64,000 bases of DNA from positions 1,054,001 to 1,118,000 of the forward strand of contig NZ_CP069791.1 in assembly GCF_016894265.1 (NCBI RefSeq), read 5' to 3'. Below are positions 1 through 64,000 of the stretch, piece by piece; within the stretch, counting starts at the first letter, position 1; each line of letters opens with the position of its first letter. The notes under the pieces are model-generated. The model was given only the letters and a program-made list of their open reading frames with translations, was not told where the DNA came from and made no database searches. Origin of the DNA: Corynebacterium tuberculostearicum. GTDB taxonomy: Bacteria; Actinomycetota; Actinomycetes; Mycobacteriales; Mycobacteriaceae. The translations under genes and the position numbers were made by a program.

Positions 1-568
1 CCACAACGGCCACTTGGTAGCGGCCAGTGAGGCCGCACACCGCTTTGCCCTCGATACCGTCATCTTTGTTCCCACCGGCCAGCCGTGGCAAAAGTCCCAC
101 CGCGACGTCACTGCGGCCGAGCACCGCTACTTGATGACGATGGTGGCCACGGCCTCCAATCCGAGATTTACCGTCTCGCGCGTAGACATTGACCGCGAGG
201 GGCCCACCTATACAATCGATACGCTGCGCGACCTGCGTGAACTCTTCCCAGATGCGGAGTTTTATTTCATTACCGGTGCCGATTCGCTGGCCTCCATCAT
301 GAGCTGGCATAACTGGGAAGAGATGCTGGAGATGGCGCACTTTGTGGGCGTGACCCGCCCCGGCTATGAATTGAGCGCAGATATGCTACCTGCCGATGCG
401 CAAGAGGCTATCGATCTTATCGATATCCCCGCCATGGCCATTTCCTCCACGGCGTGCCGCGAACGCGCCGGGCAGGGGCAACCCGTGTGGTACCTCGTTC
501 CGGATGGGGTGGTGCAGTACATCACCAAGAACAATCTCTATGGGCCTAACCCAGATAAGCCCCTATAG
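1..568 (+). CDS. nadD: Nicotinate-nucleotide adenylyltransferase, 5' end outside window
   Basis: Catalyses adenylyl transfer from ATP to nicotinate mononucleotide, giving deamido-NAD in cytoplasmic NAD synthesis. The open frame runs in from the left edge (codons from base 2) and begins with the H-N-G-H-L part of the nucleotidyltransferase HxGH motif, so only about ten N-terminal residues are missing. Further support comes from the ITGADSL stretch and the C-terminal I-S-S-T-x-x-R motif that closes the ATP site. It is followed by rsfS and a GpgP-like phosphatase, the same order as in mycobacteria (Rv2421c-Rv2419c). The ATG at 14 is internal and is not the start. Confidence 0.95.
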
Positions 569-687
569 AAACTTCCGCGGCCTTCCCCAGATTTTGGGCA
601 CGGGCCTGCTAAACGTGCAAGAATAGACTCTCAATAGAGATAGTTCATACCGAATATACTCAGACGCGAAAAGGGAATTTTTACACA

Positions 688-1158
688 TTGTCTACTTCTG
701 ATCTTGCCCGCCGCATGGCAGAAACCGCGGCCCACGCCGCGCAAGAAAAGCTGGCCACCAATATCGCGGCCATTGATGTCTCCGATGTCCTCGCTATCAC
801 CGAGGTCTTCGTACTCGCTTCTGCAGACAACGAGCGCCAGGTTGGCTCCATCGTGGATGAAGTCGAAGACGAAATGACTAAGCAGGGCTTCGAGCCACAG
901 CGCCGTGAGGGCAACCGCGAAAACCGCTGGGTGCTGCTGGATTATGGCAATATCGTTGTCCACGTTCAGCGCAATGACCAGCGCGAGTTCTATGGCCTGG
1001 ACCGCCTGTACCACGATTGCCCGGCACTAGAGATTGAGGGCATCGAGGCCCCAGAGCGCCCCGGTGAATGGACCAATGGCGTCAACCCGCGCGAGGTCGA
1101 TTCCATTGATGAGCTCCCGCTGGCCGATAAGGTCCCTGGTGAGGACGAGGAGCTTTAA
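688..1158 (+). CDS. rsfS: Ribosomal silencing factor RsfS
   Basis: RsfS (YbeB/Iojap family) binds ribosomal protein L14 and blocks subunit joining when nutrients are limited. The 156-residue product shows the family core: SDVLAITEVFVLASADNERQ, the GxxxxRREG region and the WVLLDYGNIVVHV strand, then EFYGLDRLYHD near residue 115. A roughly 35-residue acidic tail follows, longer than in E. coli but usual in actinobacteria. The start is a TTG at 688, chosen because it gives the family N-terminus and has an AGGGAA ribosome site about 10 nt upstream. It lies between nadD and the phosphatase gene in one direction, so an operon is likely. Confidence 0.93.
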   Translation: MSTSDLARRMAETAAHAAQEKLATNIAAIDVSDVLAITEVFVLASADNERQVGSIVDEVEDEMTKQGFEPQRREGNRENRWVLLDYGNIVVHVQRNDQREFYGLDRLYHDCPALEIEGIEAPERPGEWTNGVNPREVDSIDELPLADKVPGEDEEL

Positions 1159-1164
1159 ACCCGC

Positions 1165-1863
1165 ATGAGCCGTCGCCTGATCCTGATCCGCCACGGACAA
1201 ACTGCCTATAACGCCACCGGCCGTATGCAGGGCCACCTGGACACTGAGCTGTCCGAGCTAGGCTATGAGCAGGCCCGCGCCGCCGCGCGCCTGCTGCAGG
1301 ATCAGGGCGTGTCTAAAATCGTCGCCTCTGACCTCATCCGCGCGCGCGAAACCGCGCGCGTGGTCGCCGAGGCCCTCGGCATGGATTTCACCACGGATGC
1401 CCGCCTGCGCGAGACACACCTAGGACAGTGGCAGGGCAGAACCTCCGCCGAAGTAGATGCAGAGTTCCCAGGCGCGCGCGCCATCTGGCGCCACGATCCC
1501 ACTTGGGCCCCGCCGGAGGGCGAATCCCGCGTGGATGTGGCCGAGCGTGCCCGGCCCGTCGTCGATGAGCTCATGGCAGACTTCGCCGGCTGGGATCAGG
1601 GCCCCGTCCTCATCGTGGCCCATGGGGGTGCCATCTCGGCGCTGACCTGCCACCTGCTGGGCCTTGACCACGCGCAGTACGGCATCCTCTCCGGACTGAA
1701 GAATACCCACTGGTCGCAGCTGACCGCCCGCCCGGACTTTAACCCGGAAACGCCGCTATCCTCCCTGGAGTTCACCCCAGATAATGTGGGCAGCGCCCAG
1801 TGGTATTTCGACGGCTGGAATATGGGCGGCGAGGTCACCGGGGACGGCGGGGCGGATATCTAG
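1165..1863 (+). CDS. gpgP: Histidine phosphatase, glucosyl-3-phosphoglycerate phosphatase-like
   Basis: Histidine (phosphoglycerate mutase-like) phosphatase of 232 residues. The catalytic R-H-G-Q-T motif is at residues 9-13 and the second catalytic histidine is in the VAHGG motif. The segment R-L-R-E-T-H-L-G-x-W-Q-G and the later W-A-P-P-x-G-E-S-R-V-D-V closely match mycobacterial Rv2419c, which removes phosphate from glucosyl-3-phosphoglycerate in glucosylglycerate/methylglucose lipopolysaccharide synthesis. The gene has the same rsfS-adjacent position. The family assignment is firm; the exact substrate is inferred from similarity and synteny. Its stop codon overlaps the next gene's GTG start by one base. 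Confidence 0.85.
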   Translation: MSRRLILIRHGQTAYNATGRMQGHLDTELSELGYEQARAAARLLQDQGVSKIVASDLIRARETARVVAEALGMDFTTDARLRETHLGQWQGRTSAEVDAEFPGARAIWRHDPTWAPPEGESRVDVAERARPVVDELMADFAGWDQGPVLIVAHGGAISALTCHLLGLDHAQYGILSGLKNTHWSQLTARPDFNPETPLSSLEFTPDNVGSAQWYFDGWNMGGEVTGDGGADI

Positions 1864-2738
1864 TGACGGTCCGCGTCATTACGGACTCCTCCGCGGGCCT
1901 GCCGCCGGAGCTGGCGGAGCAGCTATCCATCACCGTCATTGACCTGCACCTTATGGAAAGCCACGGCAAGGATGGCCTGGAGCGCTCCACCTCGGGGTTG
2001 AGCGCGCTGGAGTTGGCCGCCGCCTACGGCCGCGAAATGGAGCGTGCCCAGGATGATGGCGTGGTGGCCATTCACCTGTCCAAAGAGCTATCTTCCACCT
2101 ATTCCGCCGCGGTATCCGCCTCCGGCGTCTTTCCGCACACGGTGCGGGTAATTGACTCCGGTTCGGCCGGTATGGCCATGGGCGCGGCCGCCATGTCCGC
2201 CGCCAAGCTCGCCTCCCGCGGCGCCAGCTTGGACGAGTGCTATGCCGCGGCCATCGATACCCTCAAGCGCGCGGCTACCTGGGTCTACCTGCATTCCACG
2301 GAGGACCTGCGCCGCTCTGGCCGCCTTTCCCCGGCCACGGCCGTGCTGTCTACGGCGCTGTTGGCCACCAAGCCGATTATGTCGATTACCCGGGGCAAGC
2401 TGGAGCTGGTGGGCAAGACCCGCACCCAGACCAAGGCTTTTACCAAGCTGGTGGACCTCATCGCCTCCCGCGCGGACGGCGAGCCGGCCTTCGTTGCCAT
2501 CCAGCACAACCAAGCCGAAGACGCGGCTGCCAAGCTGGAGGCGCTCCTTGAAGCGGCGCTGCCGCAGGGTTCGTCCTTTATCTGCACTCCGCTTAACGAC
2601 GTCCTCTCTGTCCACGCCGGCCCCTCCGCCATCGGCGTCTCCGCTGTGTTTAGCTCCGAGCCTCCCGCCGAACCAGCACATCCTCACACACGTGGTCGAC
2701 CCCGCGCCTTCTCGCCGCGCCGTTCTGTGGATAACTAG
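1863..2738 (+). CDS. DegV family fatty-acid-binding protein
   Basis: DegV proteins bind a fatty acid in a cleft between two alpha/beta domains; many act as FakB subunits that present fatty acids to a FakA kinase. The N-terminal VRVITDSSAGLP and the STxxx...LSxxLSSTYxxA and IDSGSAGMAMG motifs are typical. The GTG at 1863 is preferred over in-frame starts further upstream because it gives the standard N-terminus and overlaps the gpgP stop by one base (291 residues). No fakA gene is seen nearby. The C-terminal ~20 residues are arginine- and proline-rich, and their coding DNA contains a TTATCCACA-type element (2725-2736). Confidence 0.88.
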   Translation: MTVRVITDSSAGLPPELAEQLSITVIDLHLMESHGKDGLERSTSGLSALELAAAYGREMERAQDDGVVAIHLSKELSSTYSAAVSASGVFPHTVRVIDSGSAGMAMGAAAMSAAKLASRGASLDECYAAAIDTLKRAATWVYLHSTEDLRRSGRLSPATAVLSTALLATKPIMSITRGKLELVGKTRTQTKAFTKLVDLIASRADGEPAFVAIQHNQAEDAAAKLEALLEAALPQGSSFICTPLNDVLSVHAGPSAIGVSAVFSSEPPAEPAHPHTRGRPRAFSPRRSVDN

Positions 2739-2784
2739 GCCCACCGCGCCGGGTTCGTTGACGCCCACAACAAGTTATCCACAG
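2725..2784. promoter_or_regulatory. Inverted pair of DnaA-box-like 12-mers upstream of comEA
   Basis: CTGTGGATAACT at 2725-2736 and its exact reverse complement AGTTATCCACAG at 2773-2784 form a perfect 12-bp inverted repeat with a 36-bp spacer. Each contains a perfect DnaA box (TTATCCACA). The proximal copy ends 53 nt before the comEA ATG. The same 12-mer at the same distance and in the same orientation precedes two other genes in this window (starts at 14216 and 49024). Arm length and spacing suggest two separate protein-binding sites rather than a transcription terminator. DnaA binding is inferred only from the sequence match. Confidence 0.6.
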
Positions 2785-2824
2785 CCCACCTCCGCTCGAC
2801 CTTTCACTGGTGTGCGCCCGCGCT

Positions 2825-2830
2825 TAGCCT
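2825..2830 (+). promoter_or_regulatory. -10 element of comEA (leaderless)
   Basis: TAGCCT lies exactly 7 nt before the comEA ATG, so transcription should begin at or within a base or two of the start codon. No ribosome-binding site is present. The proximal DnaA-box-like element is centred near -59 relative to that start, a position typical of an upstream activator site. Confidence 0.55.
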
Positions 2831-2837
2831 CAGCGCC

Positions 2838-3536
2838 ATGGCGGCACCCAAGATCAGCGAACGACTCCGCGAATTTACCCAACCCACCGGCGAGGAAGAA
2901 CTTCTTGCCGTCGATTACCCGCGCCCGCGGCTGCGCATCAGCCCCTGGCAGGCCTGTGCCGTGGCGGTCATTCTCGTTATCGGCGTGGTGGTCTGGCTCG
3001 GCATTAATGCGCGCTCCGATGACGCCTCCGGCATGCCCGAGCCTGCGGCAATGAGCCCAGGCGCGGCCCCCAGCGAAGAACCTAGCGAGATCATCGTCTC
3101 GGTCATCGGCGAAGTTGCAGAGCCCGGCCTGAAAACACTCGAGCCCGGCGCGCGTGTGGCCGATGCCCTCGATGCCGCCCAGCCGCTACCCGGCGCCGAG
3201 ACCATGGCGCTCAACCATGCGCAGCGGCTTTCCGACGGCCAACAGCTCCACATCCTGCCCTCCGGCGCCGCCCCAGCTCCCGCACCCGGCGAACCCGCCC
3301 CCGCCGGCGACAACTCCAGCAGCCCTGGCGGCAGCGCTAGCGGCAGCGGCGTGAGCCTTAATAGCGCCACCGCCGAGGAGCTCACCGAACTCAAGGGCGT
3401 CGGCGAGGTGACCGCGCAGGCCATCGTGGCCTACCGCGAGGAGCACGGCGGTTTCAAGGACGTGGACGAGCTCCTCGAGGTCTCAGGCATCGGGCCGGCG
3501 AAGCTGGCACAGCTCAAAGATCAAATCCAGCTATAA
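2838..3536 (+). CDS. comEA: ComEA-type DNA-binding protein, helix-hairpin-helix
   Basis: Membrane-anchored protein that would bind incoming double-stranded DNA at the outer face of the cytoplasmic membrane and hand it to ComEC. The 232 residues comprise a cytoplasmic N-terminus, one membrane segment near residues 35-55, and an SLBB-like domain (IIVSVIGEVAEPGL...). A flexible Pro/Ala/Gly/Ser linker leads to a C-terminal double helix-hairpin-helix (LNSATAEELTELKGVGEVTAQAIV and VSGIGPAKLAQL). comEC follows 18 nt downstream. Whether this organism is naturally transformable cannot be judged here; no type IV pilus genes are in the window. Confidence 0.92.
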   Translation: MAAPKISERLREFTQPTGEEELLAVDYPRPRLRISPWQACAVAVILVIGVVVWLGINARSDDASGMPEPAAMSPGAAPSEEPSEIIVSVIGEVAEPGLKTLEPGARVADALDAAQPLPGAETMALNHAQRLSDGQQLHILPSGAAPAPAPGEPAPAGDNSSSPGGSASGSGVSLNSATAEELTELKGVGEVTAQAIVAYREEHGGFKDVDELLEVSGIGPAKLAQLKDQIQL

Positions 3537-3554
3537 CCCGTACTCGAGCGTGCG

Positions 3555-4967
3555 ATGCGAGAACTGCGGCTCGTCCCCGGCGCGGCCACCGCTTGGCTGT
3601 CCGTCATCGCCGTGCTGCTCGCCGGCCGCGGCTGGGCCATCGCACTCATCGCGGTCATCGTCGCGCTGTGCCTCCTTGCCCGTCAATGGGGCCAAGCGCT
3701 CTTTTGCGGTGCAGTCGCTGGGGGTGCGGCGCTCGTCGCCGCGGTGCGCCAGGCTCGTGCTGCCGCTTTCGACCTCGGCACAGAAGTCACCGGGCGCCTT
3801 GTCACTGCACCGACGCAGACCAGCACGGGCGGCTGGCTGCTCAAGCTCAAGGTTCCGGGATACCCGACCCAGCTGCCGGTCTTTAGCCCAGAACCAGTCC
3901 CAGCGGCCGCTGGCGCCGAGCTTACGGCCAGGGTGAGGGTAGGGGAGTCGGATAGGGCGGGTGTCGGAAAGCTCAGCGCCAATGCCGCCGACGTGCAGGT
4001 AACCGCTGAGCCCGAAGGCCTGGCCGGCTGGGCGGCCGAGGTGGCCGAGAATTTCCGCGCACTGGTACTCGATACCGTCGGTCCTTCCAGCCAGGGCCTT
4101 ATCCCCGGCATGGTGCTCGGCGATACCGCGCTGCAAGATACCGCCGAGCGCGACCTGTATATCGCCACCGGGCTCTCACACTTGAGTGCTGTATCCGGCG
4201 CCAATGTGGCCATCGTCTGCTCCGCCGCGGCCGTGGTCTGCGCCGCCTTCGCGCTCGGGCCCCGCGCCCGCGTGGCCGCCTCCCTGTGCGCCCTTGCCAC
4301 CTATGTTCTGCTTGTGGGCTTCGAACCTTCCGTTCAGCGCGCGGCCGTCGCTGGGGTAGTGGGGCTGCTCGCCGTGCTCAATTCCACGCGCATGGAGCCC
4401 ATCCATGCGCTCAGCCTCGGCATCATCGCGCTGCTCTTTGTGGATTCCGACCTCGCCGTGCACTTCGGCTTCGCCCTATCCTGTGCGGCGACGCTCGGCA
4501 TCGTGGCGCTGAGCCCGCTCATCTATAAGCACTTGGCCGTGACCGGCTGGCCCGCCATCTTCCTGCGCGCGGTTGCCGTGGCCATCGCCGCCGATATCGT
4601 CACCCTGCCGCTGGTGGCACTCATGTCCGGCGAGGTCTCCGTGGTCTCCGTGCTGGCCAATATCCTTGTCGAGCCCGCCACCGTGCCGATTACCATCGTG
4701 GGGCTTATCGCCGCCATCTTTGCCCAGCTCGGCCCGCTCGACGTGCTGGGCGCCGGCTTGCTGCGCCTCATTGAGCCCTTCTCGTGGTGGATTAATACCG
4801 TCGCCCACGGCGTGGCCCACCTGCCCGTGGTCACCATTCCTGCTAACCCGCTTTTTACGCTGCTTGCCTACGCCTGGATCATTGCCGGCCTCCTCTATCA
4901 CCGCCCGTGGCTCACCTTGGCGCTGACGCTGGCGGGCATCGCCTGGCTCGGCCTGGCCGCAGGCTAG
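3555..4967 (+). CDS. comEC: ComEC/Rec2 family DNA-uptake channel
   Basis: Predicted polytopic membrane protein of the ComEC competence family, thought to carry single-stranded DNA across the cytoplasmic membrane. The 470 residues contain an N-terminal domain with hydrophobic segments and a soluble OB-like part. The competence domain follows, with the hallmark GLSHLSAVSGANVAIV at about residues 208-224 and several further membrane helices. It ends after the membrane domain and lacks the C-terminal metallo-beta-lactamase-like domain of Bacillus ComEC. Short forms of this kind are known in actinobacteria. It probably forms an operon with comEA. Confidence 0.9.
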   Translation: MRELRLVPGAATAWLSVIAVLLAGRGWAIALIAVIVALCLLARQWGQALFCGAVAGGAALVAAVRQARAAAFDLGTEVTGRLVTAPTQTSTGGWLLKLKVPGYPTQLPVFSPEPVPAAAGAELTARVRVGESDRAGVGKLSANAADVQVTAEPEGLAGWAAEVAENFRALVLDTVGPSSQGLIPGMVLGDTALQDTAERDLYIATGLSHLSAVSGANVAIVCSAAAVVCAAFALGPRARVAASLCALATYVLLVGFEPSVQRAAVAGVVGLLAVLNSTRMEPIHALSLGIIALLFVDSDLAVHFGFALSCAATLGIVALSPLIYKHLAVTGWPAIFLRAVAVAIAADIVTLPLVALMSGEVSVVSVLANILVEPATVPITIVGLIAAIFAQLGPLDVLGAGLLRLIEPFSWWINTVAHGVAHLPVVTIPANPLFTLLAYAWIIAGLLYHRPWLTLALTLAGIAWLGLAAG

Positions 4968-4970
4968 AAT
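4965..4970 (+). promoter_or_regulatory. -10 element of holA (leaderless)
   Basis: TAGAAT overlaps the comEC stop codon and lies exactly 7 nt before the ATG at 4978. It would initiate a leaderless holA transcript and argues against using the ATG at 4969, which is inside the hexamer. Confidence 0.5.
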
Positions 4971-4977
4971 GGCGGGC

Positions 4978-5946
4978 ATGCCTCCAGTACACCTCATCCT
5001 CGGCGACGATGAATTCCTCACCGAACGCGCCCGCCTGCACATCCAGCGCGCCGCGGCCGAGGAGAGCGGATCTTCCGGCACCCGGCCCGAGCTGACCAAG
5101 CTCAAGGCCTCCGAGGTCTCTGAGGGAGAGCTCCTCGAGGCCACCAGCCCGTCGCTCTTTGGCGATAACCGCGTAATCGTCATCAGCGACTGCGAGCGTG
5201 CCGGCAAAGAAGTAGTCGATATCCTCCTGCGCGCCTGTGCCAACCCCGCGCCGGGCATGACCATGGTCATCATCTACTCCGTGACGGCCAAGACGCTGAA
5301 GAAAAAGAAGAAGCAGCCCGAGCTCGTGGCCAAGCTGCGCAAGATTGCGGAGGTCCACGAGGTCTTTTCGCTCTACCCCAATGAGCTGGGCCAGTGGGCC
5401 ACCCGCGAATTTTCCAGCCACGGCGTGCGACCCACCCCGGACGTTATCCACGCCGTGCTTGAGGGAGTGGGCTCTGACCTGCGCGAGCTGGCTTCGGCCA
5501 TCTCCCAGCTGGTCTCCGATACCGGCGGCAATGTCACCCGCGAGGCGGTGCAAAACTACTACGTCGGCGTGGCCGAGGTGGCCAATTGGGACATTGCCGA
5601 CGCCGCCGTCGCCGGCCGCGTCGAAGCCGCCGTATCCACCTGCCGCCGCGCCCTCCAGCTGGGCGCGAGCCCCGTGGCGATTGCCGCCGCGCTGGCCAAT
5701 AAGGTCGGCGCTGTCGCCCGCCTCTACTCCGCGCGCGGGGACCAGTACTCGCTGGCGAGCCAAACTGGCCTGGCACCCTACGTGGTCAAAATGACCCAGC
5801 CCGTGGCCCGCCGCTGGTCCGCCGATAATGTCACCAAGGCCGTCATCCTCGTCTCCGAGCTCGATGCCGCCGTCAAAGGCCAAGGCGGTGAGCCCGAATT
5901 CGCCCTTGAGGCGGCCGTCAAACGCGTCGCGGAACTGGCGCGATAA
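4978..5946 (+). CDS. holA: DNA polymerase III subunit delta
   Basis: Delta subunit of the clamp loader, which opens the beta sliding clamp during chromosome replication. The N-terminus MPPVHLILGDDEFL is the family signature. The LxELxKLxxSE region and the long helical C-terminal collar domain (SDLRELASAISQLVSDT, then VANWDIADAAVAGR) match HolA. A start at 4978 gives 322 residues; the ATG at 4969 would add three residues but lies inside a likely -10 element. The comEA-comEC-holA order is conserved in many bacteria. Confidence 0.93.
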   Translation: MPPVHLILGDDEFLTERARLHIQRAAAEESGSSGTRPELTKLKASEVSEGELLEATSPSLFGDNRVIVISDCERAGKEVVDILLRACANPAPGMTMVIIYSVTAKTLKKKKKQPELVAKLRKIAEVHEVFSLYPNELGQWATREFSSHGVRPTPDVIHAVLEGVGSDLRELASAISQLVSDTGGNVTREAVQNYYVGVAEVANWDIADAAVAGRVEAAVSTCRRALQLGASPVAIAAALANKVGAVARLYSARGDQYSLASQTGLAPYVVKMTQPVARRWSADNVTKAVILVSELDAAVKGQGGEPEFALEAAVKRVAELAR

Positions 5947-5949
5947 GCT
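5944..5949 (+). promoter_or_regulatory. -10 element of the ankyrin gene (leaderless)
   Basis: TAAGCT overlaps the holA stop codon and is 7 nt before the ATG at 5957. The arrangement is the same as at holA and comEA. Confidence 0.45.
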
Positions 5950-5956
5950 AGAAACC

Positions 5957-6346
5957 ATGTCTGAAACGCAAGTGCAAGAATTCGCCGGTCGACTCTTTGA
6001 CATGGCGCGCGAGGGCAACCTGGACCTCCTCGCCTATATCGACCACGGCGTGAATATCGACCTCGTCAACCACGAAGGCCAGTCCTTTATCATGCTCGCC
6101 GCCTATCACAGCCACGCCGAGCTGGTTACCGCACTTGCCCGCGCCGGCGCAGACGTCAACCTACTCAATGACCGCGGCCAGTCCCCGCTGGCCGGTGCCA
6201 TCTTCAAGAAGGAAGACGCGGTTATCGACGCCCTCCTTGCCGCCCACGCCGACCCCACCGCCGGCCAGCCCTCCGCACTGGATTCGGCCCGCCTGTTTGG
6301 TCGCGAGGACCTTATCTCGCGCCTTGAAAGCGAGGCGGGGGAGTGA
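5957..6346 (+). CDS. Ankyrin repeat protein
   Basis: Small cytoplasmic protein of 129 residues made almost wholly of ankyrin repeats. Repeat-like units include DMAREGNLDLLAYIDHGVNIDLVNHEGQ, SFIMLAAYHSHAELVTALARAGADVNLLNDRGQ, and SPLAGAIFKKEDAVIDALLAAHADPT. Such proteins mediate protein contacts and the partner is unknown. A related short ankyrin protein is common beside LysE-type exporters in corynebacteria. Its TGA overlaps the GTG start of the next gene (GTGA), which points to translational coupling. Confidence 0.82.
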   Translation: MSETQVQEFAGRLFDMAREGNLDLLAYIDHGVNIDLVNHEGQSFIMLAAYHSHAELVTALARAGADVNLLNDRGQSPLAGAIFKKEDAVIDALLAAHADPTAGQPSALDSARLFGREDLISRLESEAGE

Positions 6347-6990
6347 CCTGGACATCCTTTTTCACCCTCTTGCTGATGAACCTGGTGGGCGTCGCCTCGC
6401 CGGGGCCGGACATCATTTTGGTGACCCGCTACGCCACCCGCTCGCGCCGCCACGCCATCGCCGCGGCCGCCGGCATCCAGATCGGCGTGCTCTTTTGGTG
6501 CGCCGCCACCGTCTTTGGCGCCGCCGCGCTGCTGACCGCCTTTCCAGAGATCCTCGGCGCGGTCCAAGCCATCGGCGGCTGCTTCTTAGTGTTTATGGGA
6601 ACCCGCGCGCTGCGCAGCGGCATCGCCCAGCGCGCCAACCCGCCCGTGGATCTGGAAGACGCCGCCGCCCAGCTCGGCCGCCTGCGCACCGCCTTCAAGG
6701 TCGGCCTGGCCACGAATATGTCCAACCCGAAAATCGTGCTCTTCCTCGCCGCGATGATCGCCCCGCTGCTTCCGGCTAGCCCACCCATCTGGTTGGCCAT
6801 TGCGCTGACACTTTCGCTCTCGCTGTCGGCCTTCCTCTTCTTCCTCGTCGTCGCCACGGTAATTTCCACCAATGCCGTGCGCCGCAAGCTCATCGCCGCC
6901 GGCCCGTGGATCGACATCGGCTCTGGCCTCTTCTTTATCATCGCCGGTATCGTCCTCATCATCTCCGGCGGGCAGAACCTGCTGGCTTAA
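6343..6990 (+). CDS. LysE/RhtB family amino-acid exporter
   Basis: Predicted inner-membrane exporter of the LysE superfamily with about six helices and 215 residues. The N-terminal segment WTSFFTLLLMNLVGVASPGPDIILVTRYATRSRRHAIAAAAGIQIG carries the family motif (P-G-P-D, then R-x-G-x-x-x-x-x-G-x-x-x-G). The substrate cannot be predicted; relatives export basic or neutral amino acids. It starts with GTG at 6343 inside the ankyrin stop codon. Its own stop overlaps the convergent restriction gene by four bases (6987-6990). Confidence 0.87.
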   Translation: MTWTSFFTLLLMNLVGVASPGPDIILVTRYATRSRRHAIAAAAGIQIGVLFWCAATVFGAAALLTAFPEILGAVQAIGGCFLVFMGTRALRSGIAQRANPPVDLEDAAAQLGRLRTAFKVGLATNMSNPKIVLFLAAMIAPLLPASPPIWLAIALTLSLSLSAFLFFLVVATVISTNAVRRKLIAAGPWIDIGSGLFFIIAGIVLIISGGQNLLA

Positions 6991-8318
6991 AACAGGCGCG
7001 GCGTGCCCTCGGCCACCGTGTCCAGCACCCACTGGGTCCAGCGGGCGACGGTGGAGGCGCGCCGCCGGGACGTCGCCAAGCTCAGGCCCAGCCCCTCCAT
7101 GGCCGCACAAATCTCTGCGGTGCTAGCCACCGCGCCGCGGGCCAGGCTGAGCTCTAGGACTTCGCGGAAAACCCGCCGCGCCGCCAGCGCTCGTATGAGC
7201 GCCGCATTCCGGGCGTCACGCTGCGGTTGCTCGATAACCCGCCGCCCGTGCTCCGTCGGCTCCCACGTGTCCTCTACCGGCTCCGCCAGGCCCAGGTAGC
7301 GCGCGGCATTGGCATAATAATCCGCCTGCCGCGGGTCGAAATCATAGCGCTGGGTAATCTCCGCCTTGCTGAGCGGCTGCAGCGCTATGAGCTCGAGCAA
7401 GTTGACCACCCGCTCGAAGCTATTAGCCTGCGGGAAGGGCACGGCCGGCTCGGGTTCGGGCTCTACCGCCCGCACAATATCGAGCGCCGCCTGCGCGTCC
7501 AGGTGCGAGGCGGACAGCGCGTAGCGGGCGCTATCAACCAGCGCAATGCTGCGAAAATCCGCCGGGTCCCGAAACTCATAGCGGTATAGGTGGAAAATAC
7601 CATTGGAATACACCAGGTAAACCGGCACCACATCCTTGGCCAGGCGCTGCTGGAACCGGCGATACGGAAAATATAGCTGCCGGATATTGAAATCATCCGA
7701 AAGGTGGTTCTTCGCCTCCACCAGCACCAGGTGCTCGAGCGATTCAAAGCCGCCGTCGATCTCCATCTGCGCGCGGTCCACCGCCACATCCACGCCCAAG
7801 TCCGGCAGCCGCACCTTAAGCCCGCGCGTGGACATGCGCCCGGCCACCGTCGCCTGCAATGGCCCGCACCCCAGGAAGTCCTCTAGCATCCCGCTTGCCG
7901 ACGCCCCATTTAACGCCACCGCCTCCGAGCTCACCCCCTCCAACGAGAGGGTGTCGAGCCCCGCCGGCAGCTCCAGCGTGCGTACCTCGCCGCGCTGCGT
8001 TTCTGGAAACCGTTCGTAGAGGTTGAATCGCCCTACCAGGTATTCGCTGCGGCTGACCGGTACGATTCCCAGCTGGAGACGCTGAAAGATCCACGGCCGC
8101 GACGTAGAAAAATCATGCTTGGCCATCAGCCGCGGCTGCCGGCCCGAGAGCCGTTCTAGCTCCCGCGCGCCGATATAGAAATACCCGCGCCGCTCCAGCT
8201 CCGCGTCGTATCCCGCCGCCAGGATGCGCAGCCATCCCCAGTCATTGACGCCGAGTTTCTCCGACTCCGGCACACCAAAGCGCGCCCGCAGCTCCTGCGC
8301 TTCCGGCCCGCTAGTCAC
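6987..8318 (-). CDS. Putative type II restriction endonuclease
   Basis: 443-residue protein encoded directly downstream of, and overlapping by 8 nt, a Dam-like adenine methylase, the usual place for the cognate endonuclease. A PD-(D/E)xK-like core is visible: I-D at about residues 187-188, then V-L-V-E-A-K with E201 and K203. Upstream, the stretch RLMAKHDFSTSRPWIFQ through VPVSRSEYLVGRFNLYERF resembles the conserved region of a family of predicted restriction enzymes (DUF6997-like). The C-terminus looks like winged-helix DNA-binding modules. The start is taken as the GTG at 8318. The recognition site is unproven; GATC is plausible from the methylase. Confidence 0.72.
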   Translation of the reverse strand: MTSGPEAQELRARFGVPESEKLGVNDWGWLRILAAGYDAELERRGYFYIGARELERLSGRQPRLMAKHDFSTSRPWIFQRLQLGIVPVSRSEYLVGRFNLYERFPETQRGEVRTLELPAGLDTLSLEGVSSEAVALNGASASGMLEDFLGCGPLQATVAGRMSTRGLKVRLPDLGVDVAVDRAQMEIDGGFESLEHLVLVEAKNHLSDDFNIRQLYFPYRRFQQRLAKDVVPVYLVYSNGIFHLYRYEFRDPADFRSIALVDSARYALSASHLDAQAALDIVRAVEPEPEPAVPFPQANSFERVVNLLELIALQPLSKAEITQRYDFDPRQADYYANAARYLGLAEPVEDTWEPTEHGRRVIEQPQRDARNAALIRALAARRVFREVLELSLARGAVASTAEICAAMEGLGLSLATSRRRASTVARWTQWVLDTVAEGTPRLF

Positions 8319-9153
8319 CGCGGACCTCGTAGTTGCGCACCAGGACCTCGTCAACCTTGCCCCGCTTCGAGCCAACGGAGTTAATCGCCCGCGTTGCCCC
8401 CACGATGCCTACTTCATAGTCCGCATAGAGCTCGCGGATGAACTCGGTGGCCGAATTAGACAACAGGAACTTCACCCCGCGCCTATCCAAGTCATCGCAG
8501 ACCTCTTTGAGACGCTCTTGTTCCGCACGGTCAAAGCCGCCCTTCTGGTAGCCGGTAAACGAGCTCGTCACATTCACCGGGTCATAGGGCGGGTCGAAGT
8601 ACACAAAGTCCCCCTCGCGCGCCTGTGCTACCGCCGCGGCGAAATCACCCTGCGAGAAGACCACATCATTATCCGCAAAATAGCGGTGCACCGCGCGCAG
8701 CGTGTCTTCATCGCAGATGGTGGGATTCTTATAACGCCCAAACGGGGCATTAAATTGACCGGCCGCGTTCACGCGGTACAGGCCGTTATAGCAGGTGCGA
8801 TTGAGATACAACGTTCGTGCCGCGCGCTCGACGGGGGAGAGGGCGGCAAACTTGTGGGCATCCCGGTCCACTGCGCGCAGCGCATAGAAAAACTCCGCCT
8901 CATTGGGGTAGCCCGCGAGCTCCTCAATGAGCTCATCGACGCCGCCGCGCACCACCTCATAGAGGTTGATGAGCTCACTATTGAGGTCGTTGACCCGTGC
9001 GCTGGCCGGTTCGAGAGAGAAAAGCACCGCGCCGCCACCGATGAAGGGTTCATAAAAACGCCGCGGGGTCTCCGCCGGCAGGGCGGCGTGGATATGCGGC
9101 AAGAGCTGGCGCTTCCCGCCCGCCCATTTCACCAGTGGCTTAACGTTTTTCAT
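8311..9153 (-). CDS. Dam-type N6-adenine DNA methyltransferase
   Basis: Methylates adenine in its target using S-adenosylmethionine, protecting the chromosome from the partner nuclease. The 280 residues follow the alpha-class (D12) order: KWAGGKRQLLPHI, motif I F-I-G-G-G at 37-41, the RTCYNGLYRVNAAGQFNAPFGRYKNP region, and the catalytic D-P-P-Y at 187-190. The sequence strongly resembles M.DpnIIA-like enzymes that modify GATC, though the target was not tested. A -10-like TAAGAT (9163-9168, minus strand) lies 9 nt before the start. The restriction gene overlaps its 3' end. Confidence 0.9.
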   Translation of the reverse strand: MKNVKPLVKWAGGKRQLLPHIHAALPAETPRRFYEPFIGGGAVLFSLEPASARVNDLNSELINLYEVVRGGVDELIEELAGYPNEAEFFYALRAVDRDAHKFAALSPVERAARTLYLNRTCYNGLYRVNAAGQFNAPFGRYKNPTICDEDTLRAVHRYFADNDVVFSQGDFAAAVAQAREGDFVYFDPPYDPVNVTSSFTGYQKGGFDRAEQERLKEVCDDLDRRGVKFLLSNSATEFIRELYADYEVGIVGATRAINSVGSKRGKVDEVLVRNYEVRGD

Positions 9154-9486
9154 CGTTGACTCATCTTAGCCGTCCCACCGGACACGAGCACCATCGGGTT
9201 TTCGAACGTGCGAGCGGGTAAATCGGATGCGTGGCCGCGCGGCGGCGCCATCTTGGTTGTCCAACGTCACAGTTTCGCCTAATGGTGCCATGACGGGCGA
9301 AAATGCGCAGCCGTGTCGGCGGGGAATTCCCCTGGTGTGCATGGCAGTTTCTCTGACCGAATATAAGGTAATAAAATCGCCTCAAAATCCCTTAGCTTGT
9401 AGGCAAAATAGAATTTCCTCACAATTTCTTAGGGAGAAAGAAAAGATACTGAAGCTTGAAGAGCGTCGGGACAGAAAGGGGCATTC
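9154..9486. other. Intergenic region between methylase and TetR genes
   Basis: A 333-bp divergent intergenic region with no convincing gene. The left part holds the methylase -10 (9163-9168). The right part (about 9355-9480) is much more AT-rich than its surroundings and contains -10-like hexamers such as TAGAAT at 9409-9414; it presumably carries the TetR-gene promoter. No tRNA, riboswitch or clear long inverted repeat was recognised. Confidence 0.5.
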
Positions 9487-10065
9487 ATGCCGCGTATATC
9501 AAAAATCCGAGTCGCTGCGCTCAACCTCGTCATCGAGAATGGTTATGACGGGTTCACCATGGAGGAGCTCGCTCACAAAGTGGGCGTTTCCCGCCGTACG
9601 CTTTTTAATTACATAAAAGACAAAGAATCGGCAGTTTTAGGCTCCGAAATGTCGGAGGAAGTGGAGAACCAATTCCAAAATTTCGCCGCGGGATTGCCCA
9701 CCGGAAGCCTGCGCGAAGATTCCAAAATCATGGCCATGACCGTATTCAATCGTGCCGTAGGCGATGAGTTCTTCCCCGAAATTTCCCAGCTCACGGCCCA
9801 GGCGTTGGCTAAGGATACGAAGCTGCGCGCCCTGTACTGCCAGCGCAATAGCCGCATCATTCAGCGCGTCCGCCAGGCGGTGCAGGCTCGCGAAGGTTGG
9901 AAGTCCTCCGATCCGCGTCTTACGCCGACCGTCAACATCATCCACACCCAGTTCCTGACCGCCTTTGAGACCTTCGTGGAAACCCGTGGCGGCACTTCGC
10001 TTGCCGACGCCTTCCACAACGCCGGCGCCATCTTCGAAGACTACTTCAACGATGAACTGGCCTAA
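9487..10065 (+). CDS. TetR family transcriptional regulator
   Basis: 192-residue cytoplasmic repressor-type protein. The N-terminal helix-turn-helix is clear: RVAALNLVIENGYDGFTMEELAHKVGVSRRTLFNYIKDKESAVLG, about residues 7-51. The C-terminal ligand-binding half has no assignable ligand. A ribosome site (AAAGGGG) precedes the ATG. No efflux or enzyme gene lies next to it in the same direction, so its target is not evident from context; the divergent restriction-modification pair is 333 bp away. Base composition just upstream is unusually AT-rich. Confidence 0.87.
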   Translation: MPRISKIRVAALNLVIENGYDGFTMEELAHKVGVSRRTLFNYIKDKESAVLGSEMSEEVENQFQNFAAGLPTGSLREDSKIMAMTVFNRAVGDEFFPEISQLTAQALAKDTKLRALYCQRNSRIIQRVRQAVQAREGWKSSDPRLTPTVNIIHTQFLTAFETFVETRGGTSLADAFHNAGAIFEDYFNDELA

Positions 10066-10130
10066 GCGCCCCGCCTAAGTCTTACCGGCCCTACCTGCCG
10101 GTTCCGCCGGCCAAAATAAGCTAAGAAAAT

Positions 10131-10163
10131 CCCCCGGCGCGCTCCGTAGAGCGCGACCGGGGG
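10131..10163 (-). terminator. Rho-independent terminator of rpsT
   Basis: CCCCCGG-CGCGCTC pairs with GAGCGCG-A-CCGGGGG (one bulged A) around a CGTA loop. Read on the minus strand the hairpin is followed by ATTTTCTT. It sits 20 nt past the rpsT stop. Confidence 0.8.
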
Positions 10164-10182
10164 ATAATCTGTGCAATGGCTC

Positions 10183-10446
10183 TTAGTCCATCTTGTTGAA
10201 CGCGGAAGCCATGCCGGACTTCTTGTTGGCTGCGGTGTTGCGGTGGAAGACACCCTTGGACACGGACTTGTCCAAGGCGCGGGATGCCACGCGCAGCTGC
10301 TTCTCAGCAGCAGCCTTGTCGCCAGCGGCAACGGTCTCGCGGAACTTGCGGATCTCGGTACGGACGGCGGAGCGAACGCCCTTGTTGCGGCGACGTGCCT
10401 TCTCGTTGGTGATAACGCGCTTCTGCTTGGACTTGATATTTGCCAT
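10183..10446 (-). CDS. rpsT: 30S ribosomal protein S20
   Basis: S20 is a primary 16S rRNA-binding protein of the small subunit. The 87 residues start [30 protein letters not shown] and end [33 protein letters not shown], an unmistakable full-length match. An AAGAGG ribosome site precedes the ATG. A terminator follows at once, and the upstream region suggests a long leader. The lepA neighbourhood is the usual location in actinobacteria. Confidence 0.98.
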
Positions 10447-10717
10447 GAAAAATACCTCTTAGTAATCGAAAGTGATTGACGTAGAAACCGACCTACTCGG
10501 ACTACTCCCGCGGCCAGTAATTACTGGTGCGCTCGGCGCTGGTATTCGAAGAGCGAACCCAAGGTCCTGCCCGCCCCGACCAGCGCGCCCGGCAAGTAAG
10601 TAACCAACACACAATAGCAGTACCGAACCCGACCTGCCAAAACCCTCCCCGCGACAGCCGTCTCCCAGGTCTCTGGCTCCCGGCCCGCTGGCTCCCTAGC
10701 CACCGGCCGCGCGGCGG
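10447..10717 (-). promoter_or_regulatory. rpsT upstream region: likely promoter and long leader with palindrome
   Basis: A 271-bp gap between the PemK-like gene and rpsT. On the minus strand an extended -10 (TGC-TATTGT; hexamer at 10616-10611) would give a leader of about 155 nt. Within the leader is the perfect 14-bp palindrome CCAGTAATTACTGG (10514-10527), about 70 nt before the start codon. It could be a DNA operator or an RNA hairpin. Nothing else was recognised in the gap; a 60-codon minus-strand frame (10521-10703) has no features of a real gene. Confidence 0.45.
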
Positions 10718-11254
10718 CTAGGCCCAGTGGTAGCGCGCCCGCAACCTATTCGCGATTCGTTCGAATCTGCGTTCCGGAAAAAGCGTGCCTTGCCGGCGCA
10801 CCTGCTCCTCGGATACCTCGAGCAGGCGGTCGAGGCGCACCCAGCAATCGCACCCGGATTCGTCCCATTCGCCGGAACCGATTTCCAGCCAGGCGTCGTC
10901 AAGCGCATGCTTTGGGTTGGGGGAGATAAGCAAGCCCATTACCGTGGTGCGGGTGCGGCCGACGACCAAAATGGCGCGCTCGCGCGGTGGTGCCTGCTTA
11001 CCTTCGGCCGGTACCCACACCCAGACCACCTCGCCGGAGTCGGCCTGGCCGTCCATATCGGGGGTGAAAAATATGGACCGGGGGTGGGAGGCAGTGGCCT
11101 CTACCTGGATATCGGCGGCCTTGCGCGGCCCGTGGAACTCATCCGACCTATCCAGCCCCAACCGGGAATTAATGCGGCTCAGGCCGGTGTCTATTGGCTC
11201 GCGCTCGCTGATTCCCAGCGCTTGGCGCAGACGGGTGAGCATGGCGCTTTTCAT
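10718..11254 (-). CDS. PemK/MazF-like protein
   Basis: 178-residue protein whose central part, [14 protein letters not shown]...[22 protein letters not shown], fits the PemK/MazF beta-barrel fold of mRNA-cleaving toxins. A ~70-residue N-terminal extension and a C-terminal [31 protein letters not shown] segment are present. No antitoxin-sized gene is adjacent. A homologue sits beside lepA in mycobacteria (Rv2405), so it may be a conserved housekeeping nuclease rather than a mobile toxin. The ATG at 11254 is chosen because a TACAAT -10 lies 7 nt upstream. Its promoter is shared back-to-back with lepA. Confidence 0.7.
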
Positions 11255-11272
11255 GTCGACTATTGTAGACGT
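11255..11272. promoter_or_regulatory. Bidirectional promoter for pemK-like and lepA genes
   Basis: Only 18 bp separate the two divergent start codons. TATTGTA at 11261-11267 reads as TATTGT (6 nt before the lepA ATG) on the plus strand and as TACAAT (7 nt before the pemK-like ATG) on the minus strand, so the two -10 elements overlap by five bases. Both transcripts would be leaderless. The geometry matches the known class of symmetrical bacterial promoters with starts about 18 bp apart. Confidence 0.65.
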
Positions 11273-13123
11273 ATGTCTGAAAACTTTGCGGCCACGACGT
11301 TTACGGATCCCGCCCGAATCCGAAACTTCTGCATTATTGCTCACATCGACCACGGCAAGTCGACGCTGGCGGACCGCATCCTGCAGCTATCCAAGGTGGT
11401 TGCGGAGCGCGATATGCGTGACCAGTTCCTCGATAATATGGACATCGAGCGCGAGCGCGGCATTACCATTAAGGCGCAGAACGTGCGCCTGCCGTGGGTG
11501 CCCCAGTCCGGCACCGCGCAGGGGGAGCAGATTGTCATGCAGATGATCGACACCCCCGGCCACGTGGACTTTACCTACGAGGTCTCCCGCGCGCTCGAGG
11601 CGTGTGAGGGCGCTATCCTGCTTGTCGACGCCGCCCAGGGCATCGAAGCCCAAACCCTCGCCAACCTCTACCTGGCGATGGAAAACGACCTGGAAATCAT
11701 CCCGGTCCTCAATAAAATCGACCTGCCGGCCGCCGACCCGGAAAAATACGCGCTGGAAATCGCCAATATCATCGGCTGCGAGCCGGAAGAGGTGCTGCGC
11801 GTGTCGGGCAAGACCGGCGAGGGCGTCGTCGAGCTGCTGGACAAGGTCTGCGAGCTAGTCCCGCCGCCATCTTCTGAATTCGACGCCGATGCGCCGGCCC
11901 GCGCCATGATTTTTGACTCCGTCTATGACACCTACCGCGGCGTGGTGACCTATATCCGCATGGTGGACGGCAAGCTCACCCCGCGCCAGAAGGTCACCAT
12001 GATGTCGACCAACGCCAACCATGAGCTGCTGGAAATCGGCATCGTTTCGCCCACGATGCAAAAGTGTGAGGGCTTGGGTCCTGGCGAGGTGGGCTACCTC
12101 ATTACCGGCGTAAAGGACGTCCGCGAGACCAAGGTGGGCGATACCGTCACCTGGTCCAACGGCGGCGCCGAAACCCCACTTAAGGGATACAAGGACCCGG
12201 ACCCGATGGTCTACTCCGGCCTTTTCCCCATTTCCCAGGCCGACTTCCCGGACCTGCGCGATGCGTTGGAAAAGCTGCAGCTTAACGACGCCTCCTTAAC
12301 CTTCGAGCCCGAAACCTCCGTCGCCCTCGGCTTTGGTTTCCGCTGCGGCTTCTTGGGTTTGTTGCATATGGAAATTACCCGCGACCGCTTGGAGCGCGAG
12401 TTCGGCCTCGACCTGATTTCCACCGCGCCATCGGTAACCTACCGCGTGGTGGCCGAAGACGGCGAGGAAAAGTGGGTCCACAACCCGTCTGACTGGCCGG
12501 AAGGAAAGCTCAACGAGGTCTATGAGCCCGTGGTGAAGATGACCGTCATCGTGCCTGAGCAGTTCGTCGGCCCCACCATGGAACTCTGCCAGTCCAAGCG
12601 CGGCCAGATGGGCGGCATGGACTACCTTTCCGAGGACCGCGTGGAGCTGCGCTACACCATGCCGCTCGGCGAAATCATCTTTGATTTCTTCGATATGCTC
12701 AAGTCCCGCACCAAGGGCTACGCTTCGCTGAACTATGAGGAGGCCGGCGAGCAGCTCGCGGACCTGGTAAAGGTCGACATCTTGCTCAATGGCGACCCAG
12801 TCGATGCCTTCTCTGCCATCGTCCACCGCGATTCCGCCCAGTGGTACGGCAATAAGATGACCAAAAAGCTCAAGGAACTCATCCCGCGCCAGCAGTTCGA
12901 GGTGCCCGTCCAGGCGGCCATCGGCTCGAAGATCATCGCCCGCGAAAACATCCGCGCTATGCGCAAGGACGTGCTGGCCAAGTGCTACGGCGGCGATATC
13001 TCCCGTAAGCGCAAGCTGCTGGAAAAGCAGAAGGCCGGTAAGAAGCGCATGAAGACGCTGGGCTCCGTCTCGGTGCCGCAGGAAGCCTTCGTGGCCGCGC
13101 TGTCTACCGACGCCGACGATTAA
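11273..13123 (+). CDS. lepA: Elongation factor 4 (LepA)
   Basis: Ribosome-associated translational GTPase that remodels stalled or misassembled ribosomes. The product is 616 residues, the usual length. It shows G1 AHIDHGKST near 23-31, [15 protein letters not shown] (G2 region), DTPGHVDF (G3), NKIDLP (G4), and the LepA-specific C-terminal domain ([31 protein letters not shown]). The true start is the ATG at 11273 ([10 protein letters not shown]). The frame stays open upstream through the pemK-like gene, but that part is antisense shadow. The transcript is probably leaderless. Confidence 0.97.
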
Positions 13124-13148
13124 TCCACCCCACGCACGCCGAACCCAC

Positions 13149-13210
13149 CTCGCAGCCATGCCGTGGTTGCGAGGCCAGGTTGAGCGGACGGCCTGAGCGG
13201 ACGACCTGAG
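13149..13210. repeat. Imperfect hairpin and 13-bp tandem repeat after lepA
   Basis: CCTCGCA-G-CCA / TGG-T-TGCGAGG at 13149-13175 can form an 11-bp stem but has no T-run. It is followed by two 13-bp units, TGAGCGGACGGCC and TGAGCGGACGACC (13181-13193, 13194-13206), and a partial third (TGAG). The segment lies between convergent genes. It may assist termination, but its function is unknown. Confidence 0.4.
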
Positions 13211-13226
13211 TGTTCAAGGCGTGTAA

Positions 13227-14216
13227 CTAGGTCGATCCGGCCCAGGGCGGGACCCAGACTATTCGGCCCTGCCGCCGCTCAAGCCTGCCGCGCACCGGCG
13301 GCGCGTGCGGATCGTCGTCGTTGACGCCGTTGTGATACGGGCACGCCACGCTGAGATTCGCCATATTGGTCTCCCCGCCGTGCTTCCACGCCTGCAGGTG
13401 GTGGATCTGACACTTATCCGCCGGATAGTTGCACTCGGCCCACGGGCAGGTGGGATTTTCCGCGCCCGCCATCAGCCGCTGCTTATCCGAGGCATGCCGC
13501 GAGGTGCGATACAGGTTCACCGCTCCCTCATAAGGATGGACGAGGGTGACGAGCCCGCATTCGGCCAAGCGCTTTTCCACCAGCTTCGCGCCGCTTATTT
13601 CGGCACCATTGGTTAACCGCAGCGTGATTTCCTCACCTCCGCCGCTTAAGATTTCATCCAATTCATCGAGCTGGATGATGATATTCGTCGTCGCGGCAGG
13701 CCGCGCCGCAGCCCCGCCGCGGAAGAAGATATGCTCCACGGAATCAAGCGGCATCTCCTCGTTGATGCTGGCGTGCAGGTCAGCAATGAAATCGGAATCG
13801 CCGGTAATCGATAGCGTCGACGGGCCACCCTTGCGCCGCGTCATCCGCACGCCTTTCTCCGGCTGCCGCGGCGGATAAAGCTCCTTCAACCGCGTGCGCG
13901 CGAGCCGCTCCACGTCCTGGTCGGTCGCGCATAGTTCAGCGCGCAGCGCCCACGCATCCCGCTTGGATTTCGTGCGCGAGACGTACTTTTCGATGATCTT
14001 CAACGTCGCCAAGCAATGCTTGGTTGCCCGGCACGAGCGCTGCCGGCGGGTGAAGGGGGTGGGGCCAAAGTAGACGTCGGCAAGCGCAAGCAGGCTCCGG
14101 GCCTCCTGCCGGGGAAGCCCCAGCCGGCGCAGGTCGGCCTCGCGCGCGCCAGAGACCTCGCCGAGAAGCTCCATCGGCGAGGTAAGTTGGCGGGCGTAGT
14201 CCTGCAAGCGGGTCAT
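13227..14216 (-). CDS. HNH endonuclease domain protein (DUF222/REP13E12-like)
   Basis: 329-residue protein with a C-terminal HNH nuclease module: CPWAECNYPADKCQIHHLQAWKHGGETNMANLSVACPYHN, including the H-H pair, the internal N and the final H. The N-terminal two thirds are alpha-helical and resemble the DUF222-type region of actinobacterial HNH proteins, which occur in several copies per genome and whose role is unknown. The ATG at 14216 is chosen because TAGGCT lies exactly 7 nt upstream. Paired DnaA-box-like elements lie further upstream, as at comEA. DNA cleavage is predicted but not shown. Confidence 0.82.
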   Translation of the reverse strand: MTRLQDYARQLTSPMELLGEVSGAREADLRRLGLPRQEARSLLALADVYFGPTPFTRRQRSCRATKHCLATLKIIEKYVSRTKSKRDAWALRAELCATDQDVERLARTRLKELYPPRQPEKGVRMTRRKGGPSTLSITGDSDFIADLHASINEEMPLDSVEHIFFRGGAAARPAATTNIIIQLDELDEILSGGGEEITLRLTNGAEISGAKLVEKRLAECGLVTLVHPYEGAVNLYRTSRHASDKQRLMAGAENPTCPWAECNYPADKCQIHHLQAWKHGGETNMANLSVACPYHNGVNDDDPHAPPVRGRLERRQGRIVWVPPWAGST

Positions 14217-14223
14217 GCCGGTG

Positions 14224-14229
14224 AGCCTA
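14224..14229 (-). promoter_or_regulatory. -10 element of the HNH gene (leaderless)
   Basis: On the minus strand TAGGCT is 7 nt before the ATG at 14216. Spacing to the proximal TTATCCACA element is the same as at comEA. Confidence 0.5.
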
Positions 14230-14268
14230 AGACACCCCGCAAGCCCGCGGTAGCTCACGCGCGCCCGC

Positions 14269-14332
14269 CTGTGGATAACTCGCCCCACCCGTCACACCAA
14301 CCCCGAACCCGCCGGGCGGCCTGTGGATAACC
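14269..14332. promoter_or_regulatory. Tandem pair of DnaA-box-like elements upstream of the HNH gene
   Basis: CTGTGGATAACT (14269-14280) and CTGTGGATAACC (14321-14332) are direct repeats on the plus strand, each with a perfect TTATCCACA on the minus strand. The proximal copy begins 53 nt upstream of the HNH start codon, in the same orientation relative to the gene as at comEA and at the gene starting at 49024. The distal copy is also 42 nt upstream of the divergent M20 peptidase start. Confidence 0.55.
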
Positions 14333-14373
14333 TGCGGTACCCTCGAATGCGAAAGCGAGAAAAGGAGCTCCCC

Positions 14374-15750
14374 ATGACTGACCCGACCAAGCGTATTCGC
14401 CCCACCAACCCTGGCCGCCTGGCTGCCCCGCGCCAGGCCCAGCAGCTGCCGCCCCTGCCGGTGACGCGGGCGCGCATTGGTGAGCGGGTAGCCACCGAGG
14501 TTTTCCAGGAAATGGGCGAGGGCATGGTCGAGGAGCTGCAGAACTTCCGCCGCGACCTGCACCGCAACCCGGAAATCGGCCTGGACCTGCCGCGCACGCA
14601 GAAGAAGGTCCTAGAAGCGCTGGAGGGCCTGCCGCTGGAGATTCACGTGGGCCAGGATTTGAGCTCGGTGGTGGCCGTGCTGCGCGGCGGCCAGCGCGGC
14701 GAGCGGCCGGTGTCGGTGCTTTTGCGCGCGGACATGGACGCCTTGGAGGTGCGCGAGCAGACCGGCAGCCCGTTCGCGTCGACGAATGGCTATATGCACG
14801 CCTGCGGCCATGACTTGCACACGGCCGGCCTCGTGGGCGCGGCGCGGATTCTGTGCGAGCACCGCGAGGAGCTGCACGGCGATGTCACCTTCATGTTCCA
14901 GCCCGGCGAGGAAGGCCCGGGCGGCGCGCTGCCGATGATTGAGGAGGGCGTGCTCGACGCCGCTGGCCGACGCCCCATTGCCGCCTACGGCCTGCACGTC
15001 GGCCCCCAAGACCGCGGCACCTTTCACTATGTGCCAGGCCCGATGATGGCAAGCTCCTCCAACTTGACCATCACGGTGCTGGGCAAGGGCGGGCACGGCT
15101 CCCGCCCGCACGATGCCATCGACCCGGTAGCGGCGCTGGCGGAGATTCAGATGTCGCTGCAGACGGCGCTGACCCGCCGTTTTGATGCGCTGGAGCCCAT
15201 CGTGATTACCGTGACCAACCTGTGGGCGGGCGACGGCGCGTATAACGCCATCCCGGAGCGCGCGGCCTTGGGCGCGACAGTCCGCGTGCTGCGCGATGAG
15301 AAGATCGACGCCGTGCGCCAGATGATTACGGAGGTCTCCAGCTCCGTCGCTGCCTCGCACCGCTGCACCGCACAGGTGGATTTTGAGATTTTGTACCCGA
15401 CCACCAAGACGAATGCGCGCGAGAACCAGTTCGCCGCCACCTTGTGGGGCCAGATGTTTGGCGCGGAGAATGTCCAGCCTTTCGACGCCCCGATGATGGC
15501 CTCCGAGGACTTCGGCTACGTCCTCTCCCAGGTGCCGGGCACTTTTATGTGGATGGGCACGGCCAATCCGGAAAAGCCCGAAAATCAGCGCGAGTGGAAT
15601 CACTCGCCAATGATGCGCTTTGATGATTCCGTACTCGGCATGCAGGCCGCCGCGCTGGCGGCCGTGGCGTTTGAGCGCCTCGCTACCGAGAACGAGCATC
15701 CGTCCGCGCAGACGAAGGCCATGCGCGATGCGGCCGGGGTGCAAAAATAA
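14374..15750 (+). CDS. M20 family amidohydrolase/peptidase
   Basis: Predicted cytoplasmic metal-dependent amidohydrolase of the IAA-amino-acid hydrolase/hippurate hydrolase (AmhX/HipO) group. Recognisable parts are LHRNPEIGLDLPRTQKKV, the metal-site segments SVLLRADMDALEV, YMHACGHDLHTAGLVGAA and FQPGEEGPGGA, the dimerisation domain (VLGKGGHGSRPHDAIDPV) and the final MASEDFGYVL. The ATG at 14374 is used because AAGGAG lies 6-11 nt upstream (458 residues). The substrate, probably an N-acylated amino acid, cannot be fixed. Confidence 0.87.
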   Translation: MTDPTKRIRPTNPGRLAAPRQAQQLPPLPVTRARIGERVATEVFQEMGEGMVEELQNFRRDLHRNPEIGLDLPRTQKKVLEALEGLPLEIHVGQDLSSVVAVLRGGQRGERPVSVLLRADMDALEVREQTGSPFASTNGYMHACGHDLHTAGLVGAARILCEHREELHGDVTFMFQPGEEGPGGALPMIEEGVLDAAGRRPIAAYGLHVGPQDRGTFHYVPGPMMASSSNLTITVLGKGGHGSRPHDAIDPVAALAEIQMSLQTALTRRFDALEPIVITVTNLWAGDGAYNAIPERAALGATVRVLRDEKIDAVRQMITEVSSSVAASHRCTAQVDFEILYPTTKTNARENQFAATLWGQMFGAENVQPFDAPMMASEDFGYVLSQVPGTFMWMGTANPEKPENQREWNHSPMMRFDDSVLGMQAAALAAVAFERLATENEHPSAQTKAMRDAAGVQK

Positions 15751-15753
15751 TTC

Positions 15754-15785
15754 ATCCCTAGGGATTATGGACATGGGCTTAAGCT
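15754..15785 (+). promoter_or_regulatory. Promoter and palindromic operator of the first two-component locus
   Basis: TAAGCT at 15780-15785 is 7 nt before the kinase ATG (leaderless -10). The perfect 12-bp palindrome ATCCCTAGGGAT (15754-15765) covers about -39 to -28 and would overlap the -35 region. A related but looser inverted motif, ATCCTCCC-TGCG-GGGGAT (18293-18310), lies upstream of the second kinase gene. Both could be sites for the encoded response regulators; this is inference. Confidence 0.45.
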
Positions 15786-15792
15786 TTAGGCC

Positions 15793-17013
15793 ATGATCAG
15801 AACGAAGTGGAGCACGGCGGGAATTGTTGCCGCTTGTGCAGTGGCGAATTGGCTCATCGGCGTGGCGTTGATGAGCTTCGATATTGAGGAATACTCGCCG
15901 TCGTTTGAGGAGTACGGGCCCTATATCTGCACCGGCTTTGCGGTGGGCGTGGTGACTATTATTGCCCTGCCCTTTGCCTTAGAGCACCAGCCGCGCGAGC
16001 TTTCCGACGTCGACTATGCCGGCTCCACCCGTAGCTTCATCGCCGGTTGCATCGTGCTCCTGGGGTCGAGCTCCTATTTTGGTGCGGCTAGTGGAGTTGT
16101 GGCTTTTATTTCCATGGTCTCGCGCCGATCGACCTTGCGTTCGGTGGCCGCAGTGGCGTGCTTCGTGGTGGCGTTTGCGGTTGAAACTAGCTTTAACCCC
16201 TATATGGCCTGGGACGATATCGGATGGGTTGGTGCCATCTTCGTTGTTGTTGTGATGGTCGCGGGGTTATTGGTAGGCCAAAAGCGTGGCAATCTGCGCG
16301 AAAAGCGGTGGCGGGTGGAGCAACAAGCCCGGATGAATCGCGAAGAGATGCGCGCCAGGGTAGAACGCGCGCGGCAAGAGGAGCGCGAGAATATCGCGCG
16401 GGACATGCACGATTCGCTCTCGCACCGCTTGAGCCTGGTGGCCATCCATGCGGGTGCGCTGAGCTATCCGCGCGAGGGCGTGCCCGACGAGTTCACAGAC
16501 GCAGCGCGCACCATCCGCACGGAAGCCCAGAACGCGGTAGAAGATTTGCGCACCGTCTTAAGCGCCTTGCGCGAAGACCTTTCCGAGGATCCGCGCACCA
16601 CCTTAGAAGAGCTAGTCGCGGCCGCGCGTGAGGCCGGAGCCGAGGTGACCGTGACCTACGCGGACGGTGCCAGCCCGGATGTTTTTACTGGGCTATCCAC
16701 GATGGCGCAGCACGCCGTGCACCGCGCAGTACAGGAAGGCCTGACCAATGCGCGTAAGCACGCCGCTGGCCAGCCGGTGAGCATTACGGTGCACGAGGTG
16801 GCCGGTGAGGTGGGCATCGAGATGCGCAACCCGCTCCCGGCGGCTAAGGCCGACGATCACGCGGGCAGTAGCGCCGGCGGCTATGGGCTGGTGGGCCTGC
16901 GCGAGCGCGTGGAGCTATCCGGCGGGCGCATGAATGTCCACGTCGGCGAAGAAAGCGAGGAATTTGGATGGAGTATCCGTTTACCGCTAGCGCGCCAGGA
17001 GGCCACGCAATGA
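15793..17013 (+). CDS. Sensor histidine kinase (NarL/LiaS-type), first of two
   Basis: 406-residue membrane kinase. The N-terminal ~170 residues hold several predicted membrane helices and no extracellular sensor domain is obvious. A coiled region with RVERARQEERENIARDMHDSLSHRLSLVAIHAG carries the HisKA_3 phospho-acceptor at H206. The C-terminal ATPase shows HRAVQEGLTNARKHA (N box) and GGYGLVGLRERVELSGG (G box). It is followed by a small membrane protein gene (ATGA overlap) and a NarL-type regulator, then by a paralogous pair. The signal is unknown. Confidence 0.9.
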   Translation: MIRTKWSTAGIVAACAVANWLIGVALMSFDIEEYSPSFEEYGPYICTGFAVGVVTIIALPFALEHQPRELSDVDYAGSTRSFIAGCIVLLGSSSYFGAASGVVAFISMVSRRSTLRSVAAVACFVVAFAVETSFNPYMAWDDIGWVGAIFVVVVMVAGLLVGQKRGNLREKRWRVEQQARMNREEMRARVERARQEERENIARDMHDSLSHRLSLVAIHAGALSYPREGVPDEFTDAARTIRTEAQNAVEDLRTVLSALREDLSEDPRTTLEELVAAAREAGAEVTVTYADGASPDVFTGLSTMAQHAVHRAVQEGLTNARKHAAGQPVSITVHEVAGEVGIEMRNPLPAAKADDHAGSSAGGYGLVGLRERVELSGGRMNVHVGEESEEFGWSIRLPLARQEATQ

Positions 17014-17621
17014 ACGAAATGAGCTGGCAACTGCGCCATCCCGATTACGGGCTCATGCGCATTGACCTAGAAGAAACCACGGCCAGTGAGGGGTGGACGG
17101 GAAAGTACTTAGACTTTAAGCGCAGTCTTTTTACCTCCACCGTTGACGGAACTTCGCGCAAGCTCAGCTACACCGATACTGATGACTCGGCCTATAGCGT
17201 GGAATTCCTGCGCGGGCAAAGCGACGATAATGCGCCCGAAGACGCAGACCGCATTGAGCTGGTGGAGCGTTGCGGTTACATCGTGCCGGAGTTTCGCGGG
17301 CAAGGCGCGAGGGTGATGTTTGCGGCGGTGGGGAAGCCGGACATCGATAAGCGGCTGCACCGGATAAGTCTGTGGACGTTGCTCCTGCAGACTGCGCTGA
17401 CATTCATTGCGGCCACACTAGTCATCGAATTTTTCCCCAAATTTTTCGAAAAGTTAAATGATTTTCTCGTGCCCTCATTCCTCAACGGCGTAGTGGCGGG
17501 CCACGCCAATATAGTGCCGGTAGCATTGGTGATTTTCGTGGCACTTACAGTGGCGTATACGCCCGTTGCGTCGAAGTTCTGGCGGGCGCGGTGGAATCAA
17601 CCAGTGGGAAAGGATACATGA
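17010..17621 (+). CDS. Hypothetical membrane protein within two-component operon
   Basis: 203-residue protein of no recognised family. Residues ~1-115 are soluble and charged (MRIDLEETTASEGWTGKYLDF, IELVERCGYIVPEFRGQGARVMF). Two hydrophobic segments follow, roughly residues 121-143 and 170-190, with a basic C-terminus. It overlaps the kinase stop and the regulator start by four bases each (ATGA), with an AGGAGG ribosome site inside the kinase gene. It is therefore translated with the two-component proteins and may be an accessory that modulates the kinase. Confidence 0.75.
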   Translation: MNEMSWQLRHPDYGLMRIDLEETTASEGWTGKYLDFKRSLFTSTVDGTSRKLSYTDTDDSAYSVEFLRGQSDDNAPEDADRIELVERCGYIVPEFRGQGARVMFAAVGKPDIDKRLHRISLWTLLLQTALTFIAATLVIEFFPKFFEKLNDFLVPSFLNGVVAGHANIVPVALVIFVALTVAYTPVASKFWRARWNQPVGKDT

Positions 17622-18283
17622 TGGCCGATGCCCTGCGCGTAGTGCTCGTTGATGACGAGGCTCTAGTCCGCAGCGGCCTGCGCCTGCTGCTATCTAACGC
17701 GCCCGATATCGAGGTCGTGGCCGAGGCGAGCAATGGCCGAGACGCGGTGGCTACCGTGCTCGACGTGCAGCCCGATGTGGTGCTGATGGATATTCGCATG
17801 CCGGTCATGGATGGCATCGCGGCCGTGGAGAAGATTCTGTCCGTCCACGCAGTGCCGATCATCATGCTTACGGCCTTCGATACCGATTCCTTCATCCTGC
17901 GGGCCCTGCGCGCCGGGGCGGCCGGGTTCCTGCTGAAGTCGACACCGCCGGAATCGCTCATGGCGGCCGTGCGCGCGGCTGCGGCGGGGCAGCCGTTGTT
18001 GAGCCCGCAGGTCGTCGACAAGCTGGTGGGCATGCAAAGCCCCGCGCTTTCCGACGCCCATTCGCACCACACCCGCACCGCCCGCAACCACCTAGGTAGG
18101 CTTAGCTCCCGCGAGCGGGAAATCGCCGAGCTGGTGGCCCAGGGCTTGAATAATCAAGACATCGCCGACCAACTGGTGGTGTCCATGGCCACGGTGAAGT
18201 CTCATATGCAGCACATTTTGAAAAAGATCGGCGGCACGAGCCGCGTGCACATCGCCATTATGGTCTTAGAGGCGCGTGGCTGA
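17618..18283 (+). CDS. Response regulator, NarL/LuxR family, first of two
   Basis: 221-residue transcription regulator. The receiver domain begins LRVVLVDDEALVRSGLRLLL, with the phospho-accepting D58 in PDVVLMDIRMPVMDG and the conserved T and K in IIMLTAFDT and FLLKSTPPESL. The C-terminal LuxR-type helix-turn-helix is LSSREREIAELVAQGLNNQDIADQLVVSMATVKSHMQHILKKI. The start at 17618 overlaps the preceding stop (ATGA); a second ATG follows directly. It should be phosphorylated by the kinase starting at 15793. Confidence 0.92.
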   Translation: MMADALRVVLVDDEALVRSGLRLLLSNAPDIEVVAEASNGRDAVATVLDVQPDVVLMDIRMPVMDGIAAVEKILSVHAVPIIMLTAFDTDSFILRALRAGAAGFLLKSTPPESLMAAVRAAAAGQPLLSPQVVDKLVGMQSPALSDAHSHHTRTARNHLGRLSSREREIAELVAQGLNNQDIADQLVVSMATVKSHMQHILKKIGGTSRVHIAIMVLEARG

Positions 18284-18349
18284 GGACGGAGAATCCTCCC
18301 TGCGGGGGATACCGCGCTGGCGGCGGGTCGGCTTAGACTGGTGCGCGTT

Positions 18350-19561
18350 ATGAAGTTATTCCGAAAATCCGACGAGATGCTTAAGCGCCCGCTGTGGCAA
18401 AAGCTTGTCATCGCCGCGGTGGCAGTGATAGGAGATTTTCTCGTCTTTTCCGTCCGGTTCAGCGAGACCGATGGCTCGTCCGGACGGCTGTTTATTTTTT
18501 CCGCGGCGATGATCGGCACGTGGATCTTATTGCCTTTTGCTCTCCGGCATGCTGCGCGGGAGCGTGACCCGCGCAGTGCACAGCCCGGCCCGCGCAGTGC
18601 GTTGGTAGCTGCAACCATTATTTCGGCGACGGTTTCGATTGCCGAGTTCCGGCCTTCGGTAATGATGGCGGCGTTTTCGGCGGCCTCGCGCCGCAGCCGG
18701 TTGTGGATGGCGACGGTATGTGCGGCCATGGTGGCCTCGGAGTTGGTCACCGTCGATTTGTCTCGAAGCGAAGGGCTTAGTGCTCCCGGGAAGCTGGGAT
18801 TTTTCATTGCCATCATTCTCCCAGCAGTAGTGGTACTAGTCGTCGGGTTGGTTCGCTCGAACCAAAAAGAGCGCACGATTGCGCTGAAGGCGCAGGCGGA
18901 GCTCACGCACGAGGAAATGGCCACGCGGGAGAATTTTGCGCGGCAGGAAGAGCGCGACCGGATCGCGCGGGATATGCACGATACGCTCTCGCATCGGCTG
19001 AGCATGATCGCGGTCTATGCCGGTGGGTTGGCCTACCGCAAAGACCTAGATCCGGAAGAGACGCGGCAATCCGCGCGCACGATTCGCGATGAAGCCGAGG
19101 CCGCCGTGGGGGATCTGCGTGAGGCGCTGCACTCGCTGCGCAGCGAGGGACGTATTGATCCGCGCGAGGGCGTGGAATCGCTGGTGGAGCGTTCCCGCCA
19201 GGCGGGCATGGACGTAGAAGTGTGCTACCAGGCGGGCGCGGGGCCGCAATCGCTGGAAGAGCTGAGCACCATGGCCGGCCACGCGCTCAACCGCGCGGTC
19301 CAGGAGGGCCTAACCAACGCCCGCAAGCACGCACCGGGCGAACCGGTGACCATCACCATCGCCGCGCTTGCCGACGCCCTCTTAATCACCATGTCCAACC
19401 CCGTCGCCCTAGCCGGGAAGAAGGGGAGTGGGAACAGTGGTGGGTACGGGATCGTCGGCATGCGCGAGCGCGCTAGTGTGGTGGGCGGATCGCTACAGGT
19501 AAACGATGAGGAAGATAGGTTCTCGTGGACTCTGCGCCTGCCGAGGAAGGAAGAAAAGTGA
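18350..19561 (+). CDS. Sensor histidine kinase, second of two
   Basis: 403-residue paralogue of the kinase starting at 15793. It has about six predicted membrane segments in the first 170 residues and then QEERDRIARDMHDTLSHRLSMIAVYAGGLAY with the phospho-acceptor H210. The ATPase motifs are HALNRAVQEGLTNARKHAPGEP and GGYGIVGMRERASVVGG. A TAGACT hexamer at 18334-18339 suggests its own, nearly leaderless promoter. A GTG at 18341 is an alternative start. The stop overlaps the next GTG start by four bases (GTGA). Confidence 0.9.
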   Translation: MKLFRKSDEMLKRPLWQKLVIAAVAVIGDFLVFSVRFSETDGSSGRLFIFSAAMIGTWILLPFALRHAARERDPRSAQPGPRSALVAATIISATVSIAEFRPSVMMAAFSAASRRSRLWMATVCAAMVASELVTVDLSRSEGLSAPGKLGFFIAIILPAVVVLVVGLVRSNQKERTIALKAQAELTHEEMATRENFARQEERDRIARDMHDTLSHRLSMIAVYAGGLAYRKDLDPEETRQSARTIRDEAEAAVGDLREALHSLRSEGRIDPREGVESLVERSRQAGMDVEVCYQAGAGPQSLEELSTMAGHALNRAVQEGLTNARKHAPGEPVTITIAALADALLITMSNPVALAGKKGSGNSGGYGIVGMRERASVVGGSLQVNDEEDRFSWTLRLPRKEEK

Positions 19562-20211
19562 GTGAAATTCGGGTGGTGCTTGTCGATGATGAGCCGCTGC
19601 TGCGCCACGGCCTGCGCATGATCTTGGAAGGCGCGCCGGGCATCAGCGTTATCGGCGAGGCCGGAAACGGCAAGGAGGGCGTTGAGCTCATCCTGGCCGA
19701 GGAGCCGGACGTGGTGCTGATGGATATTCGCATGCCGGTCATGGACGGCATCGAGGCGACGGCGCAGCTGCACTCGCTCGCCGGCGCGCGCGATATCCCG
19801 GTGGTGATGCTCACTGCCTTTGATACCGATGAGTTCATCCTGCACGCCCTGCGCGCTGGGGCGGTGGGCTTTTTGTTGAAGACGACGGCGCCGGAGGCGC
19901 TGGTGGCGTCGGTAAGAGCGGCGGCCCAAGGCCAGCAACAGCTCAGCCCGAAGGTGCTAGAAAACCTGGTGGGGCTGGCGGCCACGCCGCCGCAGCCGGA
20001 ACAAGAGATGATTCAACCCAGCGGGCTGGCCGAGCTGAGCGAGCGCGAGAATGAAATCGCCCAGCTGGTGGCCCAGGGGCTAAGCAACGCCGAGATTGCC
20101 GAGCAGCTATTCATTTCCCTGACCACGGTCAAGACGCACATGAAACACATCCTGGCCAAAATCGATGGCACCAACCGGGTGCACATCGCGATTGCGGTGC
20201 TCGGCGGTTAG
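19558..20211 (+). CDS. Response regulator, NarL/LuxR family, second of two
   Basis: 217-residue paralogue of the regulator at 17618. The receiver domain begins IRVVLVDDEPLLRHGLRMIL, with phospho-acceptor D56 in PDVVLMDIRMPVMDG and the lysine in FLLKTTAPEALV. The LuxR DNA-binding helix-turn-helix is LSERENEIAQLVAQGLSNAEIAEQLFISLTTVKTHMKHILAKI. It starts with GTG inside the kinase stop codon. The recognition helices of the two regulators (MATVKSHMQHIL and LTTVKTHMKHIL) are alike, so overlapping target sites are possible. Confidence 0.92.
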   Translation: MSEIRVVLVDDEPLLRHGLRMILEGAPGISVIGEAGNGKEGVELILAEEPDVVLMDIRMPVMDGIEATAQLHSLAGARDIPVVMLTAFDTDEFILHALRAGAVGFLLKTTAPEALVASVRAAAQGQQQLSPKVLENLVGLAATPPQPEQEMIQPSGLAELSERENEIAQLVAQGLSNAEIAEQLFISLTTVKTHMKHILAKIDGTNRVHIAIAVLGG

Positions 20212-20217
20212 GCGTGG

Positions 20218-20598
20218 CTAGGGCCGGCGGAAAATGGCGGAGGCCAGTCCCACCAGCGCGATGACGCCGACGATAAGGGACGCCACCGGCCAGTACTGCG
20301 GGAAGTACTTGAGCGTGTAGCCGAATACTTGGCCGTCATCGAACTGCTGCCATAGCGCGAAGGGCATCCACCACAGCTTGGAAAGCGCCAGGATCGCACC
20401 CACCAGGCCGGCTGTCACCCGCGCGCCACCGCGCAGGAAGAAGCTTGCCGCAACCAGCAGGACGCCCGCAATGGTCAGGGCGAAGAGGAAGGGAGTTTCG
20501 GTGCCGAGCGGAGAGCCGCGCAGCAGGAACTCGTGGTCGATTGCGTGTTGCTCGATGAGGGTATAGCCATCGAGGACAACGTCGTCTGGGATGCCCAT
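20218..20598 (-). CDS. Hypothetical membrane protein downstream of BCCT transporter
   Basis: 126 residues with an N-terminal soluble stretch of ~38 residues and three predicted membrane helices (FLFALTIAGVLLVAASFFL, VTAGLVGAILALSKLWWMPFAL, VASLIVGVIALVGLASAIF). It resembles small DUF-type membrane proteins and has no assigned function. Its ATG overlaps the stop of the BCCT transporter by one base (TAATG), so it is translated with it and may assist it. It converges with the response regulator gene, 6 nt apart. Confidence 0.75.
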   Translation of the reverse strand: MGIPDDVVLDGYTLIEQHAIDHEFLLRGSPLGTETPFLFALTIAGVLLVAASFFLRGGARVTAGLVGAILALSKLWWMPFALWQQFDDGQVFGYTLKYFPQYWPVASLIVGVIALVGLASAIFRRP

Positions 20599-22517
20599 TA
20601 TTTCTCCTTCTTTTCACCCTCAAAGTCAGGGTGGTTCTTATCGTGTTTGGGGTCGTAGCCGTCGGACCAGACGCCGGTATCGAAGTCGTATTCGACGTTT
20701 TCTCCTTCCTCATCGGTGCGCTGGTACCACTCGGTATAGCGCTCGGCGGAGGAATCGAAGTCGTGGCCGGCGCCGCGGTCGCCTTCGGCGTGCTGAACGG
20801 TGAACTCGAAGTCATCGCCATGCTCTTCGATGCCGCGCATGACCGCGTTATCCATCGCCGTGCGGGCGTAGGTGCGGCGGATAAACATCGGGTCCGAGCG
20901 CAGGTCGCGAATGAAGGCCACCATCATGACCAAAAGGACCACACAGAAGGGAAGAGCGGCGAGGATGGTGAGGTTCTGCAGGCCGGTTAGCACGTCTTCG
21001 CCGCCGGTCAGCAGCATGACGATGGCAATGCCCATCATGCACACGCCCCAGAAGATGACCACGAGTTTATTCGGGGTGGGATCACCCTTGGAGGACATCG
21101 TTCCCATCACCACGGAGGCCGAATCCGCCGAGGTGACGAAGAAGACCGCCAAGACCACCAGCAGGATATAGGGCGTGATGGAGCCCAAAGGCAGGTCCTG
21201 GAACATGGCGAAGAGCACCTGCTCATTAGAGGATTCGCCGTCGAAGCCGGCGATGCCTTCGCGGTTAAAGGAAATCGCGGTGCCGCCAAAGATGGTAAAG
21301 GCGAGGATGAGGATGGTGGTAGGTGCGAATACCGTGACGGCGGTAAATTCCCGGATGGTGCGACCGCGGGAGATGCGGGCGACAAAGAGGCCGACGAACG
21401 GCGTCCAGGCAATCCACCAGGCCCAGTAGAAGGCGGTCCAGTAGGACTGGAACTCGATGGTCTCATCGCCCCAGGACAATCCCTTGGCCATCATCGGCAA
21501 GAGCTGATCGATGTAGGTGACAATGCCGGCCGGGATGAGGTTGAGCAGGAGCAGAGTTGGGCCGACAAGGAAGACGAAGACCACCAGCCCCAGCGTCAGC
21601 GAGATATTGATATTGGATAGGTAGCGCACGCCGCGCGCCACGCCGGAGACCGCAGAAAGGATAAACGCGCAGCCTAGAACCGCAATAATGACGATAAGCG
21701 CGGTATTAGTCATGGAGCCCGCACCGCGGATGATGGTGACGCCTTCGCCGATCTGGATGGCGGATAGGCCCAGGGTGGCGGCGGTGCCGAAGAGGGTGGC
21801 GATGAGCGCGAGGACGTCGATAAGCTTGCCCACCGGCCCATCCGTATCGCGGGAGCCGAAAAGCGGCTTGAAGATGGAAGAGACCAAGGGCACGCGCCCG
21901 CGGCGGTAGGAGGAATAGGCAATCGCCGCGCCGACCAGCGCGTAGGCCGCCCACGGGGATATACCCCAGTGGTAGTGGGCCTGGGCCATGGCTTGGTGCA
22001 GGGCCTCGACGGTATTGCCCTCCACCGTGTGCGGCGGCGGGGTGAGGTAGTGCGAGAGCGGCTCGGACGGGCCATAGAAGAAGATGCCCACGCCGATGCC
22101 GGCGCCGAACATCATGGCTACCCAGCTGAAGTAGCTGAACTCGGGCTCCTCGTCATCGGTGCCGAGCTTGATGCGACCCAACCGGGAGCAGCCGATATAG
22201 GCCATGGTGACAATGGCCAGCATCATGGTGATATTGAGCAGCCAGCCGGCGTTGGTAATGGCCCAGCCAAAGGCGGAGGAGGAGGCGCTGGCCACGCTAT
22301 CGGGCATGAGGACGCCCCAGATAATGAAGGCAACGATGAGGATGGCGGTGATGAAAAACAGCGGCTTATCCAGGCCAAACTTATTGCGCTGGTCTTCGAC
22401 GCTGATGCCGGGCACAAGCCCTGGGTGCATGTTATGGGGGTACAAGCCCACGGCGCTGCCCTTGTCACTTGGTTCAAGGGAACGTTTATACGCGCGGGCG
22501 GATCGAGAGGAGTTCAC
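20598..22517 (-). CDS. BCCT family osmolyte/carnitine/ectoine transporter
   Basis: 639-residue Na+-coupled uptake system of the betaine/choline/carnitine family with 12 membrane helices. The signature FYWAWWIAWTPFVGLFVARISRGRTIREF and the substrate/Na+ segment MMFGAGIGVGIFFYGPSEP are clear. The long acidic/charged C-terminal tail (after about residue 560) resembles osmosensing C. glutamicum members. The GAGIGVG motif is nearer to EctP/LcoP than to BetP (GMGIG), so ectoine, proline and betaine are possible substrates. The start is a GTG at 22517; its divergent neighbour is the thiosulfate importer. Confidence 0.9.
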   Translation of the reverse strand: MNSSRSARAYKRSLEPSDKGSAVGLYPHNMHPGLVPGISVEDQRNKFGLDKPLFFITAILIVAFIIWGVLMPDSVASASSSAFGWAITNAGWLLNITMMLAIVTMAYIGCSRLGRIKLGTDDEEPEFSYFSWVAMMFGAGIGVGIFFYGPSEPLSHYLTPPPHTVEGNTVEALHQAMAQAHYHWGISPWAAYALVGAAIAYSSYRRGRVPLVSSIFKPLFGSRDTDGPVGKLIDVLALIATLFGTAATLGLSAIQIGEGVTIIRGAGSMTNTALIVIIAVLGCAFILSAVSGVARGVRYLSNINISLTLGLVVFVFLVGPTLLLLNLIPAGIVTYIDQLLPMMAKGLSWGDETIEFQSYWTAFYWAWWIAWTPFVGLFVARISRGRTIREFTAVTVFAPTTILILAFTIFGGTAISFNREGIAGFDGESSNEQVLFAMFQDLPLGSITPYILLVVLAVFFVTSADSASVVMGTMSSKGDPTPNKLVVIFWGVCMMGIAIVMLLTGGEDVLTGLQNLTILAALPFCVVLLVMMVAFIRDLRSDPMFIRRTYARTAMDNAVMRGIEEHGDDFEFTVQHAEGDRGAGHDFDSSAERYTEWYQRTDEEGENVEYDFDTGVWSDGYDPKHDKNHPDFEGEKKEK

Positions 22518-22645
22518 GAGTTCCTTACACGGCAGAGGTTTGTCCCTGCCTTACTAGACGGTTCTCTTATTGTCCTGCACCGCTGCAAAAACCGCAAATG
22601 TAGTGCATAAATGACACACTATGAAACAGGGTTGTGCAGTGGACA

Positions 22646-22661
22646 TAGACAATTCTGTCTT
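22646..22661. promoter_or_regulatory. McbR-like operator in the promoter of the thiosulfate importer
   Basis: TAGAC-AATTCT-GTCTT matches the C. glutamicum McbR consensus TAGAC-N6-GTCTA in nine of ten fixed bases. A -10 hexamer TAGGCT (22670-22675) lies just downstream and the operator overlaps the expected -35 (TAGACA), a repressing position. McbR represses sulfur and methionine genes, which fits the downstream gene. Binding has not been shown. Confidence 0.6.
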
Positions 22662-22705
22662 AGGTGTCGTAGGCTGAAGCCCTTAACTCGATGCAAGGAG
22701 AAATA

Positions 22706-24100
22706 GTGATTATTACCGGACTTCTCACCGGCATCGTCTTCGGTGCCGTGCTGCAGCGCGGGCGCTTCTGCGTAACCGGCATGCTGCGCGATATTTTCCT
22801 CAATAAAACGTGGCGCGGCTTTACCGCCCTGCTCATTTTGATTTCGGTGCATGCCTTTGGCCTGACTCTGTTGACAGGCATGGGCGTGCTTTCGCCGGAG
22901 ATTAGCGATTTCAAGCCGGTAGCCGTCATCGTGGGCGGCTTCATCTTTGGCCTCGGCATCATCTTGTCCGGCGGTTGCGCGTCCGGCACGTGGTACCGCT
23001 CGGCAGAGGGCCTGGTCGGCTCGTGGATTGCGCTGCTGTTTTACGGGCTTTCGGCCGCGGCCATGAAGTCCGGCCCGCTGTCCGGCGCCAATGACTGGTT
23101 CAAGCAGTGGAGCCTCCCGGTCACCACCATCCACGGCGCGCTGCATATCTCGCCGTGGATCTTGGTTGCAGTCCTGTGGGTCGTGACCTTCCTGCTGTGG
23201 CGCCACTACCGCGCCAAGGACGCCGGCCGCCCGAAGGTGGATTTGGGCCAGCCGTGGTACGCCAAGCCGTTGAACATGAATATCGCGGCGGTTGCTGTGG
23301 GCATCATCGGCACGGTGGGCTTTGTGCTTTCGGCTAACGCTGGCCGCAACGGCGGCCTCGGCATCACCACGCCGACCGCGGACATCGTCCGCTGGACCGC
23401 CACCGGCGATTCCGCGCGTATGAACTGGGGCACCCTGTTGGTTATTGGCCTGCTGGTGGGCGCTTTTATCGCCGCCAAGTCCGCCGGTGAGTTCCGCGTG
23501 CGCGTGCCCGATGCGCAGACCGCGACCCGCGCTATTTGGGGCGGCATCATGATGGGCGTAGGCGCGTCACTAGCCGGCGGCTGCACCGTGGGCAATGGCA
23601 TGGTGGAGACCTCCCTGTTTAGCTTCCAGGGCTGGGTATCGCTGTTCTTTATGGCCCTGGGCGTCGGCGCGGGCGCGCGCCTGTGGCTCAAGCCGAAGAA
23701 CGCGCAGAGCCGTGAGCCGCAGCAGCCGCAGACCTACTCCACCGAGGAATCCGTGGATAACTCGGTGGTCTCCGCCGAGGATAAGGTGCTGCCGAGCTTC
23801 GCCACTGCCACCGGGGCGGTAGCGCTCAAGACCAAGCCGCAGGTTAAGAACAAGGCCCGCGCGCTGGGCGGCGGACACTATGCGCTCGATACCCTCGGCG
23901 CGGTGTGCCCGTTCCCGTTGATTGAGGCCAAGCAGGTCATGGCGGAGCTGGAGACTGGCGAGGCGCTTGTCATTGACTTTGACTGCACCCAGGCCACCGA
24001 ATCCATTCCGCAGTGGGCGGCCGATGAGGGCCATGAGATTCGTGATTTCCATCGCTCGGGCGATGCTGGTTGGCAGGTCACGGTGGTCAAGGGCGGATAA
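22706..24100 (+). CDS. Thiosulfate importer fused to TusA-like domain (TsuA-TsuB fusion)
   Basis: 464-residue fusion. Residues 1-330 form a YeeE/YedE (TsuA-type) membrane channel with cysteines at 22 (QRGRFC), 91 (LSGGCASG) and 293 (LAGGCTVGNG), the positions that line the thiosulfate path in the structurally studied YeeE. After a ~60-residue polar linker, residues ~390-464 form a TusA-type sulfur carrier with C401 in C-P-F-P. In E. coli and others the carrier (YeeD/TsuB) is a separate protein needed for uptake. The GTG at 22706 is preferred to the ATG at 22691 because AAGGAG is 5 nt upstream and the cysteine numbering then matches. Confidence 0.88.
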   Translation: MIITGLLTGIVFGAVLQRGRFCVTGMLRDIFLNKTWRGFTALLILISVHAFGLTLLTGMGVLSPEISDFKPVAVIVGGFIFGLGIILSGGCASGTWYRSAEGLVGSWIALLFYGLSAAAMKSGPLSGANDWFKQWSLPVTTIHGALHISPWILVAVLWVVTFLLWRHYRAKDAGRPKVDLGQPWYAKPLNMNIAAVAVGIIGTVGFVLSANAGRNGGLGITTPTADIVRWTATGDSARMNWGTLLVIGLLVGAFIAAKSAGEFRVRVPDAQTATRAIWGGIMMGVGASLAGGCTVGNGMVETSLFSFQGWVSLFFMALGVGAGARLWLKPKNAQSREPQQPQTYSTEESVDNSVVSAEDKVLPSFATATGAVALKTKPQVKNKARALGGGHYALDTLGAVCPFPLIEAKQVMAELETGEALVIDFDCTQATESIPQWAADEGHEIRDFHRSGDAGWQVTVVKGG

Positions 24101-24124
24101 TTACATCATTGTCAGCTACTATGT

Positions 24125-24160
24125 GGAGGCAGAAGAATCGAGCGTGATTCTTGTGCCTCC
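24125..24160 (+). terminator. Hairpin terminator after the thiosulfate importer
   Basis: GGAGGCAGAAGAATC pairs with GATTCTTGTGCCTCC (one mismatch) around GAGCGT, followed by TTTGTGGTTT. It starts 24 nt after the stop codon. Confidence 0.7.
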
Positions 24161-24185
24161 TTTGTGGTTTGAAAGAAGTTATTGC

Positions 24186-24308
24186 ATGCCCGAGTTTGAT
24201 GATAATTCCACCGCTGTTGCGGATATTTTGCATGCCTTCGCCGTCTTTGAGCGCGAGGAAGAACACCTGCTGGACGCGGAACTGCGCCTCAACGTCTATG
24301 CCAGCTAG
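24186..24308 (+). CDS. Small acidic hypothetical protein
   Basis: Possible 40-residue gene (MPEFDDNSTAVADILHAFAV...). The ATG has a GAAAGAAG ribosome-site-like sequence 9 nt upstream, and the stop is 3 nt before the thpR ATG. It lies after a terminator and fills the gap exactly, which suggests an operon with thpR. The frame extends further upstream as an overlap with the tusA-like domain, but that part is shadow. No family is recognised and no membrane segment is seen. Confidence 0.5.
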   Translation: MPEFDDNSTAVADILHAFAVFEREEEHLLDAELRLNVYAS

Positions 24309-24311
24309 GCC

Positions 24312-24854
24312 ATGATCCGCGTCTTTGCTGCGCTATTGCCCTCGGCCGCCGCGCGCGAGCATTTGGTGCATACGCTGCGGCCCATCCATGCGGCAACTAC
24401 TAATGAGCTGCGTTGGACGGATCCGGATAATTGGCATGTGACCATGGCCTTTTATGGCGAGCAGCCCAATGATGCCGCGGCGGTGCGCGAGCACCTAGCC
24501 CACGCGGTGGCTGGGCGCGCGGCGTTGGATGTGCACCTGAGCGGGGCGGGCAGTTTTGAGCAGCGCACGCTATGGGTGGGCGTCGGCGGGCAGGCGCGCG
24601 GTGTGCGGGAGTTGATGGCGGAGTGCCAGCTTGCCGACGTCCCCTTTAACCACCACCGCCCCCACCTCACCGTCGCGCGGGCCGGCCGACGCACCCGCGA
24701 GCCGTGGGCGCTGGCGGATTTCGTGCGCGCGTTATCGGTGTATCGGGGACCGGATTTTCGTGCGGACCGGGTGTGCCTGATGCAATCGCACTTGGGCGAG
24801 GGCCGCGGCGGTGGCCCACGCTACGAAGTTATAGAGGAGTATCCGCTGTTTTAA
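24312..24854 (+). CDS. thpR: RNA 2',3'-cyclic phosphodiesterase
   Basis: Member of the 2H phosphoesterase superfamily (formerly 2'-5' RNA ligase, LigT), which opens 2',3'-cyclic phosphates on RNA. Both catalytic H-x-T motifs are present: H42-V-T44 in NWHVTMAFYGE and H118-L-T120 in RPHLTVARAG. The N-terminus MIRVFAALLPS is typical and the length (180 residues) is normal. Its stop overlaps the stop of the convergent FUSC gene by four bases. Confidence 0.9.
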   Translation: MIRVFAALLPSAAAREHLVHTLRPIHAATTNELRWTDPDNWHVTMAFYGEQPNDAAAVREHLAHAVAGRAALDVHLSGAGSFEQRTLWVGVGGQARGVRELMAECQLADVPFNHHRPHLTVARAGRRTREPWALADFVRALSVYRGPDFRADRVCLMQSHLGEGRGGGPRYEVIEEYPLF

Positions 24855-26542
24855 GCGGCGCGTGCGGTGCGGATTTCGCGGACGAGGGAATCAAGCTCCG
24901 CGCGGGTGGCGGTACGATCCGGATGGGTGGTGCAGAAATCTAGCAGGAAGTAACCGGCATGTTGTACGGCAATGTGGCGGGCCCAGAATTGGCGCACGGC
25001 ATCGGGGTTATCCACGGCGAGGGATTGGATGGCGCGGCGCTCCGAGAGCAGCTCGTATTGCAGGTCGCGGCGCGCGGACAGTACGGCATCTGGGGTATTG
25101 ACAAAGAGCAGACCGAGCAGGGTGGCCATGGACTCCATCGCGCGGACCTGCAGGCGGGCCTGATTGCGAACGGGGGCGCTGCGCTGCCACAGCCACAGCA
25201 CCGCGGTGGCGATGAGGATGGACAAGATGATTTCGCCGCAGCGAGCCTGGATGGTGGGCCACAGGGGACGGGTGGCGGAATTGCCCATGAGGAGGGCGAG
25301 CGGGGTGGAGAAGATAACGCAGATGGCGTAGTTCTTGGCCACGAAGATTTCGGCACAGAATTGGCACGCGGCCAGCGCGAGCAGGAGCGTCCAGCCACTA
25401 ATGCCAAAGTAGTGGAGGATAGAAAAGAGCAGCACGCCGACGACGGAGCCGAGCATGCGGTGGATGCCGCGGACGGTGCCCGGCACGTGATCCGGTCCCC
25501 ATTGCAGCATGAGGAAGGCAGAGACCACGCCCCAGTCCGGGCGGTCGAAGCCGAGGGTAAGGCCCACCAGTACGGTAATGGCCGCGGAAAGGACCACCTT
25601 TTGGGTGGTGACCATGGCGTGCGAATCCCGGACCGCGGCGCGATACAAGCGGTAGCGACCGGTGGGGCGGGTGTGCGGGATGGCGGTGCGATCCGGATCG
25701 ACGTCGGTGACATTATCGGTGAGCTGATCCGAATCGGCGCCCAAATCCAAGGCGCGATTATGCGCCACGATGGTGTGCTGCGCCGCGAGGGTGCGCTCTA
25801 CTAGGTGGGCACCCTGGGAGTCGATGACGCGGCCGCCGCGGATAATGCGGGCGTCGGAAAGCGCCTGCCAGGCAGCAAAGAGCGCGGTCTGCGCCTGGTG
25901 GTGGCGGGCCAGGGAATCGTCGCGGTCATCCTGGAATGCGGCCGCGGCCTTTTCCAGTGCGGCGACCGCGCGGCGCTCGGGGCCGTGGGCATCAATCAGG
26001 GCCGGCGCCATGCCGAGCACGAGGCTGGCCACCATGCCCGTCAGCGCCCAAAAGAGCAGCTGGCCCACGGTGACGTCGGTGCGCGCGAGCATTACCGAAC
26101 CGCCGCCAACCATGACCAAGAAGAAGGTGCCCGGCGGCGGCAAGCGCAGGGCATTTTGGGCAAAGCCGCACACGGCGGCCAGCGCCGTGGTGTACAGGCC
26201 GGCCAGCAGCAGCCACCAATGGCCGTGGCCAGGCGCAAAGATGAGGTGGCCTACCAATACGCCCACGGCCGCGACGGTAATGAGTGCAGTACCGGCGGTG
26301 AGCATGACGCGCGGGCGGGTGCGATAAGGGTGGCCCTCGCCAAAGATGACGGTGAACGCGCCGGTGGAAATGAGCAGGATGGCGTAGTCGTGGCCGGTCA
26401 GCAGCGCGATGGCGCCGGGAATGAGAATCGCCAAGCCCGCGCGCAGGGCACTGGGCCAGCGCACCGAGGCGCTATTAAACGCGGTGAGCAACTGGGTGGT
26501 GCTGGGGCGCTGCGGGATGGGATAGTCAAGCTGGGTGGCCAC
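24851..26542 (-). CDS. FUSC family membrane protein
   Basis: 563-residue protein of the fusaric-acid-resistance/YccS-like family. It has two blocks of membrane helices (about residues 30-170 and 330-460), each followed by a cytoplasmic helical domain. The second block contains TQKVVLSAAITVLVGLTLGFDRPDWGVVSAFLMLQWGPDHVPGTVRGIHRMLGSVVG, the FUSC signature region. Relatives are proposed exporters of aromatic acids, but the substrate here is unknown. The start is the GTG at 26542 (VATQLDYPIPQRP). The frame stays open into the next gene upstream, but that part is antisense-like shadow. Confidence 0.82.
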   Translation of the reverse strand: MATQLDYPIPQRPSTTQLLTAFNSASVRWPSALRAGLAILIPGAIALLTGHDYAILLISTGAFTVIFGEGHPYRTRPRVMLTAGTALITVAAVGVLVGHLIFAPGHGHWWLLLAGLYTTALAAVCGFAQNALRLPPPGTFFLVMVGGGSVMLARTDVTVGQLLFWALTGMVASLVLGMAPALIDAHGPERRAVAALEKAAAAFQDDRDDSLARHHQAQTALFAAWQALSDARIIRGGRVIDSQGAHLVERTLAAQHTIVAHNRALDLGADSDQLTDNVTDVDPDRTAIPHTRPTGRYRLYRAAVRDSHAMVTTQKVVLSAAITVLVGLTLGFDRPDWGVVSAFLMLQWGPDHVPGTVRGIHRMLGSVVGVLLFSILHYFGISGWTLLLALAACQFCAEIFVAKNYAICVIFSTPLALLMGNSATRPLWPTIQARCGEIILSILIATAVLWLWQRSAPVRNQARLQVRAMESMATLLGLLFVNTPDAVLSARRDLQYELLSERRAIQSLAVDNPDAVRQFWARHIAVQHAGYFLLDFCTTHPDRTATRAELDSLVREIRTARAA

Positions 26543-26609
26543 GGAGCAGCAGGATCCTTTCTCGGCGGAGTTATCTGACCCGACTACCTTACGCCCGAAG
26601 CCACCCGCT

Positions 26610-28064
26610 TTACATGTCGGCGGCCGCGATGAGCCGGCGCGTGTAGTCCGTGCTGGGCGAGGACCATATGGAGTCGGTCGCGCCGTGCTCGATGAGCCGG
26701 CCGCGGTCAAGGACCGCAACGCTATCGCATAGGTGGCGCACCACCGCGAGATCGTGGGTGACAAAGAGCAGGGTGAGCTTGCGCTTGGCGATGACCCCCG
26801 CCAATAGCTCCAGCACCTGGGCGCGCACCGACATATCGAGGGCAGAGACGGCTTCATCGGCCAGCAAGATATCCGGCTCGCCGCACAGCGCGCGGGCGAT
26901 GGAGATGCGTTGGCGCTGGCCGCCGGAGAACTCGTGCGGGAAGCGATCGAGGCTCTCGGCAGGCAGCCCGACCTCCTCAAGCGCGGCCGCGGCGCGAGCG
27001 CGCTTGTCGGCCTTGCTGGGGCTGCCGGGGATGGCCTCTGCGATGGATTTCCAGATTTTCAGGCGCGGGTTGAGCGAGCCTTGTGGGTCTTGGAAGACCA
27101 TCTGCACGCGGCCGCGGACGTCGATGTCACCACTCGTGGGCTGGTCGAGCCCGGCGATGAGCTTGAGCAGGCTGGTCTTGCCCGAGCCGGAGCCGCCCAC
27201 GATGCCGAGGCGCTCGCCGTGGTGCACGCGCAGGTCGATACCATCGAGCGCGGCATGTGCGCCGTGGACCTTGCTGACCCCGCGTAGCGTCACCAGCGCA
27301 TCTTCCGCCGTGGCCGGAGAAAGGCTCAGCTCCGGCGGCCGCGAGGAGGCGATGAGCGTGCGGGTATAGGGATGCTCGGGGTGGACAAGTACGCGCTCGG
27401 TGGGACCGGATTCCACCACCGCGCCCTGGTGCATGACCAAGACGTTGGGGCACATGCGGCGGATTACGCCCAGGTCATGGGTGATAAAGATCAGAGCGGT
27501 GCCGTGGGCCTTGGTGACCCGCTCAATGACGCGCAGCACGCCATCTTGGGTGGTGGCATCCAGCGCGGTGGTTGGTTCATCGCAGATGAGGAGGTCGGGG
27601 CGCCCGGCCATGGCCATGGCGATGAGCACGCGCTGGCGCTGCCCGCCGGAGAGCTGATGCGGGAACCGGGAGGCGACATCGGCGGCTAGGTCCACCTCGT
27701 CGAGCGCGGCCGCGCAATCGCGCACCCCGGCCTGGGAGAGCTGCGTGCCTATGCGCATGAGCGGATCCAGCGCGCTCATCGGCTCTTGGAAGACCATCGC
27801 CATGGTGGACCCGCGCAGGGGACGGATGCGGGCATCGCGCGCGCCGATCACCTCGGTCCCGTCCACGGTCACGGAGCCAGTCGCGCGCACCCCATCGGGC
27901 AAAAGGCCCATGATGGATAGCGCCGTGAGGGATTTGCCGGAGCCGGATTCACCAATGATGCCGAGCTTCTCGCCGGCCGCGAGCTCGACGTTAATGGGGC
28001 CTAGCAGGGCAGTGGTGGACCCGGTGGCGGTAACCGTCAGGTTATCTACGTGGAGCAGGCTCAT
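26610..28064 (-). CDS. Peptide-type ABC transporter, two fused ATPase domains
   Basis: 484-residue cytoplasmic energy unit equivalent to DppD and DppF joined in one chain. The first domain has Walker A GESGSGKS, signature LSGGQRQR and Walker B LLICDEPTTALD. The second has GGSGSGKTS, FSGGQRQR and ILLADEAVSALD. It powers the two permeases encoded just upstream; the start overlaps the permease stop by four bases (ATGA). The fused form is common in actinobacteria. The last gene of a five-gene minus-strand operon. Confidence 0.92.
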   Translation of the reverse strand: MSLLHVDNLTVTATGSTTALLGPINVELAAGEKLGIIGESGSGKSLTALSIMGLLPDGVRATGSVTVDGTEVIGARDARIRPLRGSTMAMVFQEPMSALDPLMRIGTQLSQAGVRDCAAALDEVDLAADVASRFPHQLSGGQRQRVLIAMAMAGRPDLLICDEPTTALDATTQDGVLRVIERVTKAHGTALIFITHDLGVIRRMCPNVLVMHQGAVVESGPTERVLVHPEHPYTRTLIASSRPPELSLSPATAEDALVTLRGVSKVHGAHAALDGIDLRVHHGERLGIVGGSGSGKTSLLKLIAGLDQPTSGDIDVRGRVQMVFQDPQGSLNPRLKIWKSIAEAIPGSPSKADKRARAAAALEEVGLPAESLDRFPHEFSGGQRQRISIARALCGEPDILLADEAVSALDMSVRAQVLELLAGVIAKRKLTLLFVTHDLAVVRHLCDSVAVLDRGRLIEHGATDSIWSSPSTDYTRRLIAAADM

Positions 28065-28882
28065 CGCGTGGATCCTTTCAGGCGGGGATCGAGGAGGTCA
28101 CGGAGGGCGTCGCCAAGCAGATTAAAGCCCAGCACTGTGGCAGCAATGGCCAGCCCCGGCCAGAAGGCCTGCAGGGGAGCGGTGCCCAGCAGCGACTGGG
28201 AATCTTGCAGCATCCGGCCCCAAGAGGCCGCCGGTGGGGCAGTGCCCAGGCCGAGGTAGGACAGGCCGGCCTCGGCCAGGATGGCGAGGGCGAAGTAGAC
28301 GGAGGCCTGCACGATGAGCAGCCCGGTGAGGTTGGGAAGGATATGGCGCAGCGCCACCTTCCAGCCCGGCACTGCGGAAATGCGCGCGGAGGAAATAAAG
28401 TCCTGCGTGATACCCTGCAGCGTGCCCGAACGCGCCACGCGGGCGAAGGAGGGGATGCCGGCGATACCGATGGCAACCATGGCAGTCAGCGTCGAAGGGC
28501 CCCACACCGCGCCGGCAATAATCGCCAACAACAGCGCGGGGAAGGCAAGCAACAGATCCGCGCCGCGCATCACCAGGGCATCTACCCATGTGCCGCGGCG
28601 CATGCCGGCCAGGATGCCCAAGGGCACGCCCACGAGGGCGGCGATGCCCACCGCCACCAGACCGACAAAGACCGTAATCTGGGCGCCCGCCATGATGCGG
28701 GAGGCGGTATCGCGCCCAAAGCGGTCCGTACCCAGAAGGTGCTCGGCGCTGGGACCGGCAAGGCGCACATCCGGGTGCGCCAGCGTCGGGTCATACGGCG
28801 TCCACACCAGCGAAAGTAGCGCCACCAGCACCGTGGCGGCAACGAGGAGGGCACCCAGCCAGCCAGAAAAACGCAGCTTCAT
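28061..28882 (-). CDS. Peptide-type ABC transporter permease (DppC-like)
   Basis: 273-residue inner-membrane permease with about six helices. The N-terminal LGTDRFGRDTASRIMAGAQITVFVGLVAVGIAALVGVPLGILAG and the EAA-loop region (YFALAILAEAGLSYLGLGTAPPAASWGRML) identify the DppC/OppC group. It pairs with the DppB-like permease, whose stop overlaps this start by one base. Substrate unknown: di/oligopeptides are most likely, but nickel or other small ligands are also carried by this family. Confidence 0.9.
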   Translation of the reverse strand: MKLRFSGWLGALLVAATVLVALLSLVWTPYDPTLAHPDVRLAGPSAEHLLGTDRFGRDTASRIMAGAQITVFVGLVAVGIAALVGVPLGILAGMRRGTWVDALVMRGADLLLAFPALLLAIIAGAVWGPSTLTAMVAIGIAGIPSFARVARSGTLQGITQDFISSARISAVPGWKVALRHILPNLTGLLIVQASVYFALAILAEAGLSYLGLGTAPPAASWGRMLQDSQSLLGTAPLQAFWPGLAIAATVLGFNLLGDALRDLLDPRLKGSTR

Positions 28883-29850
28883 TACTTCTCACCTGCCGTG
28901 ATGCGCGGATCGATGAATCGGTAGGCCACATCCGTTAAGGCATTGACCACCAAGGCGAAGGCAACGAGCAGCATGACCAGGGTTTGCACCGTAGTCAGAT
29001 CGCGCACCGATACCGCATCCAACAGCATGGAACCAATACCGGGGATGACAAAGACGGATTCGATCACCACGGCACCCACCACCATCGTGGTCAGCTGCAC
29101 GCCGGCCACGGTAAGCACTGGCAGCGCCGCATTGCGCAGGCCATGGCGCTTGAGCGCCTCCCACGGGGACTGGCCGAGCGCACGGGCGGTGCGGATATAG
29201 TCTTGATGCAGCACATCAAGCACCGCCGAGCGCACATAGCGCGTGAGCATTGCGCCCTGCACCACGGCCAGCGCAATGACCGGCAGAATAAGGTGGCGGA
29301 TAAACTCGCCTGCTCCCTGGTTCGGCGGCACCCAACCATTGGCCGGCAGCCAGCCTAGATGGACGGCAAAGATGGCCACCAGGATGATGCCGAGGAGGAA
29401 GCTTGGCACCGCAATGCCCAGCTGCGTGCCGGCCGACACCACATCCGCGCCGCGGCTACGGTTGCGCAGCGCCAGCCACATGCCCACCGGGATAGCTCCG
29501 GCCAGCGCCAGCAGCATCGCCAGGCCAATGAGGATGAGCGTGACCTGGGCGCGGTCTAGCACCAGCGGCGTAATATCCTGCTGCGAGGACAAAGACTGCC
29601 CAAAGTTGCCGGTAAATAGGCCCTTTACCCACTCCCAATACTGCGTAAGCAGCGGGCGGTCCAGCCCCAGCTCGGAGCTCAGCTTGCCGACGGCCTCTTC
29701 GGTCGCATTCACCCCCAGCGCCACCCGCGCCGGGTTGCCCGGCACCGCGCGCATGAGCGCAAAAATGATGATGGAGGCTACAAAGAGCGTCAACGCGAAG
29801 CGCAGCAACGGGCGCACGATGGCGCGCCCCGTGGTGCGAAGGGAACTCAT
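28882..29850 (-). CDS. Peptide-type ABC transporter permease (DppB-like)
   Basis: 322-residue permease with the DppB/OppB pattern: RFALTLFVASIIIFALMRAVPGNPARVALG at the N-terminus, a periplasm-facing loop with LGLDRPLLTQYWEWVKGLFTGNFGQS, and the EAA-loop region EALKRHGLRNAALPVLTVAGVQLTTMVVGAVVIESVFVIPGIG. The start overlaps the substrate-binding-protein stop by four bases, so translation is coupled across the whole operon. Confidence 0.92.
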   Translation of the reverse strand: MSSLRTTGRAIVRPLLRFALTLFVASIIIFALMRAVPGNPARVALGVNATEEAVGKLSSELGLDRPLLTQYWEWVKGLFTGNFGQSLSSQQDITPLVLDRAQVTLILIGLAMLLALAGAIPVGMWLALRNRSRGADVVSAGTQLGIAVPSFLLGIILVAIFAVHLGWLPANGWVPPNQGAGEFIRHLILPVIALAVVQGAMLTRYVRSAVLDVLHQDYIRTARALGQSPWEALKRHGLRNAALPVLTVAGVQLTTMVVGAVVIESVFVIPGIGSMLLDAVSVRDLTTVQTLVMLLVAFALVVNALTDVAYRFIDPRITAGEK

Positions 29851-31421
29851 CGGGCCTCCTTTTCGATATTGTTGGTGGCTTTGCCGCTCGCGCCCGCCTC
29901 AGCGGTGGTGAGGTCGCGCAGTATGAGCGCGTCGGTGACCTGATCTGGGTGAAGCCCGCGCACGCCGGCGCGAGTGAGCACGATATTGGGCATATTCATG
30001 AGCGTCAGCGCGCCCGCATCAGCTATGATCTGGTCCACGGCCTGCGCCATGAGCTTGGGGTAGTCCTTCTCGGGTGCGGAATCGGCCTGGGCCAAAAGCT
30101 CGCGGGTGCGCGGGGAATCGTAGTTGAGGTAATAGTCCGGATCGCCGAACAAGGTGGGCACATCGCGCGGCTCCACGTGGGAGATGAGCGACATCTGATA
30201 GTCTTTCGCGCCCATGACCTGGCCTAGCCACACGGCTGGGAACTCGGCGGATTCCAGCGTCACCTTAAAACCAACCTCAGTAAGCTGCGAGTACAGCAGC
30301 TCGGCGACGGTCTGGGCGTAGGGCAGCGTCGGCGTGGTCAGCGTAATTTCGGCGCCTTCCGCGCCCGCCTCCGTGAGCAGTTGGCGGGCCTTGTCTGGGT
30401 CGTAGTCGTAGTAGTGCTTGTCCTCGAACCACGGATCCGTTGGCGGGATCGGCGCGCCGCCGGTGTCTTTAGCCATCCCATTCCACAAAATGTCATTGGC
30501 CGCCGAGCGGTCCACGGCATAGGCCACGGCCTGGCGCAACCGTGGATCGTCGAAAGGCGCGCGGGCATTATTCATGGACAACAGCACCTCACCATTGGTG
30601 GTGCCTACCTCGGTAGCGATGCCCTCTTTGACATCATCAAGAAGCTCCGGATTCTGCACGCCCCAGACCACGTCCACGCCGCCGGCCTGCAGCGCATTAA
30701 CCGAGGAGATGGTATCCGGGAAATAGCGCACCGTGACATCCTGTGCGGCGGGCTTTCCCCAATAACCGTCGCGAACGTGCAGCTCTACGAATTCCGAGGG
30801 CGCAAAGCGGGAAACCTCATAGGGGCCGGTTCCCACCGGCTGGGCGGCGAGGTTATCCATGCCGTGGGGCGTCATCATCGCGCCGGTGGCTGTTCCCATG
30901 GACCACAACCAGCCATTCGACGGCTGCTTGAGGTGCACCTTGAGTGTGTGATCATCGGTGGCCGTGACCTTGGCTACCGGATCCATGGCTGCAGAAATGC
31001 CATTGGTCCATTTCTCGCGAACGTAATTGATGGAAAAGGCCGCGGTCCCGGCGGTAAAAGCATCGCCATTGGAAAAGGTGACGCCTTTGCGCAGGTGGAA
31101 GGTATAGCTGCGGGCATCGTCGCTGATCTCCCACGAGGTGGCGAGCCCCGGGGTGATAGAACCGTCCTCATCGATGCGCACGAGAGTTTCGTAGACGTTG
31201 TCCATGAGTACGGCGGGGATGGCGGCACCACCGGTAGTGGTGAAATCCAGCGAGGTGGCCGCCGAGGTGGAGGCTACGGTAAGGGAAGTAGAAGCGGAGT
31301 CGCTAGATGCTTGGGAGGTATCAACCACCGCGGTATGACCTGCCGAGCACGCTGATACGGTTCCGACAGCGGCCGCCATGGCGAGGCTACCCAGCGCCCT
31401 GCCGGCGCAAAATCTTCTCAT
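29847..31421 (-). CDS. Peptide-type ABC transporter substrate-binding lipoprotein
   Basis: 524-residue secreted lipoprotein of the SBP_bac_5 family. The signal sequence ends in the lipobox-like V-S-A-C (Cys at about residue 25), so it should be anchored to the outer face of the membrane. Family features include LVRIDEDGSITPGLATSWEISDDARSYTFHLRKGVTFSNGDAF and the VGTGPYEV motif. It captures the ligand for the DppB/DppC/ATPase complex encoded downstream. A GntR gene lies 39 nt upstream on the same strand. Ligand not predictable. Confidence 0.9.
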   Translation of the reverse strand: MRRFCAGRALGSLAMAAAVGTVSACSAGHTAVVDTSQASSDSASTSLTVASTSAATSLDFTTTGGAAIPAVLMDNVYETLVRIDEDGSITPGLATSWEISDDARSYTFHLRKGVTFSNGDAFTAGTAAFSINYVREKWTNGISAAMDPVAKVTATDDHTLKVHLKQPSNGWLWSMGTATGAMMTPHGMDNLAAQPVGTGPYEVSRFAPSEFVELHVRDGYWGKPAAQDVTVRYFPDTISSVNALQAGGVDVVWGVQNPELLDDVKEGIATEVGTTNGEVLLSMNNARAPFDDPRLRQAVAYAVDRSAANDILWNGMAKDTGGAPIPPTDPWFEDKHYYDYDPDKARQLLTEAGAEGAEITLTTPTLPYAQTVAELLYSQLTEVGFKVTLESAEFPAVWLGQVMGAKDYQMSLISHVEPRDVPTLFGDPDYYLNYDSPRTRELLAQADSAPEKDYPKLMAQAVDQIIADAGALTLMNMPNIVLTRAGVRGLHPDQVTDALILRDLTTAEAGASGKATNNIEKEAR

Positions 31422-31460
31422 AGAAAGCAGGGTAGCCGCTGGGAATAGCTGCCGTGAAAA

Positions 31461-32225
31461 TTATGCAAAATTTCCCGGGGTGGGGATAACTTCTAGGGGT
31501 GATACACCCCCGCGCACGCTATTCATCGCCAGCTTCATGCGGTCCGCGCGGTAGAGGTACACCGCCAATTCCACCGGCTCGCCGGAGTGATTGGAAATCT
31601 CCATCTGCAGCCGCCACAGTGGGGTGCCAGTGGCTACTCCAAGCGCCTCAGCATCCTCGGCGCTGGCTTTTTCCAAGGTGAGTTCGCGGCGCACATTATC
31701 AAAGTCCACGCCGCAGTCGCGCAGGCGCGCATGAATAGATCCGGCATCCGCGTCGAAGTCTAGGATGTGCTTTCCTACCACCATGGGGAAATACATGCGC
31801 TCGATGGCAATGGGGTGGTCTTCGGTATAGCGCACGCGGTGGACGAAGACGACATTTTGTTCTGGGTCTACGCGCAGAAAGCGGGTGATATCCCGCGGCG
31901 CGCGGCGGCGAGCCAGCCACAGGGTGTGCTGTTGTGGATCCACGTCATATTCGCTGAGCCAGCTGGAGATGGAATAGATGGATTCAAAAAGCTCTGCCTG
32001 GGTAGAGGCTAAAACGGTGGAGCGGCGCCCGCGGCCGGAGGAAACCAGCCCTTTGGCCCGCAAAGCCGCAACTGCTTGGCGCACGGGTCCGCGGGAAGAA
32101 GAAAACTTCTCGCATAAATCTGCTTCACTAGGCAGAAAATCGCCTGGTTGCAGCACGCCAGAGCTGATCTGTTCTCGCAGGTAATCAGCGATCTTTCTAT
32201 GCTGCTGTTTATCGCGTGGGCTCAT
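31461..32225 (-). CDS. GntR family regulator with UTRA domain
   Basis: 254-residue regulator with an N-terminal winged helix (HRKIADYLREQISSGVLQPGDFLPSEADLCEKFSSSRGPVRQAVAALRAKGLVSSGRGRRSTVL). A C-terminal UTRA effector domain follows (ITRFLRVDPEQNVVFVHRVRYTEDHPIAIERMYFP). It is the first gene of the transporter operon (39 nt to the binding-protein gene) and presumably represses it until the effector binds. Known UTRA ligands are sugar phosphates, histidine-type and other small molecules; none can be assigned here. Confidence 0.88.
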   Translation of the reverse strand: MSPRDKQQHRKIADYLREQISSGVLQPGDFLPSEADLCEKFSSSRGPVRQAVAALRAKGLVSSGRGRRSTVLASTQAELFESIYSISSWLSEYDVDPQQHTLWLARRRAPRDITRFLRVDPEQNVVFVHRVRYTEDHPIAIERMYFPMVVGKHILDFDADAGSIHARLRDCGVDFDNVRRELTLEKASAEDAEALGVATGTPLWRLQMEISNHSGEPVELAVYLYRADRMKLAMNSVRGGVSPLEVIPTPGNFA

Positions 32226-32421
32226 TCAACCTTTGTCCTTAGTCTCTCCGGGGCTTTTCGCAGCGGAGCGAAACACAATAATGCTATGCCATTTTTCTAA
32301 GGCGCGCTAATGCAATGAAGCTACCGAGCATGCGTGCCTCGCCCGGTCGAGGGGAAGGCAAAGGAAAAGGCCACGCGCCGTCCGACCAGCGCCGAGTTAG
32401 TAGGCGAGCACGCTAGGCTAA
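32226..32421. other. Divergent intergenic region, GntR gene and membrane protein
   Basis: Roughly 200 bp between divergent genes. TAGGCT at 32414-32419 is the likely -10 for the plus-strand gene. The GntR promoter must lie here too, in the AT-rich part around 32260-32310, but no clear hexamer pair or GntR-type palindrome could be singled out. Confidence 0.4.
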
Positions 32422-32427
32422 GTGACC

Positions 32428-32964
32428 GTGGATGAGAGCACCGAAACCATTGAAGTACGCGAAGTCGGTGGAACCGTGCGCTTGGGCAAGGCGGTGACGG
32501 TGGCGGTCATCATCGCCGTCGCGTTGCTGGTAATTGGTGGGGTGCTTATTTACTCGGCGCTGCAGGAACCGGCTGGTACGCGCCTGCACTTCGTTTATCT
32601 CATTGCCGCGCTCATGCCACTAGGCGGGGCGCTGTGCGCCATGTTGGCGGTGATGGCCTCAGGCCGGCGCAGGACACGTCCGGTGCTGTGCATTGGCGAG
32701 GAAATTTCCTTACCTCGCCAGCAGACCAGTTTCGCCGCCTCCGAGCTAGACCGCATGCAGTTCTATTCGCTCGAGCCGAGCCAAAATTTCCTTGCCCTGA
32801 TTCCGCGTGGGGTACGCGTTTCTACCTTGAACGAAGCGCAGCAGTATTCAGCCCGCCTGCCGGAGCAGGCGAACCTGGGCCCGCGGGAACTCGAGGGAAA
32901 GCTCCGGGAACGGTTTCCCGAGGTGCCCATCGATCACCTAGGCCAAGTAAGGGCCGAGGGCTAG
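32428..32964 (+). CDS. Hypothetical membrane protein
   Basis: 178-residue protein with a short acidic N-terminus and two membrane helices (AVTVAVIIAVALLVIGGVLIYSAL and LHFVYLIAALMPLGGALCAMLAVMAS). A cytoplasmic domain of ~95 residues contains LPRQQTSFAASELDRMQFYS and a helical ARLPEQANLGPRELEGKLRERFPEVPIDH. No family recognised. GTG at 32428 is preferred because TAGGCT ends 8 nt upstream; GTG at 32422 is possible. Its end overlaps the convergent oxidoreductase gene by four bases. Confidence 0.72.
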   Translation: MDESTETIEVREVGGTVRLGKAVTVAVIIAVALLVIGGVLIYSALQEPAGTRLHFVYLIAALMPLGGALCAMLAVMASGRRRTRPVLCIGEEISLPRQQTSFAASELDRMQFYSLEPSQNFLALIPRGVRVSTLNEAQQYSARLPEQANLGPRELEGKLRERFPEVPIDHLGQVRAEG

Positions 32965-33980
32965 CTCGGGGTGCCGGCTACGCGTGCCGGATCGAGCTGC
33001 CAGCCCTGCGCGAGCAGCTGCATATTCTTGATCACTTCCTCGTGCGAGCTGGACTGCAGCGAGACCATGAGCTCATCGGCCTTGGCGTGCTCTTGGAAGG
33101 TATCGAGGTAGCTGGCCACCTCATCGGCGGTGCCGACGGCGGAGTACTTCAGCATATCTAGGATCTGCTGGCCCTGGTACGAGCCGATGATCTGCTCCAC
33201 CTGTTCATCGGTGAGGTGCTTGCCGCGGCCGGCGAAGGCCTTGACGCGGTTGAAGCACACGCGCTCGTATTCTTCCTGCGCCTCTTGGGTGGTATCGGCG
33301 GCGGTGACGTTGACGCCGGCGATGACATAGGGCTTGCTAAAGCGCTCGGAAGGCTGGAAGTGCTCGCGGTAGTAGGTGGTAGCTTGCTCGAGATGCTGCG
33401 GAGCAAAGTGAGAAGCAAAGGCATAAGGCAGGCCGAGCTTGGCGGCTAGCGAGGCGCCGAACATGGACGAGCCCAAGATATAGATCGGCACGTTGGTATT
33501 GGCACCTGGAACGGCGCTGACCCCCGGGATATAAGACTTGCCCTCGAGATAGGAGTTGAGCTCTTTGACGTCCTCGGGGAAGCGCTCGGCAGAGTGGGCG
33601 TCGCGGCGCAGGGCGCGGCCCAGGGTATTCATGTCCGTACCGGGGGCGCGGCCCACGCCCAAGTCAATGCGCTCGGGGTACATCTCCTCCAAAGTGCCGA
33701 ATTGCTCCGCAATGACATAAGGGGAGTGATTGGGCAGCATCACTCCGCCGGAGCCTAAGCGAATGCGCTCGGTCTTTGCGCCGATATGGGCGATGAGCAC
33801 GGCCGGGGAAGAAGACATGATGGACTTCATATTGTGGTGCTCGGTATACCACATGCGAGAATAGCCCAGCTTTTCTGCTTCCTGTGCCAATTCCACAGAG
33901 CGGGCGATGGATTGTGCTGGGGTCTCGCCCTCATAGATGGTGCAGAAGTCCAAGACGGAAAGATGCGCGCGTTCGGTCAC
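32961..33980 (-). CDS. LLM-class (luciferase-like) flavin-dependent oxidoreductase
   Basis: 339-residue TIM-barrel enzyme of the bacterial luciferase/alkanal-monooxygenase-like family, probably using reduced FMN. Family motifs include LGYSRMWYTEHHNMKSIMSSSPAVLIAHIGAKTERIRLGSGGVMLPNHSPYVIAEQFGTLEEMYPERIDLGVGRAPGTD. The start is the GTG at 33980; longer open frame upstream is non-coding. In C. glutamicum a related gene is also found beside brnQ-aecD (cg2538). The substrate is unknown and light emission is not implied. Confidence 0.87.
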   Translation of the reverse strand: MTERAHLSVLDFCTIYEGETPAQSIARSVELAQEAEKLGYSRMWYTEHHNMKSIMSSSPAVLIAHIGAKTERIRLGSGGVMLPNHSPYVIAEQFGTLEEMYPERIDLGVGRAPGTDMNTLGRALRRDAHSAERFPEDVKELNSYLEGKSYIPGVSAVPGANTNVPIYILGSSMFGASLAAKLGLPYAFASHFAPQHLEQATTYYREHFQPSERFSKPYVIAGVNVTAADTTQEAQEEYERVCFNRVKAFAGRGKHLTDEQVEQIIGSYQGQQILDMLKYSAVGTADEVASYLDTFQEHAKADELMVSLQSSSHEEVIKNMQLLAQGWQLDPARVAGTPS

Positions 33981-34108
33981 GGGGGGGAGCCTTCCTTGTG
34001 CTTTCGGAAAATTCTGTCTAAGTTCTCTTCTTCCAACGGTACGCGCCGCCTGACTATTCCAGGCGAGGCGATACCGCGTCGCCGCCGGGATCTGGTGACA
34101 TAAAAATT

Positions 34109-34143
34109 CCCTCCGCCTCGGCACCGTGGTTATGTGCGGAGGG
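34109..34143 (-). terminator. Rho-independent terminator of brnQ
   Basis: On the minus strand CCCTCCGC pairs with GCGGAGGG across a 19-nt loop and is followed by AATTTTTA. It starts 25 nt after the brnQ stop. Confidence 0.7.
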
Positions 34144-34167
34144 GAGGGGTAAGGCAGGACTAAGAGA

Positions 34168-35568
34168 CTAAGCCTCAGCGAGGGCATCGGCCTCCGCCGG
34201 CTCTGCCGCCGGCGGGTTGGCAGCGGCGTGCTTCTCGCCGGCCTTGGTGGCGATATCGACAACCAGGCCGATGACTGCCGCGATAGCGGTAGGAACAATC
34301 CAGCCCAAGTCCACGGACTGGCCAGGTGCCAGGCTCAAGAGAGGATCGAGCGCGTCGGCGCCCCAGCCCTGGGCGGCGATGACGGACAGAGCCGACCACA
34401 GCACCGATACCCACAGCGCCAGGCGGTAGGTCCAGTAGAAGACAACGGACTTTTTCACCACCGGCTGGACCAGGGTGAGAGCGATAAGGGAGATAGCCGG
34501 CGGGTACAGGAAGGTAATGAATGGAACCGCAATGGAGAGCACTGTATCCAGGCCCTGGAAGGCAAAGAGGATGGACAGTGCGGTAAAGAGGCAGGCCCAG
34601 ACGTGGTACTTCACCTTGGGCACAAGCATTTCGAAGAAGGCTGAGGTGGAGGTGATAAGGCCCACCGCGGTGGTCATGCAGGCCAAGATGACGATGGCAG
34701 AGAAGACGGCTTGGCCGATGGTGCCCATGGTGAGATTTGCGGCGTCGGCAAGCAGGGGCGCTCCTGACTCATAGGACTGGCCATTAGGAATGGTTTGGCC
34801 TACCCACGCCAAGCCCAGATAGATAGCGGCCAGCAAAGCGCCAGCAACCAGAGCGGCGGTGATGGTGCCGTTAACCAAGGACTTTTTGGTCTTAAACCCC
34901 TTGGAGCGCAAAGAGCCAACAATCACGATGGAAAAGGCCAAGCCCGCAATGGCATCCATGGTGTTATAGCCCTCGAACAGGCCGGTGACCATGGGAGAAG
35001 AAGCATAGTCCGTGGTAGGGGTCTGGGGATCGCGGGGATTGTTGAAAGCTGCCAAGGCGATGAGGATAACCAACAGCGCCACCAAAGCCGGGGTGAGGAA
35101 CTTACCCAAGGTATCGATAATGGAATTCGGCTTCCAGGAAAGCGCTAGGGCGATGAGGAAAAAGACCACATTGAAGATGCCATTGGCCATGGTTCCTTCC
35201 CAGCCCAGCAGTGGGGTGATGGCGGTTTCCATAGAAACGGCGCCGGTGCGCGGCAGGGCGTAAAAGGCGCCGATGGCAAGGTAGGCCATCACAGAAAAAA
35301 CGAGGCCGAAAAGCGCGCCGCCGTTGGAGCTCAGGTCGCGCACGGAGCGGCCAGAAATGGAGACGGCGACAATGGCTAGGACCGGAAGGAGCACGCCGGC
35401 GGCGAGGAAGCCGAGGACAGCGGGCCAAAAATTGGTGCCGGCCGAAACGCCCACCATGGGCGGGAAGATGAGGTTGCCGGCGCCGAAGAACATCGAAAAC
35501 AGCATCAGCGACGCGATTACGATGGTGGCGCCGGGCTTAGAGGTGCGTGACGCAACTGGGGTAGCCAT
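34168..35568 (-). CDS. brnQ: Branched-chain amino acid uptake carrier
   Basis: 466-residue Na+-coupled symporter for isoleucine, leucine and valine (LIVCS family, 12 helices). The N-terminal TIVIASLMLFSMFFGAGNLIFPPMVG and the segment AYLAIGAFYALPRTGAVSMETAI are diagnostic. It follows aecD in the same direction, as in C. glutamicum where the two are linked. The 202-bp gap here contains promoter-like sequence, so it may also be transcribed alone. AAGGAG lies 6 nt before the ATG. Confidence 0.95.
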   Translation of the reverse strand: MATPVASRTSKPGATIVIASLMLFSMFFGAGNLIFPPMVGVSAGTNFWPAVLGFLAAGVLLPVLAIVAVSISGRSVRDLSSNGGALFGLVFSVMAYLAIGAFYALPRTGAVSMETAITPLLGWEGTMANGIFNVVFFLIALALSWKPNSIIDTLGKFLTPALVALLVILIALAAFNNPRDPQTPTTDYASSPMVTGLFEGYNTMDAIAGLAFSIVIVGSLRSKGFKTKKSLVNGTITAALVAGALLAAIYLGLAWVGQTIPNGQSYESGAPLLADAANLTMGTIGQAVFSAIVILACMTTAVGLITSTSAFFEMLVPKVKYHVWACLFTALSILFAFQGLDTVLSIAVPFITFLYPPAISLIALTLVQPVVKKSVVFYWTYRLALWVSVLWSALSVIAAQGWGADALDPLLSLAPGQSVDLGWIVPTAIAAVIGLVVDIATKAGEKHAAANPPAAEPAEADALAEA

Positions 35569-35770
35569 GGGGGCTCCTTAATTTTCCATGTACAGCTAGT
35601 ATGCGATGAGGCTCCCGTTCCGCCGAGGGGTGGTGGCGGGGTGGGGATCGTTCTCGCGGTCCGAGGTGGCGGGTCGCGCCTGTTCGTGTAATGAGACATT
35701 ACTGCCCACATGGTGAGAAATCAAAGTGTGGGGGTGATGCAGGCTACATGGTTGCCTCAGCCGGGCCGGA
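35569..35770 (-). other. aecD-brnQ intergenic region
   Basis: A 202-bp gap on the minus strand. It holds a promoter-like TAATGT with TTTGAT about 17 nt upstream (roughly 35730-35700 by eye) and a GC-rich leader of ~110 nt before the brnQ ribosome site. No known riboswitch or clear attenuator was recognised. Confidence 0.35.
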
Positions 35771-36913
35771 TTAATCGAGAGCCGCGAAGGCACGCTCCAT
35801 GCGGTCGAGTGCCTCTTCCAAGATCTCGCGTGAGGTAGAGAAATTCAACCGCGCATGACCCGGGCCGCCGGTGCCAAAGGTATCGCCCTCATTAAGCGCT
35901 ACCTTCGCATTCTCCCGCAACCACTTGGCCGGCTGCGGGTTGCCGCCGATAGCGGTATCGGCAAAATCCAACCACAGGAGGTAGGTGGCGTCCGGCTTGC
36001 TGGTCTTTAAGCCGGGGATGCGCTGAGGCAGCTCCTCCACCAACCAATCGCGGGTCTGTCGCAGGTACGCTATTTCTTCATCGAGGAAGTCGCCGCACTT
36101 GCGGTAGGCAGTCTCCGCAGCAAGCACGCCTAGAGTGCCCGTGCCATCCTTGGCTACGCCTGTGAGGCCATTCCACGTGTGTACATCGGCCGTGTTGGAG
36201 AAAATGATCTGCGCGCACTTCAGGCCAGCTGTATTAAAGGCCTTGGACGCCGCGGTTACCGTGATGGTGCGCTCCGCGGCCGCCGCGCCGAGCGAGGCCA
36301 CCGGAATATGCCGGCCCTCATAGACCAGCGGGGCATGGATTTCATCGGCCAGGATGCGCGCATCATATTTTTCTGCCAGTTCTACCAGGCCGGCGAGGTA
36401 GTCCTCGTCCAACACACGGCCGAGCGGATTATAGGGATTGGCCAGCAAAATAGAGCCCGCGCCCTGCTGGAAGGCGCGCTCAATATCGTCCAGTTCCAAG
36501 CTGGTCTCGATCTTTTCGCGGCCTGCGGTGCGTGGTAGCTCCAGCAGTGGAGGGTAGGAAGGCACGGGCACGATGACCGGGGAGCCTTCGCGGGTAAAGT
36601 ACTGCACTCCTAGCAAAAGACCCCGCACTACGTCCCCGATCCAGAAAATATGTTCCGAGTTGGGGCGCCAGCCATAGCGCGTGTCATAAAAATCAGCCAC
36701 AGCCTCGCGCAGCCCCGAGGCCTTAGGCGCTGGGGTATAGCCAAAGGTTTCCTTATCCACCAAGTCTTCCAGCGCCTTCTTTATGGCGGGCGCGGTGGGG
36801 AAATCGGACTCGGCGATCCACAGTGGCAGGACGTCTTCCTCGAAGACGGTCCACTTGCGGGTTCCGCGGGCTTGCAACTCTTCTAGGCTAGGAAACTCCA
36901 TGGCCATAACCAT
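35771..36913 (-). CDS. aecD: Cystathionine beta-lyase / C-S lyase (MalY/PatB type)
   Basis: PLP-dependent enzyme that splits C-S bonds, converting cystathionine to homocysteine, pyruvate and ammonia. The 380 residues carry LPLWIAESDFPTAPAI, FWIGDVVRGLLLGVQYF, the substrate loop SILLANPYNPLGRV, D190 in ILADEIHAPL and the Schiff-base lysine K224 in TAASKAFNTAGLKC. It precedes brnQ as in C. glutamicum (aecD, also called metC). Three in-frame ATGs lie within the first five codons (36913, 36907, 36901), so the exact start is uncertain. Confidence 0.92.
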   Translation of the reverse strand: MVMAMEFPSLEELQARGTRKWTVFEEDVLPLWIAESDFPTAPAIKKALEDLVDKETFGYTPAPKASGLREAVADFYDTRYGWRPNSEHIFWIGDVVRGLLLGVQYFTREGSPVIVPVPSYPPLLELPRTAGREKIETSLELDDIERAFQQGAGSILLANPYNPLGRVLDEDYLAGLVELAEKYDARILADEIHAPLVYEGRHIPVASLGAAAAERTITVTAASKAFNTAGLKCAQIIFSNTADVHTWNGLTGVAKDGTGTLGVLAAETAYRKCGDFLDEEIAYLRQTRDWLVEELPQRIPGLKTSKPDATYLLWLDFADTAIGGNPQPAKWLRENAKVALNEGDTFGTGGPGHARLNFSTSREILEEALDRMERAFAALD

Positions 36914-36953
36914 AACGCGAAGCCCGCGGCCACCCCAGCGCTTTTATGCGCTT

Positions 36954-38864
36954 TTATTCATCTGCGTTGTCGGCCCAGCGGGAGTCCTCCTCCGCGTCTT
37001 CGGATTCGGAGGCAGGGCCGGAGACAAAGCCATACTTCTTCAACCGGCGGCGGTCCGCGGCCGAGGTGGATTGGGTGAGCTTGAGCAACTCGGCATAAAT
37101 GCCACCGGATTGCGCCAGTTCGGCCGGCGAGCCCATTTCATCGATGCGGCCGCGATCCAGGGTGATGATGGTATCCACATCCGCAATGGTGGATAGGCGG
37201 TGGGCAATAATCAGCGTGGTGCGGTCCTTCATCAGCTCATCCAGGCCGGCCTGCACGGCGCGCTCGGACTTGGTATCCAGCGCCGAGGTGGCCTCATCCA
37301 GCACCAGGATGGGCGCGTCCTTGAGCATGGCGCGCGCCACGGAGACGCGCTGCTTCTGCCCGCCGGAAAGCTTCAGACCGCGCTCACCAATGACCGTGTC
37401 ATAGCCGTCCGGGAAGGCTTGGATAAACTCATGGGCATTGGCGCGCTTGGCGACGTCCACGATTTCCTCCTCCGTGGCACCCGGCTTGCCATAAGCGATG
37501 TTCTCGCGAATGGTGCCGGAAAAGAGGTAGGACTCCTGGAAGACCACACCCACCGAGGCGCGCAGGCGCGAGGCGGTGAGATCGTCTACCCGGTGCCCCA
37601 ATACATCCAGGTGCCCGGCCGAGGGGTGGTAAAGGCCTAGCAGGAGATTGACCAACGTGGACTTGCCGCCGCCGGATTCGCCCACGAGCGCCACCTTGTG
37701 GCCCTCAGAGGCGGCGAAGGAAATATCCTCCACCACGGGCTTGCCTTCCTCGTAGGCGAAGGAGACGTGGTCAAAGGAGAAGACCGGCGCGCCGGGTGTG
37801 GGCTCGAGCGGCGGGATAGGAGTGAGATCCAGTTGCGGGGTATCGGAGCCGGTGGTGGCGGCTACCAGCTCGCGCGAGGCGGTGGGTTCGAGGTCTTCTT
37901 CCATGACCTTGAAATAGTCTTTAGAGCCGGCGATCGCGCGCTGGGCAGAGTCGACGATCCAGCTCATCATGAACACCGGCTGCTTGGCCATGGCCACCAT
38001 CTGCAACAGCATGACCATGTCACCGAGGGTGAAGTGGCCCTCGAGCGTGCGCCAAAAGACCACCGCATAAATGCCCAAGAAGATTAATGCCATGGCAATC
38101 CCGCGGAAGGTATCCATCAAGTGCCACCAGTTGGATTGCGGCTTGGTGGTATCAACCACGCTACGGTAGCGGCGAGCAAAATGGTCGAGCTCGCGGGTCT
38201 CGCTCACAAATGACTTGGCCACCTTGACCTGGCCGATGACCTCCGCAAAGCGGCCATTGGCTAAGTCGATATTTTCATTTTTGGTGGCCTCAAATTTCTG
38301 CCAGCGCTTCGAAGTCAGCGCCGTAAGCCACATATAGACGGGGAAGAGCAGAGCCAGCAAGATGGCCAGCGGCCAGTAATACCACGCGGTAATGGCCAGC
38401 ACGGCGACGGTCTGGATGATCATCGTGAAAAAGTTATTAGAAAAGGACTGTACGAATTGCGTGATATTGGCAATCGAGCGATCTAGCCGGGCGATGATCG
38501 TGCCGGTGACCTGGTTATCGTAATAGCCTTGGGGAAGTGCCAAAAGCTTGGCAAAGTAGCGGGTGGATAGGATTTGGCGCAAGCGCGCGACCATGACATC
38601 GCCGATATAGCCGCCGATATTGCGGAAGAGGGCATTGGCGGCGTCGGCAAGAAAAAGCGCAAAGGCCAAGAGTAAAACGGTGCGCAGCGCAGCGTCGACC
38701 GGGCCATCGTTTTGCAGAGCCTCCACGATGGTATCGGTGGCCTGGCGGGTCAAAAAGGGAGAGACCAAAGCCAGCACCGCGGTGACCGCGGCGGCGGCTA
38801 GCACGCCGAGATAAAAAGGCCACAGGGCAGAAGCACTGCGGGTGATGCGCAAAATGGAATTCAT
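36954..38864 (-). CDS. ABC exporter, fused permease and ATPase
   Basis: 636-residue type-IV half-transporter (MsbA/LmrA-like) that would act as a homodimer. An N-terminal six-helix membrane domain (about 1-310) is followed by an ATPase with Walker A GESGGGKST, signature LSGGQKQR, Walker B ILVLDEATSALD and the H-loop IIAHRLSTI. A charged C-terminal tail of ~60 residues ends ASESEDAEEDSRWADNADE. The substrate is unknown; lipids, peptides and drugs are all possible. A GTG 12 nt upstream (38876) is an alternative start. Confidence 0.9.
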   Translation of the reverse strand: MNSILRITRSASALWPFYLGVLAAAAVTAVLALVSPFLTRQATDTIVEALQNDGPVDAALRTVLLLAFALFLADAANALFRNIGGYIGDVMVARLRQILSTRYFAKLLALPQGYYDNQVTGTIIARLDRSIANITQFVQSFSNNFFTMIIQTVAVLAITAWYYWPLAILLALLFPVYMWLTALTSKRWQKFEATKNENIDLANGRFAEVIGQVKVAKSFVSETRELDHFARRYRSVVDTTKPQSNWWHLMDTFRGIAMALIFLGIYAVVFWRTLEGHFTLGDMVMLLQMVAMAKQPVFMMSWIVDSAQRAIAGSKDYFKVMEEDLEPTASRELVAATTGSDTPQLDLTPIPPLEPTPGAPVFSFDHVSFAYEEGKPVVEDISFAASEGHKVALVGESGGGKSTLVNLLLGLYHPSAGHLDVLGHRVDDLTASRLRASVGVVFQESYLFSGTIRENIAYGKPGATEEEIVDVAKRANAHEFIQAFPDGYDTVIGERGLKLSGGQKQRVSVARAMLKDAPILVLDEATSALDTKSERAVQAGLDELMKDRTTLIIAHRLSTIADVDTIITLDRGRIDEMGSPAELAQSGGIYAELLKLTQSTSAADRRRLKKYGFVSGPASESEDAEEDSRWADNADE

Positions 38865-39049
38865 AAATGACCACACTCAATTCAAAACGGCGGGTAGTGC
38901 GCGAATTTAGGAAATAGGAGAGATTTAAGCGACTGCCCAGTATGCCACATGCGGCGTTAACGAGCGTAAATGCCTAAGTTCCGGAAGGAGTAGGCTAAGG
39001 TACTTGTGCAGAAATACAACAATCTTCGCGTGCAAAGGATCCATCCACG

Positions 39050-39598
39050 GTGAAAATTTCTCACACACTCGGCGCGGGCGTGGTCAGCGTTCTCGCCGTG
39101 ACCCTGACCGGATGTAGCGTTCTCCAGCCGGAAGAAACAGGGCTCGGGGACAATATCACCGTCTCCAGTTCCGAAGAGGCTCCGTATGAGGCCAAGGACA
39201 CCGACGATAAAGAGGTCACCTCTAACCTGGCCGAACCCGTTGAGGATAAAGGCCTTGGCGTGAGCTGGGAGCTGCAAGGAGTGTATTCCGATAATAACTC
39301 CGGTGGCTCCGTGGTGACCATCCTGCTGAAGAATGAAAACGACGTGCCCTTGCCGGTCGACGCCTTTGAAGATCCCACCCTTGAGCGTGCCGACGGCAAC
39401 GGCGGCTGGGCCAAGATCAACTCCTTGCCCTATGACAAGGAATCTGCCCCAGACGTGGAGCCACCGGGGCTCGATCACCCGTTGGGCGCGGGCGCTTCGG
39501 TAAACCTGCAGTACCGCTTTGACGTCACGCCAGGCAATCTGTGGAATGCTCGCTTGCACATTGGCAACGTGACCTGGGTAGGAGACCTTAATCTATGA
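39050..39598 (+). CDS. Secreted lipoprotein of unknown function
   Basis: 182-residue predicted lipoprotein. The signal peptide MKISHTLGAGVVSVLAVTLTGC ends in the lipobox L-T-G-C (Cys22). The mature part has an acidic linker and a beta-rich domain (LGVSWELQGVYSDNNSGGSVVTILLKNENDVPLPVDAF...YRFDVTPGNLWNARLHIGNVTWVGDL). This resembles DUF4352/immunoglobulin-like exported domains, but no family can be assigned firmly. GTG start; AAAGGA is 9 nt upstream. Its stop overlaps the idi ATG (ATGA). Confidence 0.82.
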   Translation: MKISHTLGAGVVSVLAVTLTGCSVLQPEETGLGDNITVSSSEEAPYEAKDTDDKEVTSNLAEPVEDKGLGVSWELQGVYSDNNSGGSVVTILLKNENDVPLPVDAFEDPTLERADGNGGWAKINSLPYDKESAPDVEPPGLDHPLGAGASVNLQYRFDVTPGNLWNARLHIGNVTWVGDLNL

Positions 39599-40131
39599 CG
39601 GAACTTGTAGTCTTGGCCTCTGCCGCGGGTGAACCCATCGGCACCGCTCCCAAGGCCGAAGTTCATACCACCGATACTCCGCTGCACTTTGCCTTCTCCG
39701 CCTGGCTAACCTGCAGCGGCAAGGTGCTGGTAACCCGCCGCGCGCTGGGTAAACTCACCTGGCCCGGGGTGTGGACCAATGCCTTCTGCGGCCACCCCGC
39801 CCCCGGCGAGGAAACCGCCGATGCGGTGCTGCGCCGCGCCATCTTTGAGCTGGGTATTGCGCCTGGAGACCTGTCTACCCCGCAGCTTATCCTGCCGGAT
39901 TTTTCTTATCGCGCCGTGGATTCCTCGGGCACGGTAGAAAATGAAATCTGCCCCGTGTACACGGTGGATCTTTCTGCCGACGCCGCGTGGGAACCCAACC
40001 CAGACGAGGTGGATTCCTATCAATGGGTCGAGCCGGCGCAGCTTTTCGCCGCGGCCGATGCCATGCCCGGAGTCTTTAGCCCGTGGATGATTGACGAGCT
40101 AGCGGACGATAAATTGCGCGCTGCGCTGTAA
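39595..40131 (+). CDS. idi: Isopentenyl-diphosphate delta-isomerase, type 1
   Basis: Interconverts isopentenyl and dimethylallyl diphosphate for isoprenoid synthesis (menaquinone, decaprenyl phosphate, carotenoids). The 178-residue Nudix-fold enzyme has the catalytic cysteine C65 in TNAFCGHP, the Nudix-like segment GEETADAVLRRAIFELGI and the glutamate motif E-N-E at 115-117 (catalytic E). The active-site loop reads TNAFC instead of the commoner TNTCC, but the needed cysteine is kept. Coupled to the lipoprotein gene by a 4-nt overlap. Confidence 0.95.
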   Translation: MTELVVLASAAGEPIGTAPKAEVHTTDTPLHFAFSAWLTCSGKVLVTRRALGKLTWPGVWTNAFCGHPAPGEETADAVLRRAIFELGIAPGDLSTPQLILPDFSYRAVDSSGTVENEICPVYTVDLSADAAWEPNPDEVDSYQWVEPAQLFAAADAMPGVFSPWMIDELADDKLRAAL

Positions 40132-40147
40132 TTTCGGTGCGCCAGTT

Positions 40148-41446
40148 TTATAGGTCATCTTCGTCGTAGAAGGCCGCGGCCACATAATCCAAGGTGGCAT
40201 AGGCTAAGCGGCGCTCGTCCGTATCCAGGTCAAATTCCAGCACGTTATGGTCATCGCCGTAGCTGGGGAATCCGGGCTCGCCAGTGGTGGCAAAGTGGCG
40301 CAGCCATTCATTGAGCTCACTGGCGGGGGTTTCCTCGCCGGCCTCGTTTCTGCTTCCGTCAAAAAGAGGGCCCAATTCCGCACAATGCGCCGCGGGGGAA
40401 TGGGTGCGCGTAAACTCCATCATCCACGTCGGGCCTGGGGCATGCGCAGCCACCTGGGCGGCCCACCGGCGCACGGCGGCGTCACCGATGAGACGGCCCA
40501 TTGGCCGCTGCGGATCCACGTAGTGCGCTAGCTGCCGCCACTGCTTGAAGTGCTCGTGCGATATGCCAAATTTGGGCGAAAGGTAGCTGGTAATAAAACC
40601 GGCCAGCGCCATCTTGTCTATGCGCTGCGCGGCGGGCATATCGTAGAACTCATCGCGGGTAGAGGTCACCACGATGGGAATATCCGCCAGCTCCTCGGCC
40701 TGCAATGGGGCAGGACCTAAAGCAACGTCGAAGCGGTATTTCTTGCGGAATTTGGCATACCCCTTGGCTAGCGATTCTGGGTCCAATTTCTCCAGAGCTT
40801 GGCGCGTTATGGACACACCGAGGCACTTGCGCAGATCCGCCACGCGGTGCTCAAAACGGTCGCGCGGGAATGCTGGCGAGAGTGCCAGTACGCGGCGGAA
40901 ACCACCCCGGAAGTGATCGCGGCGCGCCAGCCATAGGCTCATCGCTGCACCGGCGGACTGGCCCACCAAAGTGATATTGGTCTTATCCCCGCCAAAGGCC
41001 TCGATATTGTCCTGCAACCATTCCAAAGCCAGCAGGCAGTCATCGATGCCGCGGTAGCGGTCCGCCTCATCGCCATCAAAGCGCGCGAAGCCAGCCAAAC
41101 CGACGCGGTAGCCCACCTGCACTTGAATAACGCCGTGGCGCGCATTTGTCGTACCCGTAAGACGCGGGTCTTCGTGCGTTCCGTGCTCGTAGCGCCCGCC
41201 ATGGATATAGACCACGACGGGGCACTCGGCGGCGTCGGCAGGCGCGGTAATAGACAGCGCAATGTCGTCTGGATGCGGCTCGCGGGCATCCTGGTCACAG
41301 GTGCCCTCTAGTGGCTTGGCGGGGGAGAAGGGGCTGGGTATGGTGCTATAGCGCACCGAGTGGAAATAGTGCAGGCCATCTCGGCGCACGCCGGTAATCC
41401 GGCCGGAGGCGGTGGCAACGGTAACGGGTATTTGGGCACTCGACAT
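40148..41446 (-). CDS. Type B carboxylesterase family protein
   Basis: 432-residue alpha/beta hydrolase of the carboxylesterase type B family. The oxyanion-hole segment PVVVYIHGGRYEHGT (81-90) and the nucleophile elbow V-G-Q-S-A-G-A (S164) are clear. The C-terminal half includes ELNEWLRHFATTGEPGFPSY and is shorter than the ~500 residues usual for the family. No signal peptide is seen, so it is cytoplasmic. The substrate is unknown. Convergent with idi. Confidence 0.87.
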   Translation of the reverse strand: MSSAQIPVTVATASGRITGVRRDGLHYFHSVRYSTIPSPFSPAKPLEGTCDQDAREPHPDDIALSITAPADAAECPVVVYIHGGRYEHGTHEDPRLTGTTNARHGVIQVQVGYRVGLAGFARFDGDEADRYRGIDDCLLALEWLQDNIEAFGGDKTNITLVGQSAGAAMSLWLARRDHFRGGFRRVLALSPAFPRDRFEHRVADLRKCLGVSITRQALEKLDPESLAKGYAKFRKKYRFDVALGPAPLQAEELADIPIVVTSTRDEFYDMPAAQRIDKMALAGFITSYLSPKFGISHEHFKQWRQLAHYVDPQRPMGRLIGDAAVRRWAAQVAAHAPGPTWMMEFTRTHSPAAHCAELGPLFDGSRNEAGEETPASELNEWLRHFATTGEPGFPSYGDDHNVLEFDLDTDERRLAYATLDYVAAAFYDEDDL

Positions 41447-41470
41447 GTCTGCCAGATTACCGCGAGCAAG

Positions 41471-41476
41471 TAGGAT
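41471..41476 (+). promoter_or_regulatory. -10 element of small membrane protein gene (leaderless)
   Basis: TAGGAT lies 8 nt before the ATG at 41485 in the short gap from the divergent esterase gene. Confidence 0.45.
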
Positions 41477-41484
41477 GAGGTGCC

Positions 41485-41700
41485 ATGGAGTGGTTGACGA
41501 GCTTGGGCAGCACGCTCTCGCAGTTTTTGGTGCAGGCGCCCGTATGGATACAAATGATCATCGTGGTGGCTATTGCCTTGCCACTCATGGTGGTCATCGC
41601 CTGGTGCCTCATGTGGGCAGTCGACCGCGTGGCCAACCGCGCCGCAGGCGTGATTTCTCAGCAGCGCAACCGCCGCACTAAAGTAGACTACCATGGCTGA
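41485..41700 (+). CDS. Small membrane protein
   Basis: 71 residues with one long hydrophobic segment (WIQMIIVVAIALPLMVVIAWCLMWAVDRV) and a basic C-terminal tail (QQRNRRTKVDYHG). No function recognised. It overlaps the next small membrane protein gene by 8 nt, so the two are translated together. A similar pair of short membrane proteins next to malQ is conserved in corynebacteria to my knowledge, but no role has been assigned. Confidence 0.75.
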   Translation: MEWLTSLGSTLSQFLVQAPVWIQMIIVVAIALPLMVVIAWCLMWAVDRVANRAAGVISQQRNRRTKVDYHG

Positions 41701-41932
41701 GGAAAACAACGAGCGCGCACAGCAGGAACGCGCCGAGCTGCGCGCCAATCCGCGCGAGGGCCTCTGGGACCCCGAGTCCAAGCGCGCCGCCCAGTCTTCC
41801 GCCGCAACAGATACACCGGGCGCGCAGCCGATAAAGCGCAAGCGTGCCCTGCCCAAGTCCCGCGTCTCGCTCACGCTGTGGACAATGATCGCCCTCATCA
41901 TCATTGTCGCGCTCATTGGCCTGTGGACTTAA
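41693..41932 (+). CDS. Small single-pass membrane protein
   Basis: 79 residues with a charged cytoplasmic N-terminus (ERAQQERAELRANPREGLWDPESKRAAQ), a basic patch (KRKRALPKSR) and a C-terminal membrane anchor (VSLTLWTMIALIIIVALIGLW). This tail-anchor layout would leave nearly the whole protein in the cytoplasm. Overlaps the preceding gene by 8 nt; function unknown. Confidence 0.75.
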   Translation: MAEENNERAQQERAELRANPREGLWDPESKRAAQSSAATDTPGAQPIKRKRALPKSRVSLTLWTMIALIIIVALIGLWT

Positions 41933-41969
41933 AGACCCCGCCGATGGAGCCGCGCGGGAAAATCCAGTG

Positions 41970-44102
41970 CTAGCTCTTGCGGCTGGTGGATTCCAAACGC
42001 TGGAAGAATTCCAGCCCAGGAAGATCCTCGATAAGTAGGGCATTACCGGCCGTATCGCACAGCGGCACGCACCAATTGGGATAAAGCTCGTGGGTAGTGC
42101 CCGGCTGATTTTGCGCGCGTACATCACCCACCATGTCCACCAAGCTGGTGCACACAAGCGCCGAAGGCGTGCCAGCGATATACCGGTGCAGGGCCACGCT
42201 GAGATCCTCCTCCGCGCCGCGGGAGGCGCGCCCATCCGGATCCACGCGGTAATCGCGCTGCGGCAATAAGCCGCGGTCAGCTACCGCTCCCAGCACGCGG
42301 GCCTGCCACTCGATGTCATCGTGCTGCTCATCATCTACCGAGCGGTTCAGCACGCCCAAACGCGCGCGGAGTGAAATATGCTCGCCGCGCAGGTACGCCA
42401 AGGTCGGCGGCAGGTCGTGCGTATTAACCGAGGACAGCGCCAGCTTGCGGTACTTTTCCTGTGGCAGCGGGGAGTAGTTATCATCATCTCGTTCAAACCA
42501 TACGATGGATGTTCCCAATACCGCCTTGTGGGCGAGGACATCTTGTACCCATGGCTCCAGGGTGCCGAGGTCCTCACCAATGACCACCGCGCCGGCGCGC
42601 TCTGCTTCTAGCGCCAAGATACCCACCATGGCCTCAAAGTCATAAGAGACATAAGTGCCCGTCAGCGGGCTGGCCATGCGGGGGATCCAGTACAGACGGA
42701 ATAGGCCCAAAATGTGGTCCACGCGCACGCCACCGGCATGGCGCAACACGGTGGAGAGCATCTCGCGCCACGGGGCATAGCCGGCAGCGGCCAAGCGCTG
42801 TGGGTGCCACGGCGGTTGCGACCAATCCTGGCCTTGCTGGTTATAGTCATCCGGCGGTGCACCTACCGAACATTGCGGCGCCAAGTATTCGGTGAGGTTG
42901 ACCGCATCGGCGCCACCCGGGTGCACACCCACGGCCAGGTCGGTGACTAGGCCGAGGCGCATGCCGGCATCGAGCGCGCGCTGCTGGGCGGCGGCCAGCT
43001 GCTCATCGCACAGGAATTGCAGCCAAGAATAAAAGCGGGTGAGCTTGTCCATATCCAGGTCCTCGGCATGGCGCTGGCCCGATTGCGCCGCGGCATCCTG
43101 CTGCGCGCACCACGCCGCGAAATCACGCAGTCCACGGCCCTCCTCGCGGGCGTAGCGCACGAAGGCCTCCTCACGCTCCGGGGTGGGCTGGTAATTAAAG
43201 AGCTCGCGCAGCACCTGTAGTTTGGCCTCAAAAATGGTGTCGCGCTCAATTTCCTCGGCGCTGCGGTTGCGCTGGCGAAACTCCTCCGCCAGCTCGCGCA
43301 CATCATCCTGTAAGTCCTCTGGCAAGAGCTTGAGCTCCGGGATGGATTCGATGTGCAGGTAGAGCGGGTTGATAAAGCGCCGCGTGGTAGGCAGGTAAGG
43401 CGAATTTTCCACCGGCGGCAGCGGCTCGGCCGCATGCAGCGGGTTGACCAGCAAGAAATCTGCGTGCGGGGCGAGTGTTTCTGCCAGCTGGCCTAAGTCC
43501 TGGAAATCACCAATGCCCCACGAGAAATCCGAGCGCACCGAATAGAGCTGCGCCATCACGCCGCTAATCGGGCGCTCCACAAATTGATCGGCCGTAGAAA
43601 GGCGCGCCGGGGTAATGATGAGCGGGCTGGCATGCTTGCCGATGCCCCCGGACTCCAGCACCAATTCGTGGTAACCCATGGGCAGGTCCCCGGGAATGTG
43701 GAAGCTCGCCTCGCCCCAAAGCGTGCCATCGACGTTGGCGTCCGGGGCATCATTGGGATCCTGGTAGACCTCGCGGATGCCGCCGCCTTCTAGCTCGATG
43801 TGTAGGTCGGTCGCAGCGCCAGCGTGGACGTGGACTACAAACCCGCGCTCTAGGCCCTGCGGTGCGACGACGCAGTGGGGGAGGGGCTGGGAGGAGCGGT
43901 CCAAGTAGTCGTCGTAAAGCAGCTGCGTTAATGCTGCATCGTCTGGGTCGTCATCGATATTGATGCTCAAGGCGCGCAGGGTATAGATGATGGTGTCTTC
44001 AGCGACGTGGACGGGGAAACCAGACTGGGAGGTATAGCTGGTGGCCACACCGTGGCGCTGGGCGAGTTCTTCAAGCAAGGCGCGGGTAGTCACAGGCCAC
44101 AT
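41970..44102 (-). CDS. malQ: 4-alpha-glucanotransferase (amylomaltase)
   Basis: Glycoside hydrolase family 77 enzyme that disproportionates maltodextrins during maltose and glycogen use. The product is 710 residues, about the size of C. glutamicum MalQ, with an N-terminal extension of ~150 residues before the barrel. Catalytic-region motifs are GGVRVDHILGLFRLYWIP (nucleophile D), VVIGEDLGTLEPWV (acid/base E) and VNTHDLPPTLAYLRG (D). The ATG at 44102 is used; GTG at 44093 is an alternative. It is divergent from the acyl-CoA ligase gene. Confidence 0.93.
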   Translation of the reverse strand: MWPVTTRALLEELAQRHGVATSYTSQSGFPVHVAEDTIIYTLRALSINIDDDPDDAALTQLLYDDYLDRSSQPLPHCVVAPQGLERGFVVHVHAGAATDLHIELEGGGIREVYQDPNDAPDANVDGTLWGEASFHIPGDLPMGYHELVLESGGIGKHASPLIITPARLSTADQFVERPISGVMAQLYSVRSDFSWGIGDFQDLGQLAETLAPHADFLLVNPLHAAEPLPPVENSPYLPTTRRFINPLYLHIESIPELKLLPEDLQDDVRELAEEFRQRNRSAEEIERDTIFEAKLQVLRELFNYQPTPEREEAFVRYAREEGRGLRDFAAWCAQQDAAAQSGQRHAEDLDMDKLTRFYSWLQFLCDEQLAAAQQRALDAGMRLGLVTDLAVGVHPGGADAVNLTEYLAPQCSVGAPPDDYNQQGQDWSQPPWHPQRLAAAGYAPWREMLSTVLRHAGGVRVDHILGLFRLYWIPRMASPLTGTYVSYDFEAMVGILALEAERAGAVVIGEDLGTLEPWVQDVLAHKAVLGTSIVWFERDDDNYSPLPQEKYRKLALSSVNTHDLPPTLAYLRGEHISLRARLGVLNRSVDDEQHDDIEWQARVLGAVADRGLLPQRDYRVDPDGRASRGAEEDLSVALHRYIAGTPSALVCTSLVDMVGDVRAQNQPGTTHELYPNWCVPLCDTAGNALLIEDLPGLEFFQRLESTSRKS

Positions 44103-44187
44103 TGTGCCACGGGTGCAACGCGCCTGCTGGGGAACAGATTGGTACAGTAGGCGGAGATTAATAATTAGCTGTTCGAAAGGACACCGC

Positions 44188-46020
44188 GTGACCCTGCAAG
44201 AAGTCCACACCCCAGCCCAATTTACTATCGAGCCGGGCGAAACCTGCTTGACCGCCCTGATGGACACCGCCAAGAAGCGCCCACATGGCGTGATGTTTAC
44301 TCGCCCTGCCAACTACGAATGGGTCAACGTCACCGGCAAAGAATTTATCGATGAGGTTTTTGAGGTAGCCCAAGGACTCATCGCCTTGGGTGTGGAGCAG
44401 GGAGACCGCGTCGCGCTGATTTCCGCCACCCGCTATGAGTGGTCCCTGCTGGACTTTGCCATCTGGGCCGCCGGTGCGGCCTCCGTGCCGGTCTATCCTT
44501 CCTCTTCTGCCTCCCAGGTGCGCTGGATTATTGAGGACTCAGGCGCCGTGCTCGCCATCACGGAAACCCGCGAGCATTCCGAGCTGGTTGAAAACCTGGT
44601 CTTGCAAGAAGACGGCGAGCCCAACCTCAAGGGCTCCCCCTCCCAGCTGCGCCGCGTGCTGGAAATTAACTCCTCTGCCATCGATACCTTGAAGTTCGAG
44701 GGCCGCGGCGTGGCCACCGAGGAGGTCTACGCCCGCATCAAGGCCACCTCCACCGATGACCTGGCCTCCCTGGTGTATACCTCGGGCACCACTGGTCGCC
44801 CTAAGGGCTGTATCTTGACCCATCGGAATTGGCTGGCCCAGACCCGCGGTCTGTGCACCAACCCGATTGGCATCTTCGCCGTGCCGGGCAGCCATACCTT
44901 GACCTTCCTGCCGCTGGCACACGTCTTTGCCCGTGCGGTATCCATTGCGGTGGCCATGCGCGGTGCCTCCCAGAACCACTGGTCCGATTTTTCCACCATT
45001 TCTATCGAGTTTGCCCGCTCCCGCCCGAACGTCATTTTGGGTGTGCCACGTGTCTTTGAAAAGGTGCGCAACTCCGCTGCCGCTAAGGTGGCCGATTCCG
45101 GCATCAAGACCTTGCTTTTTGAGCAATCCGAGAAGGTAGCCATCGAGTACTCCAAGGCTTTGGATAAGCCGGAGGGCCCGGACCGCCTGCTGAAAGCCAA
45201 GCACAAGGTCTTTGACAAGCTGGTGTACTCCACCATCCGCAAGGGCGTGGGTGGCAACGTGAACTATTGCATTACCGGTGGCTCGGCCATGGGCCATGAC
45301 TTGCTGCACTGGTACCGCGGTATCGGCATCCCGGTCTATGAGGGCTATGGCTTGACCGAGGTCGCCGCCGCGGCCGCGGTGGACTTTGTGGATCACTCTA
45401 TCGGCACCGTTGGCCCGCCGATGGGTGGCGTGACCTTCCGCATCAATGAGGAAGGTGAAATCTGCATCAAGGGCGATATCGTCTTCCACGGTTACTGGAA
45501 TAATCCGGAAGCCACGGCCGAGGCCCTCGAGGATGGCTGGTACAACACCGGCGACCTAGGTGAAATTGATGAGGACGGCAAGCTTGTTATCACCGGCCGC
45601 AAGAAGGATCTCATTGTCACGGCCGGCGGCAAGAATGTCTCGCCTGGCCCGATGGAGGATATCCTGCGCGGACACCCGCTTATCTCCCAGGCCATGGTGG
45701 TAGGCGATGGCAAGCCCTTCGTCGGCGTGCTGCTGACCCTGGAGCCGGACATTTTGAAGCGCTGGAAGCTGGACCACAACATTCCGGAAAATCGCTCCAT
45801 GCGCGAGCTGGCCACCGACCCGACCCTGCGCGCGGAGCTGCAGGATGCCATCAACCAGGTCAACGCCACCGTCTCCCACGCGGAGGGGATTAAGAAGTTC
45901 TACATCCTCGAATCTGACCTTACCGAGGAAGAAAATGAGCTGACCCCCACCATGAAGGTCAAGCGCAACGTGGTTTCGCAGCGCTACGCCGCAGCCATCG
46001 AGCACCTGTACAAGCGCTAG
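44188..46020 (+). CDS. Long-chain fatty-acid-CoA ligase (FadD15-like)
   Basis: 610-residue AMP-forming acyl-CoA synthetase that activates long-chain fatty acids. The P-loop-like AMP motif is YTSGTTGRPKGC. The A5-type motif is YEGYGLTEVAAAAA, and the A8 hinge region is YNTGDLGEIDEDGKLVITGRKKDLIVTAGGKNVSP. The C-terminal catalytic lysine is in ELTPTMKVKRNVV. The GTG at 44188 has GAAAGGA 7 nt upstream. It ends with a strong terminator. Corynebacteria need such enzymes for membrane and mycolate lipid use; the chain-length preference is not predictable. Confidence 0.92.
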   Translation: MTLQEVHTPAQFTIEPGETCLTALMDTAKKRPHGVMFTRPANYEWVNVTGKEFIDEVFEVAQGLIALGVEQGDRVALISATRYEWSLLDFAIWAAGAASVPVYPSSSASQVRWIIEDSGAVLAITETREHSELVENLVLQEDGEPNLKGSPSQLRRVLEINSSAIDTLKFEGRGVATEEVYARIKATSTDDLASLVYTSGTTGRPKGCILTHRNWLAQTRGLCTNPIGIFAVPGSHTLTFLPLAHVFARAVSIAVAMRGASQNHWSDFSTISIEFARSRPNVILGVPRVFEKVRNSAAAKVADSGIKTLLFEQSEKVAIEYSKALDKPEGPDRLLKAKHKVFDKLVYSTIRKGVGGNVNYCITGGSAMGHDLLHWYRGIGIPVYEGYGLTEVAAAAAVDFVDHSIGTVGPPMGGVTFRINEEGEICIKGDIVFHGYWNNPEATAEALEDGWYNTGDLGEIDEDGKLVITGRKKDLIVTAGGKNVSPGPMEDILRGHPLISQAMVVGDGKPFVGVLLTLEPDILKRWKLDHNIPENRSMRELATDPTLRAELQDAINQVNATVSHAEGIKKFYILESDLTEEENELTPTMKVKRNVVSQRYAAAIEHLYKR

Positions 46021-46034
46021 GCTGCGCGGTGGGT

Positions 46035-46069
46035 ACACCCGAGGGAATTCCCTCGGGTGTTTCTTTTTG
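46035..46069 (+). terminator. Rho-independent terminator of the acyl-CoA ligase gene
   Basis: ACACCCGAGGG and CCCTCGGGTGT form a perfect 11-bp stem with an AATT loop, followed by TTCTTTTT. It starts 15 nt after the stop. Confidence 0.92.
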
Positions 46070-46272
46070 CCCTGCTTGCCGACGCCCCCTTCTGCAGCTC
46101 ACCTCACCATCCTCACCCCAGTGCGGGCGAACCTGCCATAAACCTGTGAATGGCTTCGGAGTGTCGCGCGCTCGCGGCGGCGGATCTCGCATAAAGTCGT
46201 GAGGCGTTACAGCAAACCTCAACCTCTACTAGAGGTTAGAAATGGGACCGTGGAAGGAGTGGCTCGAAGCCA

Positions 46273-46953
46273 ATGCACAAAATCGCCGCCGAGCTGCGCC
46301 ACCGCGAGCTTACGCAAGAGATTTACAATATCGGCGACGAAGTCGCAGAATATCTCGAGCACCTCATTGAAGCCATCGAGGATTGGGACGAAGAGCTGTG
46401 CATGGATTGCCTAGCTGAGCTGGGCGATATCGTCGAAGACGCCCGCGTTGACTCCGGCCGTTGTGTAGGCGAGCTAATGGGCCTGCGCCAAGCCCTGGTC
46501 TCTGGTGTACGCTCCGGCACCATTTCCGCCGCTTCTTCCGGCGTGAATGACGTGGAAGAGCCGGAACAACTTACCCCGCGCTTATTGGATGAGCGATTCC
46601 CCATCTCCAAGCCCATCGTGGTGCACGAGCTGGCCGAGTCCCTGCGCTCTCGCACCCAGGCCGTGGCGGATTACCTCCGCGAGGTAGTCGAGCACGTGCT
46701 CGCGCAAACCGACGCCGTGGCCCGCAACCTCGATATGGTCTCCCTGCCGCACCTGTACAAGCGCACCGGCGAGTCCGCCCTAGTTGCGGTCCAAGCGTGG
46801 AAGCATACTGTGCTCGATACGCACCCAGCCTATGTGCGCACGATGCGCGGGCATAACCCGCCACAGTTCCTAGAGGAACGCGCTCGCATTGCCGCGGTGG
46901 TAGAAAAGGTCCGAGCCAAGCGCGAGGCTGCCCGCCGGGCTACAACTGCATAA
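46273..46953 (+). CDS. Conserved hypothetical helical protein
   Basis: 226-residue cytoplasmic protein, predicted almost entirely alpha-helical and acidic in the first 60 residues (EVAEYLEHLIEAIEDWDEELCMDCLAELGDIVEDA). The middle contains LAESLRSRTQAVADYLREVVEHVLAQTDAVARNLDMVSLPHLYKR and the C-terminus is basic (KVRAKREAARRATTA). No enzyme motif is seen. It sits alone between two terminators. A gene in this position next to fadD occurs in other corynebacteria, but its role is unknown. Confidence 0.75.
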   Translation: MHKIAAELRHRELTQEIYNIGDEVAEYLEHLIEAIEDWDEELCMDCLAELGDIVEDARVDSGRCVGELMGLRQALVSGVRSGTISAASSGVNDVEEPEQLTPRLLDERFPISKPIVVHELAESLRSRTQAVADYLREVVEHVLAQTDAVARNLDMVSLPHLYKRTGESALVAVQAWKHTVLDTHPAYVRTMRGHNPPQFLEERARIAAVVEKVRAKREAARRATTA

Positions 46954-46991
46954 ACCACATAGACTTCCTTGTTTCACGCAAGGGGATGTTC

Positions 46992-47033
46992 ACGGCCACC
47001 GAGATTCCCTCTCTCGGTGGCCGTTGAAGTTTT
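46992..47033 (+). terminator. Rho-independent terminator after the hypothetical gene
   Basis: ACGGCCACCGAGA pairs with TCTCGGTGGCCGT (13 bp, perfect) around a 7-nt loop, followed by TGAAGTTTTCT. Confidence 0.85.
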
Positions 47034-47298
47034 CTGCGCTAGGGTGCCCCAATTCGGGGAAGTATTTAGGGAAAATTTAGGTTAACGGCCGTTCCATATA
47101 ACTTTTGTTATTCCTGTTCAGCGGCTTGGGTGCTGTATCCAGCGGTATTGTTGCTGGATCAACCTTAAAAATCTAAGTAGAAAATATTCTCAACGCACTG
47201 TAGGGCATTCCCCGTCCATGCGAACGACGCGACCTAGCACCATCCACACGCGGCGCGCGCAATTTCATTCCTTAACCACACCTACAGGGAGTTAATCT
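47034..47298 (+). other. Upstream region of the collagen-like gene
   Basis: A 265-bp gene-free stretch, AT-richer than its surroundings between 47060 and 47200. It contains promoter-like sequence and a strong ribosome site, AGGGAG at 47285-47290, 8 nt before the ATG. A half-site resembling the iron-repressor DtxR motif (TTAGGTTAA, about 47077) lacks its partner half. No RNA gene was recognised. Confidence 0.35.
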
Positions 47299-47760
47299 AT
47301 GGGCGCACGCCGAACTTCTTGCCTCATTGCCAGCGCAGTGGCCGTAGCCACCTTCTCTTCTATTACCGCCGTTCCTAGCGCCGTCGCCGCCGACGACACC
47401 ACCTTCGTTGAGGAAAGGACCACCGACGATACCGTTAGCCTCAACGTCATCGAACTCGATGAGGACGGCAACCTGCTGGAGGAAAACAACGCCGGCGATA
47501 AGGCGATGGAAGAACTCGACGCGGAAGAAGACGCCGCCGAGTCCATCACTCCGTACGCCGTAGACGGCGCGGAGGAGACCGCCGAGGCTCCGGCTTCTGA
47601 GGATGCTACCTCTGCAGAGACCACCCCATCCGAGTCCGCAGAAGAGACTTCTACTGAGGAGATTTCTGCAGAAGAAGCGGCCACTGAAGAGCCGACCTCT
47701 GAGGAATCCACTGAGCCTTCCACTACCGAAGCTGCGGTTGTTCCAGGCCAGGACGGGTAG
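47299..47760 (+). CDS. Secreted acidic protein, truncated by amber codon inside collagen-like repeat
   Basis: 153 residues as read. A signal peptide (MGARRTSCLIASAVAVATFSSITAVPSAVA, likely cleaved after AVA) is followed by a low-complexity Glu/Thr/Ser-rich stalk (roughly residues 70-148) and V-P-G-Q-D-G. The frame stops at TAG (47758-47760). Directly after it the same frame goes on with nine more perfect Gly-X-Y triplets and a membrane helix (see 47761-47991). CAG to TAG would explain the stop, since neighbouring triplets are G-Q-D. As encoded, the product would be released rather than anchored. Confidence 0.65.
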   Translation: MGARRTSCLIASAVAVATFSSITAVPSAVAADDTTFVEERTTDDTVSLNVIELDEDGNLLEENNAGDKAMEELDAEEDAAESITPYAVDGAEETAEAPASEDATSAETTPSESAEETSTEEISAEEAATEEPTSEESTEPSTTEAAVVPGQDG

Positions 47761-47991
47761 GACGGCCAGGACGGCGTAGATGGTAAGGATGGCGAGAACG
47801 GCTGCGATGGTATCAACGGTAAGGACGGCAAGGAGGGCAAGGACGCAGACATGTCTTCCGTCGCAGGGTTCTCCTTCTTGGCTGCACTCGTAGGCGGCGG
47901 CACAGTGCTGGGCATCTTGTCCACCACTGACTACTTCTACACCCACGGCATGCTGCCGAAGAACAGCGTTCCATGGCGCATCAACCAGTAA
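47761..47991 (+). pseudogene. In-frame 3' part of the collagen-like gene beyond the amber codon
   Basis: 76 further codons in the same frame: D-G-Q-D-G-V-D-G-K-D-G-E-N-G-C-D and onward, giving triplets up to G-K-D. Then comes ADMSS, a hydrophobic segment (VAGFSFLAALVGGGTVLGIL) and a short tail ending VPWRINQ, followed by TAA. Coding quality stays high, with no second stop or frameshift. The intact gene would thus encode a 229-230 residue cell-surface protein with an acidic head, a short collagen-like stalk and a membrane anchor. A GCDG triplet may reflect a second C-to-T change. Readthrough, recent mutation or sequencing error are all possible. Confidence 0.6.
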
Positions 47992-48053
47992 GACTTTCCT
48001 TTTTGCAGGCGAAGTTTCGGTGGATTCGCTTGCGAGGCATTCGCCATCGCCCT

Positions 48054-48115
48054 CCCTTCGCGCTCACCGGCGCAGCGGATTCCGCGGCGAAAGCGCCGCT
48101 GGTGAGCGCGAAGGG
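48054..48115. repeat. 15-bp perfect inverted repeat with 32-bp spacer
   Basis: CCCTTCGCGCTCACC (48054-48068) and GGTGAGCGCGAAGGG (48101-48115) are exact reverse complements; inner bases can extend the stem with bulges. It lies between the convergent collagen-like and DUF559-like genes and is not followed by a T-run. It may be a structured bidirectional terminator or a dispersed repeat. Confidence 0.6.
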
Positions 48116-48151
48116 CGGGGTAGAGGAAGGCGGGAGGCAAGAAGCGTGGAC

Positions 48152-49024
48152 TTAGGCAGAACGCGCGGCCTTTTGTCTGGCGGTGATGGTGGAAATGAGG
48201 TCGGTCAGGAAAAGAGTGGGGTGGTCGATGAGCTGCCGAGGGGTATAGCAGAGTACGGTGAAGCCGGCCTCGCGCAGACGTCGGTGGCGCTCACGCTGAT
48301 GGGCAAGCGCCTTCGCGGGGATGATGTCGATGAGGTAGGCGCTGTTGATGCATAGGGCGGTCGTGATGCCGGGCAACGCGGTGAACGGCGCCTCGAAGAA
48401 CATGGGCCAGGGGAAATCGGCCTCAATGAGGAGGGCGCGGGCGAAAGACTCGTAGGGAGAGCGGGAAAGAGGTGAGGCGTGGTGGATTACGGCACGGACG
48501 ATGCGGCTATTGCGCACCCGGCCCATGCGGGCAAACTCTTCCTTGAGGTCTTCCCGGCTGAGGCCGGAACGCAAAGCCGAGTCGGCGGCGATGAGGCCGT
48601 CGGTGAAGCCGTGGTAGCGGGCGACGTCGATAACCGCGCGGGCCTTGGAGACACACCGGGTGCCGTCCACAAGGACGGGCTCAGGAAGTAAAGCCTTGCG
48701 GTAGATGCGCTCGGGATGGCGGCGGTCCTTGTGCGGAAGCGTATTGGTGGGAAGGGCCATTTCAATCTTTTCCTCGGCTGTGGCGATGACCCACAGTCCG
48801 TGCACGCGGGCGGCGGACTTGGAGATGAGCACCGCGGTATAGGCGCTGCGGGCGGCGGCGATGGCGCGCAGGCGCAGCTGGGAGGGGAAGTCGAGGTAAT
48901 GGTAGTGATCGCGCCGGACTGCGATGCGCGGTGCGAGCTTGAGGTAGGTGCCGTTTTTCAGGTCGGTCCAGAAGGTGGGGTGGTTGGCGCGGATGGAGTC
49001 GATATTGGTCAGTGGTGGTGTCAT
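48152..49024 (-). CDS. DUF559/AbiEi-like protein, putative nuclease
   Basis: 290 residues. The N-terminal ~90 resemble the winged-helix/AbiEi-like region of a large actinobacterial family (LKNGTYLKLAPRIAVRRDHYHYLDFPSQLRLRAIAAARS, then TAVLISKSAARVHGLWV). The C-terminal ~110 align with the Vsr-like DUF559 domain (SPYESFARALLIEADFPWP...YLIDIIPAKALAHQRERHRRLREAGFTVLCYTPRQL). The catalytic part looks degenerate: the usual V-E-x-D-G/K signature is replaced by I-D-I-I-P-A-K. AGGAGG lies 3 nt before the ATG. Paired DnaA-box-like elements lie upstream. Nuclease activity is uncertain. Confidence 0.68.
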   Translation of the reverse strand: MTPPLTNIDSIRANHPTFWTDLKNGTYLKLAPRIAVRRDHYHYLDFPSQLRLRAIAAARSAYTAVLISKSAARVHGLWVIATAEEKIEMALPTNTLPHKDRRHPERIYRKALLPEPVLVDGTRCVSKARAVIDVARYHGFTDGLIAADSALRSGLSREDLKEEFARMGRVRNSRIVRAVIHHASPLSRSPYESFARALLIEADFPWPMFFEAPFTALPGITTALCINSAYLIDIIPAKALAHQRERHRRLREAGFTVLCYTPRQLIDHPTLFLTDLISTITARQKAARSA

Positions 49025-49077
49025 GCCTCCTAGGAAAGGGGACGCTGCCGGCCGGTGCGAGGAGGTGGCGGCCGGGC

Positions 49078-49155
49078 CTGTGGATAACAAGGTCGCAGGG
49101 AAAGGCGAGTGAGCGAAGTGGCGGCTGGGAAAGTTACGGTCACAGTTATCCACAG
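49078..49155. promoter_or_regulatory. Inverted pair of DnaA-box-like elements upstream of the DUF559-like gene
   Basis: CTGTGGATAACA (49078-49089) and AGTTATCCACAG (49144-49155) each contain a perfect TTATCCACA in opposite orientation, 54 bp apart. The proximal copy begins 53 nt upstream of the ATG at 49024 and points the same way relative to the gene as at comEA and the HNH gene. A weak -10-like TTTCCT lies 7 nt before the start codon. Confidence 0.55.
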
Positions 49156-49197
49156 TCGGGGACAACAGCCCTTGCGCGCGGGTGCGAAAACGGCAAA

Positions 49198-49235
49198 GCC
49201 CGCGCCGGCCACAATGAAGCGGCACGGGCGCGGGC
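49198..49235 (-). terminator. Rho-independent terminator of the CNNM/HlyC gene pair
   Basis: On the minus strand GCCCGCGCC pairs with GGCGCGGGC across a ~20-nt loop and is followed by a T-rich TTTGCCGTTTT. It lies 23 nt after the stop of the gene at 49258. Confidence 0.65.
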
Positions 49236-49257
49236 GAGGGCGAGGACGCGGCAGGAA

Positions 49258-50316
49258 CTAGACGGCCGGGGGAGGGGTGACCTTATCTAGCTGCTCGGTA
49301 ATCTGCGGCCACAGTTGGCCCATGATGTCGTCCCAGGTAAGGATCCACACGGCGTTGTCCTTATCGGCCTTGCCCACCATGACGAGCTGCTCGTTGCGAG
49401 CGCGCATGTGGTCCAAGGTCTTTTGCACGGTGGTGGAAGAAGACACGGACAGGGCAGGGCGGGAGAACTCGAGAACCGGGGTCTCTGGTTCTGCCAGCAA
49501 GGTATCGCGCACGTGGACCACGCGGGGGACGCGGGAGTCCTTAGGGAAGACCAGCACGCGCATGATGTTCTTGCGTACGACGAGGTCTTGGAGGTCGTCC
49601 ACGGTGGCGTCGGAAGGCAGGGGCACTACCTCCGAGCCGTGCTCGCGGGCCATGGCGCCCACAGTGGAGTTTTCCAACTCGATGACATCAGAAATCTGGT
49701 TGGCAGACTCATCGTCCAAAGCGCCGGTCTCGCGGGAGTGCTCGACCAAGGTGCGCAGGGTTTCGGCGTCGTAGCCGGCCGCACCGGCGCGGTCGACGGG
49801 CTCTTCGCCGGCCATGGAGACCATTTTGTTAGCCATGACGTTGATCCACTTCAGCAGCGGGCGGAAGATCCACACGAAGCCGCGCGCGGGGACCGCGATG
49901 AACTGCAGGGCGGTCTCCGGGTGGGTAATGGCCCACGACTTCGGCGCCATCTCACCGAGTACGAGGTGGAGGAAGGTGACGACGAAGAGGGCGAGGAGGA
50001 AGCTGACGACGTCGGCAATGCCCAGCGGCAGTCCCGCGGCTTCTAGTGGTGCCATGAGCAGGTGGTGCACCCAGGGCTTGGTTACAGCACCGAGCACAAA
50101 GGTGGCGGCGGTAATGCCCAGCTGCGCGCCGGCGAGCATGATGGTCAGCTCATTGAGCGAGCGCAATCCGGCGCGGGCGGTACGGGAGTTTTCCGCATCC
50201 TCTTCCAAGCGGTTGCGGCGAGCGCCCATCAAGGAGAACTCGATAATCACAAAGAAGCCGGAAGCGGCGATGATAAGGAGGGTAACGAGGAGGTTAAACC
50301 ACCACGATTCGGTCAT
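49258..50316 (-). CDS. CNNM/HlyC-CorC family membrane protein, short form
   Basis: 352 residues: an N-terminal DUF21/CNNM membrane domain (SGFFVIIEFSLMGARRNRLEEDAENSRTARAGLRSLNELTIMLAGAQLGITAATFVLGAVTKPWV, then LGEMAPKSWAITHPE). A Bateman module of two CBS domains follows. It lacks the C-terminal CorC/HlyC domain that its upstream partner has. Relatives export or sense Mg2+ and other divalent cations; the old name hemolysin is misleading. Its ATG overlaps the partner's stop by one base, so a heteromeric complex is plausible. Confidence 0.88.
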   Translation of the reverse strand: MTESWWFNLLVTLLIIAASGFFVIIEFSLMGARRNRLEEDAENSRTARAGLRSLNELTIMLAGAQLGITAATFVLGAVTKPWVHHLLMAPLEAAGLPLGIADVVSFLLALFVVTFLHLVLGEMAPKSWAITHPETALQFIAVPARGFVWIFRPLLKWINVMANKMVSMAGEEPVDRAGAAGYDAETLRTLVEHSRETGALDDESANQISDVIELENSTVGAMAREHGSEVVPLPSDATVDDLQDLVVRKNIMRVLVFPKDSRVPRVVHVRDTLLAEPETPVLEFSRPALSVSSSTTVQKTLDHMRARNEQLVMVGKADKDNAVWILTWDDIMGQLWPQITEQLDKVTPPPAV

Positions 50317-51710
50317 TATGCATCCTCCTTCTTATCGGCATCATCGGAGTGGTCGGAGTAATCCTCCACCAACTCGATGGCGAGCACGGACGGTACGTGG
50401 CGGTCCACCTCTTGCACGCGCAGGCGGAGGGAGCGGACGGGTGCTTCATCGTGGTCAACCCAGTCATCGGGTTCGGCCTCGAGCTGGATGGTGTGTTCCT
50501 CGCCTACCTCAGGCAGAGCACCGGAGTGGGCAATGACGAGGCCGGCGACAGTCTCAAAGTCGCCCTCAGGCAGGTCGTGGCCGATGGCGCGCTCGATCTC
50601 ATCAATCGGCGTATCGCCGTCGACCAACCAGTGGGATTCGTCCTGCTCGGTGATTTCCTCGGTTTCTTCGATATCGTGCTCATCGGTGACATCGCCCAAG
50701 ATTTCCTCGGCCAAGTCCTCCATGGTCACGATGCCTACGAAGCCGCCGTATTCATCGATAACGCACGCCATCTTCTGGTCGCTATCGCGCAGCTCTTCCA
50801 CCACATCCGGCAGCGGCATCAACTCAGGGACCACGACGGCCTCCTGCATGATGCTGGTGGCCTTGGTGGCGGCGGGAAGGTCGCTTCCCAGGACGTCGAT
50901 AAGATGCACCACGCCGATTGGATTGTGCTCATCGTCGATGACGGGGTAGCGCGTGTGGTCGGTAGACATCATCTCGCGGACCTCACCGAGGGTGGTGTCC
51001 GGGTCAATGACGTCCACGCGGGAGCGCGGAATCATGGCGTGCTCAACGTCGTGCTCGGGGAAGTCCAGCAGGCGGTCGAGCACCATGTAGGTATTTTCAT
51101 CCAGATCGCCGGCCTCATGGGAGGAATCCACGATGGATTCCAGGTCATCGGCGGTGGCGGAGGAATCGACGTCTTCCACCGGTTCGATGCCAAAGACCTT
51201 GAGGATGGCATTGGAAGAGTACTCGAAGAAGTGGATGAGCCAGCCGAAAATCCGCAGGTAAAGCTGCGTGGAGGCGGCCAGCCAGCGCGCCGTCTTCATC
51301 GGTGCGGCGATGGTGTAGTTCTTGGGGAAGAGCTCCGCAAACAGCATCGTCGCAATCGTGGAGATGAAAAGTGCCGCGATGGTACCAACGGTGACTGACA
51401 CTGCGGACGGAACGCCGACGCCGCCAAGCAACGTACCCAGTCCCTGGCCCACGAGCGGCTCGGCCACATAGCCGATGAGCAGGCCGGTAATCGTAATACC
51501 GAGCTGCGCGCCCGAGAGCATGAAGGAGGTCTGCTGAGTAATAGCCAGCGCGCGTTGGGCTGTCTTATCCCCCTCAGCAGCCTGGGTCCGCAGCTGCGTG
51601 CGGTCCACGGACATAAAGGAAAATTCCTGGGCCACGAAGTATGCATTCGCGACGATGATGAGGCCGATGACTACGAAGCCGGCCAAGATCATCACAATAG
51701 CCGATAACAT
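50316..51710 (-). CDS. CNNM/HlyC-CorC family membrane protein, full-length form
   Basis: 464 residues with an N-terminal DUF21/CNNM membrane domain (VANAYFVAQEFSFMSVDRTQLRTQAAEG...GAQLGITITGLLIGYVAEPLVG, LFAELFPKNYTIA). Two CBS domains cover roughly 215-340 (MIPRSRVDVIDPDTTLGEVREMM; VIDEYGGFVGIVTMEDLAEEILGDVTDEHD), followed by a C-terminal CorC_HlyC transporter-associated domain. Likely a divalent-cation (Mg2+/Co2+) transporter. First gene of a two-gene operon with a leader of about 80 nt. Confidence 0.9.
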   Translation of the reverse strand: MLSAIVMILAGFVVIGLIIVANAYFVAQEFSFMSVDRTQLRTQAAEGDKTAQRALAITQQTSFMLSGAQLGITITGLLIGYVAEPLVGQGLGTLLGGVGVPSAVSVTVGTIAALFISTIATMLFAELFPKNYTIAAPMKTARWLAASTQLYLRIFGWLIHFFEYSSNAILKVFGIEPVEDVDSSATADDLESIVDSSHEAGDLDENTYMVLDRLLDFPEHDVEHAMIPRSRVDVIDPDTTLGEVREMMSTDHTRYPVIDDEHNPIGVVHLIDVLGSDLPAATKATSIMQEAVVVPELMPLPDVVEELRDSDQKMACVIDEYGGFVGIVTMEDLAEEILGDVTDEHDIEETEEITEQDESHWLVDGDTPIDEIERAIGHDLPEGDFETVAGLVIAHSGALPEVGEEHTIQLEAEPDDWVDHDEAPVRSLRLRVQEVDRHVPSVLAIELVEDYSDHSDDADKKEDA

Positions 51711-51803
51711 GATTTACTCCCCACCGCCTAGAAGGTGGCAGGGACATCGACTGGGAGGTTCCACTGAGGGTGCCTTTCTACTAGGGAAGATGGAAACATA
51801 CTA
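51711..51803 (-). promoter_or_regulatory. Promoter and leader of the CNNM/HlyC operon
   Basis: On the minus strand TAGTAT (51803-51798) is a likely -10, giving a GC-rich leader of ~80 nt. Near its end CCACC/GGTGG (51738-51734 with 51725-51721) can form a hairpin directly next to the GGGGAG ribosome site. No known Mg2+ or Mn2+ riboswitch consensus was recognised. Confidence 0.4.
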
Positions 51804-51844
51804 CATGCTTAACCCCCATTTCAGCCATTTTGTTCCCCGCCTAT

Positions 51845-51850
51845 TAGGGT
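51845..51850 (+). promoter_or_regulatory. -10 element of hemW (leaderless)
   Basis: TAGGGT lies 7 nt before the ATG at 51858, with AT-rich sequence just upstream and no ribosome site. Confidence 0.45.
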
Positions 51851-51857
51851 TTTATCC

Positions 51858-52997
51858 ATGACTGAACCCTTCGGGCTGTATATCCACGTTCCCTTCTGCG
51901 CCACTCGCTGCGGGTATTGCGATTTCAATACCTATACTCCGGGCGAGTTGGGCAGCCCGCGCGATCTTACCGGACCCTATCTGGATGCCTTGGACCGCGA
52001 GCTGGAGCTGGCGGCCGCGCGCGTAGGCAGCCCGGCCGAGACCGTCTTCATCGGCGGCGGCACGCCTTCCTTGCTGGGCGGGCAGGGGCTGACCCGGATC
52101 CTCAATACCGTCCGCTCCACCTTCGGCTTGGCGCCAGGGGCGGAGGTCACCACAGAATCCAACCCGGAGTCCACCTCACCGGAGTATTTTGCCCAGCTTG
52201 CCGATGCCGGCTATACCCGCATCAGCCTCGGCATGCAGTCAGCGTCCCCGGGCGTTCTCCAAGTTCTCGAGCGCGCCCACACACCCGGCCGCGCCTTTGC
52301 CGCCGCCCGCGAGGCCCGCGCCGCCGGCTTCGAGCATGTCAACCTCGACATGATCTATGGCACGCCCACTGAAACCGATGACAATGTGCGCGAGACGCTC
52401 GACCGCGTGCTAGAAACCGGCGTAGACCACGTCAGTGCTTATTCGCTCATCGTGGAAGACGGCACCCGCATGGCGCGCAAGGTCAATAAAGGTATCCTGC
52501 CCGCCCCCGATGAGGACGTGCTGGCACGGCGCTATGAGATGATTTCCTCCACCCTCGAGGCAGAAGGCTTCGAGTGGTACGAGGTCTCCAACTGGTCTAA
52601 GCCCGGCGGCGAGTGCGAGCACAACCGCATCTACTGGGTAGACGGCAATTGGTGGGGTGCAGGCCCAGGCGCCCACTCGCATTTGGGCAACGAGCGCTTT
52701 TTTAACGTCAAGCACCCCTCGCGCTATATCGATGCCCTCGGCCGCGACGAGCTGCCTATCAAAGAAACCGAGACGCTTACCGACGCCGACCGGCACATGG
52801 AGAAAATCATGCTCGGCCTGCGCCTGCGCGAGGGCATCCCGGAGGCCTGGCTCGATGCCCACGCCGCGCCCGCCCTCGAACGCTTTATCGGCCGCGGCCT
52901 GCTCGAGCGCGCTGGCGATCGCGTACGCATCACGAAGCCCGGCCGCCTGCTGGCCGATGGCATCATCACCGATCTCCTCGTCGCCGAAGAAACCTAA
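51858..52997 (+). CDS. hemW: Radical SAM heme chaperone HemW
   Basis: 379-residue protein related to oxygen-independent coproporphyrinogen oxidase (HemN) but of the HemW type, which binds heme and delivers it to respiratory proteins. The N-terminus MTEPFGLYIHVPFC has the radical-SAM cluster C14-x3-C18-x2-C21, followed by VFIGGGTPSLL and the SAM-binding TESNPES. The HemN C-terminal domain (GLRLREGIPEAWL) is present. It lacks the extra N-terminal Cys of true HemN. It opens the conserved hemW-hrcA-dnaJ block. Confidence 0.92.
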   Translation: MTEPFGLYIHVPFCATRCGYCDFNTYTPGELGSPRDLTGPYLDALDRELELAAARVGSPAETVFIGGGTPSLLGGQGLTRILNTVRSTFGLAPGAEVTTESNPESTSPEYFAQLADAGYTRISLGMQSASPGVLQVLERAHTPGRAFAAAREARAAGFEHVNLDMIYGTPTETDDNVRETLDRVLETGVDHVSAYSLIVEDGTRMARKVNKGILPAPDEDVLARRYEMISSTLEAEGFEWYEVSNWSKPGGECEHNRIYWVDGNWWGAGPGAHSHLGNERFFNVKHPSRYIDALGRDELPIKETETLTDADRHMEKIMLGLRLREGIPEAWLDAHAAPALERFIGRGLLERAGDRVRITKPGRLLADGIITDLLVAEET

Positions 52998-53056
52998 TCC
53001 TCCTCCCGTCTAAACTTGAAAGCACGTGAAATAGCCAAGCGAATAGGAGCGCCATA

Positions 53057-54106
53057 GTGTCTACCTCAACCGATGCCCGCCGCAAGGAAGTCCTGCGCGC
53101 CATCGTGGCGGACTATATTGCCTCCCAGGAGCCGGTTGGTTCTAAGTCGCTCTTGGAGCGCTACCAGCTGGGAGTTTCCTCGGCCACCATCCGCAATGAC
53201 ATGGCCGTGCTCGAATCTCAGGGCCTTATCTCCCAGCAGCACGCCAGCTCCGGCCGCGTGCCCACCCAGCAGGGCTACCGCCACTTTGTGGACTCCCTCC
53301 ACGAGGTCAAGCCGCTGTCGGCCCCGGAGCGCCGCGCGATGCTCAACTTCTTGGAAGGCGGCGTCGACTTGGAGGACGTGCTGCGCCGCTCGGTGCAGCT
53401 ACTGGCGCAGGTGACTAAGCAGGCGGCCGTCGTCCAGCTGCCCAATCTCAAGGTCTCGCGCGTCAAGCACTGCGAGGTCGTGGCGCTGTCCCCGGTGCGC
53501 CTGCTGCTGGTGCTTATCACCGATAACGGCCGCGTGGACCAGCGCAATGTGGAGCTCGATGAAATCATCGACCAGGACCAGACCTTCCGCCTGCGCGACA
53601 TCGTCAATAGCGCGCTAGTGGGCAAGACGCTTACCGACGCCTCCGTGGAGCTCGCCCACCTCGTCGACGACGCCCCCTTGGACATCCGCCACCACGTGCT
53701 CAAGGTGGCCACCACGCTTATCGAGACCCTAGTGGAACAGCCCTCCGACCGACTGATTATGGCCGGTGCCTCCAACCTCACGCGCGTGGCGCGCGAGTTT
53801 CCGGAAGGCTTGCCCAAGATTATTGAGGCACTAGAAGAGCAGGTCGTCGTCCTCAAGCTGCTTGCCCGCGTGCCCGATCTAGGCAACGTCTCCGTAGTCA
53901 TCGGCGAGGAAAACGAGGAAGACCAGCTGCGCCAAGCCTCCGTGGTGGCCACGGGCTACGGACTGGGCACGGGCGATGAGGTGGCCACGCTGGGCGGCCT
54001 TGGCGTAGTGGGGCCTACCTTTATGGATTACTCGGGAACAATTTCTAAGGTCTCTGCCGTTGCACGGTATGTGAGCGAAATTTTGGCCGGCGAGCAGTGC
54101 GAGTAA
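53057..54106 (+). CDS. hrcA: Heat-inducible transcription repressor HrcA
   Basis: Represses groEL-class chaperone genes by binding CIRCE operators. The 349 residues begin with the winged helix [72 protein letters not shown]. The body and the C-terminal [25 protein letters not shown] are typical. GTG start with TAGGAG 8 nt upstream. No CIRCE inverted repeat was seen in the window, so its targets lie elsewhere. Followed by dnaJ. Confidence 0.95.
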
Positions 54107-54174
54107 ACTGGCTGGCCGCGCATTATTTTTCAAGTTAACCCCAACAAGACGAATGAGAAGGAATATCTCTTACA

Positions 54175-55326
54175 GTGGCTCGTGACTATTACGGCATCCT
54201 CGGTGTTGATAAAAACGCAACTGACCAGGAGATTAAGAAGGCCTACCGCAAAATGGCCCGCAAGTATCACCCGGACCTGAACCCGGATGATGAAGCCGCC
54301 GCGGAAAAGTTCCGCGATGCCGCGCTGGCCCAGGAGGTCCTGCTGGATCCGCAAAAGCGCCAGATCGTGGACATGGGCGGCGACCCCATGGAACAGGGTG
54401 GCGGCGGTGCCGGCGCCGGTGGCTTTGGCGGCTTCGGTGGCGGCGGCCTCGGCGATATCTTCGCCGAGTTCTTCGGCGGCGGTGCCGGCGGTTCCCGCGG
54501 CCCGAAGTCCCGCGTCCAGCCGGGCAACGATGCCCTGCTGCGCACCCGCATCACCCTGGAGGAGGCCTACACCGGCCTAAAAAAGAAGGTCACCGTGGAT
54601 ACCGCGGTGCTGTGCGATAGCTGTGGCGGCACCGGCTCCGAGTCCAAGGCCAAGCCGGTTACCTGCGATAACTGCAATGGCATGGGCGAAATCCAGGAGA
54701 TGCAGCGCAGCTTCCTGGGCAACGTCATGACCACCCGCCCGTGCCCGAAGTGCCAGGGCTTTGGCGAGGTCATTACTGATCCGTGCAACCACTGCGCCGG
54801 CGATGGCCGCGTGAAGAAGCGCCGCGATATCACCGTGAATATCCCGGCAGGCATCAATGATGGCATGCGCATCCGCATGGCCTCCCAGGGCGAGGTCGGC
54901 CACGGCGGCGGCCCAGCCGGCGACCTCTACGTCGAGGTCCACACGGAGGAGCACCCCGTCTTCCAGCGCAATGCCGATGACCTGAACCTCACCGTGCGCG
55001 TGCCGATGATTGACGCCGCCTTGGGCACCAACTTCACCATCGACCAGCTCAATGGCGAAGAGCTCACCATCGATATCGAGCCGGGCACCCAGCCGGGCGA
55101 GTCCATCAAGGTCGACGGCGCCGGCATGCCGCGCCTGCGCACCGATGGCTACGGCAACCTCTTTGCCCACGTGGACGTCGTTGTGCCCAAGGACCTGGAC
55201 CGCAAGACCCGCGAGTCCCTGGAGAAGATCCGCAACTCCCGCGACGAGGGCGCGCGCGTGCGCACCACCGGCGACGGCCAAGAGGAATCCTTCTTCAGCC
55301 GCATCCGCGATAAGTTCCGCCGCTAA
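54175..55326 (+). CDS. dnaJ: Chaperone DnaJ (DnaJ2-type)
   Basis: 383-residue co-chaperone of DnaK. The J domain has H-P-D at 32-34 in [13 protein letters not shown] Gly/Phe-rich region follows, then four zinc-binding CxxCxGxG repeats ([32 protein letters not shown]) and the C-terminal substrate-binding domains. Sited after hrcA, it corresponds to DnaJ2 of C. glutamicum, distinct from the copy in the dnaK operon. GTG start with GAAGGAA upstream. Its TAA overlaps the rsmE ATG by one base. Confidence 0.95.
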
Positions 55327-56084
55327 TGTCGCTGCCCGTCTTCATCCACCCGGACCTTTCCGCCGCGCGCACCGGCGAGGCCTTCAGTTTTTCCGGCCCG
55401 GAGGCCCGCCATGCCGTCACGGTCAAGCGCATGGGGGAGGGCGAGCGCCTCGAGCTTATCGACGGCACCGGTACCCGCCTCACCCTCACCATCACCGCTA
55501 CCTCGGGCAAGGACTCCCTGGAGGGCACGGTCGACTCCATCGACACCGCGCCCGATCCCACCCCGCGGGTGAGCGTGGTGCAGGCCATCCCGAAATCCGA
55601 GCGTGCCGAGCTCGCAGTGGATCTTGGCACCCAGGCCGGCGCGGATGAGATTATCGCCTGGCAGGCGGATCGCTGCGTGGCTAAATGGGATGGTAAGAAG
55701 GCGCCGAAGGCGGTGGCCAAATGGCAGGCGGCCGCCGATTCCGCGGCCAAACAATCCCGCCGCGCCCGCATCCCACAGGTGCGCGGCCCGCTGACCACCC
55801 CGCAGCTCGCTCAAGAGCTCACCAGTGGCCGCGACGGCGCTTCCTCCACCGCACCCACCGTGCTCGTGTTGCACGAAGAGGCTACCGCCTCCATCAAGGA
55901 CGTGCCGCTCACAGAGGATGTCGTCCTGCTCGTCGGTCCCGAGGGCGGCATTGGCGACGCCGAGCTCGATCGCCTCAAGGCAGCTGGCGCCACACCCATC
56001 AAGCTCGGCCCGGAAGTGCTGCGCACGGCGAGTGCGGCAATGGTGGCGCTCGCGGCAATCGGCATGCGCACCGAGCGTTGGTAG
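55326..56084 (+). CDS. rsmE: 16S rRNA (uracil1498-N3)-methyltransferase
   Basis: SPOUT-class methyltransferase that modifies U1498 of 16S rRNA. The 252 residues contain the N-terminal PUA-like domain (FSGPEARHAVTVKRMGEGERLELIDGTG) and the knotted SAM site: VVLLVGPEGGIGDAELDRLKAAGATPIKLGPEVLRTASAAMVALAAI. Also typical are PKSERAELAVDLGTQAGADEIIAWQADRCV and the AAADSAAKQSRRARIP segment. Translationally coupled to dnaJ. Confidence 0.94.
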   Translation: MSLPVFIHPDLSAARTGEAFSFSGPEARHAVTVKRMGEGERLELIDGTGTRLTLTITATSGKDSLEGTVDSIDTAPDPTPRVSVVQAIPKSERAELAVDLGTQAGADEIIAWQADRCVAKWDGKKAPKAVAKWQAAADSAAKQSRRARIPQVRGPLTTPQLAQELTSGRDGASSTAPTVLVLHEEATASIKDVPLTEDVVLLVGPEGGIGDAELDRLKAAGATPIKLGPEVLRTASAAMVALAAIGMRTERW

Positions 56085-56094
56085 CAGGCGCTGG

Positions 56095-56100
56095 TAGCCT
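56095..56100 (+). promoter_or_regulatory. -10 element of phoH (leaderless)
   Basis: TAGCCT is 7 nt before the GTG at 56108. The hexamer is identical to the one used at comEA. Confidence 0.5.
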
Positions 56101-56107
56101 AAAGCAC

Positions 56108-57088
56108 GTGCCTATCATCACGAAGAAATGTGAGCTAGATTCCGCCTACGTCAGCAGCGTGCTGGGTAGTGCGGACGATAACCTGCGCGTGCTCAATAAC
56201 CGCCTGGATGCGGACCTGTTTGCCCGCGGTAATGTCGTCACCGTCACCGGTCCGGATTATGAGGTTGCCCGCGCCGCCAAGATCCTCGATGAGCTCGAGG
56301 CCATCGCCCGCCGCGGCCACGCCGTATCCACCGATACGGTCAAGCACACCATGGACATGGTGGCCGTGGAGGCGCCGCAGTCGGTGTCGGCGGCGTTGGC
56401 GGCGGACATCGTTAAGCGCCGCGGCAAGGCCGTCCGCCCGAAGACGGTGGGGCAGTCTGAATACGTGCAGGCCATCGACGATAATACGGTAGTTTTCGGT
56501 ATCGGCCCGGCCGGTTCCGGCAAGACCTACCTGGCGGTGGCCAAGGCCGTGCAGGCCCTGCAAACCAAGCAGGTCTCGCGCATTATCCTCACCCGCCCGG
56601 CCGTGGAGGCAGGGGAGAAGCTCGGCTTCTTGCCGGGCACGCTCAATGACAAGATTGACCCGTACCTGCGCCCGCTGTACGACGCCCTGCGGGACATGCT
56701 CGACCCGGAGATGATTCCTAAGCTCATGGAAGCCGGCATCATCGAGGTCGCCCCGCTGGCCTATATGCGCGGCCGCACTTTGAACGATGCCTTCGTCATC
56801 CTTGATGAGGCCCAAAACACCACGCTTGCGCAGATGAAGATGTTCCTCACCCGTCTGGGCTTTGGTTCCAAGATTGTGGTCACCGGCGATGTCTCCCAGG
56901 TAGACCTCCCGCACGGCCAGGTCTCGGGCCTGCGCATCGTGCGCCGCATCCTGCGCAACGTGGATGATATCCACTTCGCTGATTTGGGCTCTAAGGACGT
57001 GGTGCGCCACCAGCTGGTCGGGCGCATCGTCAATGCGTACGAGACCTTTGATAATAAGAAAGCCGCTGAATACGAGGGAATGGAATGA
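56108..57088 (+). CDS. PhoH-like ATPase
   Basis: 326-residue P-loop ATPase of the PhoH family, linked to RNA metabolism. Walker A G-P-A-G-S-G-K-T is at 133-140 and Walker B is in [25 protein letters not shown]. The motif [18 protein letters not shown] is diagnostic. An N-terminal KH-like region ([26 protein letters not shown]) fits RNA binding. The GTG at 56108 is chosen from the 7-nt -10 spacing; the frame is open far upstream through rsmE but that is shadow. Overlaps ybeY by four bases. Confidence 0.92.
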
Positions 57089-57702
57089 GTATCGAGTTTC
57101 TCAATGAATCCGGCTTCGAAGGCGTCAACGAGGAGATGCTGATTGACGTCGCCTCTTATGCCTTCGGCGCCATGGACATCAACCCCGATGCCGAGTGCAC
57201 CATCACCTGTGTGGATCTGAAGACCATTGAGGATCTGCACGTGCGCTGGATGGATCTGGAAGGCCCCACCGATGTCATGAGCTTCCCCATGGATGAGCTC
57301 ACCCCCGGCGCCATCGCCGGTGGCGGCCGCCCCGATGCCGCCGACCCAGGCCCGGCCATGCTGGGCGATATCGTCCTGTGCCCCGAGTTTGCCCTGCGCC
57401 AGGCGGAGGCCGCCGGCCACTCCCTCGGCCACGAGCTGGCCTTGCTTACCGTCCATGGTTGCCTGCACCTGCTGGGCTATGACCACTCCACTCCGGCCGA
57501 GGAGAAGGAAATGTTCGGCCGCCAAAACGAGCTGCTCGCGGATTGGTACGACGATGCAGCCGAGCGTGGTGTTTCCTATCAGCCCAAGCCTTCTGGCCCG
57601 AAGGCTTTTCCTGACGCCGCCGAGCGCGCCAATCTAGACAAGCAGGTTCCCGGCGGCGGAATCCCTGCGGTGGGCGAGCCACAAGATCGCCCGGAAGAAT
57701 AA
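57085..57702 (+). CDS. ybeY: Endoribonuclease YbeY
   Basis: Zinc-dependent single-strand RNA nuclease for 16S rRNA 3'-end maturation and ribosome quality control. The metal triad is H124, H128 and H134 in [13 protein letters not shown], with the DVMSFPMDE and [11 protein letters not shown] motifs before it. At 205 residues it is longer than most: an extra ~45-residue Pro/Gly-rich tail ([32 protein letters not shown]) follows the core. ATGA overlap with phoH indicates coupled translation. Confidence 0.94.
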
Positions 57703-57754
57703 TTTTTGTCTTTTCCTTGGTGAGCGCGCGGGCAGCGTAGCACAATGGATAGCT

Positions 57755-58603
57755 ATGACTATCCTTTCCATCCAGTCCCACGTCACCTACGGCCACGTTG
57801 GCAACTCCGCGGCCGTCTTTCCCTTGCAGCGCGCTGGCCATGAGGTATGGCCGGTTCACACGGTGAATTTCTCCAACCACACCGGCTACGGCGACTGGGG
57901 CGGACCGATGATTCCCGCCAGCGACGTCACTTCCATCATCGACGGCATTGAGAAGCGCGGCGCCTTCCCGCAGATCGACGCCATCCTTTCTGGCTACCAG
58001 GGAGGCGCCGACATTGCCGACGCCATCGTGGAAACCGTCCGCCGCATCAAGGCCGCCAACCCCAAGGCCCTCTACGCCTGTGATCCGGTGATGGGTAATG
58101 CTAAGTCCGGCTGCTTTGTCTCCGATGAGATTCCGCCGCTTTTGCGCGACCGCGTCGTTCCCGTCGCCGATATCATCACCCCCAACCAGTTTGAGTTGGG
58201 CTACCTCACCGATTCCGAGGTGGGCACCCTTGAGCAAACCCTCGACGCAGTGAAGAAGGCGCAGGAAATCGGTCCGAAGACCGTTTTGGTTACCTCCGTT
58301 AGGCGCCCCGAGACTGCCGACGACCAGATTGAGATGCTCGCCGTCGACGGCGACCGCGCCTTCCTTGTGTCCACGCCCCTGCTGCCGTTCAAGCGCAACG
58401 GCTCCGGCGACGTCACCGCCGCCCTGTTTACCGGCCACTACACCGAGACCAGCGACGTCAAGGAATCCCTGCGCCGCACCGCCTCCTCCGTGTATGACCT
58501 GCTGGAAAACACCTACGAGGCTGAGACTGCCGAGCTCCAGCTCATCCAGTCCCAGGACGTATTTGCACACCCGCGCATGCAATTCGACGCCGAGGAGCTT
58601 TAA
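57755..58603 (+). CDS. pdxY: Pyridoxal kinase PdxY
   Basis: Phosphorylates pyridoxal to pyridoxal 5'-phosphate in vitamin B6 salvage. The 282-residue ribokinase-fold enzyme shows ILSIQSHVTYGHVGNSAAVFPLQRAGHEVWPVHTVNFSNHTGYG, YACDPVMGN, ADIITPNQFELGYLT and the catalytic anion-hole motif KRNGSGDVTAALFTGH. An in-frame alternative start is not evident; a CACAAT hexamer 8 nt upstream may serve a leaderless transcript. It ends with a terminator. It occupies the ybeY-era interval, where many relatives carry a CBS/CorC gene. Confidence 0.93.
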   Translation: MTILSIQSHVTYGHVGNSAAVFPLQRAGHEVWPVHTVNFSNHTGYGDWGGPMIPASDVTSIIDGIEKRGAFPQIDAILSGYQGGADIADAIVETVRRIKAANPKALYACDPVMGNAKSGCFVSDEIPPLLRDRVVPVADIITPNQFELGYLTDSEVGTLEQTLDAVKKAQEIGPKTVLVTSVRRPETADDQIEMLAVDGDRAFLVSTPLLPFKRNGSGDVTAALFTGHYTETSDVKESLRRTASSVYDLLENTYEAETAELQLIQSQDVFAHPRMQFDAEEL

Positions 58604-58643
58604 TTCACGCTTGGGCCTAATCCGCTAGGTCTATCAAGTGTCG

Positions 58644-58676
58644 GCCGAGCTGAGTAAACCTTCCCCTCAGTTCGGC
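58644..58676 (+). terminator. Terminator after pdxY
   Basis: GCCGAGCTGAG pairs with CTCAGTTCGGC (11 bp, one G-U) around an 11-nt loop, then TCTCTTATTTC. It starts 41 nt after the pdxY stop. Confidence 0.8.
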
Positions 58677-58707
58677 TCTCTTATTTCATCAAAGGCGGCT
58701 CACGATG

Positions 58708-58807
58708 AGTCTCATATACGAGACTACTTCTCAGGGCGAATAGTGTGACGTACTACCAAAACGCCAGTAATATGGCTCCCGTCACATCATCTACTTTGCG
58801 ATAGGAG
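58708..58807 (+). promoter_or_regulatory. Formamidase promoter region with two candidate operators
   Basis: The inverted repeat AGTCTC-N6-GAGACT lies at 58708-58725. A likely -10 is TAATAT (58769-58774 by eye). CTAC-TTTGCG-ATAG at 58791-58804 differs by one base from the core CTAT-N6-ATAG of the C. glutamicum nitrogen regulator AmtR, and it overlaps the ribosome site AGGAG (58803-58807). A spaced TGTGAC...GTCACA pair (58745 and 58781) is also present. Which, if any, is used is unknown. Confidence 0.4.
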
Positions 58808-58813
58808 TCCACC

Positions 58814-59830
58814 ATGTCCAGCACCGGCAGCATCAGCGCATCCCCCGACGGCCTGTTGATGGCCCTCATGCAGTACCCCGTTCCCGTGGTCAATACCCCG
58901 GAAGACGTCCAAGCCAGTGTAGACGAAATCTGCCGCATGGTGGGTTCCACCAAGGCGGGCTACCCGGACCTCGACCTTATTGTCTTCCCGGAATATTCAT
59001 CCTCCGGTCTCAACACCAAGATTTGGTCCTATGATGAATTCCTCATCGGCCTCGATGACCCCAAGGTGGAACAGTTCAAGCAGGCCTGCAAGGACAATGA
59101 TGTCTGGGGCGTCTTTTCCATCATGGAGCCAAACCATGAGGAAGGAAAGCCGCCCTTTAATACCGCCATCATCATCAACTCCGACGGTGAAATCGCCTTG
59201 CACTACCGCAAGCTGCAGCCATGGACTCCCATCGAGCCTTGGTACCCGGGCGATTTGGGCATGCCGGTTTGCGACGGCCCGAAGGGCTCCAAGCTCGCTG
59301 TAAACATTTGCCACGACGGCATGTTCCCTGAGCTCGCACGCGAGGCTGCATACAAGGGCGCCAACGTCTATATCCGCATCTCTGGCTACTCCACACAGAC
59401 CCAGGATCAGTGGATCATGACCAATAAGACGAATGCCTTCCAGAACCTGATGTACACCGCATCCGTAAACTTGGCTGGCTACGACAACACCTTCTACTAC
59501 TTCGGTGAGGGCAACGTTTGCAATTACGACGGCCACATGATTTCTGAGGGCCACCGCAATCCCGGCGAGATCGTCACCGCCGAAATCTTCCCAGAGTTGG
59601 CTGATAAGGCCCGCATCAATTGGGGCCTAGAAAACAACATCTTCAACTTGGGCAATCGCGGATACGTGGGCTACCCCGGCGGCAAGACCGACAACTATCT
59701 CACCTGGGTCGAGGACTTGGCCAAGGGCGAGTACAAGCTGCCGTGGGCTGACGACGTCCGCATCAAGGACGGCTGGAAGTACTACCCGGACGGCCCGCAG
59801 CTCGGCCCCCTGCCGGACGAGTTTAAGTAA
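58814..59830 (+). CDS. amiF: Formamidase (AmiF-type nitrilase-family amidase)
   Basis: Hydrolyses formamide to formate and ammonia. The 338 residues align along their length with Helicobacter pylori AmiF. The catalytic triad falls on the same numbers: E60 (VFPEYS), K133 (HYRKLQPW) and C166 (NICHDGM). The segments [31 protein letters not shown] and [21 protein letters not shown] are family hallmarks that separate it from the broader-range AmiE. Flanked by terminators, it is a single-gene unit. It could supply ammonia for nitrogen or acid resistance. Confidence 0.93.
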
Positions 59831-59848
59831 GCTCCGATAATCGACCAC

Positions 59849-59886
59849 CAAGGCCCTGCACCCATCTTTACGGGCGCAGGGCCTTG
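59849..59886. terminator. Bidirectional terminator between amiF and lipoprotein gene
   Basis: CAAGGCCCTGC and GCAGGGCCTTG form a perfect 11-bp stem with a 16-nt loop between convergent genes. No long T-run on either side. Confidence 0.75.
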
Positions 59887-59915
59887 ACGTTGCTTAACGC
59901 TCTGCCTTCTGTCTG

Positions 59916-60488
59916 TTAATACTCGTAGCCTTCAACCGCACCCGTATCCGAATCGGCTGGCGCATCCGTAACCGCGCCAGACTCTGGTGCGTATCCTGTA
60001 TCAATATCGCCGTAGTTATCGGGATAGTCTGAATCGGAAGGCGGAAGACCTCCGTTGCACAGCTCGGCCCATTCCTCGGGGTATTTATATCGCCCGTCTT
60101 GACCACCGCAGACCTCTTCAGCGCGTACGGAACGCCGGTGGGATGGTGTATCGCATAGTTCTGTAGGCCTTTCGGTGCCGTCAGAAAATGTACCCAGAAT
60201 GGTCAAGTTCCCCGGATCGCAATACAGCAACTCCGGCTCCGCGGCCGCAGCCTGGGGTTGGGTCTCCGGTTCAGGGGCAATGCTTTCTTCAGGTTCTTCG
60301 GTTTCGGTTTCTTCGCTGCTGGTCGTGGTGGAAGAGGTGGTGCTCGAAGAACTAGTAGCGCTCGAAGTAGAGGTAGCTGAAGAACTAGTACTCGTCTCGG
60401 CGGGTGGCTCGGAATCAGGCGAGGAGCATGCGGAAAGGATGAGAGTAAGGGTAGCGCCCAGAAGTAGGGCAGGGGATTTGCGGGACAT
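59916..60488 (-). CDS. Secreted Ser/Thr-rich lipoprotein
   Basis: 190-residue predicted lipoprotein. The signal peptide MSRKSPALLLGATLTLILSAC ends in the lipobox L-S-A-C (Cys21). Next is a ~35-residue Ser/Thr/Glu low-complexity stalk (residues ~28-66) and an acidic Pro/Ala linker. The C-terminal globular part has four cysteines (LLYCDPGNL, ELCDTPSHRR, EEVCGGQDGRY, ELCNGGLPP), probably two disulfides. The tail is Asp/Tyr/Gly-rich. Function unknown. Divergent from era. Confidence 0.8.
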   Translation of the reverse strand: MSRKSPALLLGATLTLILSACSSPDSEPPAETSTSSSATSTSSATSSSSTTSSTTTSSEETETEEPEESIAPEPETQPQAAAAEPELLYCDPGNLTILGTFSDGTERPTELCDTPSHRRSVRAEEVCGGQDGRYKYPEEWAELCNGGLPPSDSDYPDNYGDIDTGYAPESGAVTDAPADSDTGAVEGYEY

Positions 60489-60614
60489 GAGGGGCCTTTC
60501 GGAGAGTTAGCGCGGTATGCGCTGGGGAGAAGAGGTTTCTCCATAGATTAATCCTTTGCCGTGTCACCGGTGCGAATTGGCTGCGAACTAATCGGAGATC
60601 TTGACTCCGTGGGC

Positions 60615-60620
60615 TATTAT
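60615..60620 (+). promoter_or_regulatory. -10 element of era (leaderless)
   Basis: TATTAT lies 8 nt before the era ATG at 60629, without a ribosome site. Confidence 0.5.
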
Positions 60621-60628
60621 TGCGGGTA

Positions 60629-61666
60629 ATGAGTTCTGATTTTGATGCACAGTTTGATGCGGCATTCGAGGGCTTGCCAGAAGACCCCGATGATGCCGTG
60701 CCGGAAGGCGCCGAGAATACGGCAGCCCCGCTTGATTATTCGCAATACACCGATACCCCGGAGGGATTCCGTTCGGGCTTCGTATCCTTCGTAGGGCGCC
60801 CGAATACCGGCAAGTCCACGCTGACTAATGCCCTGGTGGGGCAGAAGATTGCGATTACCGCAGACCAGCCGGAGACCACCCGCCACACCATCCGCGGCTT
60901 GGTACACCGCGATGATGCCCAGGTCATCGTCGTGGATACACCGGGCCTGCACCGCCCACGCACCCTACTGGGCGAGCGCCTCAACGAGGTAGTCAAAGAC
61001 ACCTATGCCGATGTGGATGTAATCGGCCTGACCATCCCGGCCGATGAAAAGATTGGCCCGGGTGACCGCTGGATCCTGGAAAACGTGCGCAGCATCGCGC
61101 CAAAGACCCCGATCATCGGTATCGTCACCAAACTGGATAAGGCCAGCAAAGATCAGGTTGGCGCGCAGCTGCTGGCCCTGCACGAGCTGCTCTCCCAGGA
61201 TGACCCGAATGCGGTAGTCATCCCGGTTTCCTCCAAAGAGGGCGTGCAACTGGATGAGCTGGTGCAGGTCATCGTGGATCACCTGCCGGAAGGCCCGAAG
61301 TTCTACCCGGATGACCACATCACCGATGAGGGCCAGGAGAAGCGCATCGAGGAACTCATTCGTGAGGCCGCCCTGTCCGGCTTGAAAGCGGAGCTGCCGC
61401 ACTCGGTGGCGGTGCAGGTTGATGAGATGTTGCCGTCGCGCACCCGCGAGGGTGTGCTGGATATCCATGCCATTTTGTACCTAGAGCGTCCCGGCCAAAA
61501 GCGCATTATTGAGGGCAAAGATGGCCTGCGCTTCCGTCGCATTGTGGGCAATGCCCGCAAGGAGATCATCGAGCTGCTCGGCCACAATGTGTACCTTGAT
61601 CTGCGCATCAAGGTGCTGAAGAATTGGCAGTCTGACCCGAAGTCGCTGGGTAGGCTCGGGTTCTAG
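60629..61666 (+). CDS. era: GTPase Era
   Basis: Essential GTPase that binds the 3' end of 16S rRNA during 30S assembly. G1 is G-R-P-N-T-G-K-S-T at 56-64, with VDTPGLHRPR (G3), TKLDKA (G4) and a C-terminal KH domain (IIEGKDGLRFRRIVGNARKEIIELLGHNVYLDLRIKVLKNW). An acidic N-terminal extension of ~45 residues (DAQFDAAFEGLPEDPDDAVPEGAEN) precedes the G domain, longer than in E. coli. Followed by recO after 6 nt; the era-recO-uppS order is conserved in corynebacteria. Confidence 0.95.
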   Translation: MSSDFDAQFDAAFEGLPEDPDDAVPEGAENTAAPLDYSQYTDTPEGFRSGFVSFVGRPNTGKSTLTNALVGQKIAITADQPETTRHTIRGLVHRDDAQVIVVDTPGLHRPRTLLGERLNEVVKDTYADVDVIGLTIPADEKIGPGDRWILENVRSIAPKTPIIGIVTKLDKASKDQVGAQLLALHELLSQDDPNAVVIPVSSKEGVQLDELVQVIVDHLPEGPKFYPDDHITDEGQEKRIEELIREAALSGLKAELPHSVAVQVDEMLPSRTREGVLDIHAILYLERPGQKRIIEGKDGLRFRRIVGNARKEIIELLGHNVYLDLRIKVLKNWQSDPKSLGRLGF

Positions 61667-61672
61667 ACCACT

Positions 61673-62389
61673 ATGCGCGAGAACTATCGTGACCGCGCAG
61701 TGGTCATCCGCACCTATGACTTTGGTGAGGCCGATCGCGTCATCGTCCTGCTCACCCGCGATCATGGCCTCGTGCGCGCGGTGGCCAAGGGCGTGCGCCG
61801 GGCAAAGTCGCGCTTCGGGTCGCGCCTGCAGCTCTTCGTCAACCTCGATGTTCAGCTGTATGTGGGCAAGAACCTGGCCACCATTTCCCAGGCGGATACG
61901 GTCGACTATTTTGGCGCGCGCCTCATCGAGGACTATGAGCGCTACACGGCCGCGTGCGCGGTGTTGGAATCGGCCGAGCGCCTTGCGTTTGCCGACGCCG
62001 CCCATGACCCCTACCTCTACGAATCCGTCACCGCGACCTTGGAGCAGCTCCAGACCGCGGACCCGACCATGACTCTGGATGCCTTCTTGCTGCAGGCGAT
62101 GGCGCATGCCGGTTGGGCGCCGAGCCTGTTCAACTGCGCCCAGTGCAACCGGCCTGGCCCGCACCACGCCTTCCACCCGGCGGTAGGCGGTGCGGCGTGC
62201 CACGAATGTCGGCCGCCGGGCGCGGCCGAAGTGGACCCGGAAACCCTGCATCACCTGTGGCTTTTGGCGCATAACCACCCGACGAACCCGACGAATGCGC
62301 AGAAGCAGGAGGGGCATCGTCTAGCGCGGGCGCACCTGCAGTGGCACATGGAGCGCAATGTTTCCGCATTGCAGGTTATGGAGCAGTAG
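61673..62389 (+). CDS. recO: DNA repair protein RecO
   Basis: Recombination mediator that loads RecA onto SSB-coated DNA with RecR. The 238 residues show the N-terminal OB fold (YRDRAVVIRTYDFGEADRVIVLLTRDHGLVRAVAKGVRRAKSRFGSRLQLFVNLDVQLYVGKNLATISQADTVD) and a four-cysteine zinc site (CAQC...CHEC) in the C-terminal domain (FNCAQCNRPGPHHAFHPAVGGAACHECR). It sits 6 nt after era; its end overlaps the likely uppS -10. Confidence 0.95.
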   Translation: MRENYRDRAVVIRTYDFGEADRVIVLLTRDHGLVRAVAKGVRRAKSRFGSRLQLFVNLDVQLYVGKNLATISQADTVDYFGARLIEDYERYTAACAVLESAERLAFADAAHDPYLYESVTATLEQLQTADPTMTLDAFLLQAMAHAGWAPSLFNCAQCNRPGPHHAFHPAVGGAACHECRPPGAAEVDPETLHHLWLLAHNHPTNPTNAQKQEGHRLARAHLQWHMERNVSALQVMEQ

Positions 62390-62392
62390 AAT
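62387..62392 (+). promoter_or_regulatory. -10 element of uppS (leaderless)
   Basis: TAGAAT, formed partly by the recO stop codon, lies exactly 7 nt before the GTG at 62400. Confidence 0.5.
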
Positions 62393-62399
62393 ATAGCCC

Positions 62400-63155
62400 G
62401 TGATTACGCCAGACCCGAACCGCACTTTGACCCCGCCGAATATCCCGGATGAGTTCATGCCGCGCCATATTGCGCTGGTCATGGACGGCAACGGCCGCTG
62501 GGCCCAGGAGAAAGGCATGAAGCGCACCGAGGGGCATAGGCGCGGAGAAGCCGTGCTTCTTGACGTCGTCGATGCCTGCCTTGCCGCCGGCGTTCCCTAC
62601 CTTTCGGCCTATGCCTTTTCCACGGAGAATTGGCGCCGCAGCCCGGAGGAAGTCCGCTTCCTTATGGGCTTTAACCGCGACGTGCTGCGCCGCCAGCGTG
62701 AGTGGCTCAATGAGCGTGGCGTGCGCGTGGTGTGGGCCGGCCGCCGCCCGCGCTTGTGGCGCTCGGTTATTAAGGAGCTCGAGGCCGCCCAGGAGCTGAC
62801 CAAGGACAATACCAAGATGACCCTGGCCATGTGCGTCAACTACGGCGGTAGGGCAGAACTGGTGGATGGCTTTAGGGACATCGCCAAGCAGGTTGCCGCG
62901 GGCGAGCTTAACCCGCGCGATATCAAGGAAGAAACCATCGCGCAGCACCTCTATGACCCGAGCATGCCGGACGTGGATCTCTTCCTGCGCCCGTCTGGTG
63001 AGAAGCGCACCTCTAACTTCCTGCTGTGGCAGTCCGCCTACGCGGAGATGATTTACCAGGACAAGCTCTTCCCGGACTTTACGCCGGAGGATCTCTTCGC
63101 CGCCATCGAGGAATACGCGCGGCGCGACCGCCGCTTCGGCGGCGTGAAGAAGTAG
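62400..63155 (+). CDS. uppS: Isoprenyl transferase (Z-decaprenyl diphosphate synthase type)
   Basis: cis-Prenyltransferase that makes the polyprenyl diphosphate carrier for peptidoglycan and arabinogalactan. The 251 residues have [28 protein letters not shown] (active-site D and G-N-G-R-W), [15 protein letters not shown], and the C-terminal [27 protein letters not shown] with the R-x-S-G-E-x-R pattern. In actinobacteria two such enzymes usually act in turn. The location after recO suggests the long-chain (decaprenyl) enzyme, but chain length cannot be read from sequence. GTG start. Confidence 0.93.
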
Positions 63156-63189
63156 CGCGCAGTGCCGAAGTGCTGCGCGGCTACTTTTC
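63156..63189 (+). terminator. Likely terminator after uppS
   Basis: CGCGCAG and CTGCGCG (63156-63162, 63173-63179) form a 7-bp GC stem with a 10-nt loop, followed by GCTACTTTTC. It overlaps the 3' end of the convergent XRE gene. Confidence 0.5.
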
Positions 63190-63375
63190 GGGGATGAATA
63201 TGTCCTCGATGTGGCAGGAAAAGTGGCGCGCGATCTGGAACGCGAGGGGGAGCGAAGGATCGTAGCGCCCTTTTTCAATACTGATGACCGTTTGGCGCGA
63301 GACACCTAGCTCTGTAGCCAAGCCCTGCTGCGAGAGACCTTGGCTCTCGCGAATCTCTTTTAGCCGGTTGTCCAT
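63181..63375 (-). CDS. XRE-family helix-turn-helix regulator
   Basis: 64-residue Cro/CI-type protein that is just the DNA-binding domain: LKEIRESQGLSQQGLATELGVSRQTVISIEKGRYDPSLPLAFQIARHFSCHIEDIF. It is encoded 3 nt downstream of a four-helix membrane protein gene. The membrane-protein/YozG-like-regulator pairing is widespread in Gram-positive bacteria and usually self-regulating. The palindromes at 63863-63912 upstream of the operon are good candidates for its operator. Confidence 0.88.
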   Translation of the reverse strand: MDNRLKEIRESQGLSQQGLATELGVSRQTVISIEKGRYDPSLPLAFQIARHFSCHIEDIFIPEK

Positions 63376-63378
63376 GGC

Positions 63379-63828
63379 TTAGCTCGCCGCCCGCTTGTGG
63401 GCAAAGTAGCTAATGCCAAAGGTGCAGCTGACAAATACTCCCAAGATGATGGTGAGCATGGTGCCGGAAACTTGGAACTCCCAAAAAGAGGAGACAACGC
63501 CTAGGCCGCCGATGCCAAAGAGCATGGCGTGCAGGGTGTTTTCGGAAGCCTGCGAATACCAATGGGATTCGATCGAATTTTCCGGTTCGGGTGTTGCCCC
63601 GCGGATGGTGGACCGATCCACCATAAAAAGCCAGCTAGCGGAGATAGCAACAGGCAGGAGGCACAACGAGTACACGGTAAACGCTAGCCACGGCGAATCT
63701 TCGTGTACGAACGCGGCCACGATGGCACCGGCTGCCGCCGCAAGGGCCGCGCCTGCAGCAACGGACAAAGTTATGAGCTTGGCTTGTGAGCCGCCAAACT
63801 TGGGGCGGCCAAAGCGAGTGGTCTGCAT
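63379..63828 (-). CDS. Membrane protein paired with XRE regulator
   Basis: 149 residues with four predicted membrane helices (AKLITLSVAAGAALAAAAGAIVAAFV, WLAFTVYSLCLLPVAISASWLF, TLHAMLFGIGGLGVVSSFWEF, MLTIILGVFVSCTFGISYFA). An extracellular or cytosolic loop in the middle contains NSIESHWYSQASE. No function is assigned. The ATG at 63828 is chosen for its AGGAGG ribosome site 7 nt upstream; 14 further codons are open upstream. First gene of the two-gene module. Confidence 0.8.
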   Translation of the reverse strand: MQTTRFGRPKFGGSQAKLITLSVAAGAALAAAAGAIVAAFVHEDSPWLAFTVYSLCLLPVAISASWLFMVDRSTIRGATPEPENSIESHWYSQASENTLHAMLFGIGGLGVVSSFWEFQVSGTMLTIILGVFVSCTFGISYFAHKRAAS

Positions 63829-63862
63829 GGAAACCTCCTGTAGCAACGGTTTGTAAAGTGTG

Positions 63863-63912
63863 CTTGACACACACTATATGTCAAGGGTCCTTTACTGTAA
63901 AGGAGGCTTTAC
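63863..63912 (-). promoter_or_regulatory. Promoter with nested palindromic operators for the XRE module
   Basis: On the minus strand TTTACA (63901-63896), a 17-nt spacer and TATAGT (63878-63873) make a strong sigma-A-type promoter. Overlapping it are CTTGACA-N9-TGTCAAG (63863-63885), CCTTTAC-T-GTAAAGG (63889-63903) and GTAAAG-N4-CTTTAC (63897-63912). A wider TAGCAAC...GTTGCTA pair (63841-63847, 63923-63929) encloses all of them. The layout fits an autoregulated repressor. Confidence 0.6.
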
Positions 63913-63935
63913 TATCGCGGCAGTTGCTAAAGAAA

Positions 63936-63968
63936 AACCTCAGGCTCCGGAAGTTGGAGTCTGAGGTT
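63936..63968 (-). terminator. Terminator of a minus-strand gene beyond the right edge
   Basis: On the minus strand AACCTCAG-A-CTCC pairs with GGAG-C-CTGAGGTT and is followed by TTTTCTTTAG. It implies that a minus-strand gene ends just past or near base 64000. Confidence 0.7.
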
Positions 63969-64000
63969 AGGGGAGAGGCGGCTTCGCAAGGAAGCGCGAG

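Follow-up and report, generated by a model that had tools for sequence, protein, structure and literature searches.

In other phyla, competence operators such as the ComK box, CRP-S/Sxy and ComX are known. Within the Actinomycetes, the available sections of three papers on Micrococcus luteus describe a transformation machinery made of a Flp/Tad pilus, comEA/comEC and a DprA orthologue (PMC4322843, PMC8467076, PMC12849477). The upstream signals and the regulatory cascade are said there to be still to be identified (PMC12849477, available sections), and the term 'dnaA' is absent from the available text of PMC8467076 and PMC12849477. DnaA boxes are known at promoters outside oriC, where they activate or repress transcription (PMC8203912), and the accessible part of this review does not contain the word 'competence'. 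The best DnaA box of Actinomycetes is given as TT(G/C)TCCACA and that of E. coli and other bacteria as TTATCCACA (excerpt of PMC4285127), and a dimer of DnaA domain I is reported to be conserved in Actinomycetes (PMC13270200, 2026, in the part available). Among the titles and beginnings of abstracts of the matches listed in the literature, which include few subscription papers, neither DnaA control of competence in Actinomycetes nor transformation of a Corynebacterium was found. Competence control in Actinomycetota is reported as unresolved in the available sections of PMC12849477, and the conserved operator described here is a concrete candidate for it, which predicts the responding genes and makes competence control testable with laboratory strains.

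Paired boxes upstream of comEA, an HNH gene and an AbiEi-like gene

The window, by which we mean the whole 64-kb stretch of DNA analysed, contains six perfect copies of the 9-mer TTATCCACA (the box), whereas 100 shuffles gave a mean of 0.14 and a maximum of 1. All six form three pairs, at 2.7, 14.3 and 49.1 kb, upstream of comEA, an HNH endonuclease-type gene and an AbiEi/DUF559-like gene (Table 1). The first-pass annotation of this DNA had recorded only six perfect sites at three loci, which is exactly what we counted, and a box with its exact reverse complement 36 bp away upstream of comEA; both are located as claimed (CTGTGGATAACT and, on the side of the gene, AGTTATCCACAG, a 12-mer that includes the 9-mer). 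It had also held that a distance of 53 nt and the orientation recur at the three loci. Counted from the end of the 12-mer, 53 nt is correct for comEA and the AbiEi-like gene, but the HNH gene starts after 52 nt; from the end of the 9-mer, the distances are 54 (comEA), 53 (HNH gene) and 54 nt (AbiEi-like gene). The proximal box is oriented toward the gene in all three pairs, but the orientation of the distal box does not recur: only the HNH gene has a direct one, and at the other two genes it is inverted. Start-to-start spacings within the pairs are 49, 52 and 67 bp at comEA, the HNH gene and the AbiEi-like gene, respectively. One more 12-mer, at 23751, carries a single mismatch, which breaks the 9-mer.

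Table 1. Genes, boxes and promoter elements in the window (nt positions from the first letter of the window)
Feature	Position	Strand	Remarks
comEA	2838..3536	+	HHH_3 1.7e-22
comEC	3555..4967	+	Competence PF03772 5.3e-43
holA (DNA polymerase III delta)	4969..5946	+	PF21694 8.6e-11; next gene, presumed comEA operon
HNH endonuclease-type gene	13227..14216	-	HNH PF01844 7.4e-5; one of 11 full-length paralogs
AbiEi/DUF559-like gene	48152..49024	-	weak AbiEi match 5e-4
Distal DnaA-type box, comEA promoter	2725..2736	-	exact 12-mer AGTTATCCACAG on minus strand; inverted
Proximal DnaA-type box, comEA promoter	2773..2784	+	AGTTATCCACAG; 9-mer TTATCCACA at 2775-2783
Proximal box, HNH gene	14269..14280	-	12-mer; 9-mer ends 53 nt before ATG
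Distal box, HNH gene	14321..14332	-	GGTTATCCACAG; direct, 52 bp away
Proximal box, AbiEi/DUF559-like gene	49078..49089	-	TGTTATCCACAG; 9-mer ends 54 nt before ATG
Distal box, AbiEi/DUF559-like gene	49144..49155	+	12-mer; inverted, 67 bp away, off common phase
-10 element TAGCCT, comEA	2825..2830	+	7 nt before ATG; putative leaderless promoter
-10 element TAGGCT, HNH gene	14224..14229	-	read from sequence
Weak -10 element TTTCCT, AbiEi-like gene	49032..49037	-	position -13..-8
TGACGYGTCA place, comEA	2759..2768	+	only left half TGACGC kept; 6 nt upstream of box

A -10-like hexamer stands just before each of the three ATG codons, which points to putative leaderless transcripts. At comEA, this is the TAGCCT that the first-pass annotation had placed 7 nt before the start codon, where it was indeed found. 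A role of TAGCCT as a ribosome site was considered and rejected for comEA; because the logo over the strict-box comEA promoters of the genus (see below) reads TAGC(G/C)T at positions -13 to -8 before the ATG, which fits a leaderless promoter better, TAGCCT is read as a -10 element. The ATG of the AbiEi-like gene is also preceded by AGGAGG. The Pfam scans of the HNH and AbiEi-like proteins used a longer start than the one assigned, and the AbiEi-like protein, scanned in this way, gave no Pfam match at E 0.001. It shares 29% identity over 270 aa with a protein encoded behind a box in another species.

Box promoters of the genome and the genes behind them

The genome to which the window belongs has 2.43 Mb in a single contig. 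Over the best segment, its ComEA shares 96% identity with ComEA of Corynebacterium tuberculostearicum SK141, the closest of the named records that were found, which places the genome in that species complex. There are 35 copies of GTTATCCACAG in it, whereas the reversed control is absent, and 51 copies of TTATCCACA against 5 controls. These 51 sites, sorted by hand, comprise 27 sites in 15 promoters, 13 in three clusters, and 11 elsewhere. The clusters lie at 508.4-508.6 kb, at 531.7-534.0 kb, where they flank dnaA on either side and oriC is presumed to lie, and at 604 kb before dnaB (DnaA and DnaB were identified by search, and dnaN by eye). In all 15 promoters the proximal box has the same orientation, and for 13 genes the start codon follows the 9-mer at a gap of 52-54 nt: comEA, ssd, eight HNH paralogs, two AbiEi/DUF559-like genes (the second being a DUF559/AbiEi_4 gene at 2035 kb), and one orphan, an 87-aa ORF preceding an alpha/beta hydrolase gene. 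In one more HNH gene the gap from box to start is 64 nt, longer by one helical turn. The boxes at fixed position thus precede several non-homologous genes, since comEA, ssd, the HNH family, the AbiEi/DUF559-like genes and the orphan ORF match different families or none.

The ssd product is the actinobacterial CpaE homologue (TIGR03815, 3.7e-63), and the TadA ATPase is encoded next (TIGR03819, 4.1e-138). A close inverted pair of boxes is found at the yraN-comM-dprA operon, 67 nt upstream of one ATG and 97 nt upstream of a second; we favour the latter as the probable start of yraN because relatives carry a stop in place of the former. With boxes at comEA, ssd and yraN-comM-dprA, the uptake channel, the pilus and the DprA operon are all marked. 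The classes foreseen in the first-pass annotation (com, the dprA operon, HNH and DUF559/AbiEi genes) are therefore those that carry boxes, but the set is larger than the small one proposed and takes in the Tad pilus as well.

The genome encodes 11 full-length paralogs of the HNH protein of the window (itself included) and eight distant HNH-domain matches. Among the paralogs, TTATCCACA stands at 52-54 nt in 8 of the 11 and at 64 nt in one; of the remaining two, one has CTATCCACA at 63 nt and the other has no box. None of the eight distant matches has a box in this zone (two lack a start codon in frame and the other starts are uncertain). Because paralogs may share promoters by descent, the HNH promoters are not independent of each other. 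Multi-copy HNH proteins are also known in Actinobacteria from the 13E12/DUF222 proteins of mycobacteria; the window protein is likewise multi-copy, but its Pfam match is to HNH only and DUF222 is not matched. It has no match among solved structures. Searches with PADLOC and PHROGs returned no named defence system, only weak AbiEi matches, one weak REase_II and one weak HEase. The 87-aa ORF of locus L047 and a 93-aa ORF of locus L205 were considered as relatives and rejected, similarity being absent despite their similar look.

We also read by eye 20 stretches of other species, picked from the genus scan described below for a gap of 50-56 nt and for having neither comEA nor ssd behind the box. 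Thirteen contain HNH genes like that of the window and three contain AbiEi/DUF559-like genes. Of the other four, one has a small orphan, one a gene resembling carbon-nitrogen hydrolases and one a gene resembling M23 peptidases, and the last has no ORF. A gene of the carbon-nitrogen hydrolase-like type also lies divergently beside the orphan in the window's genome.

Conservation, spacing and helical phase

Thirteen genomes of the genus were scanned for TTATCCACA and then for any ATG at a gap of 48-58 nt. This gave 152 matches; gaps 52-54 account for 91 of the 150 that were listed, and the remaining eight gaps share the other 59 (p = 1e-17). Scatter without the common spacing had been named in the first-pass annotation as speaking against its proposal; the matches are instead concentrated, with 91/150 on 3 of the 11 allowed gaps. 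ComEA is present in 151 of 151 sampled genomes of the genus. We examined 111 of the comEA loci, assigning gene starts from homology or from the open frame. These are the 91 loci of highest similarity (one of the best having been moved to the second set) and, kept apart from these, 20 loci chosen because ssd is missing or weak. One of the 91 was dropped, as no start codon occurs within 60 nt of the position expected. A match to at least 7 of the 9 box positions lies at 51-56 nt in 84 of the 90 promoters and is perfect in 61, against a mean of 0.41 and a maximum of 3 in shuffles; the other 6-nt bins hold 0-3 matches, except for 15 at 81-86 nt. The arrangement at comEA is thus kept in sister species, as the earlier proposal had anticipated. 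When the strict motif is used and ATG is preferred as start, 74/90 comEA promoters qualify; taking the GTG inside the -10 element (TAGCGTG) as start puts 60/90 boxes at 51-55 nt. In all 57 non-redundant promoters among these 74, the distance from the end of the box to the -10 element is 39-42 bp (for these 57, the search pattern imposes the TCCACA core but leaves the flanking G at -1 and +9 free).

The same geometry is found at ssd, for which 74 of 81 genomes of the genus have a match: in the 30 best of these 74 loci, a forward TT[AG]TCCACA is present in 28, with an open start 51-54 nt behind it in 28/28. At yraN (30 best of 80 genomes), a forward box is present in 19/30 and a box on either strand in 26/30, often as an inverted pair at 15 or 26-27 bp, and the 53-nt gap is not kept. 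The fixed geometry is therefore preserved at comEA and ssd, whereas the dprA operon is boxed with other spacing. Seven sampled genomes have no ssd match; each of them still carries a box upstream of comEA, six with the spaced geometry, which indicates that the comEA box is not tied to the Tad pilus.

A second palindrome, TGACGYGTCA, accompanies part of these promoters. It occurs (at least 9/10 positions) in 17 of the 74 comEA promoters, in all 17 exactly 6 nt upstream of the box, and in 12 of 28 ssd promoters at 13, 14 or 35 nt from the box, while shuffles gave 1.1 and 0.5, respectively. It is present in 0 of 32 other promoters, which mostly belong to nuclease genes. A gene owning this palindrome was sought in six genomes (six loci read), and no common gene was found.

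The position of the distal box was analysed after redundant promoters (70% identity or more to one already retained) had been removed, which reduced the direct pairs from 26 to 21 and the inverted pairs from 32 to 26; yraN pairs were excluded. Start-to-start distances of the direct pairs are 41-44 in eight, 50-55 in seven, 62-63 in four and 29-31 in two, and those of the inverted pairs are 26-28 in seven, 38-39 in eight, 49 in three, 59-60 in three and other values in five. The best period is 10.6 bp for direct and 10.8 bp for inverted pairs, with a permutation p of 2e-4 each (the smallest value possible with 5000 permutations, any period from 6 to 16 being allowed). The B-DNA repeat is thus obtained independently from both orientation classes, and this phasing fits two protein molecules that would sit on one face of the helix. 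In the window, the comEA pair (49) is in phase with the other inverted pairs and the pair at 49.1 kb (67) is off phase.

Outside the main clade we used a looser pattern, YYNTCCACA 45-74 nt before an in-frame comEA start together with a -10 element; all in-frame starts were tried, for the controls likewise. It was found at 12/20 of the loci with missing or weak ssd, at 19/28 loci from 19 other genera of the family, and at 16/27 loci taken across the class, two of which belong to the same family as Corynebacterium, and six permuted or reversed controls, including the reverse complement, gave 0-1. The family and class loci were not drawn at random: they have the highest-ranking ComEA matches among 79 and 112 genomes with a match. 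The gaps form two main groups about one helical turn apart, which hold 42 of 51 (19 at 50-54 and 23 at 62-65 nt, with 9 elsewhere). Among the loci with missing or weak ssd, the 53-nt rule holds in 3/19 and the 64-65 nt class is commoner. At ssd genes of the class, a box lies in the 45-74 nt zone in 12/30 (reverse complement 3, the other four controls 0), and none of these 12 loci has the -10 element. Conservation of the arrangement, whose check in related species the first-pass annotation had suggested, thus extends at comEA partly to other families. The first two box bases are kept as TT in 8 of the 19 class loci with a candidate box and 11 depart from it, so that many comEA boxes outside Corynebacterium are not good DnaA boxes. 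The third base is A in 70/84 boxes of the genus and G in 13/19 class loci, a shift that GC content alone could explain.

Candidate readers of the box

Established here are the boxes as such, where they lie, their helical phase, target genes and conservation, and their identity with boxes beside dnaA; together they make up a genuine, large and conserved regulatory system. The 12-mer AGTTATCCACAG is present beside dnaA at 531855, 533864 and 533912, identical to the promoter boxes, together with the variants TTGTCCACA, TTATTCACA and TCATCCACA, all three of which are also found at promoters of relatives, and the one protein of this genome with a DnaA DNA-binding domain is DnaA itself. This anatomy gives good support to the box being a DnaA-type operator that serves a transformation regulon. 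We consider it probable that the box is the operator of a competence regulon with DnaA as its most likely reader, and we lean, somewhat beyond an even judgement, toward DnaA itself reading the box and acting as an activator. The box is placed as expected of a class I activator site, since its centre lies near -60 and shifts by whole helical turns. The proposal of the first-pass annotation, that DnaA or a factor of like specificity activates a limited set of genes for taking up and cutting DNA, is supported by the spacing, the gene classes and the conservation. Against DnaA as reader and activator count the loss of TT in many class boxes, the variable gaps at yraN, the class ssd boxes without a -10 element, the possible common ancestry of the HNH promoters, and the comEA boxes of genomes without an ssd match.

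We propose that one DnaA molecule would occupy the proximal box, with its centre near -58 if the start codon is also the start of the transcript. With 39-42 bp between the end of the 9-mer and the -10 element, this is a class I activator position, and DnaA bound there would contact RNA polymerase and offset a weak -35; a second DnaA would bind the helically phased distal box cooperatively. Free DnaA, for example when initiation or replication is stalled, would then raise the target genes together, namely those of the Tad pilus (ssd-tadA), comEA-comEC with holA, the yraN-comM-dprA operon, the HNH proteins and the AbiEi/DUF559-like proteins. From this arrangement we infer binding by DnaA, activation, leaderless transcription, a response to replication, nuclease activity of the products and transformability. 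A wider reading, to which we give slightly less than even credence, would make DnaA the missing transformation activator of Actinomycetes: stalled replication would lead to competence, free or ATP-bound DnaA would switch on pilus, import, DprA operon and nucleases via the phased pairs, and the regulator of TGACGYGTCA would add input to the uptake genes and not to the nucleases.

The main rival is a dedicated transcription factor with DnaA-like specificity that activates the regulon, DnaA being uninvolved, which we judge unlikely and yet worth serious attention. Such a factor would leave the same sequence marks as DnaA, the binding of the boxes to a fixed promoter geometry is as expected of a dedicated activator, the departure from TT outside Corynebacterium agrees with it, and the restriction of TGACGYGTCA to comEA and ssd promoters suggests a further regulator there. 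However, this factor would need a 12-mer identical to the boxes found next to dnaA in this genome, which is without a second DnaA-type DNA-binding domain. For comEA alone, a role in the replisome is a real rival: holA lies behind comEC in the window, other clusters of boxes lie beside dnaA and before dnaB, and the comEA box persists in genomes without an ssd match. As an account of the whole set, in which the boxes at comEA would serve holA and the competence and nuclease genes would be passengers or later recruits, it is improbable, since the same geometry is found at ssd, at 9/11 HNH paralogs and at AbiEi-like genes, whose own products are not parts of the replisome.

DnaA can be an activator or a repressor, also of its own gene (PMC8203912, available part), and the boxes might thus serve for repression, or only titrate DnaA. 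With its centre at about -58, or one helical turn farther out, the box is located upstream of the core promoter, which argues against repression, and titration needs neither fixed spacing nor phase, so that we regard both as quite improbable. Chance or GC composition is ruled out by the shuffles and permuted motifs, which gave values of about zero, and its probability is negligible. DnaA itself is thus retained as the probable reader. If so, DNA uptake would be coupled directly to the state of replication, and the HNH and AbiEi-like proteins would join the transformation programme as new effectors; a DnaA-type tag shared by uptake genes and predicted DNA-cutting genes suggests that uptake is wired to chromosome replication.

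The arrangement resembles the ComK box, CRP-S/Sxy and ComX systems in that one operator is common to scattered operons for uptake and DNA processing, but those systems use other proteins and motifs, and their operator itself is not known to have a link to the replication initiator. Micrococcus luteus, also an actinomycete, has machinery of this type (Tad pilus, ComEA, ComEC and a DprA orthologue), as far as described in the available sections of the papers cited above. The DnaA domain I dimer could, by analogy, bridge two boxes some tens of bp apart, although in the available part of PMC13270200 it is described for replication initiation and not for promoters. To DnaA as a transcription factor, as treated in the accessible part of PMC8203912, the likeness lies in promoter boxes outside oriC; in contrast to the DnaA regulation known from there, the operator described here is at fixed position, helically phased and devoted to DNA-uptake genes.

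Second element and further box-like sites at uptake promoters

In addition to the DnaA-type box, the palindrome TGACGYGTCA is conserved in promoters of the DNA-uptake gene comEA and the Tad-pilus gene ssd within the genus, at fixed offsets from the box (for example, in stretches L085 and L109), and it was present in 0 of 32 other promoters. This sequence pattern suggests that the palindrome marks a second regulator of comEA and ssd. In 15 of the 90 comEA promoters, box-like forward 9-mers form a second bin 81–86 nt before the start codon, with the proximal box lying approximately 30 nt downstream of them.

Box-preceded genes and box-carrying repeats

The 87-aa orphan ORF (see table) precedes an Abhydrolase_8 gene and, as judged by eye, is divergent from a carbon-nitrogen hydrolase-like gene; in genome G010, a box lies instead 56 nt before a hydrolase gene of this kind. 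The M23-peptidase-like gene possibly encodes a cell-wall enzyme belonging to the proposed programme, and a similar gene in the window's genome (L053) has a box approximately 124 nt away. By-eye inspection of an alignment indicated that the AbiEi/DUF559-like protein (window 48152-49024) seemingly lacks an acidic motif kept by its box-preceded relative from L203.

Box sequences also occur within repeated elements, at 4 places in G008 and at G000:C1:285124 (L040), and these elements are probably mobile. One box-carrying repeat appeared by eye to be close to an IS110-like transposase.

Coordinates of box-associated features
Feature	Position	Box context
Cluster of 4 boxes	G000:C1:508426-508620 (L044)	~25 kb from dnaA
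Cluster of 4 boxes	G000:C1:604137-604395 (L046)	between rplI-like gene (by eye) and dnaB
87-aa orphan ORF	L047:2667-2930; also L212	perfect box at 53 nt
M23-peptidase-like gene (by eye)	L215:302-808	box 52 nt before start, one species

Box clusters about 25 kb from dnaA and before dnaB

Two of the boxes in the L044 cluster form a tight inverted pair separated by 1 base, which is found also in a second species (G011:C31:20457). This cluster may serve for titration or for DnaA reactivation. Its neighbours resemble crgA and pknB by eye. Because four boxes lie between the rplI-like gene and dnaB, DnaA control of this helicase gene is suggested.
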